Origin: Oscillospiraceae bacterium
GTDB lineage: Bacteria > Bacillota > Clostridia > Oscillospirales > Oscillospiraceae
Direction: 5' to 3'
Assembly: GCA_022800525.1 (NCBI GenBank)
Contig: JAAWQM010000003.1
Location: 16,072-80,071 of the forward strand
DNA: 64,000 nt
Of this stretch, positions 1-64,000 are shown piece by piece (position 1 is the stretch's first letter; the number at the start of each line of letters is the position of its first letter). Below the pieces are notes generated by a model that was not told the origin of the DNA, made no database searches, and saw only the letters and a program-made list of their open reading frames with translations. Made by a program: the position numbers and the translations under genes.

Positions 1-1287
1 GATGCGGCGGAGGGGCTTCGGGTCCCGGACGCAGAGCGGGTGGACTGTACCGGGAAGCTGCTGTTTCCCGGATTCATCGACGGTCACACCCATTTTGACC
101 TGGAGGTGGGGGGGACCATCACCGCAGACGACTTTGCCACCGGCAGCCGCGCGGCCCTGCGGGGCGGCACGACGATGGTTGTGGATTTCGCCGCGCCGGA
201 CAAGGGGGAGACCCTGGCCTCCGGGCTGGAGCGGTGGCGGGAGAAGTCAGAGGGCCGCTCCGCCTGCGACTACGGGTTCCACATGACCATTGACGACTGG
301 AACGAGGGGATCTCCCGGGAGATCGGGGAGATGATGGACCAGGGGATCTCCTCCTTCAAGATGTATATGACCTACCCCGCCATGATGCTCCCGGAGGGAG
401 ACATGTACCGGGCGCTGCTGCGGCTGAAGGAGGTGGGCGGCATTGCAGGCGTCCACTGCGAGAACGACGGTGTGATCCGCGCCCTGGTCCGGGAGGCCAG
501 GGCAGAGGGCCGTATGGCTCCCGCCTCCCATCCCCGCACCCGGCCCGCGCCCCTGGAGTCGGAGGCGGTGAGCCATCTGCTGCGGCTGGCCCAGGTGGCG
601 GACGTGCCGGTCATCATCGTGCATCTCTCCGCCCGGGAGTCTCTGGAGGAGGTCCGGGCCGCCCGGAGGCGGGGGCAGAGGGTCTATGTGGAGACCTGCC
701 CCCACTACCTGCTGCTGGAGGACAGCGTGTATGACAACCCGGACTTCCTGGAGGCGGCCAAGTTCGTCTGCGCGCCGCCCATCCGGAAGAGGGAGGACCG
801 GGAGGCGCTGTGGGAAGCCCTGAGAAACGGGGAGATCGACACGGTGGCTACGGACCACTGCTCCTTCACCACGGCCCAGAAGCGGGCGGGGCGGTATGAC
901 TTTACAAAAATCCCCGGCGGGCTGCCCGGCGTGGAGCACCGGGGGGCGCTGCTCTATACCCACGGCGTGGCGGCGGGCAGGATCACTGCCGGGGATATGT
1001 GCCGGGTCCTGTGCGAAAACCCGGCGAAGCTGTACGGCTGCTGGCCCCGGAAGGGCGTCATCGCCCCCGGCGCGGACGCGGACATCGTAGTCTATGACCC
1101 CGGCGCGGATTCCATCATCACGGCGGCGGCGCAGGCCCAGCATACGGACTACACCCCCTATGAGGGGATGGCGACAGCAGGGTCCGTCCGGCAGGTCTAC
1201 CTGCGGGGACGGCTGGCCGTGGACCGGGGGGAGGTCCTGCTCCGCAATGAGGGAATATTTATTCCTCGGGAGAGGCGCTGCCTGTAG
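1..1287 (+). CDS. Dihydropyrimidinase/D-hydantoinase, 5'-truncated by window edge
   Basis: Frame is open from base 1 (DAAEGLRVPDAERVDCTGKLLFPGFIDGHTHFDLEVGG); HTHFDL metal motif, FKMYMTYP carbamylated-Lys region, DHCSFT. Confidence 0.9.
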   Translation, partial: DAAEGLRVPDAERVDCTGKLLFPGFIDGHTHFDLEVGGTITADDFATGSRAALRGGTTMVVDFAAPDKGETLASGLERWREKSEGRSACDYGFHMTIDDWNEGISREIGEMMDQGISSFKMYMTYPAMMLPEGDMYRALLRLKEVGGIAGVHCENDGVIRALVREARAEGRMAPASHPRTRPAPLESEAVSHLLRLAQVADVPVIIVHLSARESLEEVRAARRRGQRVYVETCPHYLLLEDSVYDNPDFLEAAKFVCAPPIRKREDREALWEALRNGEIDTVATDHCSFTTAQKRAGRYDFTKIPGGLPGVEHRGALLYTHGVAAGRITAGDMCRVLCENPAKLYGCWPRKGVIAPGADADIVVYDPGADSIITAAAQAQHTDYTPYEGMATAGSVRQVYLRGRLAVDRGEVLLRNEGIFIPRERRCL

Positions 1288-2932
1288 TTTCTTCGTTCTC
1301 CGCAGCGTCTCCGGACGCTTCCGGCTCGCCGCCGGAGGGGGCGGGGGGCACATCCATCAGCTCCTTCAGGTCCTCCACGGTGATGGTGCGGATATCGTCG
1401 TCCGTGGGGGTCTCCAGTCCGGCCACCCGGTCGGCCTGGGCGGCCACTATTTTCTCGAAAAGGTTGCGCACGTCCCGGGCGTTGCCGAAGTTCTGGTCCC
1501 GGTCCTCGTACAGCTCCTGGAGATGGTCCTTCACCGCCGCTTCGGCGGCCTCGTCCAGCTTGTAGTCGTTGCGCGTCACCCGACCCTGGAAAATTTCGTA
1601 GAGCTGGTTCCCGTTGTAATCCTCAAAATAGAGGTACTTGTTGAAGCGGGATTTCAGGCCGGGGTTGGAGTCGATGAACCGGGGCATGAGGGTGGCGTAG
1701 CCCGCCACGATGACCACAAAGTCGTCCCGGTGGTCCTCCATGGCCTTGAGGATGGTGTCGATGGCCTCCTGGCCGAAGTCCTTGTCGGCGTTGGCGGGGG
1801 AGAGGGTGTATGCCTCGTCGATGAACAGCACGCCGCCCAGGGCCTTCTCGATGACCTCCTTGGTCTTGATGGCGGTTTGGCCTACATATCCGGCCACAAG
1901 GCCGGAGCGGTCCACCTCCACCATGTGGCCCTTGGAGAGGATGCCCAGGGCGCTGTAGACCTTGCCCACGATGCGTGCCACAGTGGTCTTGCCGGTGCCG
2001 GGGTTGCCGGAGAACACCAGATGGAAGGACATGTCGGGCGTTTTCATTCCCCGCTCCTGGCGCAGCTTGCGGACCTTCACCAGATTGACCAGACTGTCCA
2101 CGTCCTTTTTGACGGCATCCAGGCCGATGAGCTGGTCCAGCCCGGCCATCGCCTCCTCCAGGGTGGGCTTGGGCGGCTCCGGCTCCTCGGCCTGAGCGGC
2201 AGCGGCCCCGGCGGCGGCGTCCGGTCTGGAGGGCTCCTGTGGGCCTTCCGCTACAGGCAGGGGGGCGTTTGGGTCGCCGGGGATGGGGTCGGAGGGCTTC
2301 CTGGGCGCGCCGAAGAAGTCGTCAAAGACGCCCCGCGTCCGGTCGCGGCTGATGACCTTGCTGAACTCGTCCATCAGGTCGTTGAGCTCTTTTCCCGCGT
2401 CCTTCGGGGCGCCGGACAGGCCGGGCGCGCCGCCCAGGTAGTCGTCGGGGCCGGGGGTGGCGGGGGCGGCGGCTACGCCGCCCTGATCGCAGGCGCTGGT
2501 GAGCTGTTCATAGAGCAGGGTGATCCGGCGGCTCTCGGCGAAGGAGAAGGAGCCGTCGTAGGCGGCGCAGAGCATCAGCAGGTTTTTCTGCACCTCAGCG
2601 AAGCTGCGGCTGTAGGTGGTGCGGTTCTGCGTGTCGGAAGTGACCAGCTTCAGGAAGAACTCCGGTACGCCCACAGTGTAATTAGGATTTTTCTGGTAGA
2701 AGGCGATGGCCTTCTCAAACTGCTCGGGGGAGAATCGGACCTGACGGTCGGTATAGATCTGGTTGATGCCGGTGACGTCTCCTCCCCGGCCGCCGGAGGC
2801 GGCCCACAGGCAGAGGGTACAGGCGCGGAAGTAGGTATCCACCTCCTGTGAGGAGATGCCCAGCTGGGAGGGGATGCTCTGGCAGAAGTGGCCTACGCTG
2901 TCGGCATAGTCACGGTGGAAGTTCTTACTCAT
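1259..2932 (-). CDS. AAA+ ATPase, CbxX/CfqX (SpoVK-like) family
   Basis: GNPGTGKTTVARIVGK Walker A, GVLFIDEAYTL Walker B; C-terminal AAA lid. Confidence 0.88.
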   Translation of the reverse strand: MSKNFHRDYADSVGHFCQSIPSQLGISSQEVDTYFRACTLCLWAASGGRGGDVTGINQIYTDRQVRFSPEQFEKAIAFYQKNPNYTVGVPEFFLKLVTSDTQNRTTYSRSFAEVQKNLLMLCAAYDGSFSFAESRRITLLYEQLTSACDQGGVAAAPATPGPDDYLGGAPGLSGAPKDAGKELNDLMDEFSKVISRDRTRGVFDDFFGAPRKPSDPIPGDPNAPLPVAEGPQEPSRPDAAAGAAAAQAEEPEPPKPTLEEAMAGLDQLIGLDAVKKDVDSLVNLVKVRKLRQERGMKTPDMSFHLVFSGNPGTGKTTVARIVGKVYSALGILSKGHMVEVDRSGLVAGYVGQTAIKTKEVIEKALGGVLFIDEAYTLSPANADKDFGQEAIDTILKAMEDHRDDFVVIVAGYATLMPRFIDSNPGLKSRFNKYLYFEDYNGNQLYEIFQGRVTRNDYKLDEAAEAAVKDHLQELYEDRDQNFGNARDVRNLFEKIVAAQADRVAGLETPTDDDIRTITVEDLKELMDVPPAPSGGEPEASGDAAENEETTGSASPEE

Positions 2933-2946
2933 GGATGGCCTCCGTT

Positions 2947-2974
2947 TGGTATAATGTCGTGGGACATTATACCA
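2947..2974. promoter_or_regulatory. 12-bp perfect inverted repeat carrying an extended -10 (TGGTATAAT) on both strands
   Basis: TGGTATAATGTC-GTGG-GACATTATACCA between divergent genes. Confidence 0.65.
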
Positions 2975-3106
2975 CAGGCGGGAGGAAATGGGAAGTGCTT
3001 ATCTTTGCCGCCTCCGGCGGCAGGGGGAGCCGCTTCTGGTCGACAGCCCGGGCCTGCGCCAAAACGCATCGGCTCAAATATACATGGCAATATTCGGAGG
3101 ATTATC

Positions 3107-4255
3107 ATGGAAATTTCCAAACAAACAATGAAAAAACTCATACTCCTTATCACCTTTACCGTCCTGCTGCTGACAGGGATCCAACGCCTGGATATTGTAC
3201 TGAATGCCCTGGGAATCTTTTGGGGCATCCTGTTCCCCCTGGTCCTGGGCGGCGGCATTGCCTTCGTCATCAACGTCCCCATGCACTCCCTGGAAGAAAA
3301 GCTCTTCGCTGGAGCAAAGAAAAAGAAAAAACTTTCCCCGGCCCTGGCCCGCTGCTCCAGCCTGCTGCTGACCTTCCTCCTGCTGATTGCGGTGATCCTG
3401 CTGCTGGTGCTGGTCATCGTTCCACAGCTGCTGGAGAGCGCCTACAGCCTGGGCAACTATATCGCCGCCGCCGTTCTGCGGGCCGCGGACTGGGCGGAAA
3501 AGCAGTTCGCCGCCTACCCCGAAATCGCCCAGCGGATGGAAAACCTGACCATTGACTGGAAAACCCTGCTGGGCAACCTGTGGGCCTTCCTTACCACTGG
3601 CGTTGGCAGCGTGGTCACCTCCACCATCTCCGTCACCATGCGTATCTTCGGCGCGGTGAACACGGCGTTCATCGCCCTGATTTTCGCCGTCTACCTGCTC
3701 CTGCAAAAGGAACGCCTGGGCCTTCAGTGCCGGAAGGCGCTCTACGCCCTGGTCCCCAGGAAGGCCGCCGACCAGACGGTAAAGGTCTGCTCCCTCAGCC
3801 ACCGCATCTTCTCCAGCTACATCGCCGGGCAGTGCATGGAGGCTGTCATCCTGGGGTGCATGTTCTTTGTGTCCATGTCCCTGCTGAAAATCCCCTACGC
3901 GCTGCTGACCGGATGCCTCATCGCTGTGACGGCCCTGATCCCCATTGTGGGCGCGTTCATAGGATGCTTTGTAGGCGCGTTCCTGCTGCTTATGGTGTCG
4001 CCCATGCAGGCGGTGTTTTTCGTGGCGCTGTTCCTGGTGCTCCAGCAGGTGGAGGGCAACTTCATTTACCCCCACGTGGTGGGGAATTCCGTTGGACTGC
4101 CCTCCATCTGGGTACTGGCCGCCGTCACCGTGGGCGGGAGTCTGATGGGCGTCGCGGGCATGATTTTGTTTATTCCGCTGACCTCCGTGGTCTACGCCCT
4201 GTTCCGGGAGTTTGTATATACGCGGCTGAAGGAAAAAGGGATCAAGGTAAGGTGA
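3107..4255 (+). CDS. AI-2E family transporter (PerM/YtvI-like membrane protein)
   Basis: MEISKQTMKKLILL start preceded by GGAGG; multiple TM segments; C-terminal VGNSVGLPSIWVLAAVTVGGSLMGVAGMILFIPLTSV. Confidence 0.88.
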   Translation: MEISKQTMKKLILLITFTVLLLTGIQRLDIVLNALGIFWGILFPLVLGGGIAFVINVPMHSLEEKLFAGAKKKKKLSPALARCSSLLLTFLLLIAVILLLVLVIVPQLLESAYSLGNYIAAAVLRAADWAEKQFAAYPEIAQRMENLTIDWKTLLGNLWAFLTTGVGSVVTSTISVTMRIFGAVNTAFIALIFAVYLLLQKERLGLQCRKALYALVPRKAADQTVKVCSLSHRIFSSYIAGQCMEAVILGCMFFVSMSLLKIPYALLTGCLIAVTALIPIVGAFIGCFVGAFLLLMVSPMQAVFFVALFLVLQQVEGNFIYPHVVGNSVGLPSIWVLAAVTVGGSLMGVAGMILFIPLTSVVYALFREFVYTRLKEKGIKVR

Positions 4256-4297
4256 CCCGGACTCCGGAAAGAAACCGCGCAGGGAAATCAACAGAAT

Positions 4298-4326
4298 TTT
4301 ACAAAGCGCAGTGCATCATGTATAAT
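4298..4326 (+). promoter_or_regulatory. Sigma-A-type promoter driving a non-coding interval
   Basis: TTTACA - 17 bp - TATAAT. Confidence 0.7.
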
Positions 4327-4332
4327 GGGCAG

Positions 4333-4466
4333 GCCGAAGCTGAGAAGCCCAGGCCGGGAGGGCGCTGTTGCATAATAGGCAATCAGCTGTTCCCCGGACG
4401 GTCAACGTACCGCTGCTGTTTGTGGATCAATGTTCTCTTGGCCTGCGCAAAACAGGAGCTTCTTTT
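4333..4466 (+). ncRNA. Candidate structured ncRNA, family unknown
   Basis: Strong promoter just upstream; complementary ends GAAGCT(4336-4341)/AGCTTC(4457-4462) and CAGGCC(4350-4355)/GGCCTG(4440-4445); internal hairpin GCTGTTGC/GCAA-T-CAGC; TTTT after the closing stem; no convincing ORF. Confidence 0.5.
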
Positions 4467-4518
4467 GGATGCTTATTCATGATGGCCTTAAACAAGTGCG
4501 GATTTGTTCGCAGAAAGC

Positions 4519-6039
4519 TTATCTTTTCCGCAGAATCTCCGTATTCCGGTACTGGATCGCCTCCGCCAGATGAGCGGCGGAGATGTCCGCTTCCCCCTCC
4601 AGGTCTGCGATGGTCCGGGCCACCCGCAGGATGCGGTCGTGGCTGCGGGCCGTGAGGCCCATGCGGTCGAAGGCGGATTTCAGGATCCGCTCACCGGCGG
4701 CGTTCAGGCGGCAGAAGTTCCCCACCATAGCGGGAGTCATCTGGGCGTTACAGGGGGTCCCGGTCCCGGCAAAGCGCTCCGACTGACGGGCGCGGGCGGC
4801 GTCGACCCGGGCCTTGACGGCGGCGGAGGACTCCGGCGTCTCTTTGCGGCGCATGGCCTCGAACTCCACCGACGGCACCTCCACATGGAGATCCATCCGA
4901 TCCAGCAGAGGCCCGGAAATGCGGGAGACATATTTCTCCACCATGGCGCCGGTGCAGGTACACCGTCCGGAGGGGTGCCCCAGCCAGCCGCAGCGGCAGG
5001 GGTTCATGGCGCACACCAGCATGAACCGGCTGGGCAGATGGATGCTCCCGGCGGCGCGGTTGATAGTGACCTCGCCGTCCTCAATGGGCTGCCGGAGGAC
5101 CTCCAAAGCGTCCTTGGAGAACTCCGGCAGCTCGTCCAGGAAGAGCACTCCGTTGTGGGCCAGGGAAATCTCCCCTGGCCTGGGGAACGCGCCGCCGCCT
5201 GCCAGGGCGGCGGCGGAGACGGTGTGGTGAGGGCTGCGGAAGGGGCGGTGCAGGAGGAGAGGGTGTTTCTGGTCGGTCTTGCCTGCCACGGACCAGACCT
5301 CGGTGGCCTCCAAAGCCTCCCGCCTGGTCATGTCCGGCAGGATGGAGGGCAGGCGGCGGGCCAGCATGGACTTTCCGGCTCCCGGCGAACCGATCAGCAG
5401 GATGTTGTGGCCTCCGGCGGCGGCGATTTCCAGGGCGCGTTTGACATTCTCCTGGCCCATGACTTCAGAAAAGTCCGGCGTCGGGCCGGCGGCGGATTCC
5501 GGCTCCCAGGGGAGGGCGGGCCGGATGGCCCGCTCTCCATGCAGATGGTCCAGCAGAGTCTCCACATCCTCCACGGGGTAGACGGTGAGTCCTTCGGCCA
5601 GGGTGGCCTCGGCGGCGTTTTCCGCAGGGAGGTACAACTCTTTGATCCCGGCGCGGGCGGCGGCCATCGCCATGGGCAGCGTACCGGTGATGGGCCGCAG
5701 GGACCCGGTCAGGGACAGTTCGCCCAGGAAGGCGGCGGTGGAGGGCGGGGCGTCGATGTCGCCCTGGGCGGCCAGGATACCCAGGAGGATGGGGAGATCG
5801 TAGAGGGTGCCTTCCTTCCGCAGGGCGGCGGGGGCCAGGTTGACGGTGATGCGTGAGACGGGGAATTTGGCGCGGCAGCTTTTGATGGCGGCCCGGACAC
5901 GCTCGCGGGATTCCTTGACGGCGGCGTCGGGAAGCCCCACCATGTCAAAGGCAGGGAGTCCGCCCGAGAGGGCGCACTCCACGGAGACGTCGTAGCCTGT
6001 TATGCCTTGCAGTCCAAGGGAGTGAATGGTTACTACCAT
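4519..6039 (-). CDS. YifB/ComM family Mg-chelatase-like AAA ATPase
   Basis: GSPGAGKSMLARRLPSILP, DELPEF, C-terminal Mg-chelatase domain. Confidence 0.93.
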   Translation of the reverse strand: MVVTIHSLGLQGITGYDVSVECALSGGLPAFDMVGLPDAAVKESRERVRAAIKSCRAKFPVSRITVNLAPAALRKEGTLYDLPILLGILAAQGDIDAPPSTAAFLGELSLTGSLRPITGTLPMAMAAARAGIKELYLPAENAAEATLAEGLTVYPVEDVETLLDHLHGERAIRPALPWEPESAAGPTPDFSEVMGQENVKRALEIAAAGGHNILLIGSPGAGKSMLARRLPSILPDMTRREALEATEVWSVAGKTDQKHPLLLHRPFRSPHHTVSAAALAGGGAFPRPGEISLAHNGVLFLDELPEFSKDALEVLRQPIEDGEVTINRAAGSIHLPSRFMLVCAMNPCRCGWLGHPSGRCTCTGAMVEKYVSRISGPLLDRMDLHVEVPSVEFEAMRRKETPESSAAVKARVDAARARQSERFAGTGTPCNAQMTPAMVGNFCRLNAAGERILKSAFDRMGLTARSHDRILRVARTIADLEGEADISAAHLAEAIQYRNTEILRKR

Positions 6040-6190
6040 AAAAATATTATCCTTTCTTCGCGCCGTTCCGGCGCACCGTTTGCAGAATGTTCAGTACGCA
6101 AAATCCGTATGGGGACGCACATTGTGCGCCCGCTATCTGCCCCCACTGATGCGAGGGACCGGCAGCGCGGTTCTGCCCCTTTGGATGCGA

Positions 6191-6217
6191 GCGGGCAATA
6201 CCCGCCCCTGCCGCACG
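6191..6217. repeat. GC-rich palindromic intergenic element (REP-like)
   Basis: gcgggcaatacccgcccctgccgcacg; similar elements at 13924, 16240, 30264. Confidence 0.45.
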
Positions 6218-6346
6218 GAGTAGCAATACTATATTATACCATGCGGGAGCAAATCCTCCCACTTGCAAAAATCGCCAAAAAACACCAGTGAATTTTTACA
6301 CTTCCGGAGAAAAAGAAAAATTTCCGAAAATGGAGCAAACATAGCG

Positions 6347-6375
6347 TTTACACAGAGAGAAAAAAGTGATATAGT
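6347..6375 (+). promoter_or_regulatory. Sigma-A-type promoter for PFOR
   Basis: TTTACA - 17 bp - TATAGT upstream of 6449. Confidence 0.65.
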
Positions 6376-6448
6376 AAATCACGTATGAGTACCTTGCTGT
6401 GTATTCACCCCATGGCAGTATCAAATATTCAGGAGGAACAAAAACACT

Positions 6449-10126
<3,678 letters not shown>

Positions 10127-10148
10127 GCGCAACTGAATCAAGACTCTT

Positions 10149-10177
10149 GGGGGATGGGCGCAGCCCATCCCCCTTTT
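10149..10177 (+). terminator. Intrinsic terminator after PFOR gene
   Basis: GGGGGATGGGC-gca-GCCCATCCCCC followed by TTTT. Confidence 0.85.
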
Positions 10178-10294
10178 GAAGTGTTTTTCATACAGGAAAC
10201 GGTTATGCGCGCTTCATTATCGCTTCCGAACCGAAAGGCCGGAAGTAATATATGCCATGCATCCAGTTTTCAGGAAAGGATACGTGTTTCATCT

Positions 10295-11473
10295 ATGCAA
10301 TACCGTCAGGACAAAAAAGGCAATGCCATCTCCCTCTTGGGCTATGGCTGTATGCGCTTCACGCGAAAAGGAAACTCCATCGACCTTGACAAGGCCGAAA
10401 AGGAGCTGCTGGCCGCCATCGGCGGCGGGGTCAATTATCTGGACACGGCCTACATCTACCCCGGCAGCGAGGCGGCGGTGGGGGAAATCCTCCGCCGCAA
10501 TCACTGCCGGGACAGGGTCTATCTGGCGACCAAGCTGCCCCACTATATGATAAAGTCCCTGGACGGCGTGGAACGGACCTTCCAGGAGGAACTGCGGCGG
10601 CTGCAAACGGACCATATCGACTACTACCTGATGCACATGCTCACGGACACGGCCACCTGGGAGAAGCTGAACAAGCTGGGCATCGGGCAGTGGATCGCGG
10701 ACAAGCTGGCCGCGGGCCAAATCCGGAACATCGGCTTCTCCTACCACGGCAGCTCCCCTGTGTTCAAGCAGTTGGTGGATGCCTACGACTGGGACTTCTG
10801 CCAGATTCAGTACAACTACATGGACGAGACCAGTCAGGCCGGCGTGGACGGCCTGCGCTACGCCCACAGCAAGGGCCTGCCGGTCATCATTATGGAGCCT
10901 CTGCGGGGCGGGCGGCTGGTGGACCTGCTGCCGGAGACGGCAAAAAAGCTCTTCCGCCAGGACCCGGAGGGCCGGACGCCCGCCGCCCTGGCGTTCAAGT
11001 GGCTGTTTGACCAGCCGGAGGTCACCTGCGTTCTCTCCGGTATGAGCTCCCTGGAGATGGTGGAGCAGAATCTGGCGGTGGCGGACCAGGGAACGCCAGG
11101 ATGCATGACGGACTCCGACCGGGCGCTGATTGAGCGGGTGAAGGCGGAGCTCCTGGCCCATGTCAAGGTGGGCTGTACCGGCTGCGGATACTGTATGCCC
11201 TGTCCCAAGGGGGTGGACATCCCCGGGACCTTCCGGTGCTATAACGCCATGTACTCCGAGGGCAAGGCATCGGGGCGGCGGGACTATCTGCAATGCACCG
11301 CCATGCGGAAGGACCCCAGCAGCGCCTCCCAGTGCGTGGGCTGCGGCAAGTGCGAGAGCCACTGTCCCCAGCATATCGCCATCCGCCAGGAGCTGAAACG
11401 CGCTGCAGGTGAGCTGGAGACCGTGGCCTACAGGGCGGCAAAGTGGGGGATCGGCCTGCTGCGGCTGTGGTGA
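10295..11473 (+). CDS. Aldo/keto reductase with C-terminal 4Fe-4S ferredoxin domain
   Basis: GYGCMRF, DYYLMHML, CTGCGYCMPCPKGVDIP and CVGCGKCESHCPQHI. Confidence 0.9.
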   Translation: MQYRQDKKGNAISLLGYGCMRFTRKGNSIDLDKAEKELLAAIGGGVNYLDTAYIYPGSEAAVGEILRRNHCRDRVYLATKLPHYMIKSLDGVERTFQEELRRLQTDHIDYYLMHMLTDTATWEKLNKLGIGQWIADKLAAGQIRNIGFSYHGSSPVFKQLVDAYDWDFCQIQYNYMDETSQAGVDGLRYAHSKGLPVIIMEPLRGGRLVDLLPETAKKLFRQDPEGRTPAALAFKWLFDQPEVTCVLSGMSSLEMVEQNLAVADQGTPGCMTDSDRALIERVKAELLAHVKVGCTGCGYCMPCPKGVDIPGTFRCYNAMYSEGKASGRRDYLQCTAMRKDPSSASQCVGCGKCESHCPQHIAIRQELKRAAGELETVAYRAAKWGIGLLRLW

Positions 11474-11486
11474 AGCGCGTATGATA

Positions 11487-11521
11487 AAGCTCCCGCACTG
11501 GTGTGTCCAGTGCGGGAGCTT
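11487..11521. terminator. Hairpin terminator between convergent genes
   Basis: AAGCTCCCGCACTG-gtgtgtc-CAGTGCGGGAGCTT then TCTTATTTCTT. Confidence 0.8.
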
Positions 11522-11522
11522 C

Positions 11523-12067
11523 TTATTTCTTCTTATGCAGCTTCAACTCGACGCCCCGCGCCTGCGCGGCCTGCTGAAAGAGCCTGACTGCCTGGGCGCT
11601 TTTTTCTTTCGGCGGAAGTTCTTCCGCGTCCTCCGCCAGCTTTTGAACGATTTCTTGCAGGTCCGCCAGCTCCAGCAGATTCACTGCCACACAGAAAAAA
11701 GTCTTTCGCCGTCCATCGTTGAAATGGCCGGGCAGGAAGCACAATATCTCAATTTTCCGCCGCTGTTCCGCATTGTACGCCTCTTCTCCGATCTCCCTCA
11801 TCCGCTCCAGGTCCGCCGCCCGGCGGCGGTGGGTGATAAAAGAGTCAAAATCATCGAAATGCCGGTACTTCTCGCAGGGATAGCTGCCGCAATCGCAGCA
11901 ATAGGCCGCGTTCCCATGCTCCAAACTACATCTTGCGAGCTTGCAGGACTGCTGCCCCTCTCCGCCGCCGCAGCCAGGGCAGTACCCGCCCAGCCTCATG
12001 GAGCAGAGTCCGCAGTTCAGTCCGCAGAAAGACAGCAGCTGGTTGCCGCGTACAAAGCCTTTCGTGG
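11523..12067 (-). CDS. DUF3795-type cysteine-rich protein; start uncertain
   Basis: LLSFCGLNCGLCSMRLGGYCPGCGGGEGQQSC...CCDCGSYPCEKY; no ATG/GTG/TTG in frame near the expected N-terminus. Confidence 0.6.
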
Positions 12068-13870
12068 TTACTCGTCCAGCTTGAGCACCGCCATAAACGC
12101 CTCGGTCGGCAGCTGAACGGTGCCCAGGTTCCGCATCTTCTTTTTGCCCTCCTTCTGCTTCTCCAGCAGCTTCTTTTTCCGGGTGATGTCGCCGCCGTAG
12201 CACTTGGCCAGCACGTCCTTGCGCATGGCCTTCACCGTCTCGCGGGCGATGATCCGTCCGCCGATGGCGGCCTGGATGGGTACCTCGAAGAGCTGGCGGG
12301 GGATATTCTCCTTCAGCTTCTCGCACAGCCGCCGGGCGCGGGGGTACGCCTTGTCCCGGTGGGCGATGAAGCTGAGGGCGTCCACCTGGTCGCCGTTGAG
12401 CAGCAGGTCCACCTTCACCAGATCGCTCTCCCGGTAGTCGCTGAGCTCATAATCCAGGGAGGCGTAGCCCTTGGTGTGGGCCTTGAGGGTGTCGAAAAAG
12501 TCGTAGATGATCTCATTGAGGGGCATCTGGTAATGCAGCTCCACCAGATGGGTGTCCAGGTACTGCATGTCCTTGAACTCGCCCCGGCGGTCCTGGCACA
12601 GGGGCATGATGTTGCCCACATACTCGTTGGGGGAGATGATGGAGACCTTGACGTAGGGTTCCTCGGCCATGGTGATGACGCTGGGGTCGGGGTAGTTGTG
12701 GGGATTGTCCACGTTGACCACCGAGCCGTCGGACTTTGTGACCCGGTAGATGACGGAGGGCATGGTGGTAATGAGGTCCAGGTCAAACTCCCGCTCCAGC
12801 CGCTCCTGGATGACCTCCATGTGGAGCATCCCCAGAAAGCCGCACCGGAAGCCGAAGCCCAGGGCCACGGAGCTCTCCGGCTCGAAGGTCAGGGAGGCGT
12901 CGTTGAGCTGCAATTTCTCCAGCGCGTCCCGCAGATCGGGGTACTTGCTGCCGTCCTCGGTGTAGATGCCGCAGTAGACCATGGAGCGGGCCTTCCGGTA
13001 GCCGGGCAGGGGCTCGGCGGCGGGGTTTTCCACACCGGTGATGGTGTCGCCCACCTCGGTGTGCTGGACGTTTTTGATGGAGGCGGTGAGGTAGCCCACC
13101 TGTCCGGCCTGGAGCTGATCGCAGGGCTCGTAGCCCAAGGGCCGCAGCAGTCCGCACTCCAGCACCTGATACTGGACGTTGGAGGCCATCATCCGGATGG
13201 GCATTCCCTTTTTCAGGGTGCCGTCCATAATGCGGAAGTAGACAATCACGCCCTTGTAGGCGTCGTAGTAGCTGTCGAAGATCAAGGCCCGCAGGGGGGC
13301 GTTGGGATCTCCCGCAGGGGCGGGAATGCTCTGCACCACGTTCTCCAGGACGGCGGGGATGTTGAGGCCCACCTTGGCGGAGATTTCGGGCGCGTCCAGG
13401 GCGGGGATGCCGATGATGTCTTCGATTTCGTGCTTGACCCGTTCCGGGTCGGCGGCGGGGAGGTCAATTTTGTTGATGACGGGGCGGATTTCCAGATCGT
13501 TGTCCAGGGCGAGGTAGGTGTTGGCGAGGGTCTGGGCCTCAATGCCCTGGCTGGCGTCCACGACGAGGACGGCCCCCTCGCAGGCGGCCAGAGAGCGGCT
13601 GACCTCGTAGTTGAAGTCCACGTGGCCCGGGGTGTCGATGAGGTTCAGGGTATAGGTCTCGCCGTCCTGGGCGTCATAGCTGAGGGTGACGGCGCGGGCC
13701 TTAATGGTGATGCCGCGCTCCTTTTCCAGGTCCATGTTGTCCAGAAGCTGGCTTTCCATCTCCCGTTCGGAGACGGCGCCGCAGGCTTCCAATAGCCGGT
13801 CGGCAAGGGTGGACTTGCCGTGGTCGATGTGTGCGATGATAGAAAAATTTCTGATTTTAGTCTGATCCAT
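12068..13870 (-). CDS. lepA: Elongation factor 4 (LepA)
   Basis: [28 protein letters not shown]; 600 aa; GTPase G motifs. Confidence 0.97.
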
Positions 13871-13886
13871 TGTTATACCTCTACTT

Positions 13887-14365
13887 TGCCGCCCTGCGGG
13901 CGGCAGGGGTTTTGCCCGCCCGCGGGGCGGGGTAATATCCGCCCGTCCGTCCATGCGGCAGGCAATGACAGAACAGGCGCATTGCCGCGGCATATGCCCT
14001 TTGGTGTGCGGGCGCACCATGTTCGCCCTACAAGGGCGAATCAGGATGCAGCGTGTTTCAACACCAGAAAACCAGCAGGCACTATCGGCGCAGCAGCGAA
14101 ATCCTCCGGTAGTGCGCATCCACAGGAGCAGGAACCGCTGGCGGCCCAGAGCGCCCCGCAGAACAACCAGTCTCCCAGATCGCAGCGAAAAAGAAATAAA
14201 ACATAACGTATCGCCCTCCGGGCGATGCGCAAGGGAGTCCAGAACCGCAGGTTCTGGTGTACTTTTGCCTGCTTTTCCTACAAGGGAAAAGCAGGGGCGG
14301 GTCCGGGCCGCACAGGCCCGGGCTGCCGAATAGAAACAGCGCCCACTTGCCGCCGGAGGCGGCAA
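13887..14365. repeat. Cluster of short perfect hairpins in the lepA-XRE intergenic region
   Basis: TGCCGCCCtgcGGGCGGCA 13887-13905; TTCGCCCtacaaGGGCGAA 14022-14040; ATCGCCCtccGGGCGAT 14211-14227; CCAGAACCgcaGGTTCTGG 14240-14258; TGCTTTTCCtacaagGGAAAAGCA 14271-14294; CCGGGCCgcacaGGCCCGG 14304-14322; TTGCCGCCggaGGCGGCAA 14347-14365. Confidence 0.6.
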
Positions 14366-14379
14366 AGCAATATCTTGGA

Positions 14380-15045
14380 TTATTCCAGCATCTCCTTGAC
14401 TCTCTCATCCACCCCATGAAAAACCTGGGCCATGGACTGGGACAGTTCATGGTACTCCTCCGCCAGGGACTGCGCGTCCACCGCCGGATAATCCCCCCGG
14501 TACGCCTCCAGAGCTTTGGCATACCGTACCCTCGCCAGCGTCATGTCCGCCGCCAGCACATCCAGATCATAGCTCCCGCTGTCTGTGGAAAAATAACTCT
14601 CATTCCCGCCGGCCGCGCGGTACAGCGGACGGAACAGCTGGTACAGCCCGCCGCTGAGATACGCCCCGGCCTGCTCCACCGCGTCCTTGCTGCCCACCTG
14701 CCCCAGCAGGTCAAACAGCACGCTGGCCGTATTCACCACCAGCTTCTTTTGCAGCTTCGCCATGATGCCGCCCTTCAGCGACTCCTTTTCCTCGCTGGCG
14801 TCCGCCAGCTCCTCCGCGCCGATCATGGCCCCCTCCCGGCTGAGGGTCCGTCCCAGCAGGTAGTCCGCTGACACATGGTAATAATCGCACGCCTTTCGCA
14901 CAAAGGCCAGACCCGGCTCCCGAATCCCGTTCTCATAGTGGCTCAGCAGCGCCTGGCTGATGCCCAGCTCCCCTGCGGCCTTCCTCTGGCTGACGCCCTT
15001 CTCCTGCCGCAGCAGGGACAGCACACGCGCAAAATCCTCGTTCAT
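14380..15045 (-). CDS. XRE-family transcriptional regulator
   Basis: [58 protein letters not shown]. Confidence 0.87.
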
Positions 15046-15417
15046 ATCTCTCTGGCACTCCGTTCTGTCTTGATCTTCTCCCGCCAGCCCAGCAGCTTCA
15101 TGTGTGCTAAGGACACTCGCCGGCCTGCCGCCGCTATCGCTGAAAGTTGATTACGATTATATCATTATTGAATGCGGTTTGCAACATGAACTTCTCGCGC
15201 CGCGCTGCCCCAGGCGCGGCAGCGGCAGAAAAAAACAGTATGACGTCCCCCAGGGCGCCGCGGCTCCGGCCTGTCCAATGCGCACAAAAGCAACAGGTAA
15301 AAATTGTGCGTCTGCGACAAAATGTTGAAACCAAGCTTGAAAAAAACAGCGGTATCCTATATCATAAAAGACAGGTCGCATCGAGCGATGCTTTATGGAA
15401 AGGACTGGTGACAATCA

Positions 15418-16197
15418 ATGAAGAATTATTCCGAAGACACCAGCCGCCTGTACCACATCCAGGTGGCCCCGGGCGAGGTGGGACGCTATGTCATTCTGCC
15501 CGGCGATCCCAAGCGGTCGGCGAAAATCGCCCAGTATTTTGAAAACCCCGTCCTGGTGGCGGACAACCGGGAGTATGTGACCTACACCGGCGCCCTGGAC
15601 GGCGTGAAGGTCAGCGTCACCTCCACCGGCATCGGCGGGCCCTCCGCCTCCATCGCCATGGAGGAGCTGGTGCGCTGCGGCGCGGATACCTTCGTCCGCA
15701 TCGGCACCTGCGGCGGGATGCAGACGCCGGTGAAAAGCGGGGACATTGTGGTAGCCACCGGCGCTGTCCGCATGGAGGGCACAAGCCGGGAGTACGCCCC
15801 CATCGAGTTCCCCGCTGTGGCGGATCTGGAGGTGACCAACGCCCTGGTGGCCGCCGCCGGGAGGAAGGGCTTTGACTTCCACACCGGCGTGGTGCAGTGC
15901 AAGGACTCCTTCTACGGCCAGCATGAGCCGGAGGTCAAGCCGGTGAGCTATGAGCTGCTGAACAAATGGGAGGCGTGGAAGCGGCTGGGCTGTCTGGCCT
16001 CTGAGATGGAGTCGGCGGCGCTGTTCGTGGTGGCCAGCCATCTGCGGGTGCGGTGCGGATCCTGCTTCATGGTGATCGCCAACCAGGAGCGGGAGCGGCT
16101 GGGCATGGACAACCCCGTGGTTCACGATACCAGCGGCGCAATCCTGGTGGCGGTGGAGGCCATCCGGGAGCTGATCCGGGCGGACGCCCGCCGCTGA
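15418..16197 (+). CDS. udp: Uridine phosphorylase / nucleoside phosphorylase
   Basis: [39 protein letters not shown]. Confidence 0.9.
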
Positions 16198-16239
16198 CTG
16201 GGGCGCTCCGACAGGACAGCCGCAGTGGTTCTGACAGAA

Positions 16240-16264
16240 CGGGCGGATGGTATCCGCCCCTGCG
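16240..16264. repeat. REP-like palindromic intergenic element
   Basis: cgggcggatggtatccgcccctgcg. Confidence 0.45.
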
Positions 16265-16344
16265 TGAATTGCGCGGCATTTCAATCAAATGCATGATTTC
16301 CAAATTTTTCATTGGGAAATCATACAAACGACAGGAGATCTGGC

Positions 16345-17010
16345 ATGGACATAAAAGAACTGATGAGGCATGTGGACCACACGCTGCTGCTCCAGCCCTC
16401 CACATGGGCGGAGATCAGGCAGCTCTGCGACGACGCCGTGGAGTACGGCGCGGCCTCGGTCTGCATCCCGCCCTGCTATGTAAAGGCGGCGGCGGACTAT
16501 CTGCAGGGCAGAATGGCAATCTGTACCGTCACCGGCTTCCCCAACGGCAATGGGACCACTGCCGTCAAGGAATTCGAGACCAGGGACGCCATCGCCAACG
16601 GCGCGGCGGAGATCGACATGGTCATCAACATCGGCTGGCTGCGGGACAAGCGGTATGACATGGTGGAGGGGGAGATCCGCACGCTGAAGGCGGTCTGCGG
16701 AGACAAAATCCTCAAGGTCATCATCGAGACCTGCCTGCTGACGGACGAGGAAAAGATCCGGATGTGCGGGCTGGTTACCAGCGCGGGGGCGGACTATATC
16801 AAGACCTCCACCGGCTTCTCCAAAGCGGGGGCGGCCTTTGCGGACGTGGAGCTGTTCGCCAGACATGTGGGTCCCGGCGTTAAGATCAAGGCCGCTGGAG
16901 GCATCTCTTCCCTGGACGACGCGGAGAGGTTCCTGGCCTTGGGCGCGGACCGTCTGGGGACCAGCCGGATTATCAGACTGGTGAAGGACGGAAAGGCCGC
17001 CGGATATTGA
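16345..17010 (+). CDS. deoC: Deoxyribose-phosphate aldolase
   Basis: [38 protein letters not shown]. Confidence 0.96.
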
Positions 17011-17025
17011 GAAAGGAGCGGAACA

Positions 17026-17463
17026 ATGGAAAAAGCGTTGATTGAAAAATTGATTGACACGGCCATCGGGCAGTTGGATTATTCCTACGCGCCCTACTCC
17101 CATTTCAGGGTAGGGGCCGCCCTGCTGACCAGGGAGGGGAAAATCTATACCGGCTGTAACATTGAAAACGCCGCCTACACGCCCACCAACTGCGCCGAGC
17201 GCACCGCCTTCTTCAAGGCGGTCAGCGAGGGGGAGCGGGATTTCCGGGCCATCTGCGTCGTAGGCGGGAAGGACGGCGTGCTGACGGAGTACGCCGCGCC
17301 CTGCGGCGTATGCCGTCAGGTGATGATGGAGTTCTGCAATCCAGACGAGTTCCAGATCATTCTGGCGGTGAATAAAGAGCGGTACGATATGTTCACCCTG
17401 CGGGGGCTGCTGCCCCGGGGCTTCGGGCCGGACAATCTTGCCCGGCCGGACGGCGGGATCTGA
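17026..17463 (+). CDS. cdd: Cytidine deaminase
   Basis: YSHFRVGAALLT, NIENAAYTPTNCAERTA, PCGVCRQVM. Confidence 0.96.
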   Translation: MEKALIEKLIDTAIGQLDYSYAPYSHFRVGAALLTREGKIYTGCNIENAAYTPTNCAERTAFFKAVSEGERDFRAICVVGGKDGVLTEYAAPCGVCRQVMMEFCNPDEFQIILAVNKERYDMFTLRGLLPRGFGPDNLARPDGGI

Positions 17464-17497
17464 GTGATTGCTTCCGAACTTAAAGTTCGGAAGTAAT

Positions 17498-17540
17498 CAA
17501 GGTCCGGAAGGAGCTGACGGCTTCTTCCGGACCTTTTTGC
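17498..17540 (+). terminator. Intrinsic terminator after cdd
   Basis: AGGTCCGGAAG...CTTCCGGACCTTTTT. Confidence 0.8.
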
Positions 17541-17592
17541 GGCGCTTTGTGGCAGGCGCCAAAATGGCGGTCCGTCTCCCTTGCCGGACACG

Positions 17593-20013
17593 TCAGATGC
17601 AGCTGCCAGTCCGTCTCCTCCCGTACAGCTCTTCCGACAGCCGGTCGGCCTCGGCGGCATAGGGGGCGGGGTCCTCCGCCTCGTGACCCGCCTTGCAGAC
17701 GCGGGCAATCTCCGCGTGAAGCGGGTCGCTCCTGTCGTAGGGGGGGATATACAGCTTGTTCAGCACATGGGCGGAGATGCTGGTCGGCGTCATATAGCTC
17801 TTCACGCACCCGGCCACCGGCGCTGAGCTGAGCAGGCCGCAGAGATAGTACGCCTCCCCCTCGTCCTCCGTACTGACGTACATCAGCTTTTCATTGGGCA
17901 GCAGCAGCCGCTCTCCCAGCCAGGGGTCGTCCACGCTGCTGATGACAGCGCATATGAATTCCGACGCGATATATCTCCAGACAACCTTGTAGGGGGAAAA
18001 TGTATAGGCCCCGACGCGCAAAAGCGCGTGAAACTCCCGCTGCTGGATGAATTTCTCCCAGCCCGCGAAGCCATTCCGGCTGTCCAGGGTCGGACGGAAA
18101 TGGGAGAGGTAGGCAAACGTCCTGGGCGCGTCCTTCCGCAGCTTCTCCTGGGGCACAGGCCAGATTTTTGTCTCCGCGGTGTGGGGGCAGAGCAGATAGG
18201 CGTCGTAGACAGCCCTCCACTTCCGCAGGCCGCCGCCCTTGACCAGGGGGTAGACGTAGTCCTTTTCCACCTCAGCTGTGACCTCGCCGCACCTGCGCTT
18301 CGCCCGGCCTACCAGATTGGAGACTGTAACCGTCTCCGGCGCGGCGTCCTGGATGTTCAGCCAGTATACGGCGTTCGCTCCGCCGGTGAAGATTCCGGTC
18401 CTGGCCCGGTAGCCGTTGGTCCCCAGCACCCGCCGGGAGGCGTCCAGCGCCTCTCGCTCTGCGGTAATCCAGACCGACGCCGGGTCGTCCTCTGCGGCGG
18501 GAACCGCCCACTGGCGGGTGATGCGGACCTGCGCCAGCGCCTCCTCCAGCCGGACGCCTGGGCTGAAGGGCCTGCTCCTGTTTTTTGGCCTCTCCCACAG
18601 ATCGTAGGGCACCGGGTAGACGGTCTCCGCGCCCTTCCGGGCGTACAGCACCGCCGTCCCGGCGGCGGCGTCCCCGAACACCCGCAGCCGGGACAGGTCC
18701 TCTACCAGCAGCGCCCGGAACGGCTCTCCGTCCCGGAGGCGGAACCGCCGGAACGCAGCGCCGTTCCGGGCGGACTTGAACATCCCCTGGCGGATGACGA
18801 AGGCCAGTACGCCCCCCTCCCGCACCAGCTTGTCCAGGACTACATAGGTGACAAGGGTGGAGATGTCCTCCTTGGAGAAGCTGCGCCCTAATCCCTTGGC
18901 GGACATCAGCCCGTACTCCGCCCACAGGTGCCGGGAATCCGCCCGGTAGGACTCCGGCAGGTACTCCCAGTTCACCCAGGGCGGGTTGCCCGCCGCCAGG
19001 TCCGCCCTGGGGACGTTCTGCGCGGCCCTCCAATCCCGAAGGGTCTGGTCCCGCACGGCGGCGGCGGGCGCTGTACAAAAGTCCGCGCCGGACGGCTCCT
19101 CCACCGGCTGGCCCAGGCGCAGCACGTCCGCCTGCCATACGGGCAGGACGATTTCCTGCCGGCCGTCCAGAAGGTCCAGGACAGCCAGCAGGTAGTTGGT
19201 CTTGGCCGCCAGCACGGCCAGAGGGTTCACATCCAGCCCGTATACCGTGGACAGGATCTCCGACAGTCCGCAGCCCCTCTCCCGCTTCCGGGCGATGGCC
19301 TGGAGCAGGAACGTCCCGGATCCGCAGGTGGGGTCCGTCAGGACGGCGGTCTCCACATCCAGGCCCTCCAGGGCGCGGCCCACCGCCTCCTCCGCCAGCC
19401 AGTCCGGAGTATAAAACTCCCCCAGGGCGCGGCGCAGCTCCCGTGGGATGACGGCCTCGTAGAGCAGCTTGATGCAGTCGGGACGTCCGACCCGCCGGAA
19501 GGGGACATGATAGGCGGCGAGGCTGGAGAGGACGCCCTCCAGCGTCTCCCGCCCTCCCCGCTCCAGCTCAAACAGCGGCCAGCAGAACCAATCCGCCTGC
19601 CCGTAGTTCACCGCGCCCCGGCGGCTGGCGAAGGTCCCCAGGAGCAGCGGCTCCCAGCCGGCGTCCTCTTCCCCCAGCGCATCCCAGGCGGCCGCCTTGA
19701 CCAGCAGGCTGAAATAGGTCTGCACGGCGAAAAAGAGCGTCTGCACGGTCTCCGCCCGCTCCGGCTCCGGAACCCCCGTGATACCGTACCGCGCCAGCAG
19801 CGCCTCCTGATCCAGCTTCCGGTTGCTGGAGAGGTTGGTGGAGACGTCGCCATAGAGGGTCCGGAACGCCTCCCGCCAGCCAGCGGTCAGGTCCCGCGTC
19901 CCGCCGCTGGGGTCATTCAGCAGGGCATACAACTCTGAGACCGCCTGGGCGGCGGACGTCCGGAGCGGGGAATCCTCCCTTAGATCTTCGCATAAACGAT
20001 AGAGGTCAATCAT
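17593..20013 (-). CDS. N6-adenine class I SAM-dependent DNA methyltransferase (Eco57I-like)
   Basis: EFYTPDWLAEEAV, DPTCGSGTFLLQAI, LAAGNPPWVNWEYLP (NPPW catalytic motif). Confidence 0.85.
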   Translation of the reverse strand: MIDLYRLCEDLREDSPLRTSAAQAVSELYALLNDPSGGTRDLTAGWREAFRTLYGDVSTNLSSNRKLDQEALLARYGITGVPEPERAETVQTLFFAVQTYFSLLVKAAAWDALGEEDAGWEPLLLGTFASRRGAVNYGQADWFCWPLFELERGGRETLEGVLSSLAAYHVPFRRVGRPDCIKLLYEAVIPRELRRALGEFYTPDWLAEEAVGRALEGLDVETAVLTDPTCGSGTFLLQAIARKRERGCGLSEILSTVYGLDVNPLAVLAAKTNYLLAVLDLLDGRQEIVLPVWQADVLRLGQPVEEPSGADFCTAPAAAVRDQTLRDWRAAQNVPRADLAAGNPPWVNWEYLPESYRADSRHLWAEYGLMSAKGLGRSFSKEDISTLVTYVVLDKLVREGGVLAFVIRQGMFKSARNGAAFRRFRLRDGEPFRALLVEDLSRLRVFGDAAAGTAVLYARKGAETVYPVPYDLWERPKNRSRPFSPGVRLEEALAQVRITRQWAVPAAEDDPASVWITAEREALDASRRVLGTNGYRARTGIFTGGANAVYWLNIQDAAPETVTVSNLVGRAKRRCGEVTAEVEKDYVYPLVKGGGLRKWRAVYDAYLLCPHTAETKIWPVPQEKLRKDAPRTFAYLSHFRPTLDSRNGFAGWEKFIQQREFHALLRVGAYTFSPYKVVWRYIASEFICAVISSVDDPWLGERLLLPNEKLMYVSTEDEGEAYYLCGLLSSAPVAGCVKSYMTPTSISAHVLNKLYIPPYDRSDPLHAEIARVCKAGHEAEDPAPYAAEADRLSEELYGRRRTGSCI

Positions 20014-20921
20014 CCTTCAGCCTTCCCGGAGGTTTTCAGCAGAATCTCCACCAGCTCCGCCGTCTCCTGGTTGGGATAGAAGCGCACAGTCCAGGGACAG
20101 GGCGGATAGATGACGGGCTCCGGCTCCAGTTCAGCCGTATCCCCCCCGGCGTCCGGCGCGGGGGGGGACGCGTTCCCGTCCTCCGGATCCTCTGGTCCGG
20201 CAGGTTCTTCCGGTCCGGCGGGGCCCTCCGGCGCGGGAACCGGCTCCCCGGTCTCCTCCGGCTGATCCGCCGGTGTATCCTCCGGGGGTGGGCCGGCGTC
20301 TTCGCCGCCATCGTCCTCCGGCGGCCCAGCAGGCATACCCCCCACCGGGACGGAAGTGACTTCCATCTCCTCCCGGCACAGCTCCTGCCAGTAGCTCTCC
20401 ACGGCGGCAGTCACAACCTCCCTGGGGGTGTTGTAGGTGAAGCGGGCGGTGATCCTGTCGTGCCCCTCCCGGACGGCCAGGCGCAGAAGGTCTACCAGGG
20501 ACTGGCTGTCGGACAGGGTCATAATGCTCCCCAGATCCTCCGCGTCTTCCTGGTAGGCCATCTGGAAGGCGGCGGTGCCGTAGTTTGCGCCCTCCTCAAA
20601 GGTAAACTGGATGTTTTGCAGCAGGTAGGACCCCTGCATGGTGTCCCTGCGCACCTCGTTCCGGGACTCCGCCACCCGCTGGTAGGAGCACACCTCATCA
20701 TAGCAACGGATGACCGCCTCTTCCGCCCGCTGCTCAATGAGCATCAGCAGGGAGTTGACCAGGTCCTGATAGTTGTCCACCCGCAGGGTGTCCTCCGCGC
20801 CGGAGTCCCAGTAGCGGTCGGCGTAGGGCTCCGTCACGCTGTAGGACCGTTCCAGCAGCGCGGAACAGCCGCCGAACAGTATGCAGCAGGCCGCCAGCGC
20901 CGCCAGGATGCATTTTTTCAC
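20010..20921 (-). CDS. Putative lipoprotein with Pro/Glu/Gly-rich linker
   Basis: MKKCILAALAACCILFGGCSALLE lipobox; ATGA overlap with methyltransferase start. Confidence 0.75.
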   Translation of the reverse strand: MKKCILAALAACCILFGGCSALLERSYSVTEPYADRYWDSGAEDTLRVDNYQDLVNSLLMLIEQRAEEAVIRCYDEVCSYQRVAESRNEVRRDTMQGSYLLQNIQFTFEEGANYGTAAFQMAYQEDAEDLGSIMTLSDSQSLVDLLRLAVREGHDRITARFTYNTPREVVTAAVESYWQELCREEMEVTSVPVGGMPAGPPEDDGGEDAGPPPEDTPADQPEETGEPVPAPEGPAGPEEPAGPEDPEDGNASPPAPDAGGDTAELEPEPVIYPPCPWTVRFYPNQETAELVEILLKTSGKAEG

Positions 20922-20946
20922 GTGTCCAGCCCCCCTGTACCTTGTC

Positions 20947-21543
20947 TTAATAGCCCAGCTCCTGGCCGACCAGCACGACCTCCATGTCCATGGAGGTCAT
21001 TTTCTTGTAATGGACCACCAGCCCCCGGCAGATGCGCTCCGGGCTGTCGCAGTCATAGCAGCGGTCACCCTTGACGGCGCAGGGCGTTTTCCGGTTCAGC
21101 CGCTGGGCGTTTTTAGGCGCGGCGACGTTGCGGGCGCGGTGGAGGGCGCTGTGAAAGTCGGGGGCCAGCTTGTTTTTGCCAATGAGGAAATAGACCTTCC
21201 TGTGTCCGTACAGCGAGGACGCTGTCCGGTTGCCCATGCCGTCGATGTTGATGATTTCGCCAGTCTCCGCCAGACCGTTGGCGGAAAGCAGGTATATGTC
21301 CGCGGCGGAGGCGAGCCTCTGCACTTCGGCAGGGTCTCCGGGCGTGAAGCCGTGGCAATAAAGGGTGTTGTGGGCGCTGAGAGATTCCTTCAGGCCCAGC
21401 TGGGCCATGGTCACAGACCCGCCCATGCCTACGGTAGCGCCGTCGATTTCCCGGTTGAGGTAGGCGGCGGCCTCCTCGCCGGAGGCGAATACGGAAACGG
21501 TGAAGCCGTTGGCCTCCAGATTTTTCTTGACAGTTTCAAACAT
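20947..21543 (-). CDS. LUD-domain (LutC/YkgG-like) protein
   Basis: EANGFTVSVFASGEEAAAYLN...GMGGSVTMAQLGL, LSANGLAETGEIINIDGMGNR. Confidence 0.85.
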   Translation of the reverse strand: MFETVKKNLEANGFTVSVFASGEEAAAYLNREIDGATVGMGGSVTMAQLGLKESLSAHNTLYCHGFTPGDPAEVQRLASAADIYLLSANGLAETGEIINIDGMGNRTASSLYGHRKVYFLIGKNKLAPDFHSALHRARNVAAPKNAQRLNRKTPCAVKGDRCYDCDSPERICRGLVVHYKKMTSMDMEVVLVGQELGY

Positions 21544-21776
21544 GACAGGCTCCTTTCTCCGCCAGGGCGGACAGAAAACGAGGGGATATGGCTTAAACCA
21601 ACTGCATTATTTCCAAATATTATATTTGAGAGTACTATTATACCATCCCGCCGGGAAAAACGCCAGTCCTAAAACGCAGATGCGCGGAAATCCGTTTCTA
21701 TGCCGCCGGACCTTACGGTACGGAAAATCCCCTCCAGGGCGGATGCTCAATCCGCCCTGGAGGGGGCCGCGCCGGC

Positions 21777-23603
21777 TCATTCGTCTCCAGCCGAATGGGC
21801 CCACTGGTATACTGCCGCCGCAGTGTTTTTCGGCACGACGGCCTGCAATTCCTCCAGAGACGCCTCGCGGATGGCCTTGAGGCTCTTGAAGCGCTTCAGC
21901 AGGGCGCTGCGCCGGACCTCCCCGACGCCGGGAATGGCGTCCAGGGTGGAGCCCCGCACGGACTTCCCATGGCTTTCGCGGTTGAAGGTGATGGCGAAGC
22001 GGTGGGTCTCCTCCTGGATGCGTCCGATGAGGGCGAACACCGCCTGGGTTCCCTTGACGCCGATTTCCCGGCCCTCCGGCGTGACCAGCGCCCTGGTGCG
22101 GTGGCGGTCGTCCTTCACCATGCCGAAAACAGGAATTGCCAGCCCGAAGCGCTCCGTCACCCGGCGGGCGACCTTCGCGTGCTGCTCGCCGCCGTCGATA
22201 AGCAGCACGTCCGGCAGGGGCATAAATTTCTTATCCTGCTCCATATAATGGGTGAGCCGCCTTGTCAGGACCTCCTCCATGGACTTGTAGTCGTCGGGAT
22301 GCCCGTCCAGGCCCCTGATGCGGAAGCGGCGGTAGCGGTCCTTGGCGGGCCTGGAGCCGTGGAACACCACCATGGAGGCCACAATGTCGTCCGCGCCGGT
22401 GTTGGAGATGTCATAGGACTCCATCCACTCCGGCGGCTCAGGCAGCCCCATCAGCCTGCCCAGCAGCTCCAGCGTCTTGTCTGTGCGCTCCTGGCTGGAG
22501 GTCTGGCGCTCCGCTTCCTCCCTGGCGTTGGTTTCCGCCATTTGCAGCACCTGGGCCCGCTCCCCCCGCTGAGGGACCCTGAGCGCCGTCCTGCGCCCCG
22601 CTTTCTCCGTCAGAAGCTGTTCCAATACCTCCTGGTCCTCGATCCCGGCAGGCAGGCAGATCTCCCTGGGCAGCACGGACCGTCCGCCGTAATATTGCAG
22701 CAGCAGGGCGGAGAGGATCTCCGCCGGATCGTCCAGCGCGGAGGCGGAGAACAGCTCCGCCTCCCGGCCGGTCAGTTGGCCGTCCTCATAGTGGAGCACC
22801 GCATAGCAGCATTTCGCGCCCAGGTACAGCCCCCACACGTCCGTGTCGGCGCAGACCCCGGCCAGAACCTTCTGCCGTTTGGTGAGGACCTTGATGGCGT
22901 TGACCCGGTCCCGCAGGACCGCGGCCTCCTCGAAGCGCAGTTCCGCCGCCGCCGCCTCCATCTCCTCCATCAGACGGGCGGTGACCAGCCGGACCTTGCC
23001 CTCCAGCAGCTGGACGGCCAGCTCAATCCGGCGGTTGTACTCCTCCTCCGTCATCTCCTTCCGGCAAAAGCCGTCGCAGCGGCCCATGTGGTGGTTCAGG
23101 CAGGGCCGCTCCTTCCCGATGTCCCGGGGGAAGGTCCTGGAGCAGGTGGGCAGGCGCAGGGCGGCCCGGATGGCGTCCAGGGCGGAGCGGGTCTCCTGCC
23201 GCATCCCGTAGGGGCCGAAATACCTGGCCCCGTCGTCGCAGACCCGGCTGACGATGGAAAATTTGGGATAAGCCTCCCGGCTGAGGCGGACGAAGGGGTA
23301 GCCCTTGTCGTCCTTCAGGAGGATGTTGTACCGGGGCATATATTGCTTGATGAGGGCATTCTCCAGCACCAGGGCCTCGAACTCGCTGCCCACAATGATG
23401 GTGTCGAAGTCGTCCACCAGCCCCACCATGGTGTGAGTCTTCAGGTTGTGGCCCCGGCCCGTCTGGAAATACTGGCTCACCCGGTTTTTCAGCTTTTTCG
23501 CCTTGCCCACATAGATGACCTCGCCGTCCGCGCCGTGCATCAGGTACACGCCGGGGGCCAGGGGCAGGGTGTTGGCTTTTTCCAGCAGTTCTTCCTTTGT
23601 CAT
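21777..23603 (-). CDS. uvrC: Excinuclease ABC subunit C
   Basis: LPLAPGVYLMHGADGEVIYVGKAKKLKNRV GIY-YIG, UVR motif, C-terminal RNase H-like/HhH. Confidence 0.97.
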   Translation of the reverse strand: MTKEELLEKANTLPLAPGVYLMHGADGEVIYVGKAKKLKNRVSQYFQTGRGHNLKTHTMVGLVDDFDTIIVGSEFEALVLENALIKQYMPRYNILLKDDKGYPFVRLSREAYPKFSIVSRVCDDGARYFGPYGMRQETRSALDAIRAALRLPTCSRTFPRDIGKERPCLNHHMGRCDGFCRKEMTEEEYNRRIELAVQLLEGKVRLVTARLMEEMEAAAAELRFEEAAVLRDRVNAIKVLTKRQKVLAGVCADTDVWGLYLGAKCCYAVLHYEDGQLTGREAELFSASALDDPAEILSALLLQYYGGRSVLPREICLPAGIEDQEVLEQLLTEKAGRRTALRVPQRGERAQVLQMAETNAREEAERQTSSQERTDKTLELLGRLMGLPEPPEWMESYDISNTGADDIVASMVVFHGSRPAKDRYRRFRIRGLDGHPDDYKSMEEVLTRRLTHYMEQDKKFMPLPDVLLIDGGEQHAKVARRVTERFGLAIPVFGMVKDDRHRTRALVTPEGREIGVKGTQAVFALIGRIQEETHRFAITFNRESHGKSVRGSTLDAIPGVGEVRRSALLKRFKSLKAIREASLEELQAVVPKNTAAAVYQWAHSAGDE

Positions 23604-24136
23604 CCGGCATCCTCCGAGGTCAGCAGCTTCATGATATTTTTCCAGGCGATCCGGTCAATCTCTTCATCGGTAAAATCCATCTGGTCCAGGATTTCAAAAT
23701 AAACATCGTAATCCCCATCAGGGAAGTCTGTGCCGAAAACCAGCCGTTCAGGTCCAAAGGCCCGAAGGATACGGTGGGTCTGCTCTATGCCGTACAGACC
23801 GGCCAGCTTGGGCAGGATATACGGCGTCTGCTCAATGAAATACGCCCCGCTGGCTGCCACGTCGGCGAAGGCAAAAAAACGGTCCGGATGCTCCCGTACC
23901 AGCCCGCCCGGAAAGCGGTTGGTCTCATAGGGGTCCTGATAAAACATATTCTGGTCGTTCATGGGCAGCAGCAGGGCTTTTTCGATCCCGAAGCGGTCCA
24001 TCCGCCGCAGATAATCCTCCGTACTGCACTGGGACCAGGGGGCATCCAGCCCTTCGTTGGCGATAAACTGTACCGTCCGTTCGCCGGGCAGCACGTGGAC
24101 GTGGGCGTCGATTTTCCGGTGGGTTCGCCAGCTCAT
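23600..24136 (-). CDS. Amidohydrolase family protein, apparently internally shortened
   Basis: KIDAHVHVLPG and FGPERLVFGTDFPDGDYDVYF present; only 178 aa; ATGA overlap with uvrC. Confidence 0.65.
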   Translation of the reverse strand: MSWRTHRKIDAHVHVLPGERTVQFIANEGLDAPWSQCSTEDYLRRMDRFGIEKALLLPMNDQNMFYQDPYETNRFPGGLVREHPDRFFAFADVAASGAYFIEQTPYILPKLAGLYGIEQTHRILRAFGPERLVFGTDFPDGDYDVYFEILDQMDFTDEEIDRIAWKNIMKLLTSEDAG

Positions 24137-24300
24137 AGGGGGGCCTCCTTTCCATTGGTAAAAAAGGATAAAGTTCAAGGCTGCCTGGGCAGAGCTTGCG
24201 CTGCCGGGACAGTCGTTGGGCCATAGGCCCAATGCCGTCCCTGCAAGGCGGCGCTGCGCCTCTGGTGGGGGCGGGCAAAAGTCCGGCACAAAGAACATAA

Positions 24301-24330
24301 AAAGACTGCTTCGTCACCGAAACAGTCTTT
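24301..24330 (-). terminator. Intrinsic terminator after ptsH
   Basis: minus strand AAAGACTGtTTCGgtgaCGAAgCAGTCTTTTT. Confidence 0.75.
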
Positions 24331-24350
24331 CATCCGCCAGAGATGGTGTT

Positions 24351-24617
24351 TTACTCGCCGAACTCGCCGGAACGAACCAGCTCGGCCAGGGCTTCCACAG
24401 CTTCCTTCTCATCGGAGCCGTCGGCGATCAAGGTGATGGTGGTACCCTTGACGATCCCCAGGGACAGAACGCCCAACAGACTCTTGGCGTTGACCCGGCG
24501 TTCATCCTTCTCAACCCAGATGCCGCTCTTGAACTCGTTCGCCTTGCGGATGAAGTAGGTGGCGGGTCTTGCGTGCAGACCGACCTCGTTGTTGATAGTG
24601 ACTTCCTGAGTATACAT
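24351..24617 (-). CDS. ptsH: HPr-family phosphocarrier protein
   Basis: NNEVGLHARPATYFIRKAN, NAKSLLGVLSLGI. Confidence 0.93.
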   Translation of the reverse strand: MYTQEVTINNEVGLHARPATYFIRKANEFKSGIWVEKDERRVNAKSLLGVLSLGIVKGTTITLIADGSDEKEAVEALAELVRSGEFGE

Positions 24618-24960
24618 ATACCTTTATCTCCTCTTCAATCTCAATCTGCATATGGACAACCAACGGGATTTACGGATATTCTTATGTTAGCAAATTTCCA
24701 CTTCCCCGTCAACGTCACATTCCACAAATTTATTTGCCCCAAACATCAATTCTCCATACGGATTTGTGGGAAAATTTATGAACACGGCAGGATTTCTTCC
24801 AGATATTGACACGGGTTTCACAGGATGCTAATTTTTTCCAGGGAGAAAGAGAATATTCCCGGCTCCCACAGCCTATGCGCCGGGGGCGGAAAACGTGCGG
24901 GAGCGAGCCGCCCTCCGCCCGGACGGTCCGCTGAGACCGGGCGAAGGACGGCGGATGGAT

Positions 24961-27654
24961 TTACCGCAGGACCGCGCCCAGCTGGGCCTCCAGGGCGGCC
25001 AGGATGGTCTTGACCTCCTCATCGGCCTCGGCGGCCACGATGCTGCGGTCATCCGCCCGGATGGTCAGGCTGAACGCCACGGACTTGCTGTCCCCGGCGA
25101 TGCCCTTGCCGCGGTAGACGTCGAAGAGGGCCACGTCCCGCAGCAGCCTGCCACCCGCCTTGCGGATGCAGCTCTCCAGCGCGCCTACGGTGACCTCCTC
25201 CCTGCATACCACGGCGATGTCGCGGGCGACGGCGGGGAAGCGGGGCAGGGGCGTGTACTCCACGCCGGGACCCTGGCTCTCCAGCAGGGCTTCGAAGCTG
25301 AGCTCGGCGCAGTACAGCGCTTCCTCCACGCCGTAGTTGGCGGCTACGGCGGGATGAATCTGCCCCACTACGCCCAGCAGCTTCTCCCCGGCGTACACAC
25401 CGGCGCAGCGTCCGGGGTGATAGGACGGGTCGGCAGAGCAGGCAGTAAAGGTGACGTCCGGCGTCCGCAGGTCCTTCAGAACAGCTTCCACCACGCCCTT
25501 TATGGAGAAAAAGTCAAAGCTCTCGCCGTAAGCGCCCAGGGTGAGCAGCTTCGGCTCGTTGGCAAGCCCGTCAGGGCCGCCGGGGAGATAGACCCTGCCA
25601 ATTTCATAAAGGCGGACGTCCTTGTTGCGGTTGTTGTAGTTCTTTGCCAGAATCTCAAGCATGGAGGGCAGGGTGGTGGTGCGCATGATGGACGTGTCCT
25701 CGCCCAGAGGGTTGAGGATTTTCAGGCTCTGGCGCAGAGGCTCGTCAGCCGCCCAGCCGATCTTGTCATAGCAGGTGGGAGAGATGAAGGAGTAGGTGAT
25801 GATCTCATCGTACCCGCAGGCGCGGCACAGCTCGCCCAGACGGCGTTCCGCCCGCTGAACAGGGGTGTAGCCGCCCTGGGTGGTCTCGCCCCGCTGGAGG
25901 GTGGAGGGAATGTTGTTGTAGCCGTAGAACCGGGCCACCTCCTCCGCCAGGTCCGCCATGCGCTGCACGTCCCCGCGCCAGGAGGGGACCTTGATAACGC
26001 CCCGTTCCATAGTGGTCTCGAAGCCCAGCCGCTGAAGGTAGGTATACATCACATTTTCCGCAACATCGGTGCCCAGCAGTACGTTGATCTTGTCCGGCTC
26101 CAGCTTCAGCATGGTAGGCTGGGGCACATGGTTCAGCACGTCGATCACGCCGTCCAGCACCTCGCCGGCCCCCAGCATTTCGACAAGCTCGCAGGCCCGG
26201 TTCACGGCGGGGAGGGTATTGAGGGGGTCCAGGCCCTTCTCGAATTTGGCGGACGCCTCGGTGCGCATCCCCAGGGCCAGGGCGGCCTTGCGGATGCAGG
26301 TGCCGTCGAAGTTGGCGGACTCAAAGACCACATCCACGGTGTCGTCCACGATTTCGCTGTTCTCGCCGCCCATGATGCCCGCCAGACCTACGGCCCGGGT
26401 CTCATCGGCGATGACCAGCATATTGGGGTTCAGCTTGCGCACATTGCCGTCCAGGGTGGTCAGCTCCTCGCCCTCTTTTGCCCGCCGGACGATGATCTTG
26501 CCGCCCTTCACGTAGCGGTAGTCAAAGGCGTGCATGGGCTGGCCGTACTCCAGCATGACGTAGTTGGTGATATCGACGATATTGTTGATGGGCCGCACGC
26601 CCATACTCCGCAGACGCTCCCGCATCCACTTGGGGGAGGGGGCAATCTTCACATTGCGGACCATCCGCGCGGTGTACCGGGGGCACAGCTCCGGGTCCGG
26701 TGTCTCCACGTCCAGCAGCTCCGGCAGATTGCCGTCCCCGCCGCCCTTGACCACTGGCTGATGGAAGTAGCAGGGCTTGTCGAAGGTAGCGGACACCTCC
26801 CGGGCCAGACCGATGACGCTCAGGCAGTCGGGCCGGTTGGGGGTGATCTCGAACTCCACCACATGGTCGTCGGCGTTGATAATGGGTTTGATATCGTCGC
26901 CGGGCTTGCAGTCCTCGTGGAGGACGAAAATACCGTCATTGATGCAGTGGGGGAACTCTCTTTGTTCTGCGTGGAGGTCCGCCAGGGTGCAGACCGTGTC
27001 GGTCTTGGTGTTGTAGGCCACCAGATCGCCCACATGAACATTGTCGCAGCGGATGTCAGGACACACCGTGGCGTCCTCTATGTCCATGCAGGTGTGATAG
27101 CTGCCGTCACCCTGGGGGGCACACTCCAGCACCTTGGCGGCCACCACCGGCCCAAAGATCTTATGCCCAGGCTGGATGTCCGCAGGAATGGAGGGCTTTT
27201 CGGGATCAATGGGCTTGTAGTCGTTGAGAAGCGCGGCGGCCTCGATGACGGCGTAGGGGAAATCCCGCTCGTCCAGGCCCAGCTCGCTCAAGGAGCACAG
27301 CATCCCGTTGGAGGGGACGCCCCGCAGCTTGCCCTTCTCAATCTTTTTCCCGCCGGGAAGCATGGCCTTGTGCAGGGCCACGGGCACCATGTCCCCCTCA
27401 TGGATGTTCCACGCCCCCGTCACGATCTGGACGGGCTCGTCCCGCCCCACGTCCAGCTGGCAGACCCACATGTGGTCGCTGTCCGGGTGGCGCTCCATCT
27501 TCTTGATGCGGCCCGCCACCACGTTTTTGATCTCCGCCCCCAGGTCCTCCGTGGTCTCCACCTTGGAGCCGGAGAGCGTCATGGCCTCCGCAAATTCTCT
27601 GTCATCGGCCTCAACGGTCACGAACTCGCTGAGCCATTTTCTGCTTAATTTCAT
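24961..27654 (-). CDS. pheT: Phenylalanyl-tRNA synthetase beta subunit
   Basis: MKLSRKWLSEFV; tRNA-binding, B3/B4, B5 and FDX-ACB regions; adjacent pheS. Confidence 0.97.
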   Translation of the reverse strand: MKLSRKWLSEFVTVEADDREFAEAMTLSGSKVETTEDLGAEIKNVVAGRIKKMERHPDSDHMWVCQLDVGRDEPVQIVTGAWNIHEGDMVPVALHKAMLPGGKKIEKGKLRGVPSNGMLCSLSELGLDERDFPYAVIEAAALLNDYKPIDPEKPSIPADIQPGHKIFGPVVAAKVLECAPQGDGSYHTCMDIEDATVCPDIRCDNVHVGDLVAYNTKTDTVCTLADLHAEQREFPHCINDGIFVLHEDCKPGDDIKPIINADDHVVEFEITPNRPDCLSVIGLAREVSATFDKPCYFHQPVVKGGGDGNLPELLDVETPDPELCPRYTARMVRNVKIAPSPKWMRERLRSMGVRPINNIVDITNYVMLEYGQPMHAFDYRYVKGGKIIVRRAKEGEELTTLDGNVRKLNPNMLVIADETRAVGLAGIMGGENSEIVDDTVDVVFESANFDGTCIRKAALALGMRTEASAKFEKGLDPLNTLPAVNRACELVEMLGAGEVLDGVIDVLNHVPQPTMLKLEPDKINVLLGTDVAENVMYTYLQRLGFETTMERGVIKVPSWRGDVQRMADLAEEVARFYGYNNIPSTLQRGETTQGGYTPVQRAERRLGELCRACGYDEIITYSFISPTCYDKIGWAADEPLRQSLKILNPLGEDTSIMRTTTLPSMLEILAKNYNNRNKDVRLYEIGRVYLPGGPDGLANEPKLLTLGAYGESFDFFSIKGVVEAVLKDLRTPDVTFTACSADPSYHPGRCAGVYAGEKLLGVVGQIHPAVAANYGVEEALYCAELSFEALLESQGPGVEYTPLPRFPAVARDIAVVCREEVTVGALESCIRKAGGRLLRDVALFDVYRGKGIAGDSKSVAFSLTIRADDRSIVAAEADEEVKTILAALEAQLGAVLR

Positions 27655-27781
27655 GTATATTTTACTCCTTTGATTACGAAAGAGTGTTGGGCTTCGCCCA
27701 AACCCAGCAGGGACGCTGTCCCTGCACCCTGCCGCCTTTGAAAAGGCGGGCGAAACTTTTATCCGCGCTGCGCGCCTTTCC

Positions 27782-28807
27782 TCAGAACTGCTCCAGAAAC
27801 CGCACGTCGTTTTCAAAGATCAGCCGCAGGTCGTCGATCTTGAACCGCCGCAGGGCTGTGCGCTCCAGCCCGATGCCGAAGGCCCAGCCGGAGTACACCT
27901 CCGGATCAATGCCGCTCATCTCCAGCACCCTGGGGTGGACCATGCCCGCGCCCAGCAACTCGATCCAGCCCTCGCCCTTGCAGGTGGGGCAGCCCGCGCC
28001 GCCGCACTTGTGGCACTGGATGTCCATTTCGCAGGAGGGCTCGGTGAAGGGGAAGTGGTGGGGCCGGAAGCGAGTAACGGTGCCTTCGCCAAAAAGCTTC
28101 TCCGCCACGGCGTTCAGCGTGCCCTTCAGGTCCGCCATGGTCACGCCCTTGTCGATGACCATGCCCTCCACCTGGTGGAACATGGGGGAGTGGGTGGCGT
28201 CCACCTCGTCCTTGCGGTAGACCCGGCCCGGGGCCACGATGCGGATGGGCAGGGGCATGGTGTCCATGGCCCGGACCTGCATGGGGCTGGTCTGGGAGCG
28301 GAGCATCACCCGGCTGTCCGTGTCAAAATAAAACGTGTCGGACCAGTCCCGGCTGGGGTGGCCCTCCTCGGCGTTGAGACGGTCAAAGTTCAGCTCCGCC
28401 AGCTCCACCTCCGGGCCGTCCATAACGGTGAAGCCCATGCCGATGAAGATGTCCTTCATCTCCTCCAGGGCGATGTTCATGGGGTGCTGGTGGCCGATGA
28501 CGGCCTGCTTGCCGGGAATGGTCACGTCCAGGGCCTCGTCCTTCAGACGCTGCTCCAGGGCGGCGGCCTCCAGCTTTTTCGAGCAGTCCTCCAGCGCGCC
28601 CTCCAGGGCGGCGCGGACGTCGTTGGCCAGCTGGCCCATGACGGGACGCTCCTCCGGGGAGAGCTTGCCCATCATTTTCAGCACAGCTGTCAGCTCGCCC
28701 TTCTTGCCCAGGTATTTCACCCGCAGGGCCTCCAGTCCGGCGGCGTCTGTTGCGGACTGGAAGGCCGAGACTGCGTCGGCCTTGATCTTTGCCAGTTGTT
28801 CTTTCAT
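27782..28807 (-). CDS. pheS: Phenylalanyl-tRNA synthetase alpha subunit
   Basis: DTFYFDTDSRVMLRSQTSPMQVRAM, GAGMVHPRVLE, WAFGIGLERTALRRF. Confidence 0.97.
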   Translation of the reverse strand: MKEQLAKIKADAVSAFQSATDAAGLEALRVKYLGKKGELTAVLKMMGKLSPEERPVMGQLANDVRAALEGALEDCSKKLEAAALEQRLKDEALDVTIPGKQAVIGHQHPMNIALEEMKDIFIGMGFTVMDGPEVELAELNFDRLNAEEGHPSRDWSDTFYFDTDSRVMLRSQTSPMQVRAMDTMPLPIRIVAPGRVYRKDEVDATHSPMFHQVEGMVIDKGVTMADLKGTLNAVAEKLFGEGTVTRFRPHHFPFTEPSCEMDIQCHKCGGAGCPTCKGEGWIELLGAGMVHPRVLEMSGIDPEVYSGWAFGIGLERTALRRFKIDDLRLIFENDVRFLEQF

Positions 28808-28861
28808 CTGTACTTTCTTCCTTTCAGAATGTAGGCCGTCGCAGACGGCCGGAGATCGTGA

Positions 28862-29884
28862 TTACTTCATGGGGAGGAGGCTGCTGAGGGGGACGTCCAT
28901 GGCCACGTTGCACCGGTTCATATCATAGAGCCCCTTGGAGATGTCCCAGCTGCCATGGTAAGTGGTTACAGTGACAGAAAAGTTTTCCTTCAGGAAATCG
29001 CTGGCCCATGCCTCCTTCTGCCCGTGGGGATAGGCGAAAAACAGCACATCCGTCCCCACGTTTTCCTCAATGAGGTTAATGCTGGTCTGGAGGTCGGTGA
29101 AGACGCGGGCCTCATAGTCCTCCCGGGCTTCGTCCTCCGCCCGCTTGATACCTCTGGGGGAGTCAGTGTGACAGTTATAGGTGTGGGAGCCGATCTCCAC
29201 CAGCCCGGATTGGACCATCTCCCTGCAGTCCTCCCAGGTCAGGTGTCCGGAATCCATGTGGAACTGGTGGTTCACAATGAGGGAAATAACGGCCTTGGCC
29301 TGGAACTCCTGCAATATCGGATAGGCGATGGTGTAGTTGTTTTGGTAGCCGTCGTCAAAGGTGAGCATGACCGCCCTTTCCGGCAGGGGGGTCCCCGCCG
29401 CCAGCTCACTGGGGAGAACAGTCGTATAGCCGTTGTCCGCCAGCCATTGCAGGTCCTCCCGGAGCCGGGTGTCCGTAAGGGTCCAGGAGTTGCACTTGGT
29501 CCCCTCCGGCACAAAGCTGTGGTACATCAGCACATAAAGCTTGGTGTTCCCGGCGGACTTTACTTCAGCCCCCGGTCTGGAGTCCTCTGGGGGAGACGCC
29601 GGGAGCGGCTGGGCCGGAGCGGAGGGCTCTGAGGGCAGGGCGGCGTCTTCCGCCGGGGCGAAAACCGGCTCCTCCGGCTGCTCGGGACCGCTTCCCCCGG
29701 CGGGGGAGGCGGCCGGCTCTGTCTCAGAACCGGCTGATGGGATGCTGGTGGGAGTTCCAGGCTCCGGCAGGCGGGACTCGTATTCCGCCGGCGGGGGCGC
29801 ATCCCCGCCGCCCTGGCAGGCGGGCAGCATGGTCAGGCAGAGAAGCGCCAAAAATAATACGCACCACTTCTGAAATACTTTCAT
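28862..29884 (-). CDS. Polysaccharide deacetylase family lipoprotein
   Basis: lipobox LTMLPACQG; YHSF, LTFDDGYQNNYTIAYPIL, IGSHTYNCH NodB motifs. Confidence 0.9.
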   Translation of the reverse strand: MKVFQKWCVLFLALLCLTMLPACQGGGDAPPPAEYESRLPEPGTPTSIPSAGSETEPAASPAGGSGPEQPEEPVFAPAEDAALPSEPSAPAQPLPASPPEDSRPGAEVKSAGNTKLYVLMYHSFVPEGTKCNSWTLTDTRLREDLQWLADNGYTTVLPSELAAGTPLPERAVMLTFDDGYQNNYTIAYPILQEFQAKAVISLIVNHQFHMDSGHLTWEDCREMVQSGLVEIGSHTYNCHTDSPRGIKRAEDEAREDYEARVFTDLQTSINLIEENVGTDVLFFAYPHGQKEAWASDFLKENFSVTVTTYHGSWDISKGLYDMNRCNVAMDVPLSSLLPMK

Positions 29885-29924
29885 CTTAAAAACTCCTTTG
29901 TACTTGTCAGGGGACGGAAGGACA

Positions 29925-30162
29925 ACAAGAGCCCTTCGCCCCAAGGCTGGGGACGAAAGGCTCAACTTCCGCGGTACCACCCGCATTCCCGCGCGGCGCG
30001 CGGGCACTTGCTGCCCGGATAACGGTGGGCATCCGTCCCGCTCTCACGGGCCGCTCCTGGGCGAACCAAGCGACACGCGCCAGGGCGGCTTTCAGCCGGT
30101 GACCGCCCCTCTCTCAGGCTGCGCAAACACGCTATTTTCCCATTCCTCACATTTTGCTGTTT
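29925..30162 (-). promoter_or_regulatory. T-box riboswitch, predicted tRNA-Phe specific
   Basis: T-box GGTGGTACCGCGG (29969-29981), TTTCGTCC, specifier TTC (30063-30065) followed by G and CCCA pairing with TGGG (30139-30142), UGGU matching ACCA 3' end; terminator 29930-29962. Confidence 0.9.
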
Positions 30163-30169
30163 ATCTTAT

Positions 30170-30198
30170 AGTATAACACAAAATCCGCCCGTTGACAA
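30170..30198 (-). promoter_or_regulatory. Sigma-A-type promoter of the T-box transcript
   Basis: TTGTCA - 17 bp - TATACT on minus strand. Confidence 0.75.
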
Positions 30199-30263
30199 GT
30201 GGTTTTGGGAAAAATCCAGGGAAAGCAATTTCTGGCGCACAATTTCCAGAATAGAAGAAGCCT

Positions 30264-30292
30264 TGCAGGGGCGGGTATTATCCGCCCCTGCG
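30264..30292. repeat. REP-like palindromic element
   Basis: GCAGGGGCGG gtattat CCGCCCCTGC. Confidence 0.55.
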
Positions 30293-30381
30293 GAATGGTG
30301 CGTGCCGGTGGATTCTGCGAACGGTGCGCGGCGCCGTGATCCGAAGATTGATTTCTCTGAAGAAAAACACTTAAATGCGTG

Positions 30382-31023
30382 TCACAGGTCTACCCGCTCG
30401 AAGCGTTTGGCGGAAATCCAATAGGCCAGAGCATTGGCGGCAGCATACATGAGGACGCCCGCCAACAGAACCGGGACCTGCCGCAGCAGGGACGCGCCGT
30501 CCGTGCCGTCCAGCCACGCCATGCCGGGGAAATGAACCGCCGCCTCCATGGCGAAGATGCCCAGGGTGACGGGGACCAGGGCGGTCAGAAACGCGGTCCC
30601 CGCCTTATAGGCGGTCTTGAAGAACCGGGTGAAGAATATCAGGTTGAAGACCCCGTAGATCATCCATCCGAAGCCGTACCAGGCCGCGTTGGGCTCAATG
30701 CCCACCGGATTGCCCTCCGGGAGGTACAGCGCGCGCAGGAACGCGAAGGGCAGCGACATCGCCAGCTGCGCCGTCTGAGCGAAGACGGCCAGCAGCAGCT
30801 TTCCCTTTATAACGTCCCGCTTGGGCCGGGGCAGCAGGGCGGTGTAGAATACGTCCCGGGTCTCCCGGTCGAACATGGCGGACTGGAACAGCCCCAGGCA
30901 TCCGAAGAAGAATACCGCGCCGTAGGGATACGCCGGAATCAGCACCAGAGCGCCCATGCACATGAAAATGAACAACGACGGGTGAGCCGCCAGACGCAGT
31001 TCCTTGTACAACAGGTCAGACAT
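30382..31023 (-). CDS. ABC-2-type transporter membrane protein
   Basis: multi-TM; follows ABC ATPase with overlap. Confidence 0.7.
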   Translation of the reverse strand: MSDLLYKELRLAAHPSLFIFMCMGALVLIPAYPYGAVFFFGCLGLFQSAMFDRETRDVFYTALLPRPKRDVIKGKLLLAVFAQTAQLAMSLPFAFLRALYLPEGNPVGIEPNAAWYGFGWMIYGVFNLIFFTRFFKTAYKAGTAFLTALVPVTLGIFAMEAAVHFPGMAWLDGTDGASLLRQVPVLLAGVLMYAAANALAYWISAKRFERVDL

Positions 31024-31762
31024 GGAGGGTCCTCCTCTCCGTGCGGATCATGATGTCCTCAAGGGTCAGCGGCGCGGTATCCTCCGGCGCGCGCAGATGC
31101 TGGAAGGACCGCAGGAACGCTTCTTTTTCCGCGCAGGCCAAAACCTTGCCGTCCTTGATGTATGTGATGCTGTCCGCGCACCGCTCTAGGTCAGAGGTGA
31201 TGTGGGTGGAGAAGAGGATGCTCCTGGACCCGTCCGCCGCCAGGGCGCGGAACAGCTCCAGCAGCTCGTCCCGGCTCACCGGGTCCAGGCCGCTGGTGGG
31301 CTCGTCGAACAGGAACAGCTCCGCCCCGTGGGACAGGGCCAGGGCGATGAGATATTTTACCCGCATCCCGGCGGATAATTCGCTGACCCGTTTCCGGGTG
31401 TCCAGGCCAAACTCCCGCAGGTAACGCTCATAGGCCCCCTGGTCCCACTCCCGGTAAAACCGCCGGGTGACAGCCGTGATGGCCTCCAGCCGCTTGTGCT
31501 GGAAGAAGTCAATGCCGCCCAGCACTACCCCGGTTTTCTGCTTGCAGGCCGTCTCCTGGGCGGGGAACGGCATCCCCAGCAGCTCGATCCTGCCTCCGTC
31601 CGGGGAGACCAGATTCAGGATGGACTTCAGCGTGGTGGACTTTCCCGCCCCGTTCTTGCCGATCAGCCCCATGATCCGGCCCCGCTCCAGAGTAAAGGAT
31701 ACCCGGTCCAGGGTAAACGAGGGGTAGGTCTTGGTCAGCCCCGCTACTGTCAGTGCGTTCAC
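31016..31762 (-). CDS. ABC transporter ATP-binding protein
   Basis: GLIGKNGAGKSTTLK, LSAGMRVKYLIALALSHGAELFLFDEPTSGLD. Confidence 0.95.
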   Translation of the reverse strand: MNALTVAGLTKTYPSFTLDRVSFTLERGRIMGLIGKNGAGKSTTLKSILNLVSPDGGRIELLGMPFPAQETACKQKTGVVLGGIDFFQHKRLEAITAVTRRFYREWDQGAYERYLREFGLDTRKRVSELSAGMRVKYLIALALSHGAELFLFDEPTSGLDPVSRDELLELFRALAADGSRSILFSTHITSDLERCADSITYIKDGKVLACAEKEAFLRSFQHLRAPEDTAPLTLEDIMIRTERRTLHV

Positions 31763-32226
31763 AATTCCGCCTCCTTCCGCTCCGCATCCTGCTGAACCTG
31801 GTTGGCCAGCTCCAGCATGTTGGCGAAAAACTGCGCCGGGACCAGGGCGATGCCCGCCGTGCCGGGGTTGGTGTCCCCCAGAACCACCAGGGCGTCCCCG
31901 TGGCTCAGGTTAAAAAGCTCCCTGGCCCGCTTGGGAATGACGATCTGCCCCCGCTCTCCCATCTGCGCCACGCCAAAAACGTGCTTGCCGCGCGGCGGCG
32001 GGGGGAAGCCGCTGGGCTTCTGCTCGTAGTGGAGCAAATCGTCCAGGGACACGCCGTACAGCTCCGCCAGCCTGTCGCAGTGGAGGACGTCCGGGGTGGT
32101 CTCGCCGGACTCCCATTTCGCCAGAGCCTGCCGGGTGACGCCCACGGCCTCCGCCGCCTTTTCCTGGCTCAGTTCCATGGTCCGCCGCAGGGCGGACAGG
32201 TTTTTCGCAAGGTTGTTCTGTTCCAT
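31759..32226 (-). CDS. HTH (XRE) + SpoVT/AbrB-fold transcriptional regulator
   Basis: LSQEKAAEAVGVTRQALAKWESGETTPD; VAQMGERGQIVIPKRARELFNLSHGDALVVLGD. Confidence 0.88.
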   Translation of the reverse strand: MEQNNLAKNLSALRRTMELSQEKAAEAVGVTRQALAKWESGETTPDVLHCDRLAELYGVSLDDLLHYEQKPSGFPPPPRGKHVFGVAQMGERGQIVIPKRARELFNLSHGDALVVLGDTNPGTAGIALVPAQFFANMLELANQVQQDAERKEAEL

Positions 32227-32410
32227 GGCTCTCCGTCCTTTCAGATTTTTCATACTTGATTATACCAGGAATCATAGGCGTTTCAACCAACGGGAGACGG
32301 CAATTTCGGTTCGTTTTTGTTGCGTATCTCTGCCGCGTGTCCTGCCGGAGCTTTACATCAGGGCCTGCCCATGCTATAATGCATCATACGACAAAAAGGA
32401 GCTGATCCAC

Positions 32411-34084
32411 ATGAAAAGAATCGTCTCTCTGCTGTTGTCCCTGACGCTGCTGCTGTCCCTCCTGCCTGGATGCAGCCAGTCCGGGGAGGACCCGCCCGCG
32501 CCAACAGAGCTGTTTTCTGTCCAGGAGCTGGCCGAAGCGGTCTTTCCCGTCTCCGGCAGGGAGGAGGCTCTGGACGTGGAGCGTCTGAACCGGGACGCGG
32601 ACTCAGACCGGCTGGCTGTCTACATCGAGGCTGTCTGCGGCCTGACCCAGGACCAGTGGGAGGACGCCGCCGTCATCCGGGGCACGGGGGCCTCCGCCTT
32701 TGAGATCATCGTGCTGCGGCTGGAGACCGGGGACGCTGCGGCGGACCTGGAGCCGGTTCTGGCGGACTACCTCACCGCCCGGGAGGGAGCCTTCACCGGC
32801 TACGCTCCCGCCGAGGCGGAGATGGCCTCCAATGGCAGGGTACAGAGGGAGGAACGGACCCTGGGCCTCTTCATCTGCCCGGCCCCGGAGAACGCCGCCG
32901 CCGCGTTTACCGCCGCGTACAATGGAGAAGAGCTGCCCGCGCCGCCGGAACCTGAACCCAAACCTGAACCTGAGCGGAATGCTCCCCCGCTGGCGCTGAG
33001 GGACATCCTGCACCGGCTGCTGCTGGAGGCTGCGTGCCCGGAGTGGCTCAGTGTGGAAAAGTCCTGGTCCAACGGCAGCAGCGGCAGGAGCGTCATTGGA
33101 AACTGGATACCCGACGGCTGGGACGGGCCGCTGAACAGCGGCTATGCCGACGACCCGCTGATAACAGGCGTCACGTATCAGGTATCCGTCCATCTGCTGG
33201 ACAGCGAGGAGGAGGCCGCCGCCCTGGCCGAGGCTTTGAACAGACAGATGGAGGAATACCGCGAGCTGGGCTTCGAGGAGGTGAATGAGATGCTGGACAA
33301 AGGCTGCGCCATTTCCTCCGGATGCTATGCCGCTCTTATTGTCAGCGACCACACTGAGGATGCGGTCCTGCTGTTCCCCCGCATTCTCAACGACCCGGAG
33401 ACCGGCGGATACTTCGACCGGCTCTACAGCCAGGGCCGGCAGACTGTGATTGCGGACCCCGACCCGGATTATCCGGACCGCGTCCGCTTCACCCCGCCCA
33501 ACGAGGAGGACATGTCCATCTATGACACCTCCGCCATTCTAGCCGCCTGGGAGGCGGGCGATCCCTCCGTCCTGTCCGGCGATGACCGGGAGATTTACGA
33601 CGCTGCAAAAGCCATACTGGCGGAGATCATGGAGGACGGCATGAGCGGTCTGGAAAAGGAGACCGCCGCTTACCGCTGGCTGGTGAACAACGTGGACTAC
33701 GACTGGTCCCACCAGGACGCGCTGGCCGAGACGGACCGGAGGGCCTACGGACCCTACGGCGGACTGGTGGACCGGGCGGCGGTGTGCCTGGGCTATGCGG
33801 TCTCCTTCCAGCTGCTGATGGACATGAGCGGCGTGGAGTGCATCACCGTGGTGGGCGCGGGCTTCAACAGCGCAGGGGACCACGCCTGGAACATGGTGAA
33901 GCTGGACGGGGAGTGGTACTGCGTGGACGCGACCTGGGACGCCAACGCGCGGGAGCAGCGCCAGGAGGAGCAGGCGTGGCGATACTTCAACCTGACCAGC
34001 GATGAGATGGCCAGAAACCACCAGTGGGACTACGCCAACACACCCGAGGCCACGGCGGAGGACCGGGGCGGCGCGCGGGCATGA
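32411..34084 (+). CDS. Lipoprotein with transglutaminase-like domain
   Basis: LLSLLPGCSQSG lipobox; VCLGYAVSFQLLMDMSGV / GDHAWNMV / WYCVDATWD triad. Confidence 0.85.
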   Translation: MKRIVSLLLSLTLLLSLLPGCSQSGEDPPAPTELFSVQELAEAVFPVSGREEALDVERLNRDADSDRLAVYIEAVCGLTQDQWEDAAVIRGTGASAFEIIVLRLETGDAAADLEPVLADYLTAREGAFTGYAPAEAEMASNGRVQREERTLGLFICPAPENAAAAFTAAYNGEELPAPPEPEPKPEPERNAPPLALRDILHRLLLEAACPEWLSVEKSWSNGSSGRSVIGNWIPDGWDGPLNSGYADDPLITGVTYQVSVHLLDSEEEAAALAEALNRQMEEYRELGFEEVNEMLDKGCAISSGCYAALIVSDHTEDAVLLFPRILNDPETGGYFDRLYSQGRQTVIADPDPDYPDRVRFTPPNEEDMSIYDTSAILAAWEAGDPSVLSGDDREIYDAAKAILAEIMEDGMSGLEKETAAYRWLVNNVDYDWSHQDALAETDRRAYGPYGGLVDRAAVCLGYAVSFQLLMDMSGVECITVVGAGFNSAGDHAWNMVKLDGEWYCVDATWDANAREQRQEEQAWRYFNLTSDEMARNHQWDYANTPEATAEDRGGARA

Positions 34085-34092
34085 AACAAAAC

Positions 34093-34122
34093 GGGGCGGC
34101 ATGACAGAAGTCATGCCGCCCC
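34093..34122 (-). terminator. Intrinsic terminator (minus-strand gene)
   Basis: GGGGCGGCATGAC-ttct-GTCATGCCGCCCC then GTTTTGTTT on minus strand. Confidence 0.8.
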
Positions 34123-34150
34123 GCAGCTATTCGCTTCATGGGCCGGGAGC

Positions 34151-34711
34151 TTACTCCTTCACCGTGCCGTCCGCGTTGAACAGGGGCAGGGGGGCCAGGC
34201 AGGTCAGGTCCTTGCGGGCCAGGGAGTCGCCTTCCGCCAGAACGGCGGCCCGGCCCGTGACCACGCCTCCGGCGGTCCTGACCAGCTCCTCCAGGGCGTG
34301 GAGGCTCTCGCCGGTGGAGATGACGTCGTCCACGATCAGGATGCGCCTGCCCTTGATGAGGGCGCAGTCGTCCGCGCCCAGGAACAGGTCCTGCTGGCGC
34401 AGTGTGGTAATGGAGCGGACGGAGACGTGAATGGGGTCAGGCATGTAGACCTTGGAGCCCTTGCGGGCGATAAAGTACTTCTTCGCGCCGGACTGCCGGG
34501 CCATCTCGTGGATGAGGGGTATGGACTTGGCCTCGGCGGTGAGCATGTAGTCGTAGCTGTCCGCCGGGATCACGTCCAGCAGGGCCTTGGCGCAGGCGAC
34601 GGTGAGCTCGGCGTCGCCGAACATGATGAACGCGCCGATGTAGAGGTCATCGCTGACCTTGCAGAGGGGGAGCTGGCGCTCCAGGCCGGCGATCTTCATT
34701 GTATAAGTCAT
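34151..34711 (-). CDS. Phosphoribosyltransferase family protein (APRT/XPRT-like)
   Basis: RRILIVDDVISTGESLHALEELV PRPP-binding motif; LTAEAKSIPL. Confidence 0.87.
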   Translation of the reverse strand: MTYTMKIAGLERQLPLCKVSDDLYIGAFIMFGDAELTVACAKALLDVIPADSYDYMLTAEAKSIPLIHEMARQSGAKKYFIARKGSKVYMPDPIHVSVRSITTLRQQDLFLGADDCALIKGRRILIVDDVISTGESLHALEELVRTAGGVVTGRAAVLAEGDSLARKDLTCLAPLPLFNADGTVKE

Positions 34712-34865
34712 GGGGTCATTCCTCCTGTGTTGGTTGATGGTTTCATTATAGCGGATAGGGAGAAAAAGTCAAGAGAGGGCCGGAGGCGGGGAATTCATAT
34801 CCATACCCGCAGGACGCAGCCGCCCGGCCTGCCGGATTTTGCTTTCTTAATTTTGAAACAACATA

Positions 34866-34894
34866 TTGAAAAGAGAAAACTTCTGTGGTAAACT
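34866..34894 (+). promoter_or_regulatory. Sigma-A-type promoter for racemase/Dlt-like locus
   Basis: TTGAAA - 17 bp - TAAACT. Confidence 0.6.
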
Positions 34895-34923
34895 ACTATG
34901 ATGTCGGAAGGGGATGAAAGAGG

Positions 34924-35613
34924 GTGGAGAAAAAAACCATCGGGATTGTCGGCGGCATGGGACCCCTTGCCACCGTTGACCTGTTCCGGAAAATCGTGGT
35001 ACACACCAAGGCGGCCTGCGACCAGGACCACCTGCGCATCCTGATTGAGAACGACCCCGGCATTGAGGACCGGACGGCGGCGCTGCTCTGGGGCGGCGCG
35101 GACCCTACGCCGAAGCTGGCCGCCGCGGCGCGGAACCTGCAGCGCGGCGGCGCGGAGCTTCTGGTCATTCCCTGCAACACGGCCCACTGCTTCTTTGACG
35201 CGGTTCAGGCGGCGGTGGACATCCCTGTGCTCCATATGATACGCGTGACGGCCCGGGCGCTGGAGGCCAGGGGCGTCAGAAAGGCGGGGCTCCTGTCCAC
35301 CAGCGGTACCGTGCAGACGGGCATCTATCAGGATGTTTTTTCCGGCCCGGGGATCGGGCTGCTGACTCCCGGCGAGGAGGGGCAGAAGGACCTTATGGAC
35401 GCCATTTACTGGATCAAGGCCGGAAAGATGGATTTTGACGATACCGGCGTCCGCCGGGCTGCGGACGAGCTGATGCGCCAGGGAGCGGAGACCCTGATTT
35501 TGGGCTGTACGGAGCTGCCCCTGATGGAGCGGATCTATGACTACCCCGTGACAGACCCAACCCTGGAGCTTGCCTTGGAGGCGGTCCGTCAGGCGGGCGG
35601 AGAGGTCATCTGA
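34924..35613 (+). CDS. Aspartate/glutamate racemase family protein (GTG start)
   Basis: KTIGIVGGMGPLATVDLF; both catalytic Cys contexts PCNTAH and GCTELPL. Confidence 0.9.
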   Translation: MEKKTIGIVGGMGPLATVDLFRKIVVHTKAACDQDHLRILIENDPGIEDRTAALLWGGADPTPKLAAAARNLQRGGAELLVIPCNTAHCFFDAVQAAVDIPVLHMIRVTARALEARGVRKAGLLSTSGTVQTGIYQDVFSGPGIGLLTPGEEGQKDLMDAIYWIKAGKMDFDDTGVRRAADELMRQGAETLILGCTELPLMERIYDYPVTDPTLELALEAVRQAGGEVI

Positions 35614-35654
35614 GGCCCCGGCGCATAGAGAAACAGACGAAGGAGGAATCCCTT

Positions 35655-36647
35655 ATGTATAAGATCAGGCGGGCTTCGGTCTGCTTGCTGTTGCTGCTCA
35701 TGCTGCTGTCGCTGGCCGCCTGCGGAGGTCCCGGCGGTCAGAAGGCCGGGCAGCCGGATACCGCGCCGGAGAATCCGGCGGATGTGGAGCCGGTAGAGCC
35801 GGCGATCCCGGCGGACCCCGTGGAGCCAGTGAAGCCAGTGGACCCCGTGAAGCCAGTGGAGCCGGAGCCTGACGTCACGGCCCCGGAGGCAGACCCGGAG
35901 CCGGAGGAGCCTCCGGCGGAGGCTGAGGAACCGGAGCCCGTCGCAGCTGCGAAACCCACCGGCAGCGGCTACACCGAGGAGGCATATGACCAGGTGGTGG
36001 CGGAGGTGCTGGACAGCATCACCACCAGCGATATGACCAAGCTGGAGAAGGCCAAGGCGATCTGGGACTACGCCAAGGGCAAGATCCGCTATACGGGCAC
36101 GTCGAATAAAACCGACTGGAAAGAGGGCGCTTATATTGGCATGACCGACAAGGCGGGGGACTGCTTCACCTACTACGCCGTCTCCCGCGCCCTGCTGACT
36201 GCGGCGGACATTGACAATCTGGAGGTCACCCGGGTGGGCGGTTCTACCAGCCACTACTGGAATCTGGTCAACTGCGGCGACGGCTGGTATCACTTTGACG
36301 CCACGCCCCGCAGCAGCAAGATGCCCGCCTTCACCAGCTTTATGTTCACCGATGAGGAGGCCGCCGACTACACGGCCCGGGCGGGCCGCAGCTATTACAG
36401 CTTTGACGGCTCTCTCCTGCCGCCCCGGGCAGGCAGCGAGGAGGCGTCCGCCCCCGCGCCGGTGGAGACGCCTGCGGCGCAGCCCGAGGATACCGCACCC
36501 GCTGTGGATACGGTAGATACGGCGGAGCCGGAGCCGGTCCTGCCGGAGAACGAGATCCCCCTGGAGGCAGGCGCGTTCAATAATGAGGCGGACGTCCCGG
36601 AGGAAATGGAAATGCCCGACTGGCTGAAGCCCGCCGGCGCTGCCTGA
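35655..36647 (+). CDS. Lipoprotein with Pro/Val/Glu-rich stalk and transglutaminase-like domain
   Basis: LSLAACGG lipobox; PVKPVDPVKPVEPEP repeats; AGDCFTYYAVSRALL, SHYWNLV, WYHFDATP. Confidence 0.85.
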   Translation: MYKIRRASVCLLLLLMLLSLAACGGPGGQKAGQPDTAPENPADVEPVEPAIPADPVEPVKPVDPVKPVEPEPDVTAPEADPEPEEPPAEAEEPEPVAAAKPTGSGYTEEAYDQVVAEVLDSITTSDMTKLEKAKAIWDYAKGKIRYTGTSNKTDWKEGAYIGMTDKAGDCFTYYAVSRALLTAADIDNLEVTRVGGSTSHYWNLVNCGDGWYHFDATPRSSKMPAFTSFMFTDEEAADYTARAGRSYYSFDGSLLPPRAGSEEASAPAPVETPAAQPEDTAPAVDTVDTAEPEPVLPENEIPLEAGAFNNEADVPEEMEMPDWLKPAGAA

Positions 36648-36690
36648 ACAATCTGTGAACAATCTGGAACCAATAAGGAGAAAACAAGTT

Positions 36691-37290
36691 ATGAGACGGT
36701 TTATGAGTCTGACGCTCGCGCTTTTGCTTGCGCTTGCGCTGACAGCCTGCGGCGGCAAGGAGCCGCCGGATTCCCAGCAGGACAACCCCGGAGACACCAG
36801 CGTCACGACTCCGGCGGACCCCGGACAGAACGAGCCCGCAAAGGAGCCCGCGCCGGTGGAGATTCCCATGCCGAAGGCGGGCAGCAAGCTGGTCTTTATT
36901 TATAAGGACTGCCCACTGCCTATGAATGCGGAGTTCGCGCCCCTGCTGGACTTCATCGGAGAGGCCGGCAGCTATTTCGAGGCGGCGAGCTGCGCCTTTG
37001 AGGGGCTGGACAAGACCTATACCTACAGCGACGTGGAGATTATCACCTACCCCAATGAGGATGTGGACTACATCTCCAGCATCCGGCTGCTGAGCAGCGC
37101 CGCAGCTACCCCTGAGGGCATTACCATCGGCTCCTCCAGGGCCGACGTGATAGCCGCCTACGGGGAGGACTTCGAGGAGTCCGGAGAGCAGTATACCTAC
37201 GAGGACGGCGACGCCCAGCTTTTCATCCTGTTCGAGAACGACGCGGTGATCTCTGTGGAGTATGCCGCAATCAATCCTCTCCTGGCGTAA
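36691..37290 (+). CDS. Putative lipoprotein of unknown function
   Basis: ALALTACGGKEPPDSQQ lipobox; SD AAGGAG. Confidence 0.75.
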   Translation: MRRFMSLTLALLLALALTACGGKEPPDSQQDNPGDTSVTTPADPGQNEPAKEPAPVEIPMPKAGSKLVFIYKDCPLPMNAEFAPLLDFIGEAGSYFEAASCAFEGLDKTYTYSDVEIITYPNEDVDYISSIRLLSSAAATPEGITIGSSRADVIAAYGEDFEESGEQYTYEDGDAQLFILFENDAVISVEYAAINPLLA

Positions 37291-37317
37291 GACGCCGGGG
37301 CGAAGGGAGGATGGTCC

Positions 37318-38832
37318 ATGCAGAATAATATCTTGAATTATTTGTACCAGACGGTACAACGGGTACCGGAGAAGACCGCGTTTTCCGACGGAACCAACGC
37401 CTTGACCTTCCGGCAGGTGTACGAGGCCAGCCGCAGCGTGGGGAGCTTCCTGTGCGGAAAGGGGTTCTGCAAACGGCCGGTGGTGGTCTTCATGCGCAGG
37501 TCGCCGGACGAGGTGGCCGCGTTCCTGGGGGCCATCGCGGGCGGCTGCTTCTATGTGCCTGTGGACGAGGAAATGCCCTCCGGCAGAATCCAACTGATTC
37601 TGGACAACGTGAAGCCGCCACTTGTCATCTGTGACGAGAGCACGGAGGACGCGGCCAGGACGTTCCGCCTGGAGGGGGGCGAGGTGGTCCGCTACAGCGA
37701 AATCCTCCGGACCCCGGCGGATGAGGCCGCGCTGGAGCGGGTTCGCCGCAGCACCATCGACACGGACCCGATCTATATCGTCTTCACCTCCGGCTCCACC
37801 GGCGTACCCAAGGGGGTGGCTGCCTGCCACCGGTCGGTAATCGACTATATCGAGCAGCTCTCCGAGATCATGGGATTCCATGAAAACACGGTTTTCGGCA
37901 ACCAGACGCCCCTCTATTTTGATGCGTGCTTGAAGGAGATCGGCGGGACCCTCAAGTTCGGCGCCACGACCTATCTGATCCCCAAGAACCTCTTTTCGAT
38001 TCCCGTAGCCCTGGTGAATTACCTGAACGAGCACCGGGTCAACACCATCTGCTGGGTTGTCTCCGCGCTTACGATGGTCAGCATATTCGGCACATTTGAT
38101 GTCGTAAAACCGGAATATCTGCACACCATAGCCTTTGGAAGCGAGGTTTTCCCCATCAAGCAGTTCAATATCTGGCGGAAAGCCCTGCCGGACGCCGTTT
38201 TTACCAATCTTTACGGCCCGACGGAGGGTACCGGGATGTGCTGCTATTACCGGGTGGACCGGGAATTCGCCTCCGGGGAGGCGATCCCGATTGGGAAGCC
38301 TTTCCCCAATCGGGAAATCCTGCTGCTGACCGGGGACGGAAAGCTGGCGGAGGCCGGGCAGGAGGGCGAGATCTGCATCCGGGGCACCTCCGTGACTCTG
38401 GGTTACTACAACGATCCTGACCGTACCAGCGCGGCCTTTGTCCAGAACCCGCTGAACACGGCGTATCCGGAGATTATCTATAAAACCGGGGACATCGGCC
38501 GGTACAACGAGGCGGGGGAGCTGATGTTCGTATCCCGCAAGGACTATCAGATCAAGCACATGGGCCACCGTATCGAGCTGGGAGAGATCGAGACAGACGT
38601 GGGGCTCCTTCCCGAGGTACAGCTGGCGGCCTGCATTTACGACGCGAAGCGGAAGAAGATCGTGCTGTACTATGTGGGCGATGTGGGGGAGAAGGAGCTG
38701 GCGGCGTCCCTGACGGCGAAGCTGCCGCGCTATATGCTGCCCAACAAGGTGATAAAGCTGGAAGAGATGCCGCTGACGGCAAACAAAAAAACAGACCGCG
38801 CCGCCTTGAAGAAAGCCTATGAGGGCGGCTGA
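37318..38832 (+). CDS. Amino-acid adenylating enzyme, DltA-like AMP-dependent ligase
   Basis: IVFTSGSTGVPKGV (A3), YFDACLKEIGG (A4-like), NLYGPTEGT (A5), YKTGDIGRYN (A7), ANKKTDRAAL (A10). Confidence 0.9.
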   Translation: MQNNILNYLYQTVQRVPEKTAFSDGTNALTFRQVYEASRSVGSFLCGKGFCKRPVVVFMRRSPDEVAAFLGAIAGGCFYVPVDEEMPSGRIQLILDNVKPPLVICDESTEDAARTFRLEGGEVVRYSEILRTPADEAALERVRRSTIDTDPIYIVFTSGSTGVPKGVAACHRSVIDYIEQLSEIMGFHENTVFGNQTPLYFDACLKEIGGTLKFGATTYLIPKNLFSIPVALVNYLNEHRVNTICWVVSALTMVSIFGTFDVVKPEYLHTIAFGSEVFPIKQFNIWRKALPDAVFTNLYGPTEGTGMCCYYRVDREFASGEAIPIGKPFPNREILLLTGDGKLAEAGQEGEICIRGTSVTLGYYNDPDRTSAAFVQNPLNTAYPEIIYKTGDIGRYNEAGELMFVSRKDYQIKHMGHRIELGEIETDVGLLPEVQLAACIYDAKRKKIVLYYVGDVGEKELAASLTAKLPRYMLPNKVIKLEEMPLTANKKTDRAALKKAYEGG

Positions 38833-38851
38833 CAGAGAAAGGAAAACGACA

Positions 38852-39082
38852 ATGGAAGAACTGCTGAGAATTTTGAAGGACCTGCGCCCCAACATTGACT
38901 TTGAGACCCAGGAGCGTCTGATTGACGATATGATCCTGGACTCCCTGGCCCTTGTCAGCCTGATCTCCGAGATCAGCGAGGAGTTTGACGTGACCATCAC
39001 GGCGAAGGACATCATTCCGGAGAACTTCAACTCCGCGAAGGCCCTGTACGCATTGATCCAGAGGCTGGAGGACGAGGATTAA
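38852..39082 (+). CDS. Acyl/peptidyl carrier protein, DltC-like
   Basis: 76 aa; DDMILDSLALVSLISEISEEF with phosphopantetheine Ser. Confidence 0.88.
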   Translation: MEELLRILKDLRPNIDFETQERLIDDMILDSLALVSLISEISEEFDVTITAKDIIPENFNSAKALYALIQRLEDED

Positions 39083-39103
39083 ACCGACGCGGGGAGTGGG
39101 CTT

Positions 39104-40693
39104 ATGCTCTTTACATCATATGGGTTTATAGGATTCGCCGCAGTCCTGGTTTCTGCCTATTACCTTGTGCCCAAGCGCTGCCAGTGGGGGCTCCTGCTGG
39201 CGGCGAGCTATCTCTTCTATTTCATCGCGGGGCCGTCTGCCCTGCTCTACCTGCTGGCGACGACGGCGGCGGTATGGTTCGCCGCGCTCCAGATTGAGAA
39301 GAACGTCCGGCGGCAGAGCGCCTATCTGAAGGCCCGCAAGGATATTCTGTCGAAGGATGAGAAAAAGGAATACAAGGCGGAGCAGAAGCGCGTTCGCGCC
39401 CGGTGGGTGGCGGCGTGCCTTCTGCTGAGTATAGGCATCCTGGCGGTGGTGAAGTATACCAATTTCTTCATCTCAAACGTCAACGGCGTCCTGGACGCCC
39501 TGGACCGGCCCCAGCTGTCCTTTGTCACACTGGCGCTGCCCATGGGCATCTCTTTTTATACGTTCCAGGCCGTTGGATATCTGATTGACGTGTATCGGGG
39601 AAAATATCCCGCCGAAAAAAATCCCTTCCGGTTCGCGCTGTTCGTCTCCTTCTTCCCCCTGCTGGTCCAGGGGCCGATCAGCCGCTTTGACGAATTGGGC
39701 GGCACATTATACCAGGAGCATACTTTCGACAAAGTGACAGTATGTTCCGGTTTGCAGCGCGTTCTCTGGGGATACTTTAAGAAGATGGTGATTGCGGACA
39801 GGATGCTGGCCGCCGTCTCCACCATCATCGGCCACACGGATACCTATACGGGGGCGTATGTGTTCGTGGGGATGATTTTCTATACCCTGGAGCTGTACGC
39901 GGATTTCACCGGCGGCATCGACATCACCATCGGCCTTGCGGAGGCCATGGGCATCACTGTGCAGGAGAACTTCCGCCGCCCATATTTCTCCAAATCCTTG
40001 AAGGAGTACTGGCGCAGGTGGCACATTTCCATGTGCTCCTGGTTCCGGGAGTACCTGTTCTATCCCGTGTCCACCTCCAGGGCGATGCAGAGGTTCTCCA
40101 AATTTGCCCGGGGACGCTTGGGCGAGGCGGTGGGACGGCGGCTGCCGGTGTATATCTCCTCGTTCATCGTCTGGTTCGCGACGGGAATCTGGCACGGGGC
40201 GAGCTGGAATTTTATCGTCTGGGGACTTCTGAACTGGGCGGTCCTGATGCTCTCCGAGGAGCTGGAGCCGCTGTACCAGCGGTTCCATGACCGGTTCCCC
40301 GTGAACGGGAGGGGAGCATATAAGCTGTTCCAGACAGGGCGCACGTTCCTGCTGGTCTGCGTGCTGAACATCTTCGACTGCTACCCCTCCCTGTCCGTCA
40401 CGGCGGGGGCGCTGGGGTCCATGTTCACGGTCCGAAATTGGAGCGTCCTGTGGGACGGTTCGCTGATGGCCCTGGGCCTGTCCGGGCTTGACTATGGCAT
40501 CCTGGCCGCGGGACTCCTCCTGATGCTGGGGGTGAGCCTTGCCCAGCGAAGCGGCAGCGTCAGGGAAAAAATCCGGACGCTGCGGTATCCGGCGCGCTTT
40601 GCCATCTGGTACGGTCTGTTTCTGGCGGTGCTGCTGATGGGAGCCTACGGAATCGGGTACGATGCCAGCCAGTTCATTTATAACCAGTTTTAA
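39104..40693 (+). CDS. MBOAT family O-acyltransferase (DltB/AlgI-like)
   Basis: multi-TM; WRRWHISMCSWFREYLFYP, ATGIWHGASWNFIVWG catalytic His. Confidence 0.93.
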   Translation: MLFTSYGFIGFAAVLVSAYYLVPKRCQWGLLLAASYLFYFIAGPSALLYLLATTAAVWFAALQIEKNVRRQSAYLKARKDILSKDEKKEYKAEQKRVRARWVAACLLLSIGILAVVKYTNFFISNVNGVLDALDRPQLSFVTLALPMGISFYTFQAVGYLIDVYRGKYPAEKNPFRFALFVSFFPLLVQGPISRFDELGGTLYQEHTFDKVTVCSGLQRVLWGYFKKMVIADRMLAAVSTIIGHTDTYTGAYVFVGMIFYTLELYADFTGGIDITIGLAEAMGITVQENFRRPYFSKSLKEYWRRWHISMCSWFREYLFYPVSTSRAMQRFSKFARGRLGEAVGRRLPVYISSFIVWFATGIWHGASWNFIVWGLLNWAVLMLSEELEPLYQRFHDRFPVNGRGAYKLFQTGRTFLLVCVLNIFDCYPSLSVTAGALGSMFTVRNWSVLWDGSLMALGLSGLDYGILAAGLLLMLGVSLAQRSGSVREKIRTLRYPARFAIWYGLFLAVLLMGAYGIGYDASQFIYNQF

Positions 40694-40738
40694 GCGCGGT
40701 GCAGAACATCAATATCCAACCGCCGGGAGGGCAGGGGT

Positions 40739-41800
40739 ATGACGGAAACCAAAACCCGAAAGGGACAGATCATAAAAATAGCCGTGACAGCGCTGATTGT
40801 GCTGTCGGGCTTGTTCCTGCTGCAAAGGCTGCTGATGCCGAAGTACGTGGACGGCGTGGTCGAGGGCGCGTTTGTTGCGGAATACTATCGGGAGAATAAG
40901 GACCACGACGTGATTTTTGTGGGAGACTGCGAGGTATACGAGAATTTCTCCCCGGTGGTGCTCTGGCAGGAGTACGGCGTCAACAGCTATATCCGGGGCA
41001 GCGCCGAGCAGTATATCTGGCAGTCCTACTACCTGCTGGAGGACACCCTCCGCTATGAGACGCCGGACGTGGTGGTCTTCAACATTCAGTCGCTGCAATT
41101 CAGCGAGTCCCAGCGGGAGGCTTATAACCGGATGTCGCTGGAGGGGATGAGGTGGTCGGCCTCCAAGGTGAAGGCAATCTTCGCCTCCATGAAGGACAAC
41201 GAGCATTTCCTGGACTACGTGTTTCCCATCCTGCGCTACCATAGCCGGTGGAGCGAGCTGACGGCGGCGGACGTGGAGTATATGTTCACAACCAAGCGCG
41301 TGTCCCACAACGGCTACTATATGCGCGTGGACGTAAAGGCCGCCGAGAACGTCCCCCAGGGCAAGCCGCTGGCGGACTACAATTTCGGGGAAAATGCCTG
41401 GAAGTACCTGGAGAAGATGACCGCCCTCTGCGCTGAAAAGGGTATTCAATTGATCCTGATTAAGGCACCCAGTCTTTATCCCTACTGGTACCCTGAGTGG
41501 GAGGCGCAGGTGGAGGAATACGCCGAAAAAAATAATCTGCCGTATATCAATTTCCTGGAGCTTGTGGACGAGATCGGAATTGACTATACGACGGACACCT
41601 ACGACGGCGGCCTGCATATGAACCTGTCCGGCGCGGAAAAGCTCTCCCGCTATATCGGCAGGGTGTTCCGTGAGGAGGCGGGGCTTCCCGACCGCCGGGG
41701 CGAGGAGAAGCTGAGCGCCGTCTGGGCGGAGAAGGCCGCCGCCTACGAGGAGGAGAAGCGGGCGCAGTATCAATATTACGGCATGGAGGAGCAAAACTGA
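40739..41800 (+). CDS. Membrane-anchored SGNH/DltD-like protein
   Basis: N-terminal TM; VIFVGDCEVYENF block I-like with Cys; DGGLHMNLSGAEKLS block V-like. Confidence 0.7.
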   Translation: MTETKTRKGQIIKIAVTALIVLSGLFLLQRLLMPKYVDGVVEGAFVAEYYRENKDHDVIFVGDCEVYENFSPVVLWQEYGVNSYIRGSAEQYIWQSYYLLEDTLRYETPDVVVFNIQSLQFSESQREAYNRMSLEGMRWSASKVKAIFASMKDNEHFLDYVFPILRYHSRWSELTAADVEYMFTTKRVSHNGYYMRVDVKAAENVPQGKPLADYNFGENAWKYLEKMTALCAEKGIQLILIKAPSLYPYWYPEWEAQVEEYAEKNNLPYINFLELVDEIGIDYTTDTYDGGLHMNLSGAEKLSRYIGRVFREEAGLPDRRGEEKLSAVWAEKAAAYEEEKRAQYQYYGMEEQN

Positions 41801-41801
41801 G

Positions 41802-43649
41802 ATGTGCGGAATCTGTGGATTTATGAATTGGAAGAGCGGGGATCGTCCCCAGGCGGAAATCGTGGAGAACATGCTCCGCGCCATCCGGCACCGGGGGCCG
41901 GACGGGAGCCGGTCCCTGATACTGGATGAGATTGTCCTGGGCTTCGACCGTCTCAGTTTTATCGATCTGGATGGCGGGATGCAGCCCATCCAGAATGAGG
42001 ACAGGACCATCTCCATGATCTGCAACGGAGAGATCTTCAACTTCCGGGAGCTCCGGGACGAGCTGGCCGCAAAGGGGCATGTCTTCGCCACCGGGACGGA
42101 CGTCGAGGTCATCATCCACCTCTATGAGGAGCAGGGCCTGGACTTTGTGAACCGTCTGAACGGCCAGTTCGCCATCGCCCTCTATGACGGGAAGCGCCGC
42201 CGGCTGCTGCTGGTCAGGGACCACATCGGGATATGCCCCTTGTTCTATACCGTCGTGGGAGGCAGGGTCGTCTTCGCCTCCGAGATCAAAGCCATCCTGG
42301 AGTACCCGGGCGTGAAGCGGCGGCTGAACCTGAAGGCGGTGGACCAGTTGATGAACTACCCTGGCGTGGTTTCACCAAACACGTTTTTTGACGGCATCTA
42401 TTCCCTGCAGGCCGGACATATGCTGCAAATCGAGCCGGAGGAGGAGATCCGCGACCGGGAGTACTGGGACCTGATCTACTCCGCGGAGGAGGAAGAGGAT
42501 AAGGGGGAGGCGTACTATACCGAAAGACTGCGTGAGCTGCTGCGGGACGCCATCTCGAAGCGTTTGGTGGCAGATGTGCCCATCGGGTTCTACATCTCCG
42601 GCGGGCTGGACAGCTCGGTGGTGGCCTGCTTTATCAGCAAGTACCTGCTCAACGGCTGCTACTCCTTCTCCGCCGAAATCGGCTCCGGCGATTTGGATGA
42701 GAGCCGTTTCCAGAAGATCATCCGGGACTCCGTGGGCTCCGCCCACTACAGCGTCAAGGTGTCGGAGGAGGAAATCTGGGCCAGCCTGAAATCCGTGATT
42801 TACCATGCGGAGTCGGCGGTGAAGGAGAGCTACGACGCGGCCGCTTATATGCTCTCCGGACTGGTGAGCCAGTCCCCCGCGAAGGCGGTTCTGACGGGTC
42901 AGGGCTCGGACGAATTCTTCTGCGGCTATGTGGGCTACGCGCTGGACCTGTTCCGGAACATGCAGAAGGGGCGGATGTCCGTTGAAGAGTGCGAGGTCAA
43001 CGAGCGGCTGTGGGGCGACCCTTACTTCCGGTACGAGCGGATTCATCCGGAAATCAGGAAGATTCATACGAAGCTCTACAGCGGGGACGTCCGGGGAGAG
43101 ATCGACAAATTCTCCGCCTTTGCGTCCAGTCCGATCAATGTGGAACGGGTCAGGGGGCTGAGCTCCCAGCGGCGGCGGTCCTATATCGACTGGAAGCTCC
43201 GCCTCTCCGATCACCTGCTGGGGGAGCACGGGGACCGCATGTTCTTCTCCCACTCCGTGGAGGGGCGGCATCCCTTCCTGGACCGGGACGTGCTGGACTT
43301 TGTGACCCGTATGCCGGACAAGTACAAGCTCAACGGCACCAATGAGAAATATATCCTGAAAAAGGCGGCGGAGGGGATCGTGCCCGGCGAGGTCCTCAAG
43401 CGGAAGAAGTTCCCCTTTCAGGCGCCGGGCATGTCAGCGCTGGTGAAGCGGGCGGGGGGAAGCGACCTGGAGTTTCTCAGCGGCGAGCTGCTGAAAAAGT
43501 ACGGAATTTTTGATGTAGACTATGTGAATGAGCTGAAAAAGGTCTACTGCCAGGAGGATTTCAAGCTGATGGGCGCGTATGAGATCGACTATCTCCTGAT
43601 TGTCATGACGGTCACGATGCTGTGCGAGCAGTTTTCGCTGACGCTGTGA
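41802..43649 (+). CDS. asnB: Asparagine synthase (glutamine-hydrolysing)
   Basis: MCGICGF catalytic Cys; RHRGPDG; YISGGLDSSVVACF PPi loop. Confidence 0.95.
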   Translation: MCGICGFMNWKSGDRPQAEIVENMLRAIRHRGPDGSRSLILDEIVLGFDRLSFIDLDGGMQPIQNEDRTISMICNGEIFNFRELRDELAAKGHVFATGTDVEVIIHLYEEQGLDFVNRLNGQFAIALYDGKRRRLLLVRDHIGICPLFYTVVGGRVVFASEIKAILEYPGVKRRLNLKAVDQLMNYPGVVSPNTFFDGIYSLQAGHMLQIEPEEEIRDREYWDLIYSAEEEEDKGEAYYTERLRELLRDAISKRLVADVPIGFYISGGLDSSVVACFISKYLLNGCYSFSAEIGSGDLDESRFQKIIRDSVGSAHYSVKVSEEEIWASLKSVIYHAESAVKESYDAAAYMLSGLVSQSPAKAVLTGQGSDEFFCGYVGYALDLFRNMQKGRMSVEECEVNERLWGDPYFRYERIHPEIRKIHTKLYSGDVRGEIDKFSAFASSPINVERVRGLSSQRRRSYIDWKLRLSDHLLGEHGDRMFFSHSVEGRHPFLDRDVLDFVTRMPDKYKLNGTNEKYILKKAAEGIVPGEVLKRKKFPFQAPGMSALVKRAGGSDLEFLSGELLKKYGIFDVDYVNELKKVYCQEDFKLMGAYEIDYLLIVMTVTMLCEQFSLTL

Positions 43650-43695
43650 ATACAGCTTCTAAAGTTCAGGGCCGCCCTTCTTGAAGGAAATAAAA

Positions 43696-43735
43696 AAACT
43701 CCGGTGAGACGGCGCGGCTTGTCTCACCGGAGTTT
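43696..43735. terminator. Bidirectional intrinsic terminator
   Basis: AAACTCCGGTGAGAC-ggcgcggctt-GTCTCACCGGAGTTT, A/T tracts on both sides. Confidence 0.85.
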
Positions 43736-43766
43736 CTTTCCTTAACTATGGCAGAAGGGATTCAGC

Positions 43767-45215
<1,449 letters not shown>

Positions 45216-45287
45216 TTACCTCCTGTTATTTTGAATGGTCCGGACTGCCCGCAGGCAGTCCGGGCTCTGGTTGAATGGTTCAGAATG

Positions 45288-47204
<1,917 letters not shown>

Positions 47205-47256
47205 CTATGAAAAGGGCCGGCCATACGCGTCTGGCGCAGCGCCTGTTTCAATACAG

Positions 47257-48087
47257 TTATGTTCGGGTCAGCTTCTCAATATGGATGATCAGATACCCCT
47301 GCTCCTCCAGGTCCAGGGAATAGCCCAGCTTCTGGTGGATGTAGGCGGCGATCTTCTGCGTGCAGGCTTCCGCCTTGGGGTACATGGCGGATACGATATT
47401 ATAAAGCTCCTCACTGCCGGAGTAGGTCTCGCGGGTGAAGATGCGGGAGAGAAAGAATTTCAGGTGGGTGACAAAGCGGATGTAGTCCAGGGAGTCCTCG
47501 TTCAGATCGAGGTTGTAGGTATAGCGCACCAGATTGACCACATCCCGGATGAGTTGGACCAGGTCGTTGGCCAGACGCTCGCCGCTGCCGTACTGGGCGT
47601 TGACGATGTGCATGGCGAGAAACCCCGCCTCATCGTCGCGAAGCCGGATTCCGGCTTCGCGCTGGACGATGTCCAGCGCATCCAAACCGAGCTGGAACTC
47701 ATCGGGATAGAATTTCCTGATCTCCCAGAGCAGGGCGTTGGTCAGGTCCAGGCCCTTCCGCTGCCGCTCAATGGCAAAGCTGATGTGGTCGGAGACCATC
47801 AGGACCAGGGTTTCATTCAGCGGCTTGTTGATTTTCGTCTGCACATGCTCCACAATCTGCATCCCCAGGGAGAAGTGCTCCAGCGGGATGCGCTCCAGCA
47901 GCTCCACCAGCTGCGGGATGTGCGCGCCGCTGCTGAGACCGAAAAACTGCTTTTCCACCAGCTGCATATCCGGCTCCATCCCGGGCTTGGCGCCGAAGCC
48001 GATGCCCCAGCCCATCAGGACGATTTCCCGTCCCTGGCTGTCGGAGGCGATCACAATATTGTTGTTCAGCTGCTTGGAGATTTTCAT
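47257..48087 (-). CDS. BglG/LicT family transcription antiterminator
   Basis: MKISKQLNNNIVIASDSQGREIVLMGWGIGF RNA-binding CAT domain; two PRDs. Confidence 0.94.
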   Translation of the reverse strand: MKISKQLNNNIVIASDSQGREIVLMGWGIGFGAKPGMEPDMQLVEKQFFGLSSGAHIPQLVELLERIPLEHFSLGMQIVEHVQTKINKPLNETLVLMVSDHISFAIERQRKGLDLTNALLWEIRKFYPDEFQLGLDALDIVQREAGIRLRDDEAGFLAMHIVNAQYGSGERLANDLVQLIRDVVNLVRYTYNLDLNEDSLDYIRFVTHLKFFLSRIFTRETYSGSEELYNIVSAMYPKAEACTQKIAAYIHQKLGYSLDLEEQGYLIIHIEKLTRT

Positions 48088-48123
48088 AGTCCAGCACCTC
48101 CGGTCCAGGAACGGCAGGGCAAC

Positions 48124-48194
48124 AAAAAAACCATGCCCGTAAAACGCCAGCAAACCAACGGGTTTCTCCCTGGCTGGGTTTTACAAAACATGGT
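48124..48194 (-). terminator. Leader terminator upstream of bglG-type gene, overlaps RAT
   Basis: minus strand CCATGttttGTAAAACcCAGC...GCTGgcGTTTTACgggCATGGTTTTTTT. Confidence 0.8.
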
Positions 48195-48217
48195 AACGCC
48201 TGCCGAACAGTAACGCC
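48192..48217 (-). promoter_or_regulatory. Ribonucleic antiterminator (RAT) element
   Basis: minus strand GGCGTTACTGTTCGGCAGGCGTTACC resembles BglG/LicT RAT. Confidence 0.8.
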
Positions 48218-48555
48218 AACTCTTAATTGTGAACAAATTATAACATCGGGACCGGCGGTTGACAAAGTAGTTTGTTGGCGGTTATGAATAATTTTGTGAA
48301 TCTATACATTTCCAAAGCACAGTTTTTTGGTGATTTCGCCAATTCAAAAGACTGAACTCCTGCGCTTTTGGTAAGTTTTACCACATCCTCCCGCTTCTGG
48401 ACCGTCCGGAAGGCCAGCGGGGGAGGGCGCCCTGGGGAGCGCGGGGCCCGGAACCTTACACGAATGTAAGGTTCCGGGCCGTTTTGTAAGGTAAAGCGAT
48501 GGAACGGAGCGCCGGACTGCGGTATAATAGCCTTGCAAACAAAGCCAAGGAGGAA

Positions 48556-49329
48556 ATGAAAATGCCTATCCTGCAAGTCAGCGATCTGAAGAAGATATAC
48601 ACCACCCGCTTCGGCGGACAACAGGTGCAGGCGCTCAGCAGCGTCAACTTTGCCGTGGAGCCGGGAGAGTACGTCGCCATCATGGGCGAGTCCGGCAGCG
48701 GCAAGACCACCTTATTGAATATCCTGGCGGCCCTGGACAAGCCCACCAGCGGCGAGGTTCTGCTGGACGGGAAGGACATCGTCACCATCAAGGAGAAGGC
48801 CATCGCCGCCTTCCGGCGGGACCATCTGGGCTTCGTGTTCCAGGACTTCAATCTGCTGGACACCTTCTCCATCCAGGACAACATCCTCCTCCCCCTGGTG
48901 CTGGCGGGGAAGACCTATAAGGAGATGGAGCAGCGCCTGCTGCCCCTGGCCCGGCGGCTGGGCATCGATGCGCTGCTGAAGAAGTATCCCTACGAGGTCT
49001 CCGGCGGACAGAAGCAGCGGGTGGCGGTGGCCCGGGCCCTCATCACGGAGCCGCGGATCGTCCTGGCGGACGAACCCACCGGCGCGCTGGACAGCAAGGC
49101 CACCGACAGCCTCCTGAGCCTCTTTGACCAGGTGAATGCGGAGGGCCAGACCATCCTCATGGTGACCCACTCCACCAAGGCCGCCAGCCACGCCAAGCGG
49201 GTCATGTTCATCCGGGACGGCGAGGTGTTCCACCAGATCTACAAGGGCGTCAGCACCACCGAGGAGATGTACCAGAAGATCTCCGACACCCTGACCCTCC
49301 TGGCCTCCGGAGGTGAGAGACATGCGTAA
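48556..49329 (+). CDS. ABC transporter ATP-binding protein (Bce/MacB-like)
   Basis: GESGSGKTTLLNILAALDKPTSGEVLLDG, VSGGQKQRVAVARALITEPRIVLADEPTGALDS. Confidence 0.95.
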   Translation: MKMPILQVSDLKKIYTTRFGGQQVQALSSVNFAVEPGEYVAIMGESGSGKTTLLNILAALDKPTSGEVLLDGKDIVTIKEKAIAAFRRDHLGFVFQDFNLLDTFSIQDNILLPLVLAGKTYKEMEQRLLPLARRLGIDALLKKYPYEVSGGQKQRVAVARALITEPRIVLADEPTGALDSKATDSLLSLFDQVNAEGQTILMVTHSTKAASHAKRVMFIRDGEVFHQIYKGVSTTEEMYQKISDTLTLLASGGERHA

Positions 49330-51373
49330 CTCCGGACTTTACCCCAAGCTGGCGGCGCAGAGCATCCGCAACAACCGGAAGTTTTATTTCCCCTATATCC
49401 TGGCCCTGCTGGGGGATGTGGCGGCTATGTATATCATGCGGGCCCTGGTCAACGATCCCAACGCGGCGGACATCATGCCGGGACGGCCCAACGGGTACTT
49501 CTACGTGAAGATGTTTATGGGCTTCGGCATGGTCATCGCCTACCTGTTCTCCGCCATCTTCGTGCTGTATATCAACGGTTTTCTCATGAAGCAGCGGAAG
49601 AAGGAGCTGGGTCTTTACAACATCCTGGGCATGGGCAAGGGACATATCGCCGTGGTGCTGGTCATTGAGACGTTCATTATCGGCGTGCTGGGCATCGGCG
49701 GCGGCATGATTACGGGGCTTGTCCTCCATAAGCTGGTGAGCCTGATTCTCCACAAGGTGATGTGGATGCCGGTGCCCTTCGGCTTCTATATCTGCTGGGA
49801 CGGCATGGCCCAGACAGCGGTGTTGTTCGCGGTGCTGCTGGCGGTGACGCTGCTGGTGAACCTGAACAAGGTCCGGGTGTCAAAGCCCATTGAGCTGCTC
49901 CGCGGCGGCAATACAGGCGAACGGGAGCCGAAGACCAAGTGGCTCATGACCCTGCTGGGCGTTGTCACCCTGGGGGCGGGATACTATATCGCGGTGACGA
50001 CAAAGACGGGCGTGGAAGCGATCATGATGTACTTCGTGGCGGTGTTTCTGGTGATTGTGGGGACCTACTGCCTGTTCACCGCCGTGAGCATCTTCGTACT
50101 GAAGGCCCTGCGGAGGAATAAGAAGTTCTACTACCAGACCGGCCACTTCATCGGCGTCAGCGGGATGCTCTACCGGATGAAGCAGAACGCTGTGGGCCTT
50201 GCCAATATCTGCATCCTGTGTACCATGGTGATGGTCATGCTCTCCGGCACGCTGTCGCTGTACCTGGGTACGGAGGACATGGTGCAGGAGCAGTATCCGG
50301 GGGATGTGAACGTCTGGGTCTATTATGTCCCGGATGAGGAGGACCCCTTCAACGCGGACGCCATGCTGTCGGTGCAGGTGGGCTATATCGAGAGCCAGGG
50401 GGTCGCCGTCAGCGGCGTGAAGACCAGCCGGGCGCTGAGCTTCGGCGCGGGGCTGCTGCCGGACGGGAGCTATACCACCAACCGCTTTGATGACGGGTCC
50501 GTGGGAGCCATCGTGGATATGACCTGGATTACGGAGGACGAGTACGCCGCCGTCACCGGCGGGACGCTGGGCCTGCGTCCCGGCGAGGTGGCCGCCTACG
50601 GAGTGGACGGCGACACGCTGACCGTCCATTGGGTGACGCCGGACGAGAACCGGGAGCTGGGGACCTCCACCTGGCAGGTCGCCCATAAGCTCAAGGACAA
50701 TCCCCATTTCACACCCGATATGGTCCAGCTTGTGACCATTGTGGTGCCGGATGAAGCGGCGGTCCACGAGGTCTGGAGGCTTCAGAACAGGGCTTACGGG
50801 CAGAGGGCGTCCAATATGCAGTGGTTCGCCTACCTGGATCTGGACTGCGGCGAGGAGACGCTGGCCGCGCTGGAGAGCGGGTACACGGACGCCATCTCGG
50901 ACAAGAGCTTTTATGAGGGTACCGGCCACTGGTATTCCAGCAGCTGGGACCTGCGCATTGACAGCGAGGCGGAGGCGTACGGCCTGGCCGGGGGCTTCCT
51001 GTTCCTGGGCATCTTCCTTGGGTTCGTTTTCCTGATGGCGACGGTACTCATTATCTACTACAAGCAGATCAGCGAGGGCTACGAGGACAAGGACCGGTTT
51101 GAGATCATGCAGAAGGTGGGCCTGAGCCGCGGTGAGGTCAGGAGGTCCATCCACAGTCAGATCCTGATGGTGTTCTTCATGCCCATCGCGGTGGCGGCAA
51201 TCCACATCGTCTTTGACTTCAACATGGTGGAGAAGCTGCTGACCATGTTCATGATCCACAATAGCGCCCTGACTGCCATGTGTACGCTGGGGACGGTGCT
51301 GGTGTTCTTCCTGGTCTACGGAGCGGTGTACCTGCTGACGGCCCGGATGTATTACAAAATAGTAGAAAGGTGA
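49322..51373 (+). CDS. FtsX/BceB-like ABC transporter permease
   Basis: multi-TM with large extracellular domain; start overlaps ATPase stop. Confidence 0.9.
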   Translation: MRNSGLYPKLAAQSIRNNRKFYFPYILALLGDVAAMYIMRALVNDPNAADIMPGRPNGYFYVKMFMGFGMVIAYLFSAIFVLYINGFLMKQRKKELGLYNILGMGKGHIAVVLVIETFIIGVLGIGGGMITGLVLHKLVSLILHKVMWMPVPFGFYICWDGMAQTAVLFAVLLAVTLLVNLNKVRVSKPIELLRGGNTGEREPKTKWLMTLLGVVTLGAGYYIAVTTKTGVEAIMMYFVAVFLVIVGTYCLFTAVSIFVLKALRRNKKFYYQTGHFIGVSGMLYRMKQNAVGLANICILCTMVMVMLSGTLSLYLGTEDMVQEQYPGDVNVWVYYVPDEEDPFNADAMLSVQVGYIESQGVAVSGVKTSRALSFGAGLLPDGSYTTNRFDDGSVGAIVDMTWITEDEYAAVTGGTLGLRPGEVAAYGVDGDTLTVHWVTPDENRELGTSTWQVAHKLKDNPHFTPDMVQLVTIVVPDEAAVHEVWRLQNRAYGQRASNMQWFAYLDLDCGEETLAALESGYTDAISDKSFYEGTGHWYSSSWDLRIDSEAEAYGLAGGFLFLGIFLGFVFLMATVLIIYYKQISEGYEDKDRFEIMQKVGLSRGEVRRSIHSQILMVFFMPIAVAAIHIVFDFNMVEKLLTMFMIHNSALTAMCTLGTVLVFFLVYGAVYLLTARMYYKIVER

Positions 51374-51378
51374 AACAA

Positions 51379-51468
51379 ATGAAAAAAGGACTTGTGTTTC
51401 TTCTGCTGGCGGCCCTGGGCGCAGGGTTGCTGGTGCGGTGGTCCCGCCGGAACTGGTGGGAGGCGTAG
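51379..51468 (+). CDS. Possible 29-aa membrane peptide
   Basis: MKKGLVFLLLAALGAGLLVRWSRRNWWEA, preceded by GAAAGGTG, 5 bp after permease stop. Confidence 0.4.
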   Translation: MKKGLVFLLLAALGAGLLVRWSRRNWWEA

Positions 51469-51534
51469 GGAAACGGGCCGCCGCCCTTGGCGGCCCGTCC
51501 GATGGGATATGGAAACCAAAGAAAGGAGCAAAAA

Positions 51535-51768
51535 ATGGACCGGGTGGATACAGCCTTGATGCTGGCAATGCTGTGCCTGATGGCGGGGACGCTGCTGGTG
51601 GGATTCAGCCGCCCGCTGTGGTGGATGCTCCACCAGCGGGGGCCGGACGGGGGGAGGCACACGCCCCGCAACTACGAGTGGATGCTGCGGATTCCCGGCA
51701 TCTGCCTGCTGGCGGTAGCCGCCTGCGTGATCGGCATGAGCGTGGCAGGCGTGTTCCCGTTTGAATGA
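51535..51768 (+). CDS. Small two-TM membrane protein, 77 aa
   Basis: SD GAAAGGAG; hydrophobic N- and C-terminal segments. Confidence 0.6.
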   Translation: MDRVDTALMLAMLCLMAGTLLVGFSRPLWWMLHQRGPDGGRHTPRNYEWMLRIPGICLLAVAACVIGMSVAGVFPFE

Positions 51769-51781
51769 TGTTTGTTTTGTC

Positions 51782-51851
51782 CGGGCGGGCCTCTGTGTCC
51801 GCCCGCCCTCGGGGAAATCGGGCGGCGGGCGGGCGCGGAGGCCCGCCCCTA
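51782..51851. repeat. Large imperfect GC-rich inverted repeat
   Basis: GGGCGGGCCTCtGtGtCCGCCCGCC vs reverse complement of GGCGGGCGgGCGCGGAGGCCCGCCC, about 27-nt arms. Confidence 0.6.
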
Positions 51852-51852
51852 C

Positions 51853-51869
51853 TGTTACAAAAATGTTAC
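51853..51869 (+). promoter_or_regulatory. WalR(YycF)-type operator
   Basis: TGTTAC-AAAAA-TGTTAC fits TGTWAH-N5-TGTWAH, 88 bp upstream of lysozyme ATG. Confidence 0.55.
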
Positions 51870-51957
51870 AACCCCCGCCAAGGTCTTCCTTTCGGATGTC
51901 GATTGTGATAAAATACCGTCGAAACTTTTTATTTCCGTTAGAAAGTGAGACATCCAG

Positions 51958-54072
51958 ATGAGAGTGAAACCTGTGAAAAAGCGGACCTGGATCGTAATGC
52001 TGTGTTTGGCGCTGACGCTGACGTTCCTCCCGGGAGCGGCTTTCGCGGTGGATACCTATACAACCAGCGCGGAGTGCGTGGAGACAATTAAGGCTTACGA
52101 GGATATCCGCCTGACGGCCTATACGGACATCAGCGGTAAGTGGTACATCGGCTACGGCTCCACCTGCGATCCCTCCGACTATCCCAACGGCATCTCCGTG
52201 GAGAAGGCAGAGGAACTGCTGCGCAAGGATCTGGCCGTCGCGGAGGACACCGTGAACGGGATGCTTCGGCAGTATGGCATCTCCGTCACCCAGTACCAGT
52301 TCGACGCTCTGGTGGACATGACCTACAACCTGGGGATGCAGTGGATCAACCCGGAATACAGGCTCTGCTCCTACCTCATCAACGGCATCAGCCGCTATAG
52401 CGAGGTGGAGGTGGTCAACGCCATCGCCACCTGGTGTCACGCCGGAGGCGACGTGGTGATGGAGAATCTGGTGTCCCGCCGCCTGTGGGAGGCGTTTCTG
52501 TTCCTCTACGGCGATTACAGCAACGACGGCCCGGAGCGGTACTGCTACATTGATTTTGACGTGAACGGCGGCGTGAAGGACGCCAGCCAGGACAGCCGTA
52601 CGGTCTTCTATCCCGTTGGCCAGCCCTACGGCAAGCTGCCGGTTCCCACGAAGCCGGGCCAGAGCTTTCTGGGCTGGTTCACCGGTGATGGAACCCAGGT
52701 GACCGGCCTGGAGACGGCGGAGAAGTCTCTGACCGTCTACGCCCGCTGGGGCGATGGGAGCGCCACCCCGATTCCCGTCACCACCCCGCCCGCCATCGAC
52801 TATTCCGTCTGGGTCAACCCCTACAGGGATGTGGCGTCCAGCGACTGGTACTATACATACGTCCGCGAGCTGAGCTACCACAATATTGTGGCCGGATATC
52901 CCGACGGCTCCTTCATGCCTCAGAACAAGGTCAGCGCCGGGGAGGCGCTGAAGCTGATCCTGCTGGCCGCCACGGACGCGGTGGACCCCGGCAACGCCAT
53001 AAACGGCGGGCACTGGGCGGAGAACTATCTGGCGCTGGCGGAGGGCTTGGGCTGCGTTGCGTCCGGCGAGGTGCTGAACCTGGACGGGGAGATCAACCGG
53101 CTCACCATCGCCCGGATCACCGCCATCGCCATGGGTCTGGAGCTGAAGGAGGGCGTGCTGCCCTTCAACGACTGCGACGACCTCTATACCATGGCGCTCT
53201 ACGGCGCGGGGATCATTGAGGGGGACACCCTGGCCGGCGTGCGCAACTTCAATCCCCTCAACAGCATCAGCCGGGCGGAAATCTGCGCCATCGTCTCCCG
53301 CGTGCGCAACTACACCCCGCCCAACAACCCGATGGTGTCCGGATACATTGAGTACGGTAATAACCGCCTTCCCGTGATGTGGGACGTGCCCGCGGCCCCC
53401 TACAACAAGCACCTGCTGGTTCGGGACGGCAGTATCATGCACTACTATGATCCCAACTACACCACTGCTATCGGCATCGACATCTCCCGGCACCAGGGGG
53501 ATATCGACTGGCAGAAAGTGGCGGACTCCGGCATGGTGGAATTTGCGTTCATCCGCGTGGGCGGGCGGTTCGCCGAGTCCGGCGGGCTCTATGACGACGC
53601 CAATTTCCAGAAGAATGTAGAGGGCGCGCAGGCCGCCGGAATCAAGGTGGGGGTATACTTCTATTCCACCGCCATTTCCGTCGAGGAGGCGGTGGAGGAG
53701 GCCAACTACGTTCTGGGGAAGGTCTGGCCCTACCATCTGGACTACCCGGTGGTGTTTGACTGGGAAATCCTGTCCAAGACCAGCCGCAACGCCAACCTCA
53801 GCAAGGCCACGGTGACGGCCTGCGCCCAGGCGTTCTGTCAGACGGTGGCTTACGCGGGCTACACTCCCATGATCTATATGGGCCTGGATACCGGGTACAA
53901 CCGGCTGGACCTGAGCCAGCTGACCAATTACGACTTCTGGTTCGCCCAGTACAACAGCCGCAACCAGCCGGATATGTACTACAACTACCGCATCTGGCAG
54001 TACACGGACAGCGGCACCGTCCCCGGCATTGACGGCAAGGTGGACATGGACATCGCGTTTATCCCGTATTGA
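51958..54072 (+). CDS. Secreted lysozyme: GH24-like + InlB-type B-repeat + SLH + GH25
   Basis: signal peptide; IKAYEDIRLTAYTDISGKWYIGYGST; FDVNGG...GWFTGDG; YRDVASSDWYYTYVRELSYHNIVAGYPDGSFMP; AIGIDISRHQGDIDWQKV...VFDWEI. Confidence 0.88.
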   Translation: MRVKPVKKRTWIVMLCLALTLTFLPGAAFAVDTYTTSAECVETIKAYEDIRLTAYTDISGKWYIGYGSTCDPSDYPNGISVEKAEELLRKDLAVAEDTVNGMLRQYGISVTQYQFDALVDMTYNLGMQWINPEYRLCSYLINGISRYSEVEVVNAIATWCHAGGDVVMENLVSRRLWEAFLFLYGDYSNDGPERYCYIDFDVNGGVKDASQDSRTVFYPVGQPYGKLPVPTKPGQSFLGWFTGDGTQVTGLETAEKSLTVYARWGDGSATPIPVTTPPAIDYSVWVNPYRDVASSDWYYTYVRELSYHNIVAGYPDGSFMPQNKVSAGEALKLILLAATDAVDPGNAINGGHWAENYLALAEGLGCVASGEVLNLDGEINRLTIARITAIAMGLELKEGVLPFNDCDDLYTMALYGAGIIEGDTLAGVRNFNPLNSISRAEICAIVSRVRNYTPPNNPMVSGYIEYGNNRLPVMWDVPAAPYNKHLLVRDGSIMHYYDPNYTTAIGIDISRHQGDIDWQKVADSGMVEFAFIRVGGRFAESGGLYDDANFQKNVEGAQAAGIKVGVYFYSTAISVEEAVEEANYVLGKVWPYHLDYPVVFDWEILSKTSRNANLSKATVTACAQAFCQTVAYAGYTPMIYMGLDTGYNRLDLSQLTNYDFWFAQYNSRNQPDMYYNYRIWQYTDSGTVPGIDGKVDMDIAFIPY

Positions 54073-54085
54073 CGGGAGGTGCGGC

Positions 54086-54529
54086 ATGAGCGTACTCATG
54101 GTCCTGGCATCCGATGCCCCGCTGAAGGAGGTCCCGCCGCCTCCTGACCTGATGATCGTTCTGGATATCGGGAAACAAGCCGCAGAATATAGAAACGCCG
54201 GGATAGGCTTTGCGGTTTTTGAAACGGACAGAGTCCTGGAGCTTCAGACGGAAAAGCAATACTTTTTCAACGTAGACAGCTACGGCCCGGGACATGAGGA
54301 GAACCTTGCCGCCTATCTGCGGGAGCAGCTGGAGGAGGCCGGGGAGATCGAGTTCTGGCACGTCTGGCTGGACGGAGGTTTCGACCACCGGGTCCGGAGG
54401 GTTGAGATCGCGGCAGATGAGCTGACGGCGGAAGACATCCGGGAACTGGAGTCGCTGGAGGTCTGGCAGCGGGACCCGGTGACGGACGCTGCGACAGACT
54501 ACTGTTATCTCTTGAGATGCAGTGGATAA
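54086..54529 (+). CDS. Hypothetical protein
   Basis: SD GGGAGGTG; intact 147-aa ORF. Confidence 0.6.
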   Translation: MSVLMVLASDAPLKEVPPPPDLMIVLDIGKQAAEYRNAGIGFAVFETDRVLELQTEKQYFFNVDSYGPGHEENLAAYLREQLEEAGEIEFWHVWLDGGFDHRVRRVEIAADELTAEDIRELESLEVWQRDPVTDAATDYCYLLRCSG

Positions 54530-54630
54530 AAGGTGGTTTCACCAGACCACTGCATTGCTGCTGCTGTCAGCGCCCATAAATGAGGATGGAATGTCAATAG
54601 TTACAAATTTGAGTTTGTGAGAAAAAACAC

Positions 54631-55116
54631 ATGATGAGGATAAGGCCATATAAAGCTTCGGATGCGGATACGATATTGTCGTGGTGTCAAGATGAAAAAG
54701 CATATTATCAATGGACAGCAGGTAGATTCGGTGATTACCCTATCACACAAAGGGAATTTTGTTTTGATGAATCCCTGATGCCGTTTACTGCATTTGATGA
54801 GACAGGGATCGTTGGTTTTTTTACACTGAGGAATCCCGATGAGTCATTGGATGAATTACGCTTTGGATTTGTTATCGTAAATCCTCACAAGAGAGGAAAA
54901 GGCTGTGGAAAAGCTATGCTCCAGCTGGGTCTGAAATTTGTATTTGAAATATATGGAGCAAAAAAAGTATCATTGGGTGTTTTTGAGAATAATCCTCAAG
55001 CTTATTACTGTTATAAAGCAGTCGGTTTCAGCGATGCGGTTCTTGACACAACAAAAAAGTATTGTATTCTTGGTGAAGAATGGACGTGCAAAGAATTGAT
55101 TATGGAGAATGAATAA
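54631..55116 (+). CDS. GNAT family N-acetyltransferase
   Basis: MMRIRPYKASDADTILSWC; GFVIVNPHKRGKGCGKAMLQLGLKFVFE acetyl-CoA motif A. Confidence 0.88.
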   Translation: MMRIRPYKASDADTILSWCQDEKAYYQWTAGRFGDYPITQREFCFDESLMPFTAFDETGIVGFFTLRNPDESLDELRFGFVIVNPHKRGKGCGKAMLQLGLKFVFEIYGAKKVSLGVFENNPQAYYCYKAVGFSDAVLDTTKKYCILGEEWTCKELIMENE

Positions 55117-55124
55117 AGTTCAGA

Positions 55125-55168
55125 TTATCAAGGGGACTTCGTATTTTGGATGAAATCCCCCTTGATAA
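55125..55168 (+). terminator. Inverted repeat/terminator after GNAT gene
   Basis: TTATCAAGGGG...CCCCTTGATAA 11-bp perfect arms. Confidence 0.55.
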
Positions 55169-55267
55169 AACAAGCTGCGGGGGCCTGGGCGTCATGACCC
55201 GGGCCTCCGCATGGAGAACCGCCCAAAAATCCCAGAAAAATTTTATGAAAAAAAGAGAAAATTTCTC

Positions 55268-55296
55268 TTGACATTTTTCACCGCATACGGTACAAT
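55268..55296 (+). promoter_or_regulatory. Sigma-A promoter of S10 operon
   Basis: TTGACA - 17 bp - TACAAT. Confidence 0.85.
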
Positions 55297-55302
55297 AAAT
55301 GA

Positions 55303-55589
55303 GCTTGTGCAGGAACTGCCATGGCATGGCGCCTGCATGCACTGCGATGATGCGGGAGATTGCGGCTGAAGCCGGTAACTTCCGCGGAGTATGTCCGATA
55401 ATCGGGCGGCTGAGAATGTCCTTTTCACGGCAGTAGATCGCCGTGCCATGGGCACGTACCGGCCTTTTGCGCCGGTATTTTCTATGAGCCGGAATGATAC
55501 GCATGGCTGAGTGGAAAGAAAATTCTCGCCGTACAGAGTAAGGAGCATCCAGTCAACTACTTTGTACAACATATGGAGGAACAACCGAA
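55303..55589 (+). promoter_or_regulatory. Long S10 operon leader with hairpins
   Basis: CGTGCCatGGGCACG 55442-55456 followed by TACCGGCcttttgcGCCGGTATTTTC 55457-55481. Confidence 0.5.
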
Positions 55590-55898
55590 ATGGCAAAAGA
55601 AATGATCCGGATCCGCCTCAAGGCGTATGACCACCAGGTCATCGACCAGTCCGCCGAGAAGATCGTCGAGACCGCCAAGCGCACCGGCGCTTCTGTGTCC
55701 GGCCCCATCCCTCTGCCCACCAAGAAGGAGGTCGTGACCATCCTGCGGGCGGTCCACAAGTATAAGGACAGCCGGGAGCAATTTGAGCGCCGCACCCACA
55801 AGCGCCTGATCGACATTACCAATTCCACCCCCAAGACTGTGGAGGCCCTGATGAGCCTGGAGCTGCCTGCCGGCGTGGAGATCGAGATCAAGCTGTAA
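55590..55898 (+). CDS. rpsJ: 30S ribosomal protein S10
   Basis: [29 protein letters not shown]. Confidence 0.98.
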
Positions 55899-56029
55899 GC
55901 CCCTGCGGCGAAACGCCGCACACTGATTTTGTTACCCATCAGTCCGCCGACTTGCGTGAGGCGGACGGGGTCATGTCGCCGCAGCTCCGACTGCGCCGAC
56001 CAATAACCTTATTATAAAGGAGAACGACA

Positions 56030-56752
56030 ATGGAGAAAGCAATCATCGGCAAGAAGGTCGGCATGAGCCAGATCTTCGACACCGACGGCAAGGTGATCCC
56101 GGTTACCGTAATTGAAGCCGGTCCCTGCGTCGTGGTGCAGAAGAAGACCGCCGAGAAGGACGGCTACGAGGCCGTGCAGCTGGGCTACGAGGATGTCCCC
56201 GAGCGCAAGCTGACCAAGCCTGAGAAGGGCCATCTGGACAAGGCCGGCGTGTCTCCCAAGAAGCACCTGAAGGAATTCAAGCTGAACAAGGCCGCCGAGA
56301 TGAGCGTGGGCGATGTGGTGAAGGCCGATACCTTCGCTGCCGGAGACCACGTGGATGTCACCGGCACCAGCAAGGGCCACGGCTACGCCGGCGTTGTCAA
56401 GCGTCACGGGGCCCACACCCTGAAGGCCACCCACGGCACCGGCCCCGTCGCCCGCCACGCGGGTTCCATGGGCTCCGGCACCGACCCCAGCCGTATCTTC
56501 AAGGGCAAGATCGGCGCGGGACATATGGGCGTCGATCAGGTCACGGTCATGAACCTGGACGTGGTGAAGGTCGATCCCGAGCTGAACATGATCGTTGTGC
56601 GTGGCGCGGTCCCCGGACCCAAGGGCGGCCTCGTCACCATCCGCTCCACCGCCAAGGTCATCGTGGAGAAGAAGGGCGACGCCGGCACCAGCGCCAACCC
56701 GCAGAAGGCTTCCGCGCGCGTCAACCCGCAGAAGGCCTCCGCGAGACGCTAA
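56030..56752 (+). CDS. rplC: 50S ribosomal protein L3
   Basis: [29 protein letters not shown]; extended C-terminus. Confidence 0.97.
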
Positions 56753-56773
56753 GGGAAAGGAGAGTGCTGAGAA

Positions 56774-57391
56774 ATGACAAAGGTTTTGAACATGGCCGGC
56801 AATCAGGTCGGCGAGGTGGAGCTGAACGCTGCCATCTTTGGGATCGAACCCAATATGCACGTTGTGCATGAAGTGGTCAAGAACCATCTGGCCAACTGCC
56901 GTCAGGGCACCCAGAGCGCACTCACCCGCGCCGAGGTCTCCGGTGGCGGCAGGAAGCCCTGGCGTCAGAAGGGTACCGGTCACGCCCGCCAGGGCAGTAC
57001 CCGGGCCCCCCAGTGGACCCACGGCGGCATCGTGTTCGCTCCCAAGCCCCGCTCCTACAGCTATGTGCTCAACAAGAAGGTAAAGCGCCTGGCGCTCAAG
57101 AGCGTCCTGTCCGCCAAGGCGGCGGAGGAGAAGATCATCGTGGTGGATTCCATCGCCATGGGCGAGATCAAGACCAAGGCCTTCAAGGGTTTCCTGGACG
57201 CCGTGAACTGCGGCGGCAAGGCCGTCGTCGTCACCCCCGAGGTCAACGAGACCGTGGTCAAGAGCGCGCGCAACATCCCCGGCGTCCTGACCACCACCGC
57301 CCGGATGCTGAACGTTTACGACATCGTCAACGCCAAGTATCTGGTGATCGATCAGGCCGCCCTTGCCACCATCGAGGAGGTGTACGCATAA
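56774..57391 (+). CDS. rplD: 50S ribosomal protein L4
   Basis: [34 protein letters not shown]. Confidence 0.98.
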
Positions 57392-57684
57392 TGATCTCTT
57401 ATGATGTCATCGTTCGTCCCGTCATCAGCGAGCGGTCCATGGCCGCCGTCGCCGATAAGAAATATGTGTTCGAGGTCGCTACCGCCGCCGGCAAGATCGA
57501 GATCAAGAAGGCCGTCGAGGAGGCCTTCGGCGTCAAGGTCGCCAAGGTCAACACCATGATCGTCCCCGGCAAGGCCAAGCGCATGGGCGCGGGCCGCCCC
57601 GGCCGCACCAAGGAGTGGAAGAAAGCCATCGTGCAGCTGACCGAGGATTCCAAGACCATCGAGTTGTTCGAGGGTATGGTGTAA
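57391..57684 (+). CDS. rplW: 50S ribosomal protein L23
   Basis: [34 protein letters not shown] overlap with rplD. Confidence 0.97.
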
Positions 57685-57698
57685 GGAGGAAGTGAACC

Positions 57699-58535
57699 AT
57701 GTCTATTAAATCATTCAAGCCGACGACCCCGTCCCGGCGGCACATGACCGTCTCCGGCTTCGACGGCATTGACAAGAAGGCCAAGCCGGAGCCCAGCCTG
57801 ACCGAGGTCCTGAAGAAGAGGGCCGGCCGCAACAGCTATGGCCGCATCACCGTCCGCCACCGGGGCGGCGGCAACAAGCGTAAGTACCGCATCATCGACT
57901 TTAAGCGGGATAAGGTGGATATGCCCGCCACCGTGCTGCGTCTGGAGTACGATCCCAACCGCAGCGCCAACATCGCCCTGGTGGAGTACGAGGACGGCGA
58001 GCGCCGCTATATCCTGGCTCCTGTGGGCCTGGCTGCCGGCGACAAGGTCATTTCCTCCGCCGAGGCCGACATCAAGCCCGGCAACGCGCTGCCTCTGGAG
58101 CGCATCCCTGTGGGTACCGTCATCCACAACATTGAGATGCATCCCGGCAAGGGCGGCCAGCTGGTCCGCTCCGCCGGTACCAGCGCCCAGCTGATGGCCA
58201 AGGAGGGCACTGACGCCCAGATCCGTATGCCCTCCGGCGAGGTGCGCATCATCCGCCTCAACTGCAAGGCTAGCATCGGCCAGGTGGGCAACATCGACCA
58301 TGAGAACATCCAGATCGGCAAGGCCGGCCGCAAGCGCAACATGGGCTGGCGGCCCACTGTCCGCGGCTCCGTCATGAACCCCTGCGACCACCCCCACGGC
58401 GGCGGCGAGGGCAAGAGCCCCGTGGGCCGTCCCGGCCCTGTAACCCCCTGGGGCAAACCCGCTCTGGGTTACAAGACCCGCAAGACCAAGAACCCGACTG
58501 ACAAGTTCATTGTCAAGCGTCGGAACACGAAGTAA
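57699..58535 (+). CDS. rplB: 50S ribosomal protein L2
   Basis: [36 protein letters not shown]. Confidence 0.98.
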
Positions 58536-58550
58536 GGGAGGCAAGGAACT

Positions 58551-58814
58551 ATGAGCAGATCAGTCAAAAAAGGCCCGTATGTTGCCCCGGAGCTTCTCAA
58601 GCGGGTCGAGGCTATGAACAGCTCCGGCAAGAAGACCGTTCTCAAGACCTGGAGCCGCAGCTCCACCATCTACCCCGCGTTCGTGGGCCACACCATCGCG
58701 GTCCATGACGGCCGCAAGCACGTGCCCGTCTACATCCAGGAGGATATGGTGGGACACAAGCTGGGTGAGTTTGCCCCCACCCGCACCTTCCGCGGCCACG
58801 CCAAGGGCAAGTAA
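58551..58814 (+). CDS. rpsS: 30S ribosomal protein S19
   Basis: [34 protein letters not shown]. Confidence 0.98.
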
Positions 58815-58835
58815 TGAAGGAGGATGCAGATTAAA

Positions 58836-59171
58836 ATGGAAGCAAAGGCATATTTGAAATATCTCCGCATCTCTCCCCGCAAGGTGCAGATCGTTGCCGA
58901 TCTGATCCGCGGCAAGGATGTGAATACCGCCATGGCCATCCTCATGCAGACCCCCAAGGCTGCCTCTGAGCCCCTGATCAAGCTCCTCAAGAGCGCTGTG
59001 GCCAACGCGGAAAACAACAACAGTATGGACGTCGAGAAGCTGTATGTGTCCCAGGTGTTCGCCACCCCCGGCCCCATCCTCAAGAGAGTGATGCCCCGGG
59101 CCCAGGGCCGCGCCTTTCGGATCAACAAGCGGACGAGCCACGTGACCTTGGCGGTCGCGGAGAAAGCGTAA
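58836..59171 (+). CDS. rplV: 50S ribosomal protein L22
   Basis: [26 protein letters not shown]. Confidence 0.97.
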
Positions 59172-59188
59172 GGAGGGAGTCAAGTTTT

Positions 59189-59950
59189 ATGGGACAGAAG
59201 GTTAATCCCCACGGTATGCGCGTGGGCGTCATCAAGGACTGGGATTCCCGTTGGTATGCCAGCAGCGAGAAGGTGGGCGATCTGCTTGTGGAGGACAAGA
59301 AGATCCGCGACTACCTGAAGAAGAAGCTCTACAACGCCCAGGTGCCCAAGATTGAGATCGAGCGCTCCAACGGCGGCGTCACCGTATTCCTCCACTGTGC
59401 CCGCCCTGGTATGGTCATCGGCAAGGAGGGCAAGGACATTGAGGCCACCCGCCTGGAGGTCGCCAAGCTCATCGGAAAGAACGTGAAGCTGAACATCGTC
59501 GAGGTCCGCAGCCCCGATATGAACGCCCAGCTGGTGGCGGAGAACATCGCCCAGCAGCTGGAGAAGCGCATCTCCCACCGCCGCGCCATGAAGAACGCCA
59601 TGGGCCGCGCCATGCGGGCCGGCGCCAAGGGCATCAAGTGCTGCTGCTCCGGGCGTCTGGGCGGTCGCGAGATCGCCGGCGTGGAGCACTACCATGAGGG
59701 CACCATCCCCCTGCAGACCATCCGCGCCGATATTGAGTACGGCTTTGCGGAGGCCGCCACCACCTTTGGCCGCATCGGCGTGAAGGTGTGGATCTACAAG
59801 GGCGAGGTCCTCTCCCAGGCCCTGCGCACCGACAATAACCGCGGCGGCTTCAACCGCAGCGGCGACAGCCGTCCCCCCCGCCGTGACGGACAGGGCGCCG
59901 GCTTCAACCGGGGCCCCCGTCCCGAGAAGAAAGAAGGAGGCGCTCAGTAA
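59189..59950 (+). CDS. rpsC: 30S ribosomal protein S3
   Basis: [24 protein letters not shown]. Confidence 0.98.
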
Positions 59951-60384
59951 TGCTTCTGCCTAAGAGAGTCAAGTACCGCAGAGTCCACCGCGGCCGCCTC
60001 ACCGGCAAGGCCATGCGCGGCAATACCATCACCTACGGCGAGTTCGGCCTGGTGGCCACAGAGCCCGCCTGGATCACCTCCAACCAGATTGAAGCCGCCC
60101 GTATCGCCATGACCCGCTATACCAAGCGCGGCGGCCAGGTGTGGATCAAGATCTTCCCCGACAAGCCCGTCACCGAGAAGCCCGCCGAGACCCGTATGGG
60201 CTCCGGTAAGGGATCCCCCGAGTACTGGGTGGCCGTGGTCAAGCCCGGCCGCGTCATGTTCGAGATCGCCGGCGTCTCCGAGGAGATCGCCCGCGAGGCC
60301 CTCCGTCTGGCCAGCCACAAGCTGCCCATCAAGACGAAGATCGTCAAGCGTGAGGACCTGGAAGCGCAGAAAGCAGGTGAATGA
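59950..60384 (+). CDS. rplP: 50S ribosomal protein L16
   Basis: [25 protein letters not shown]. Confidence 0.98.
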
Positions 60385-60385
60385 G

Positions 60386-60595
60386 ATGAAGGCAAGTGAG
60401 ATCAAGAAGATCCGTGAGATGAGTGAGGCGGAGCGGGGCGAGAAGCTGGAGAGCCTGAAGAAGGATCTCTTCTTCCTGCGGATGCAGCACGCCACCAACC
60501 AGCTTGACAACCCCCTGAAGATCGCCGAGGTCAAGCGCGACATTGCCCGAGTCAAGACCATTATCCGCGAGCAGCAGACCGCTGCCGCTAAATGA
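60386..60595 (+). CDS. rpmC: 50S ribosomal protein L29
   Basis: [43 protein letters not shown]. Confidence 0.96.
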
Positions 60596-60615
60596 GAAGA
60601 AGGAGGGGTATCGAG

Positions 60616-60879
60616 ATGAGTGAAGCAAGAACGTCCTCCCGGAAGACTCGGGTCGGCAAGGTCGTATCCGACAAGATGGACAAGACCGTGGTGGTGGCCA
60701 TCGAGGACCGCGTGGCCCACCCCCTGTATAAGAAGATCGTCGGCCGCACCTATAAGCTCAAAGCTCATGACGAGCAGAATGCCTGCGGCGTGGGCGACAA
60801 GGTGAAGGTCATGGAGACCCGCCCCCTGTCCAAGGACAAGCGCTGGCGCGTGGTCGAGATCATTGAGAAAGCGAAGTAA
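60616..60879 (+). CDS. rpsQ: 30S ribosomal protein S17
   Basis: [34 protein letters not shown]. Confidence 0.97.
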
Positions 60880-60893
60880 GGAGGCGCCGAAAC

Positions 60894-61262
60894 ATGATTC
60901 AGCAGGAATCCTTTCTGAAGGTCGCCGACAATACCGGCGCCAAGGAGATCAAGTGCATCCGTGTCCTGGGCGGATCCAAGCGCAAGTACGGCAATATCGG
61001 CGATGTCATCGTCGCCTCCGTGCGCAAGTCCACCCCCGGCGGCACGGTGAAGAAGGGCGAGGTGGTCAAGGCCGTCATTGTGCGCTCTGCCAAGGGCGTG
61101 CGCCGGGCCGACGGGACCTACGTCCGCTTTGACGACAACGCCGCCGTCCTCATCAAGGACGACCGGAACCCCAGAGGGACCCGTATCTTTGGGCCCGTGG
61201 CACGCGAGCTGCGCGACAAGGACTACATGAAGATCCTGTCCCTGGCTCCCGAAGTCGTGTAA
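60894..61262 (+). CDS. rplN: 50S ribosomal protein L14
   Basis: [28 protein letters not shown]. Confidence 0.98.
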
Positions 61263-61278
61263 GGAGGAGCGGAGAGAA

Positions 61279-61617
61279 ATGGCTATGAATATCAAGAAGG
61301 GCGACACCGTTGTCGTCCTGTCCGGCAAGGACAAGGGCAAGCAGGGCAAGGTGCAGGGCACCGTCCCCGGCGAGTCCAAGGTGGTGGTGGAGGGCGTAAA
61401 CGTGGTCACCTGCCACACCAAGCCCCGCCGTCAGGGGGAGGAGGGCGGCATCGTCCGCCGGGAGGCCCCCATCCGGGAGTGCAAGGTGCAGCTGGTCTGC
61501 CCCAAGTGCGGCAAGGCCACCCGCGTTGCCCACAAGCGCGTGAAGAAGACCGTCTCCGGCAAGGAGAAGATGATGGGCATCCGCGTCTGCAAGAAGTGCG
61601 GCGCGGAGGAAATTTGA
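61279..61617 (+). CDS. rplX: 50S ribosomal protein L24
   Basis: IKKGDTVVVLSGKDKGKQGKV. Confidence 0.97.
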   Translation: MAMNIKKGDTVVVLSGKDKGKQGKVQGTVPGESKVVVEGVNVVTCHTKPRRQGEEGGIVRREAPIRECKVQLVCPKCGKATRVAHKRVKKTVSGKEKMMGIRVCKKCGAEEI

Positions 61618-61634
61618 GAGAGGAGTAGGGAACT

Positions 61635-62174
61635 ATGCCGGCTTTAAGAACAAAGTACCAAGAGGAAGTCGCTCCTGCTCTGATGAAGAAGTTCGAGTAC
61701 AAGAGCGTCATGCAGATCCCCAAGATCGACAAGGTGGTCGTCAACGTCGGCTGCGGCGAGGCCCGGGACAACGCCAAGGTGCTGGACGCCGTGGTTCGGG
61801 ACCTGACCACCATCACCGGCCAGAAGGCCATCGTCACCATCGCCAAGAAGAGCGTGGCCAACTTCAAGGTCCGCGAGGGGATGCCCGTGGGCGCGAAGGT
61901 CACTTTGCGGGGCAATAAGATGTGGGAGTTCCTGGACCGCCTGTTCAACGTGGCCCTGCCCCGCGTCCGCGACTTCCACGGCATCAACCCCAACTCCTTC
62001 GACGGCCGGGGCAACTACGCCCTGGGCATCAAGGAGCAGCTCATCTTCCCTGAGATCGAGTACGACAAGATCGACAAGATCCGCGGCATGGACATCATCA
62101 TCTGCACCACCGCGAAAACCGACGAAGAGGCCAAGGCCCTGCTTGAGCAGGTGGGCGCCCCCTTCGAGCGCTGA
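61635..62174 (+). CDS. rplE: 50S ribosomal protein L5
   Basis: [40 protein letters not shown]. Confidence 0.98.
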
Positions 62175-62191
62175 TTTGGGAGGATTAAAAA

Positions 62192-62377
62192 ATGGCGAAA
62201 AAGTCTATGATTCTAAAGCAGCAGGCCGAGCCCAAGTTCTCCACCCGCCGCTACAACCGCTGCAAGATCTGCGGCCGCCCCCACGCCTACCTGCGGGACT
62301 ACGGCGTGTGCCGCATCTGCTTCCGGGAGCTGGCGTACAAGGGGGAGATCCCCGGCGTGCGCAAGGCTTCCTGGTAA
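62192..62377 (+). CDS. rpsN: 30S ribosomal protein S14, zinc-binding type
   Basis: 61 aa; [21 protein letters not shown]. Confidence 0.97.
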
Positions 62378-62393
62378 GAGGGCCGTTTGTTTG

Positions 62394-62471
62394 TCAACAG
62401 GATGTTGAAAGGTCGCCGTGAATTACCCAATTCGTGGCGATACCTCAACACCTAAACAGCCGGCAGGCTGT
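62394..62471 (+). promoter_or_regulatory. Structured intergenic RNA element between rpsN and rpsH
   Basis: TGTTG(AA)AGGTCGCCGTGAATT-accc-AATTCGTGGCG(AT)ACCTCAACA, alternative TCAACA-gga-TGTTGA, then ACAGCC-ggca-GGCTGT. Confidence 0.6.
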
Positions 62472-62498
62472 AACTTCAAATGAGGAGGAAAACCACCC

Positions 62499-62897
62499 AT
62501 GCACATCACAGATCCCATCGCGGATATGCTCACCCGTATCCGCAACGCCAACAGCGCCAAGCATGAGACCGTCGACGTTCCCGCTTCCAACATGAAGAAG
62601 TCCATCGCCCAGATTCTCCTGGACGAGGGCTATATCAAGAGCTTCCAGCTCATCGACGACGGCACCCAGGGCGTGATCCGCATCACCCTCAAGTACAACG
62701 CGGGCAAGGAGCGGGTCATCACCGGCCTGCGCCGGGTGAGCAAGCCCGGCCTGCGCTGCTACGCCGGCGCGGAGGAGCTCCCCCGCGTCCTGCGGGGCCT
62801 GGGCATCGCTATCATTTCCACTTCCAAGGGCGTCATGACCGACAAGTCCGCTCGCGCGGCCCATGTCGGCGGTGAGGTCCTGGCATTCGTCTGGTAA
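62499..62897 (+). CDS. rpsH: 30S ribosomal protein S8
   Basis: [33 protein letters not shown]. Confidence 0.98.
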
Positions 62898-62910
62898 GGA
62901 GGGTATTGAC

Positions 62911-63456
62911 ATGAGTAGAATTGGCAGAATGCCCATTACCGTCCCCGCCGGCGTAGAAGTCACCGTCGCCGAGGGCAACGTAGTGACCGTCAAGGGGCCC
63001 AAGGGCACCCTGACCCAGAAGTTCCACCCCAACATGATGATCGAGCGGGACGGCGAGGTCCTGCACGTCAAGCGCCCCAACGATTCCAAGGAGAACCGCT
63101 CCCTCCACGGCCTCACCCGGACCCTGCTCCACAACATGGTGGTGGGCGTCCACGAGACCTACAAGAAGGAGCTGGAGATCAACGGCGTTGGCTACCGCGC
63201 CGCCAAGGAGGGCAAGAACCTGGTGCTGAACATCGGTTACTCCCACCAGGTCACCGTTCCCGAGGTGGAGGGCATCACCATTGAGGTTCCCGCCCCTAAC
63301 AAGGTTGTCATCATCGGCTGCGACAAGCAGCAGGTGGGCCAGTTCGCCGCCGAGGTCCGCGAGAAGCGTCCCCCGGAGCCCTATAAGGGCAAGGGCATCA
63401 AGTACGTGGACGAGGTCATCCGCCGCAAGGTCGGTAAGACCGGCGCGAAGAAGTAA
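62911..63456 (+). CDS. rplF: 50S ribosomal protein L6
   Basis: [40 protein letters not shown]. Confidence 0.98.
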
Positions 63457-63470
63457 GGAGGCGAGCTGAA

Positions 63471-63821
63471 ATGATTAAGAGACCCAACACCAACGCCCAG
63501 CGCCTGAAGAGGCACAAGCGCGTGCGCGCGAAGATCTCCGGCACCGCCCAGTGCCCCCGTCTGAACGTGTTCCGCAGCGAGAAGAATATCTACGCCCAGG
63601 TGATTGACGACGTCAGTGGCGTCACCCTGTGCTCCGCTTCCTCCCTGAAGCTGGACCGCGGCAACAACAAGGCCGCTGCCCGTGAGGTCGGCAACGCCGT
63701 GGCCAAGGCGGCTCTCGCCAAGGGCATCGAGACCGTTGTCTTTGACCGGGGCGGCTACCTGTACCACGGCCGCGTGGCCGAGCTGGCCGAAGGCGCCCGC
63801 GAGGGCGGGCTGAAATTCTAA
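63471..63821 (+). CDS. rplR: 50S ribosomal protein L18
   Basis: [34 protein letters not shown]. Confidence 0.97.
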
Positions 63822-63841
63822 GGGAGGAGGAGAACAAAACT

Positions 63842-64000
63842 ATGGCTAGATTTGAAAAGCCCCAGAGCGAGTATATCGAGAAGGTCGTACACCTCAACCG
63901 TGTCAGCAAGACCGTCAAGGGCGGCCGCGTCATGAAGTTCTCCGCCCTGATGGTCGTCGGCGACGGCAAGGGCAAGGTGGGCTTCGGCCTGGGCAAGGCC
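63842..64000 (+). CDS. rpsE: 30S ribosomal protein S5, 3'-truncated by window edge
   Basis: [53 protein letters not shown]. Confidence 0.96.

Follow-up and report, generated by a model that had tools for sequence, protein, structure and literature searches.

The eight-gene cassette in the window (the whole 64,000-nucleotide stretch of DNA that was analysed) is best read, with modest confidence, as a transmembrane aminoacyl-transfer system that would work in the manner of Dlt, as a separate variant with an acidic amino acid as its load. The set of six to eight genes is conserved in gut bacteria and apparently undescribed; no paper on it was found in the literature.

A conserved cassette in gut Clostridia

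The cassette was found in dozens of gut Clostridia (Lachnospiraceae and Oscillospiraceae), in at least 14 arrangements; Bacterium D16-50 is one strain in which it is complete (locus L004). According to profile-based member counts in 40 untruncated loci, the same families occur in shuffled order in all 40, with the transglutaminase-like lipoprotein (tgl), the second lipoprotein (lip2), the ligase, the carrier, the MBOAT and the SGNH protein each present in 39–40 loci. The racemase is encoded at 27 of these loci and AsnB at 13; 24 loci have the racemase only, 10 have AsnB only and three have both. No further widely conserved neighbour gene was detected at the cassette loci among ORFs of at least 55 amino acids, conserved genes for tailoring, regulation or transport are lacking there, and there is no polymer gene inside the cassette.

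The eight co-directional, closely spaced ORFs described in a sequence-only reading of this DNA are all present on the + strand (Table 1), with intergenic gaps of 41, 7, 27, 19, 21, 45 and 1 bp when the carrier start is taken as 38852. This start is favoured because an AAGGA ribosome site is found there and the homologues begin there; the ATG listed for the carrier would produce a 14-bp overlap with the ligase. That reading delimited a genuine module: the lipoproteins adjoin the core in 40/40 loci, and its proposed link to the racemase, the lipoproteins and AsnB holds, but these two enzymes are accessory: loci mostly have one or the other, and other cassette genomes encode a racemase away from the locus. 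The eight genes are considered one unit on account of their conservation across genomes, not of the promoter proposed at 34866–34894, which matches at 9 of 12 positions and is at chance level (six found in the region vs 3.7 ± 2.0 expected). The hairpin of the proposed terminator is strong (−29 kcal/mol for the folded stretch), but its tail is weak (CTTTCCTT).

Table 1. Features of the cassette, in window coordinates
Feature	Position	Strand	Evidence
Asp/Glu racemase family protein, AspR type	34924..35613	+	PF01177, TIGR00035, NF052483, 1jfl, tree
Transglutaminase-like lipoprotein (tgl), core	35655..36647	+	PF01841, residue conservation, 40/40 loci
Second lipoprotein (lip2), core	36655..37290	+	Fold, invariant residues, 40/40 loci
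Stand-alone adenylating ligase, DltA-like	37318..38832	+	NF003417, TIGR01734, pocket code
Carrier protein	38852..39082 (listed ATG 38819)	+	PF00550, conserved D41-S42, ribosome site
MBOAT membrane acyltransferase, 529 aa	39104..40693	+	PF03062, TIGR04091, DltB structures, FxYxxF
SGNH/DltD-like protein, predicted extracytoplasmic transferase	40739..41800	+	Conservation, AF2 model, Foldseek
AsnB-type glutamine amidotransferase, accessory	41802..43649	+	TIGR01536, cassette-specific clade
Terminator-like hairpin 3' of AsnB, 17-pair stem	43696..43735	+	Folding

Membrane and extracytoplasmic components

The Dlt-like logic proposed for the ligase, carrier, MBOAT and SGNH protein is supported, and the domains agree with the gene names in all but two cases: lip2 belongs to no Pfam family, and the sequence of the SGNH protein matches GDSL only below the threshold. 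The MBOAT scores 147 bits against the DltB model TIGR04091 (cut-off 375) and matches DltB structures (E=1e-21); His364, Trp303 and His307 are invariant, and the C-terminus contains FIYNQF, an instance of the FxYxxF motif that is present in 72/72 proteins. The acyl-shuttle role of this motif has been shown for PatA and DltX, and an FxYxxF tail together with an SGNH partner is a hallmark of envelope acylation (PMC12148441). By analogy, the motif on the carrier-fed MBOAT itself would replace DltX, no separate copy of which was found in the cassette among ORFs of at least 55 amino acids.

The SGNH protein has no DltD Pfam match; its AF2 model (pLDDT 81), for which the best Foldseek matches include DltD (6pfx), GDSL lipases and PatB, suggests an SGNH/DltD-like fold. 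The nucleophile position is occupied by Cys64, and block V by Asp289/His293, in 65/65 sequences, so that the Ser-His-Asp triad of SGNH partners is replaced here by Cys64-His293-Asp289. The literature search turned up no SGNH acyltransferase described as having a Cys nucleophile. We take GSCFA to be a possible precedent for Cys at the SGNH nucleophile place; this Pfam family is listed without known activity (PMC9487903).

Because the nucleophile position is Cys, the ester linkage that had been proposed is left open, and amide or thioester transfer is possible. In a sub-case of the acidic-aminoacyl reading, Cys64 would hold the aminoacyl group as a thioester and deliver it to an amine, whether of a protein or peptide at the surface or of an amino sugar, and tgl would act on the same acceptor. 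This amide-forming variant is tentative but the strongest of the alternatives considered: Cys64 is invariant where the sister systems have Ser (a comparison of five sequences only), and the extracytoplasmic tgl and lip2, with C170 and C113, are tied to the Cys-type cassette, the compared sister loci having neither gene; on the other side, hydroxyls can also be acylated by thioester enzymes. The tgl residues Cys170-His200-Asp215 are kept in 63–64/64 sequences, and in lip2, E109 and Cys113 are invariant (58/58) and S112 is nearly so (57/58). The lip2 fold is a two-repeat beta/alpha arrangement (BLIP/YfeY/YjgB-like), for which the structure search matches are weak.

Racemase and AsnB

The racemase (148 bits to PF01177) exceeds the cut-offs of both TIGR00035 (219 bits vs 93) and the cysteate racemase model NF052483 (236 bits vs 190); its nearest solved structure is the aspartate racemase 1jfl (E=1e-56), and the catalytic Cys84 and Cys195, present in 45/45 sequences, are accompanied by Arg50 and Lys165. 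Its product could be D-Asp, D-Glu or D-cysteate, or the enzyme could serve another purpose. In the tree, three racemase lineages joined the cassette: the main clade, the lineage of the window and that of locus L091, where the gene sits 24 bp after lip2. The racemase of the window falls in a lineage that is usually solitary and, judged by this placement, is an accessory gene that entered the cassette independently. The linkage of the racemase to the cassette is supported by the presence of a relative in 10/10 sampled cassette genomes vs 47/141 others (Fisher test, p=3.4e-5, with related genomes and hence no phylogenetic independence).

The cassette AsnB (438 bits to TIGR01536, cut-off 267) retains the glutaminase Cys C2 in 30/30 sequences, and all 30 have Gln at the position of E. 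coli Glu348 (Gln367 here), with the motif GQGSDE instead of GEGSDE; among six other AsnB-type proteins of the family, five have VLSGEGADE and one VLSGDAGDE. It forms a clade of its own that is confined to cassettes in the family sample, with the next best protein across 150 family genomes at no more than 35% identity; the source genome also carries a further AsnB-type gene. Because the racemase and AsnB are mostly alternative across the untruncated loci, joint production by both of an amidated D-amino acid cannot be the general case, and the idea that they always act together is rejected for the same reason. Cross-linking by the transglutaminase of Gln or Asn made by AsnB is also rejected, with tgl in 40/40 loci and AsnB in far fewer.

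It is rather unlikely that the racemase and AsnB are unrelated neighbours of a six-gene system with an L-amino acid such as L-Glu as its substrate. The racemase is missing from 13/40 and AsnB from 27/40 untruncated loci, and the usually solitary lineage of the window racemase fits such a view, but the three independent joinings, in co-directional and tightly spaced positions, the retention of the racemase in every sampled cassette genome and the cassette-only AsnB clade argue against it.

Ligase, carrier and predicted substrate

The ligase falls below the DltA cut-offs (TIGR01734, 267 bits vs 560; NF003417, 275 vs 476). Its pocket, read by alignment with the sequence of B. cereus DltA, is DAKCAGLGMK compared with DLMTLCTVAK in that protein, and is near-invariant over 63 ligases, position 239 being K in 61 and R in two. 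A basic residue at 239 or 278 is expected of an A domain that activates an acidic amino acid. We take Lys239 to be typical of glutamate-type pockets in the NRPS code, whose calibration does not extend to stand-alone DltA-like ligases; matches to the Glu code DAKDLGVVDK are limited to D235, A236, K239, G301 and K517, and positions 278 and 331 differ. An acidic amino acid is therefore the predicted substrate, probably D-aspartate, and the earlier claim of a substrate other than D-Ala is supported. The carrier reaches 29.6 bits with the DltC model (cut-off 68); D41-S42, with the phosphopantetheine Ser42 (numbering of the longer ORF, from 38819), is present in 58/58 sequences.

As far as its sequences indicate, the cassette is not a D-alanylation operon because all of its proteins stay below the Dlt cut-offs, the source genome was found to have no canonical DltA and the pocket is unlike that of DltA. 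A divergent system that D-alanylates teichoic acid (or attaches a small neutral D-amino acid), with a pocket that differs only through the remoteness of the ligase, is accordingly improbable, even though the DltA, DltB and DltC models rank first or near the top among the curated matches of the ligase, MBOAT and carrier, and the genome has four sulfatase-fold matches that may include LTA synthases; the equivalog cut-offs are missed by all three proteins, the linked racemase is of the Asp type, not Ala, and no TagB/TagF-type glycerophosphotransferase (PF04464) was found in the genome. Least probable is synthesis of a small natural product, secreted or linked to a lipid, by a free-standing A domain, the carrier and the AsnB-type enzyme, with export by the MBOAT: the carrier scores best, though below cut-off, with the model of the cispentacin carrier AmcB, and AsnB-type enzymes are known from natural product pathways, but the loci have no conserved tailoring, regulator or transporter genes, the two lipoproteins are always there, and the FxYxxF tail with an SGNH partner marks envelope acylation (PMC12148441).

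Proposed mechanism and significance

In the transfer system favoured here, a racemase, encoded within or outside the cassette, would make an acidic D-amino acid, most likely D-Asp, which the ligase would adenylate, with Lys239 holding the side-chain carboxylate, and load onto the carrier. Where present, AsnB might amidate the loaded acid or the product, altering the added charge; this is the least certain step, and it probably comes after loading because the ligase pocket is identical with or without AsnB in the locus. The MBOAT would take the aminoacyl group off the carrier and place it on its own Tyr526, within FIYNQF, doing the job of DltX. Cys64 of the SGNH protein would then take it as a thioester and pass it to an extracellular acceptor, and tgl and lip2 (with Cys113), which are no less constant than the core enzymes, would process, bind or accept the product.

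A bolder version, which we regard as unlikely though worth stating, is that gut Clostridia have a widespread system which decorates their surface with a D-amino acid, acidic or amidated, through an extracytoplasmic thioester relay (MBOAT Tyr, SGNH Cys64, perhaps lip2 Cys113 and tgl Cys170), probably ending in an amide, as a second, charge-opposite counterpart of D-alanylation. D-alanylation lowers the negative charge of Gram-positive surfaces and guards against host peptides; a machine for acidic amino acids would have the opposite effect, or one adjusted by amidation. The bacteria that carry the cassette dominate the mammalian gut, and their envelope chemistry is little known. The acyl-shuttle mechanism would be extended to an MBOAT that is fed by a carrier and has the shuttle motif in its tail, and to a Cys-using SGNH transferase, and direct tests are possible via the invariant residues ligase Lys206, MBOAT Tyr526, SGNH Cys64 and lip2 Cys113.

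Comparison with known systems

The Dlt system (DltA-DltC-DltB-DltX-DltD) shares with the cassette the path from adenylating ligase through carrier and carrier-fed MBOAT to an outside SGNH transferase; among solved structures, the cassette MBOAT is closest to DltB, and the fold of the SGNH protein has DltD among its nearest matches. The cassette differs in its pocket, in the FxYxxF motif fused to the MBOAT tail, in Cys for Ser in the SGNH protein and in the addition of two constant lipoproteins and of the racemase and AsnB accessories. The O-acetyltransferases PatA/PatB and AlgI/AlgJ/AlgX also combine a C-terminal FxYxxF built into the MBOAT with an SGNH partner (PMC12148441), but use acyl-CoA, whereas in the cassette the ligase and carrier would supply the aminoacyl group and the nucleophile position is Cys.

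Within this bacterial family, four-gene sister systems (L098, L101–L103 and L105) likewise consist of ligase, carrier, MBOAT and SGNH protein, with a ligase identity of ~40–47% and K239 in several (DVK..., DAK..., DLK...), but have a Ser nucleophile and other pocket codes, and lack tgl, lip2, the racemase and AsnB. In the RacD-AslA-AsnH route, an ATP-grasp ligase puts D-Asp on peptidoglycan precursors. This route of lactic acid bacteria, which yields a D-Asp/D-Asn cross-bridge (PMC4155827), and the AsnB that amidates mDAP in Listeria (PMC8554201) resemble the cassette in having a racemase, there for D-Asp, and an AsnB-type enzyme, there amidating an envelope carboxylate. Unlike them, the cassette would use an adenylating ligase with a carrier, and in its AsnB the position of Glu348 is taken by Gln.

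Gene content and conservation

The eight open reading frames proposed in the sequence-only reading are all present on the + strand, with intergenic gaps of 1–45 bp when the carrier start is set to 38852, where a ribosome site lies and the homologues begin. Pfam and NCBIfam agree with most of the gene names in that reading, except that the second lipoprotein (lip2) has no match in either database and the SGNH protein only a sub-threshold GDSL match. A strong hairpin occupies the position of the presumed terminator; the promoter call is no better than chance level.

Features in and around the cassette and in other loci
Feature	Position	Strand	Observation
Cassette	34924–43649	+	racemase, transglutaminase-like lipoprotein (tgl), lip2, ligase, carrier, MBOAT, SGNH, AsnB
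lip2	36655–37290	+	BLIP-like two-repeat fold, outside any known family; residues 107–117 YFEAASCAFEG, with E109 and C113 invariant; lipoprotein otherwise variable
Hairpin	43696–43735		3' of AsnB
Another transglutaminase lipoprotein	32399–34084	+	DUF4358 domain; just upstream of the cassette, with an opposite-strand phosphoribosyltransferase gene in between
Beta-glucoside PTS locus	43767–48153	-	ordinary, converging on the terminator; 6-phospho-beta-glucosidase, PTS permease, BglG-type antiterminator (named from ORF translations)
L154, racemase-AsnB pair	from 8036		outside any ligase cassette
L155, racemase-AsnB pair	from 8575		outside any ligase cassette

An MBOAT search of the GTDB species genomes yielded 80 loci. 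Almost all belong to Lachnospiraceae, Oscillospiraceae and other Clostridia, and many are labelled gut or rumen. When the surrounding ORFs are clustered, the eight families of the window emerge as widely recurrent neighbours, and the next real neighbour families are present in at most 10 loci. Among the 40 loci free of contig-end cuts, tgl, lip2, carrier, MBOAT and SGNH are found in all 40 and the ligase in 39, in 14 gene arrangements; in locus L006, gene set and order match the eight genes of the window exactly. Such constancy of content under shuffled order is strong evidence that these genes work jointly and upholds the borders originally drawn for the module. The racemase (27/40) and AsnB (13/40) are accessory members: the racemase occurs without AsnB in 24 loci and AsnB without the racemase in 10, and 3 loci have both and 3 neither. 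A tree of ligase, MBOAT and SGNH shows 3 changes for AsnB and 4 for the racemase. The cassette is a real, conserved variant of the Dlt/MBOAT-SGNH kind and apparently undescribed so far, as no paper describing this gene set was found in the literature outside subscription.

Substrate and accessory enzymes

The earlier proposal that the loaded amino acid is not D-Ala holds up well. The ligase, carrier and MBOAT score far under the DltA, DltC and DltB cut-offs, no ligase in the window's genome exceeds the DltA cut-off, and the pocket, read by alignment to the solved B. cereus DltA, is D-A-K-C-A-G-L-G-M-K, compared with D-L-M-T-L-C-T-V-A-K in DltA. The pocket is near-invariant in 63 cassette ligases (position 239 is K in 61 and R in 2). 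Asp235 binds the alpha-amino group of amino acids, and Lys at 239 is a feature of Glu-type NRPS pockets; ligases of the sister systems, four-gene ligase-carrier-MBOAT-SGNH loci of the same bacterial family, have pockets nearer still to the Glu code (including DAKPSGLVDK and DLKIIGLVDK). Together, Lys239 and the sister pockets make an acidic amino acid the best prediction for the substrate.

Tandem DltA-like ligase pairs in three further loci (L106, L107 and L108; pockets DNFFACLDVK and DNFF[AV]ALVDK) adjoin a short DltB-like MBOAT lacking the FxYxxF tail and an ORF of ~1000 aa. The sole other MBOAT of the window's genome (contig C24) is AlgI-like, ends in FLYFRF and adjoins an AlgX/DHHW-like protein, with a small lipoprotein on the same strand, outside any dlt operon; this locus is a second surface acylation system.

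The racemase belongs with the aspartate racemases (1jfl is its nearest structure), keeps the catalytic cysteines, Arg50 and Lys165, and also scores above the cut-off of the cysteate racemase model. In the racemase tree, 47 cassette racemases group together, and those of the window and of locus L091, where the gene lies 24 bp behind lip2, are placed in a lineage usually solitary in this bacterial family. Three racemase lineages have thus joined the cassette, the deep forks of this quick tree being weakly supported; such joinings are difficult to account for unless racemase and cassette are functionally linked. A racemase relative occurs in 10/10 true-cassette genomes and 47/141 others among 151 genomes of the window's family (Fisher p=3.4e-5, genomes treated as unrelated). 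Membership of the racemase in the system, as first suggested, is favoured by these joinings and co-occurrence, but as an accessory. The stand-alone racemase-AsnB pairs hint that both enzymes act on one substrate.

AsnB is also accessory, with cassette-specific sequences: cassette proteins are 64–79% identical to that of the window, and the next best in 150 other family genomes reach ≤35%. Where E. coli has Glu348 (GEGSDE), the cassette AsnB proteins carry Gln (30/30), and most of the others examined carry Glu. Because the genome carries another AsnB-type gene, the cassette enzyme is unlikely simply to supply asparagine. Since the ligase pocket is the same with or without AsnB, its substrate is more likely to be the loaded or a subsequent product than the free amino acid.

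Transfer and comparison with known systems

The cassette holds no polymer-making gene; no TagB/TagF-type polymerase was found in the window's genome, and some of its sulfatase-fold proteins might be LTA synthases.

The SGNH model (pLDDT 81) has a fold like GDSL enzymes and DltD (Foldseek probability 1.0 against 6pfx, with modest TM-scores). Block I is GDCE in 65/65 proteins, which puts Cys64 at the nucleophile position, and Asp289 and His293 are kept. This Cys accompanies two more invariant extracytoplasmic cysteines, tgl Cys170 (transglutaminase triad) and lip2 Cys113, and a putative thioester relay, perhaps ending on an amine acceptor, is a reasonable idea. In contrast, the sister systems have Ser at that site (GDSE/GSSE/GSSQ) and neither tgl nor lip2. 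Several further pocket codes occur among these systems (L098, L101–L103 and L105); within the family, surface aminoacylation seems to have diversified by substrate.

In Dlt, DltB is fed by the carrier and the FxYxxF Tyr comes from the small protein DltX, whereas PatA and its kin have FxYxxF at the C-terminus of the MBOAT and use an acyl-CoA donor (PMC12148441). The cassette MBOAT, which ends in FIYN[QR]F in 72/72 proteins, appears to mix both types: it would be carrier-fed, as in Dlt, but has the shuttle motif on the MBOAT itself rather than on DltX, and it shares the C-terminal motif with PatA but would take its acyl group from the carrier instead of acyl-CoA.
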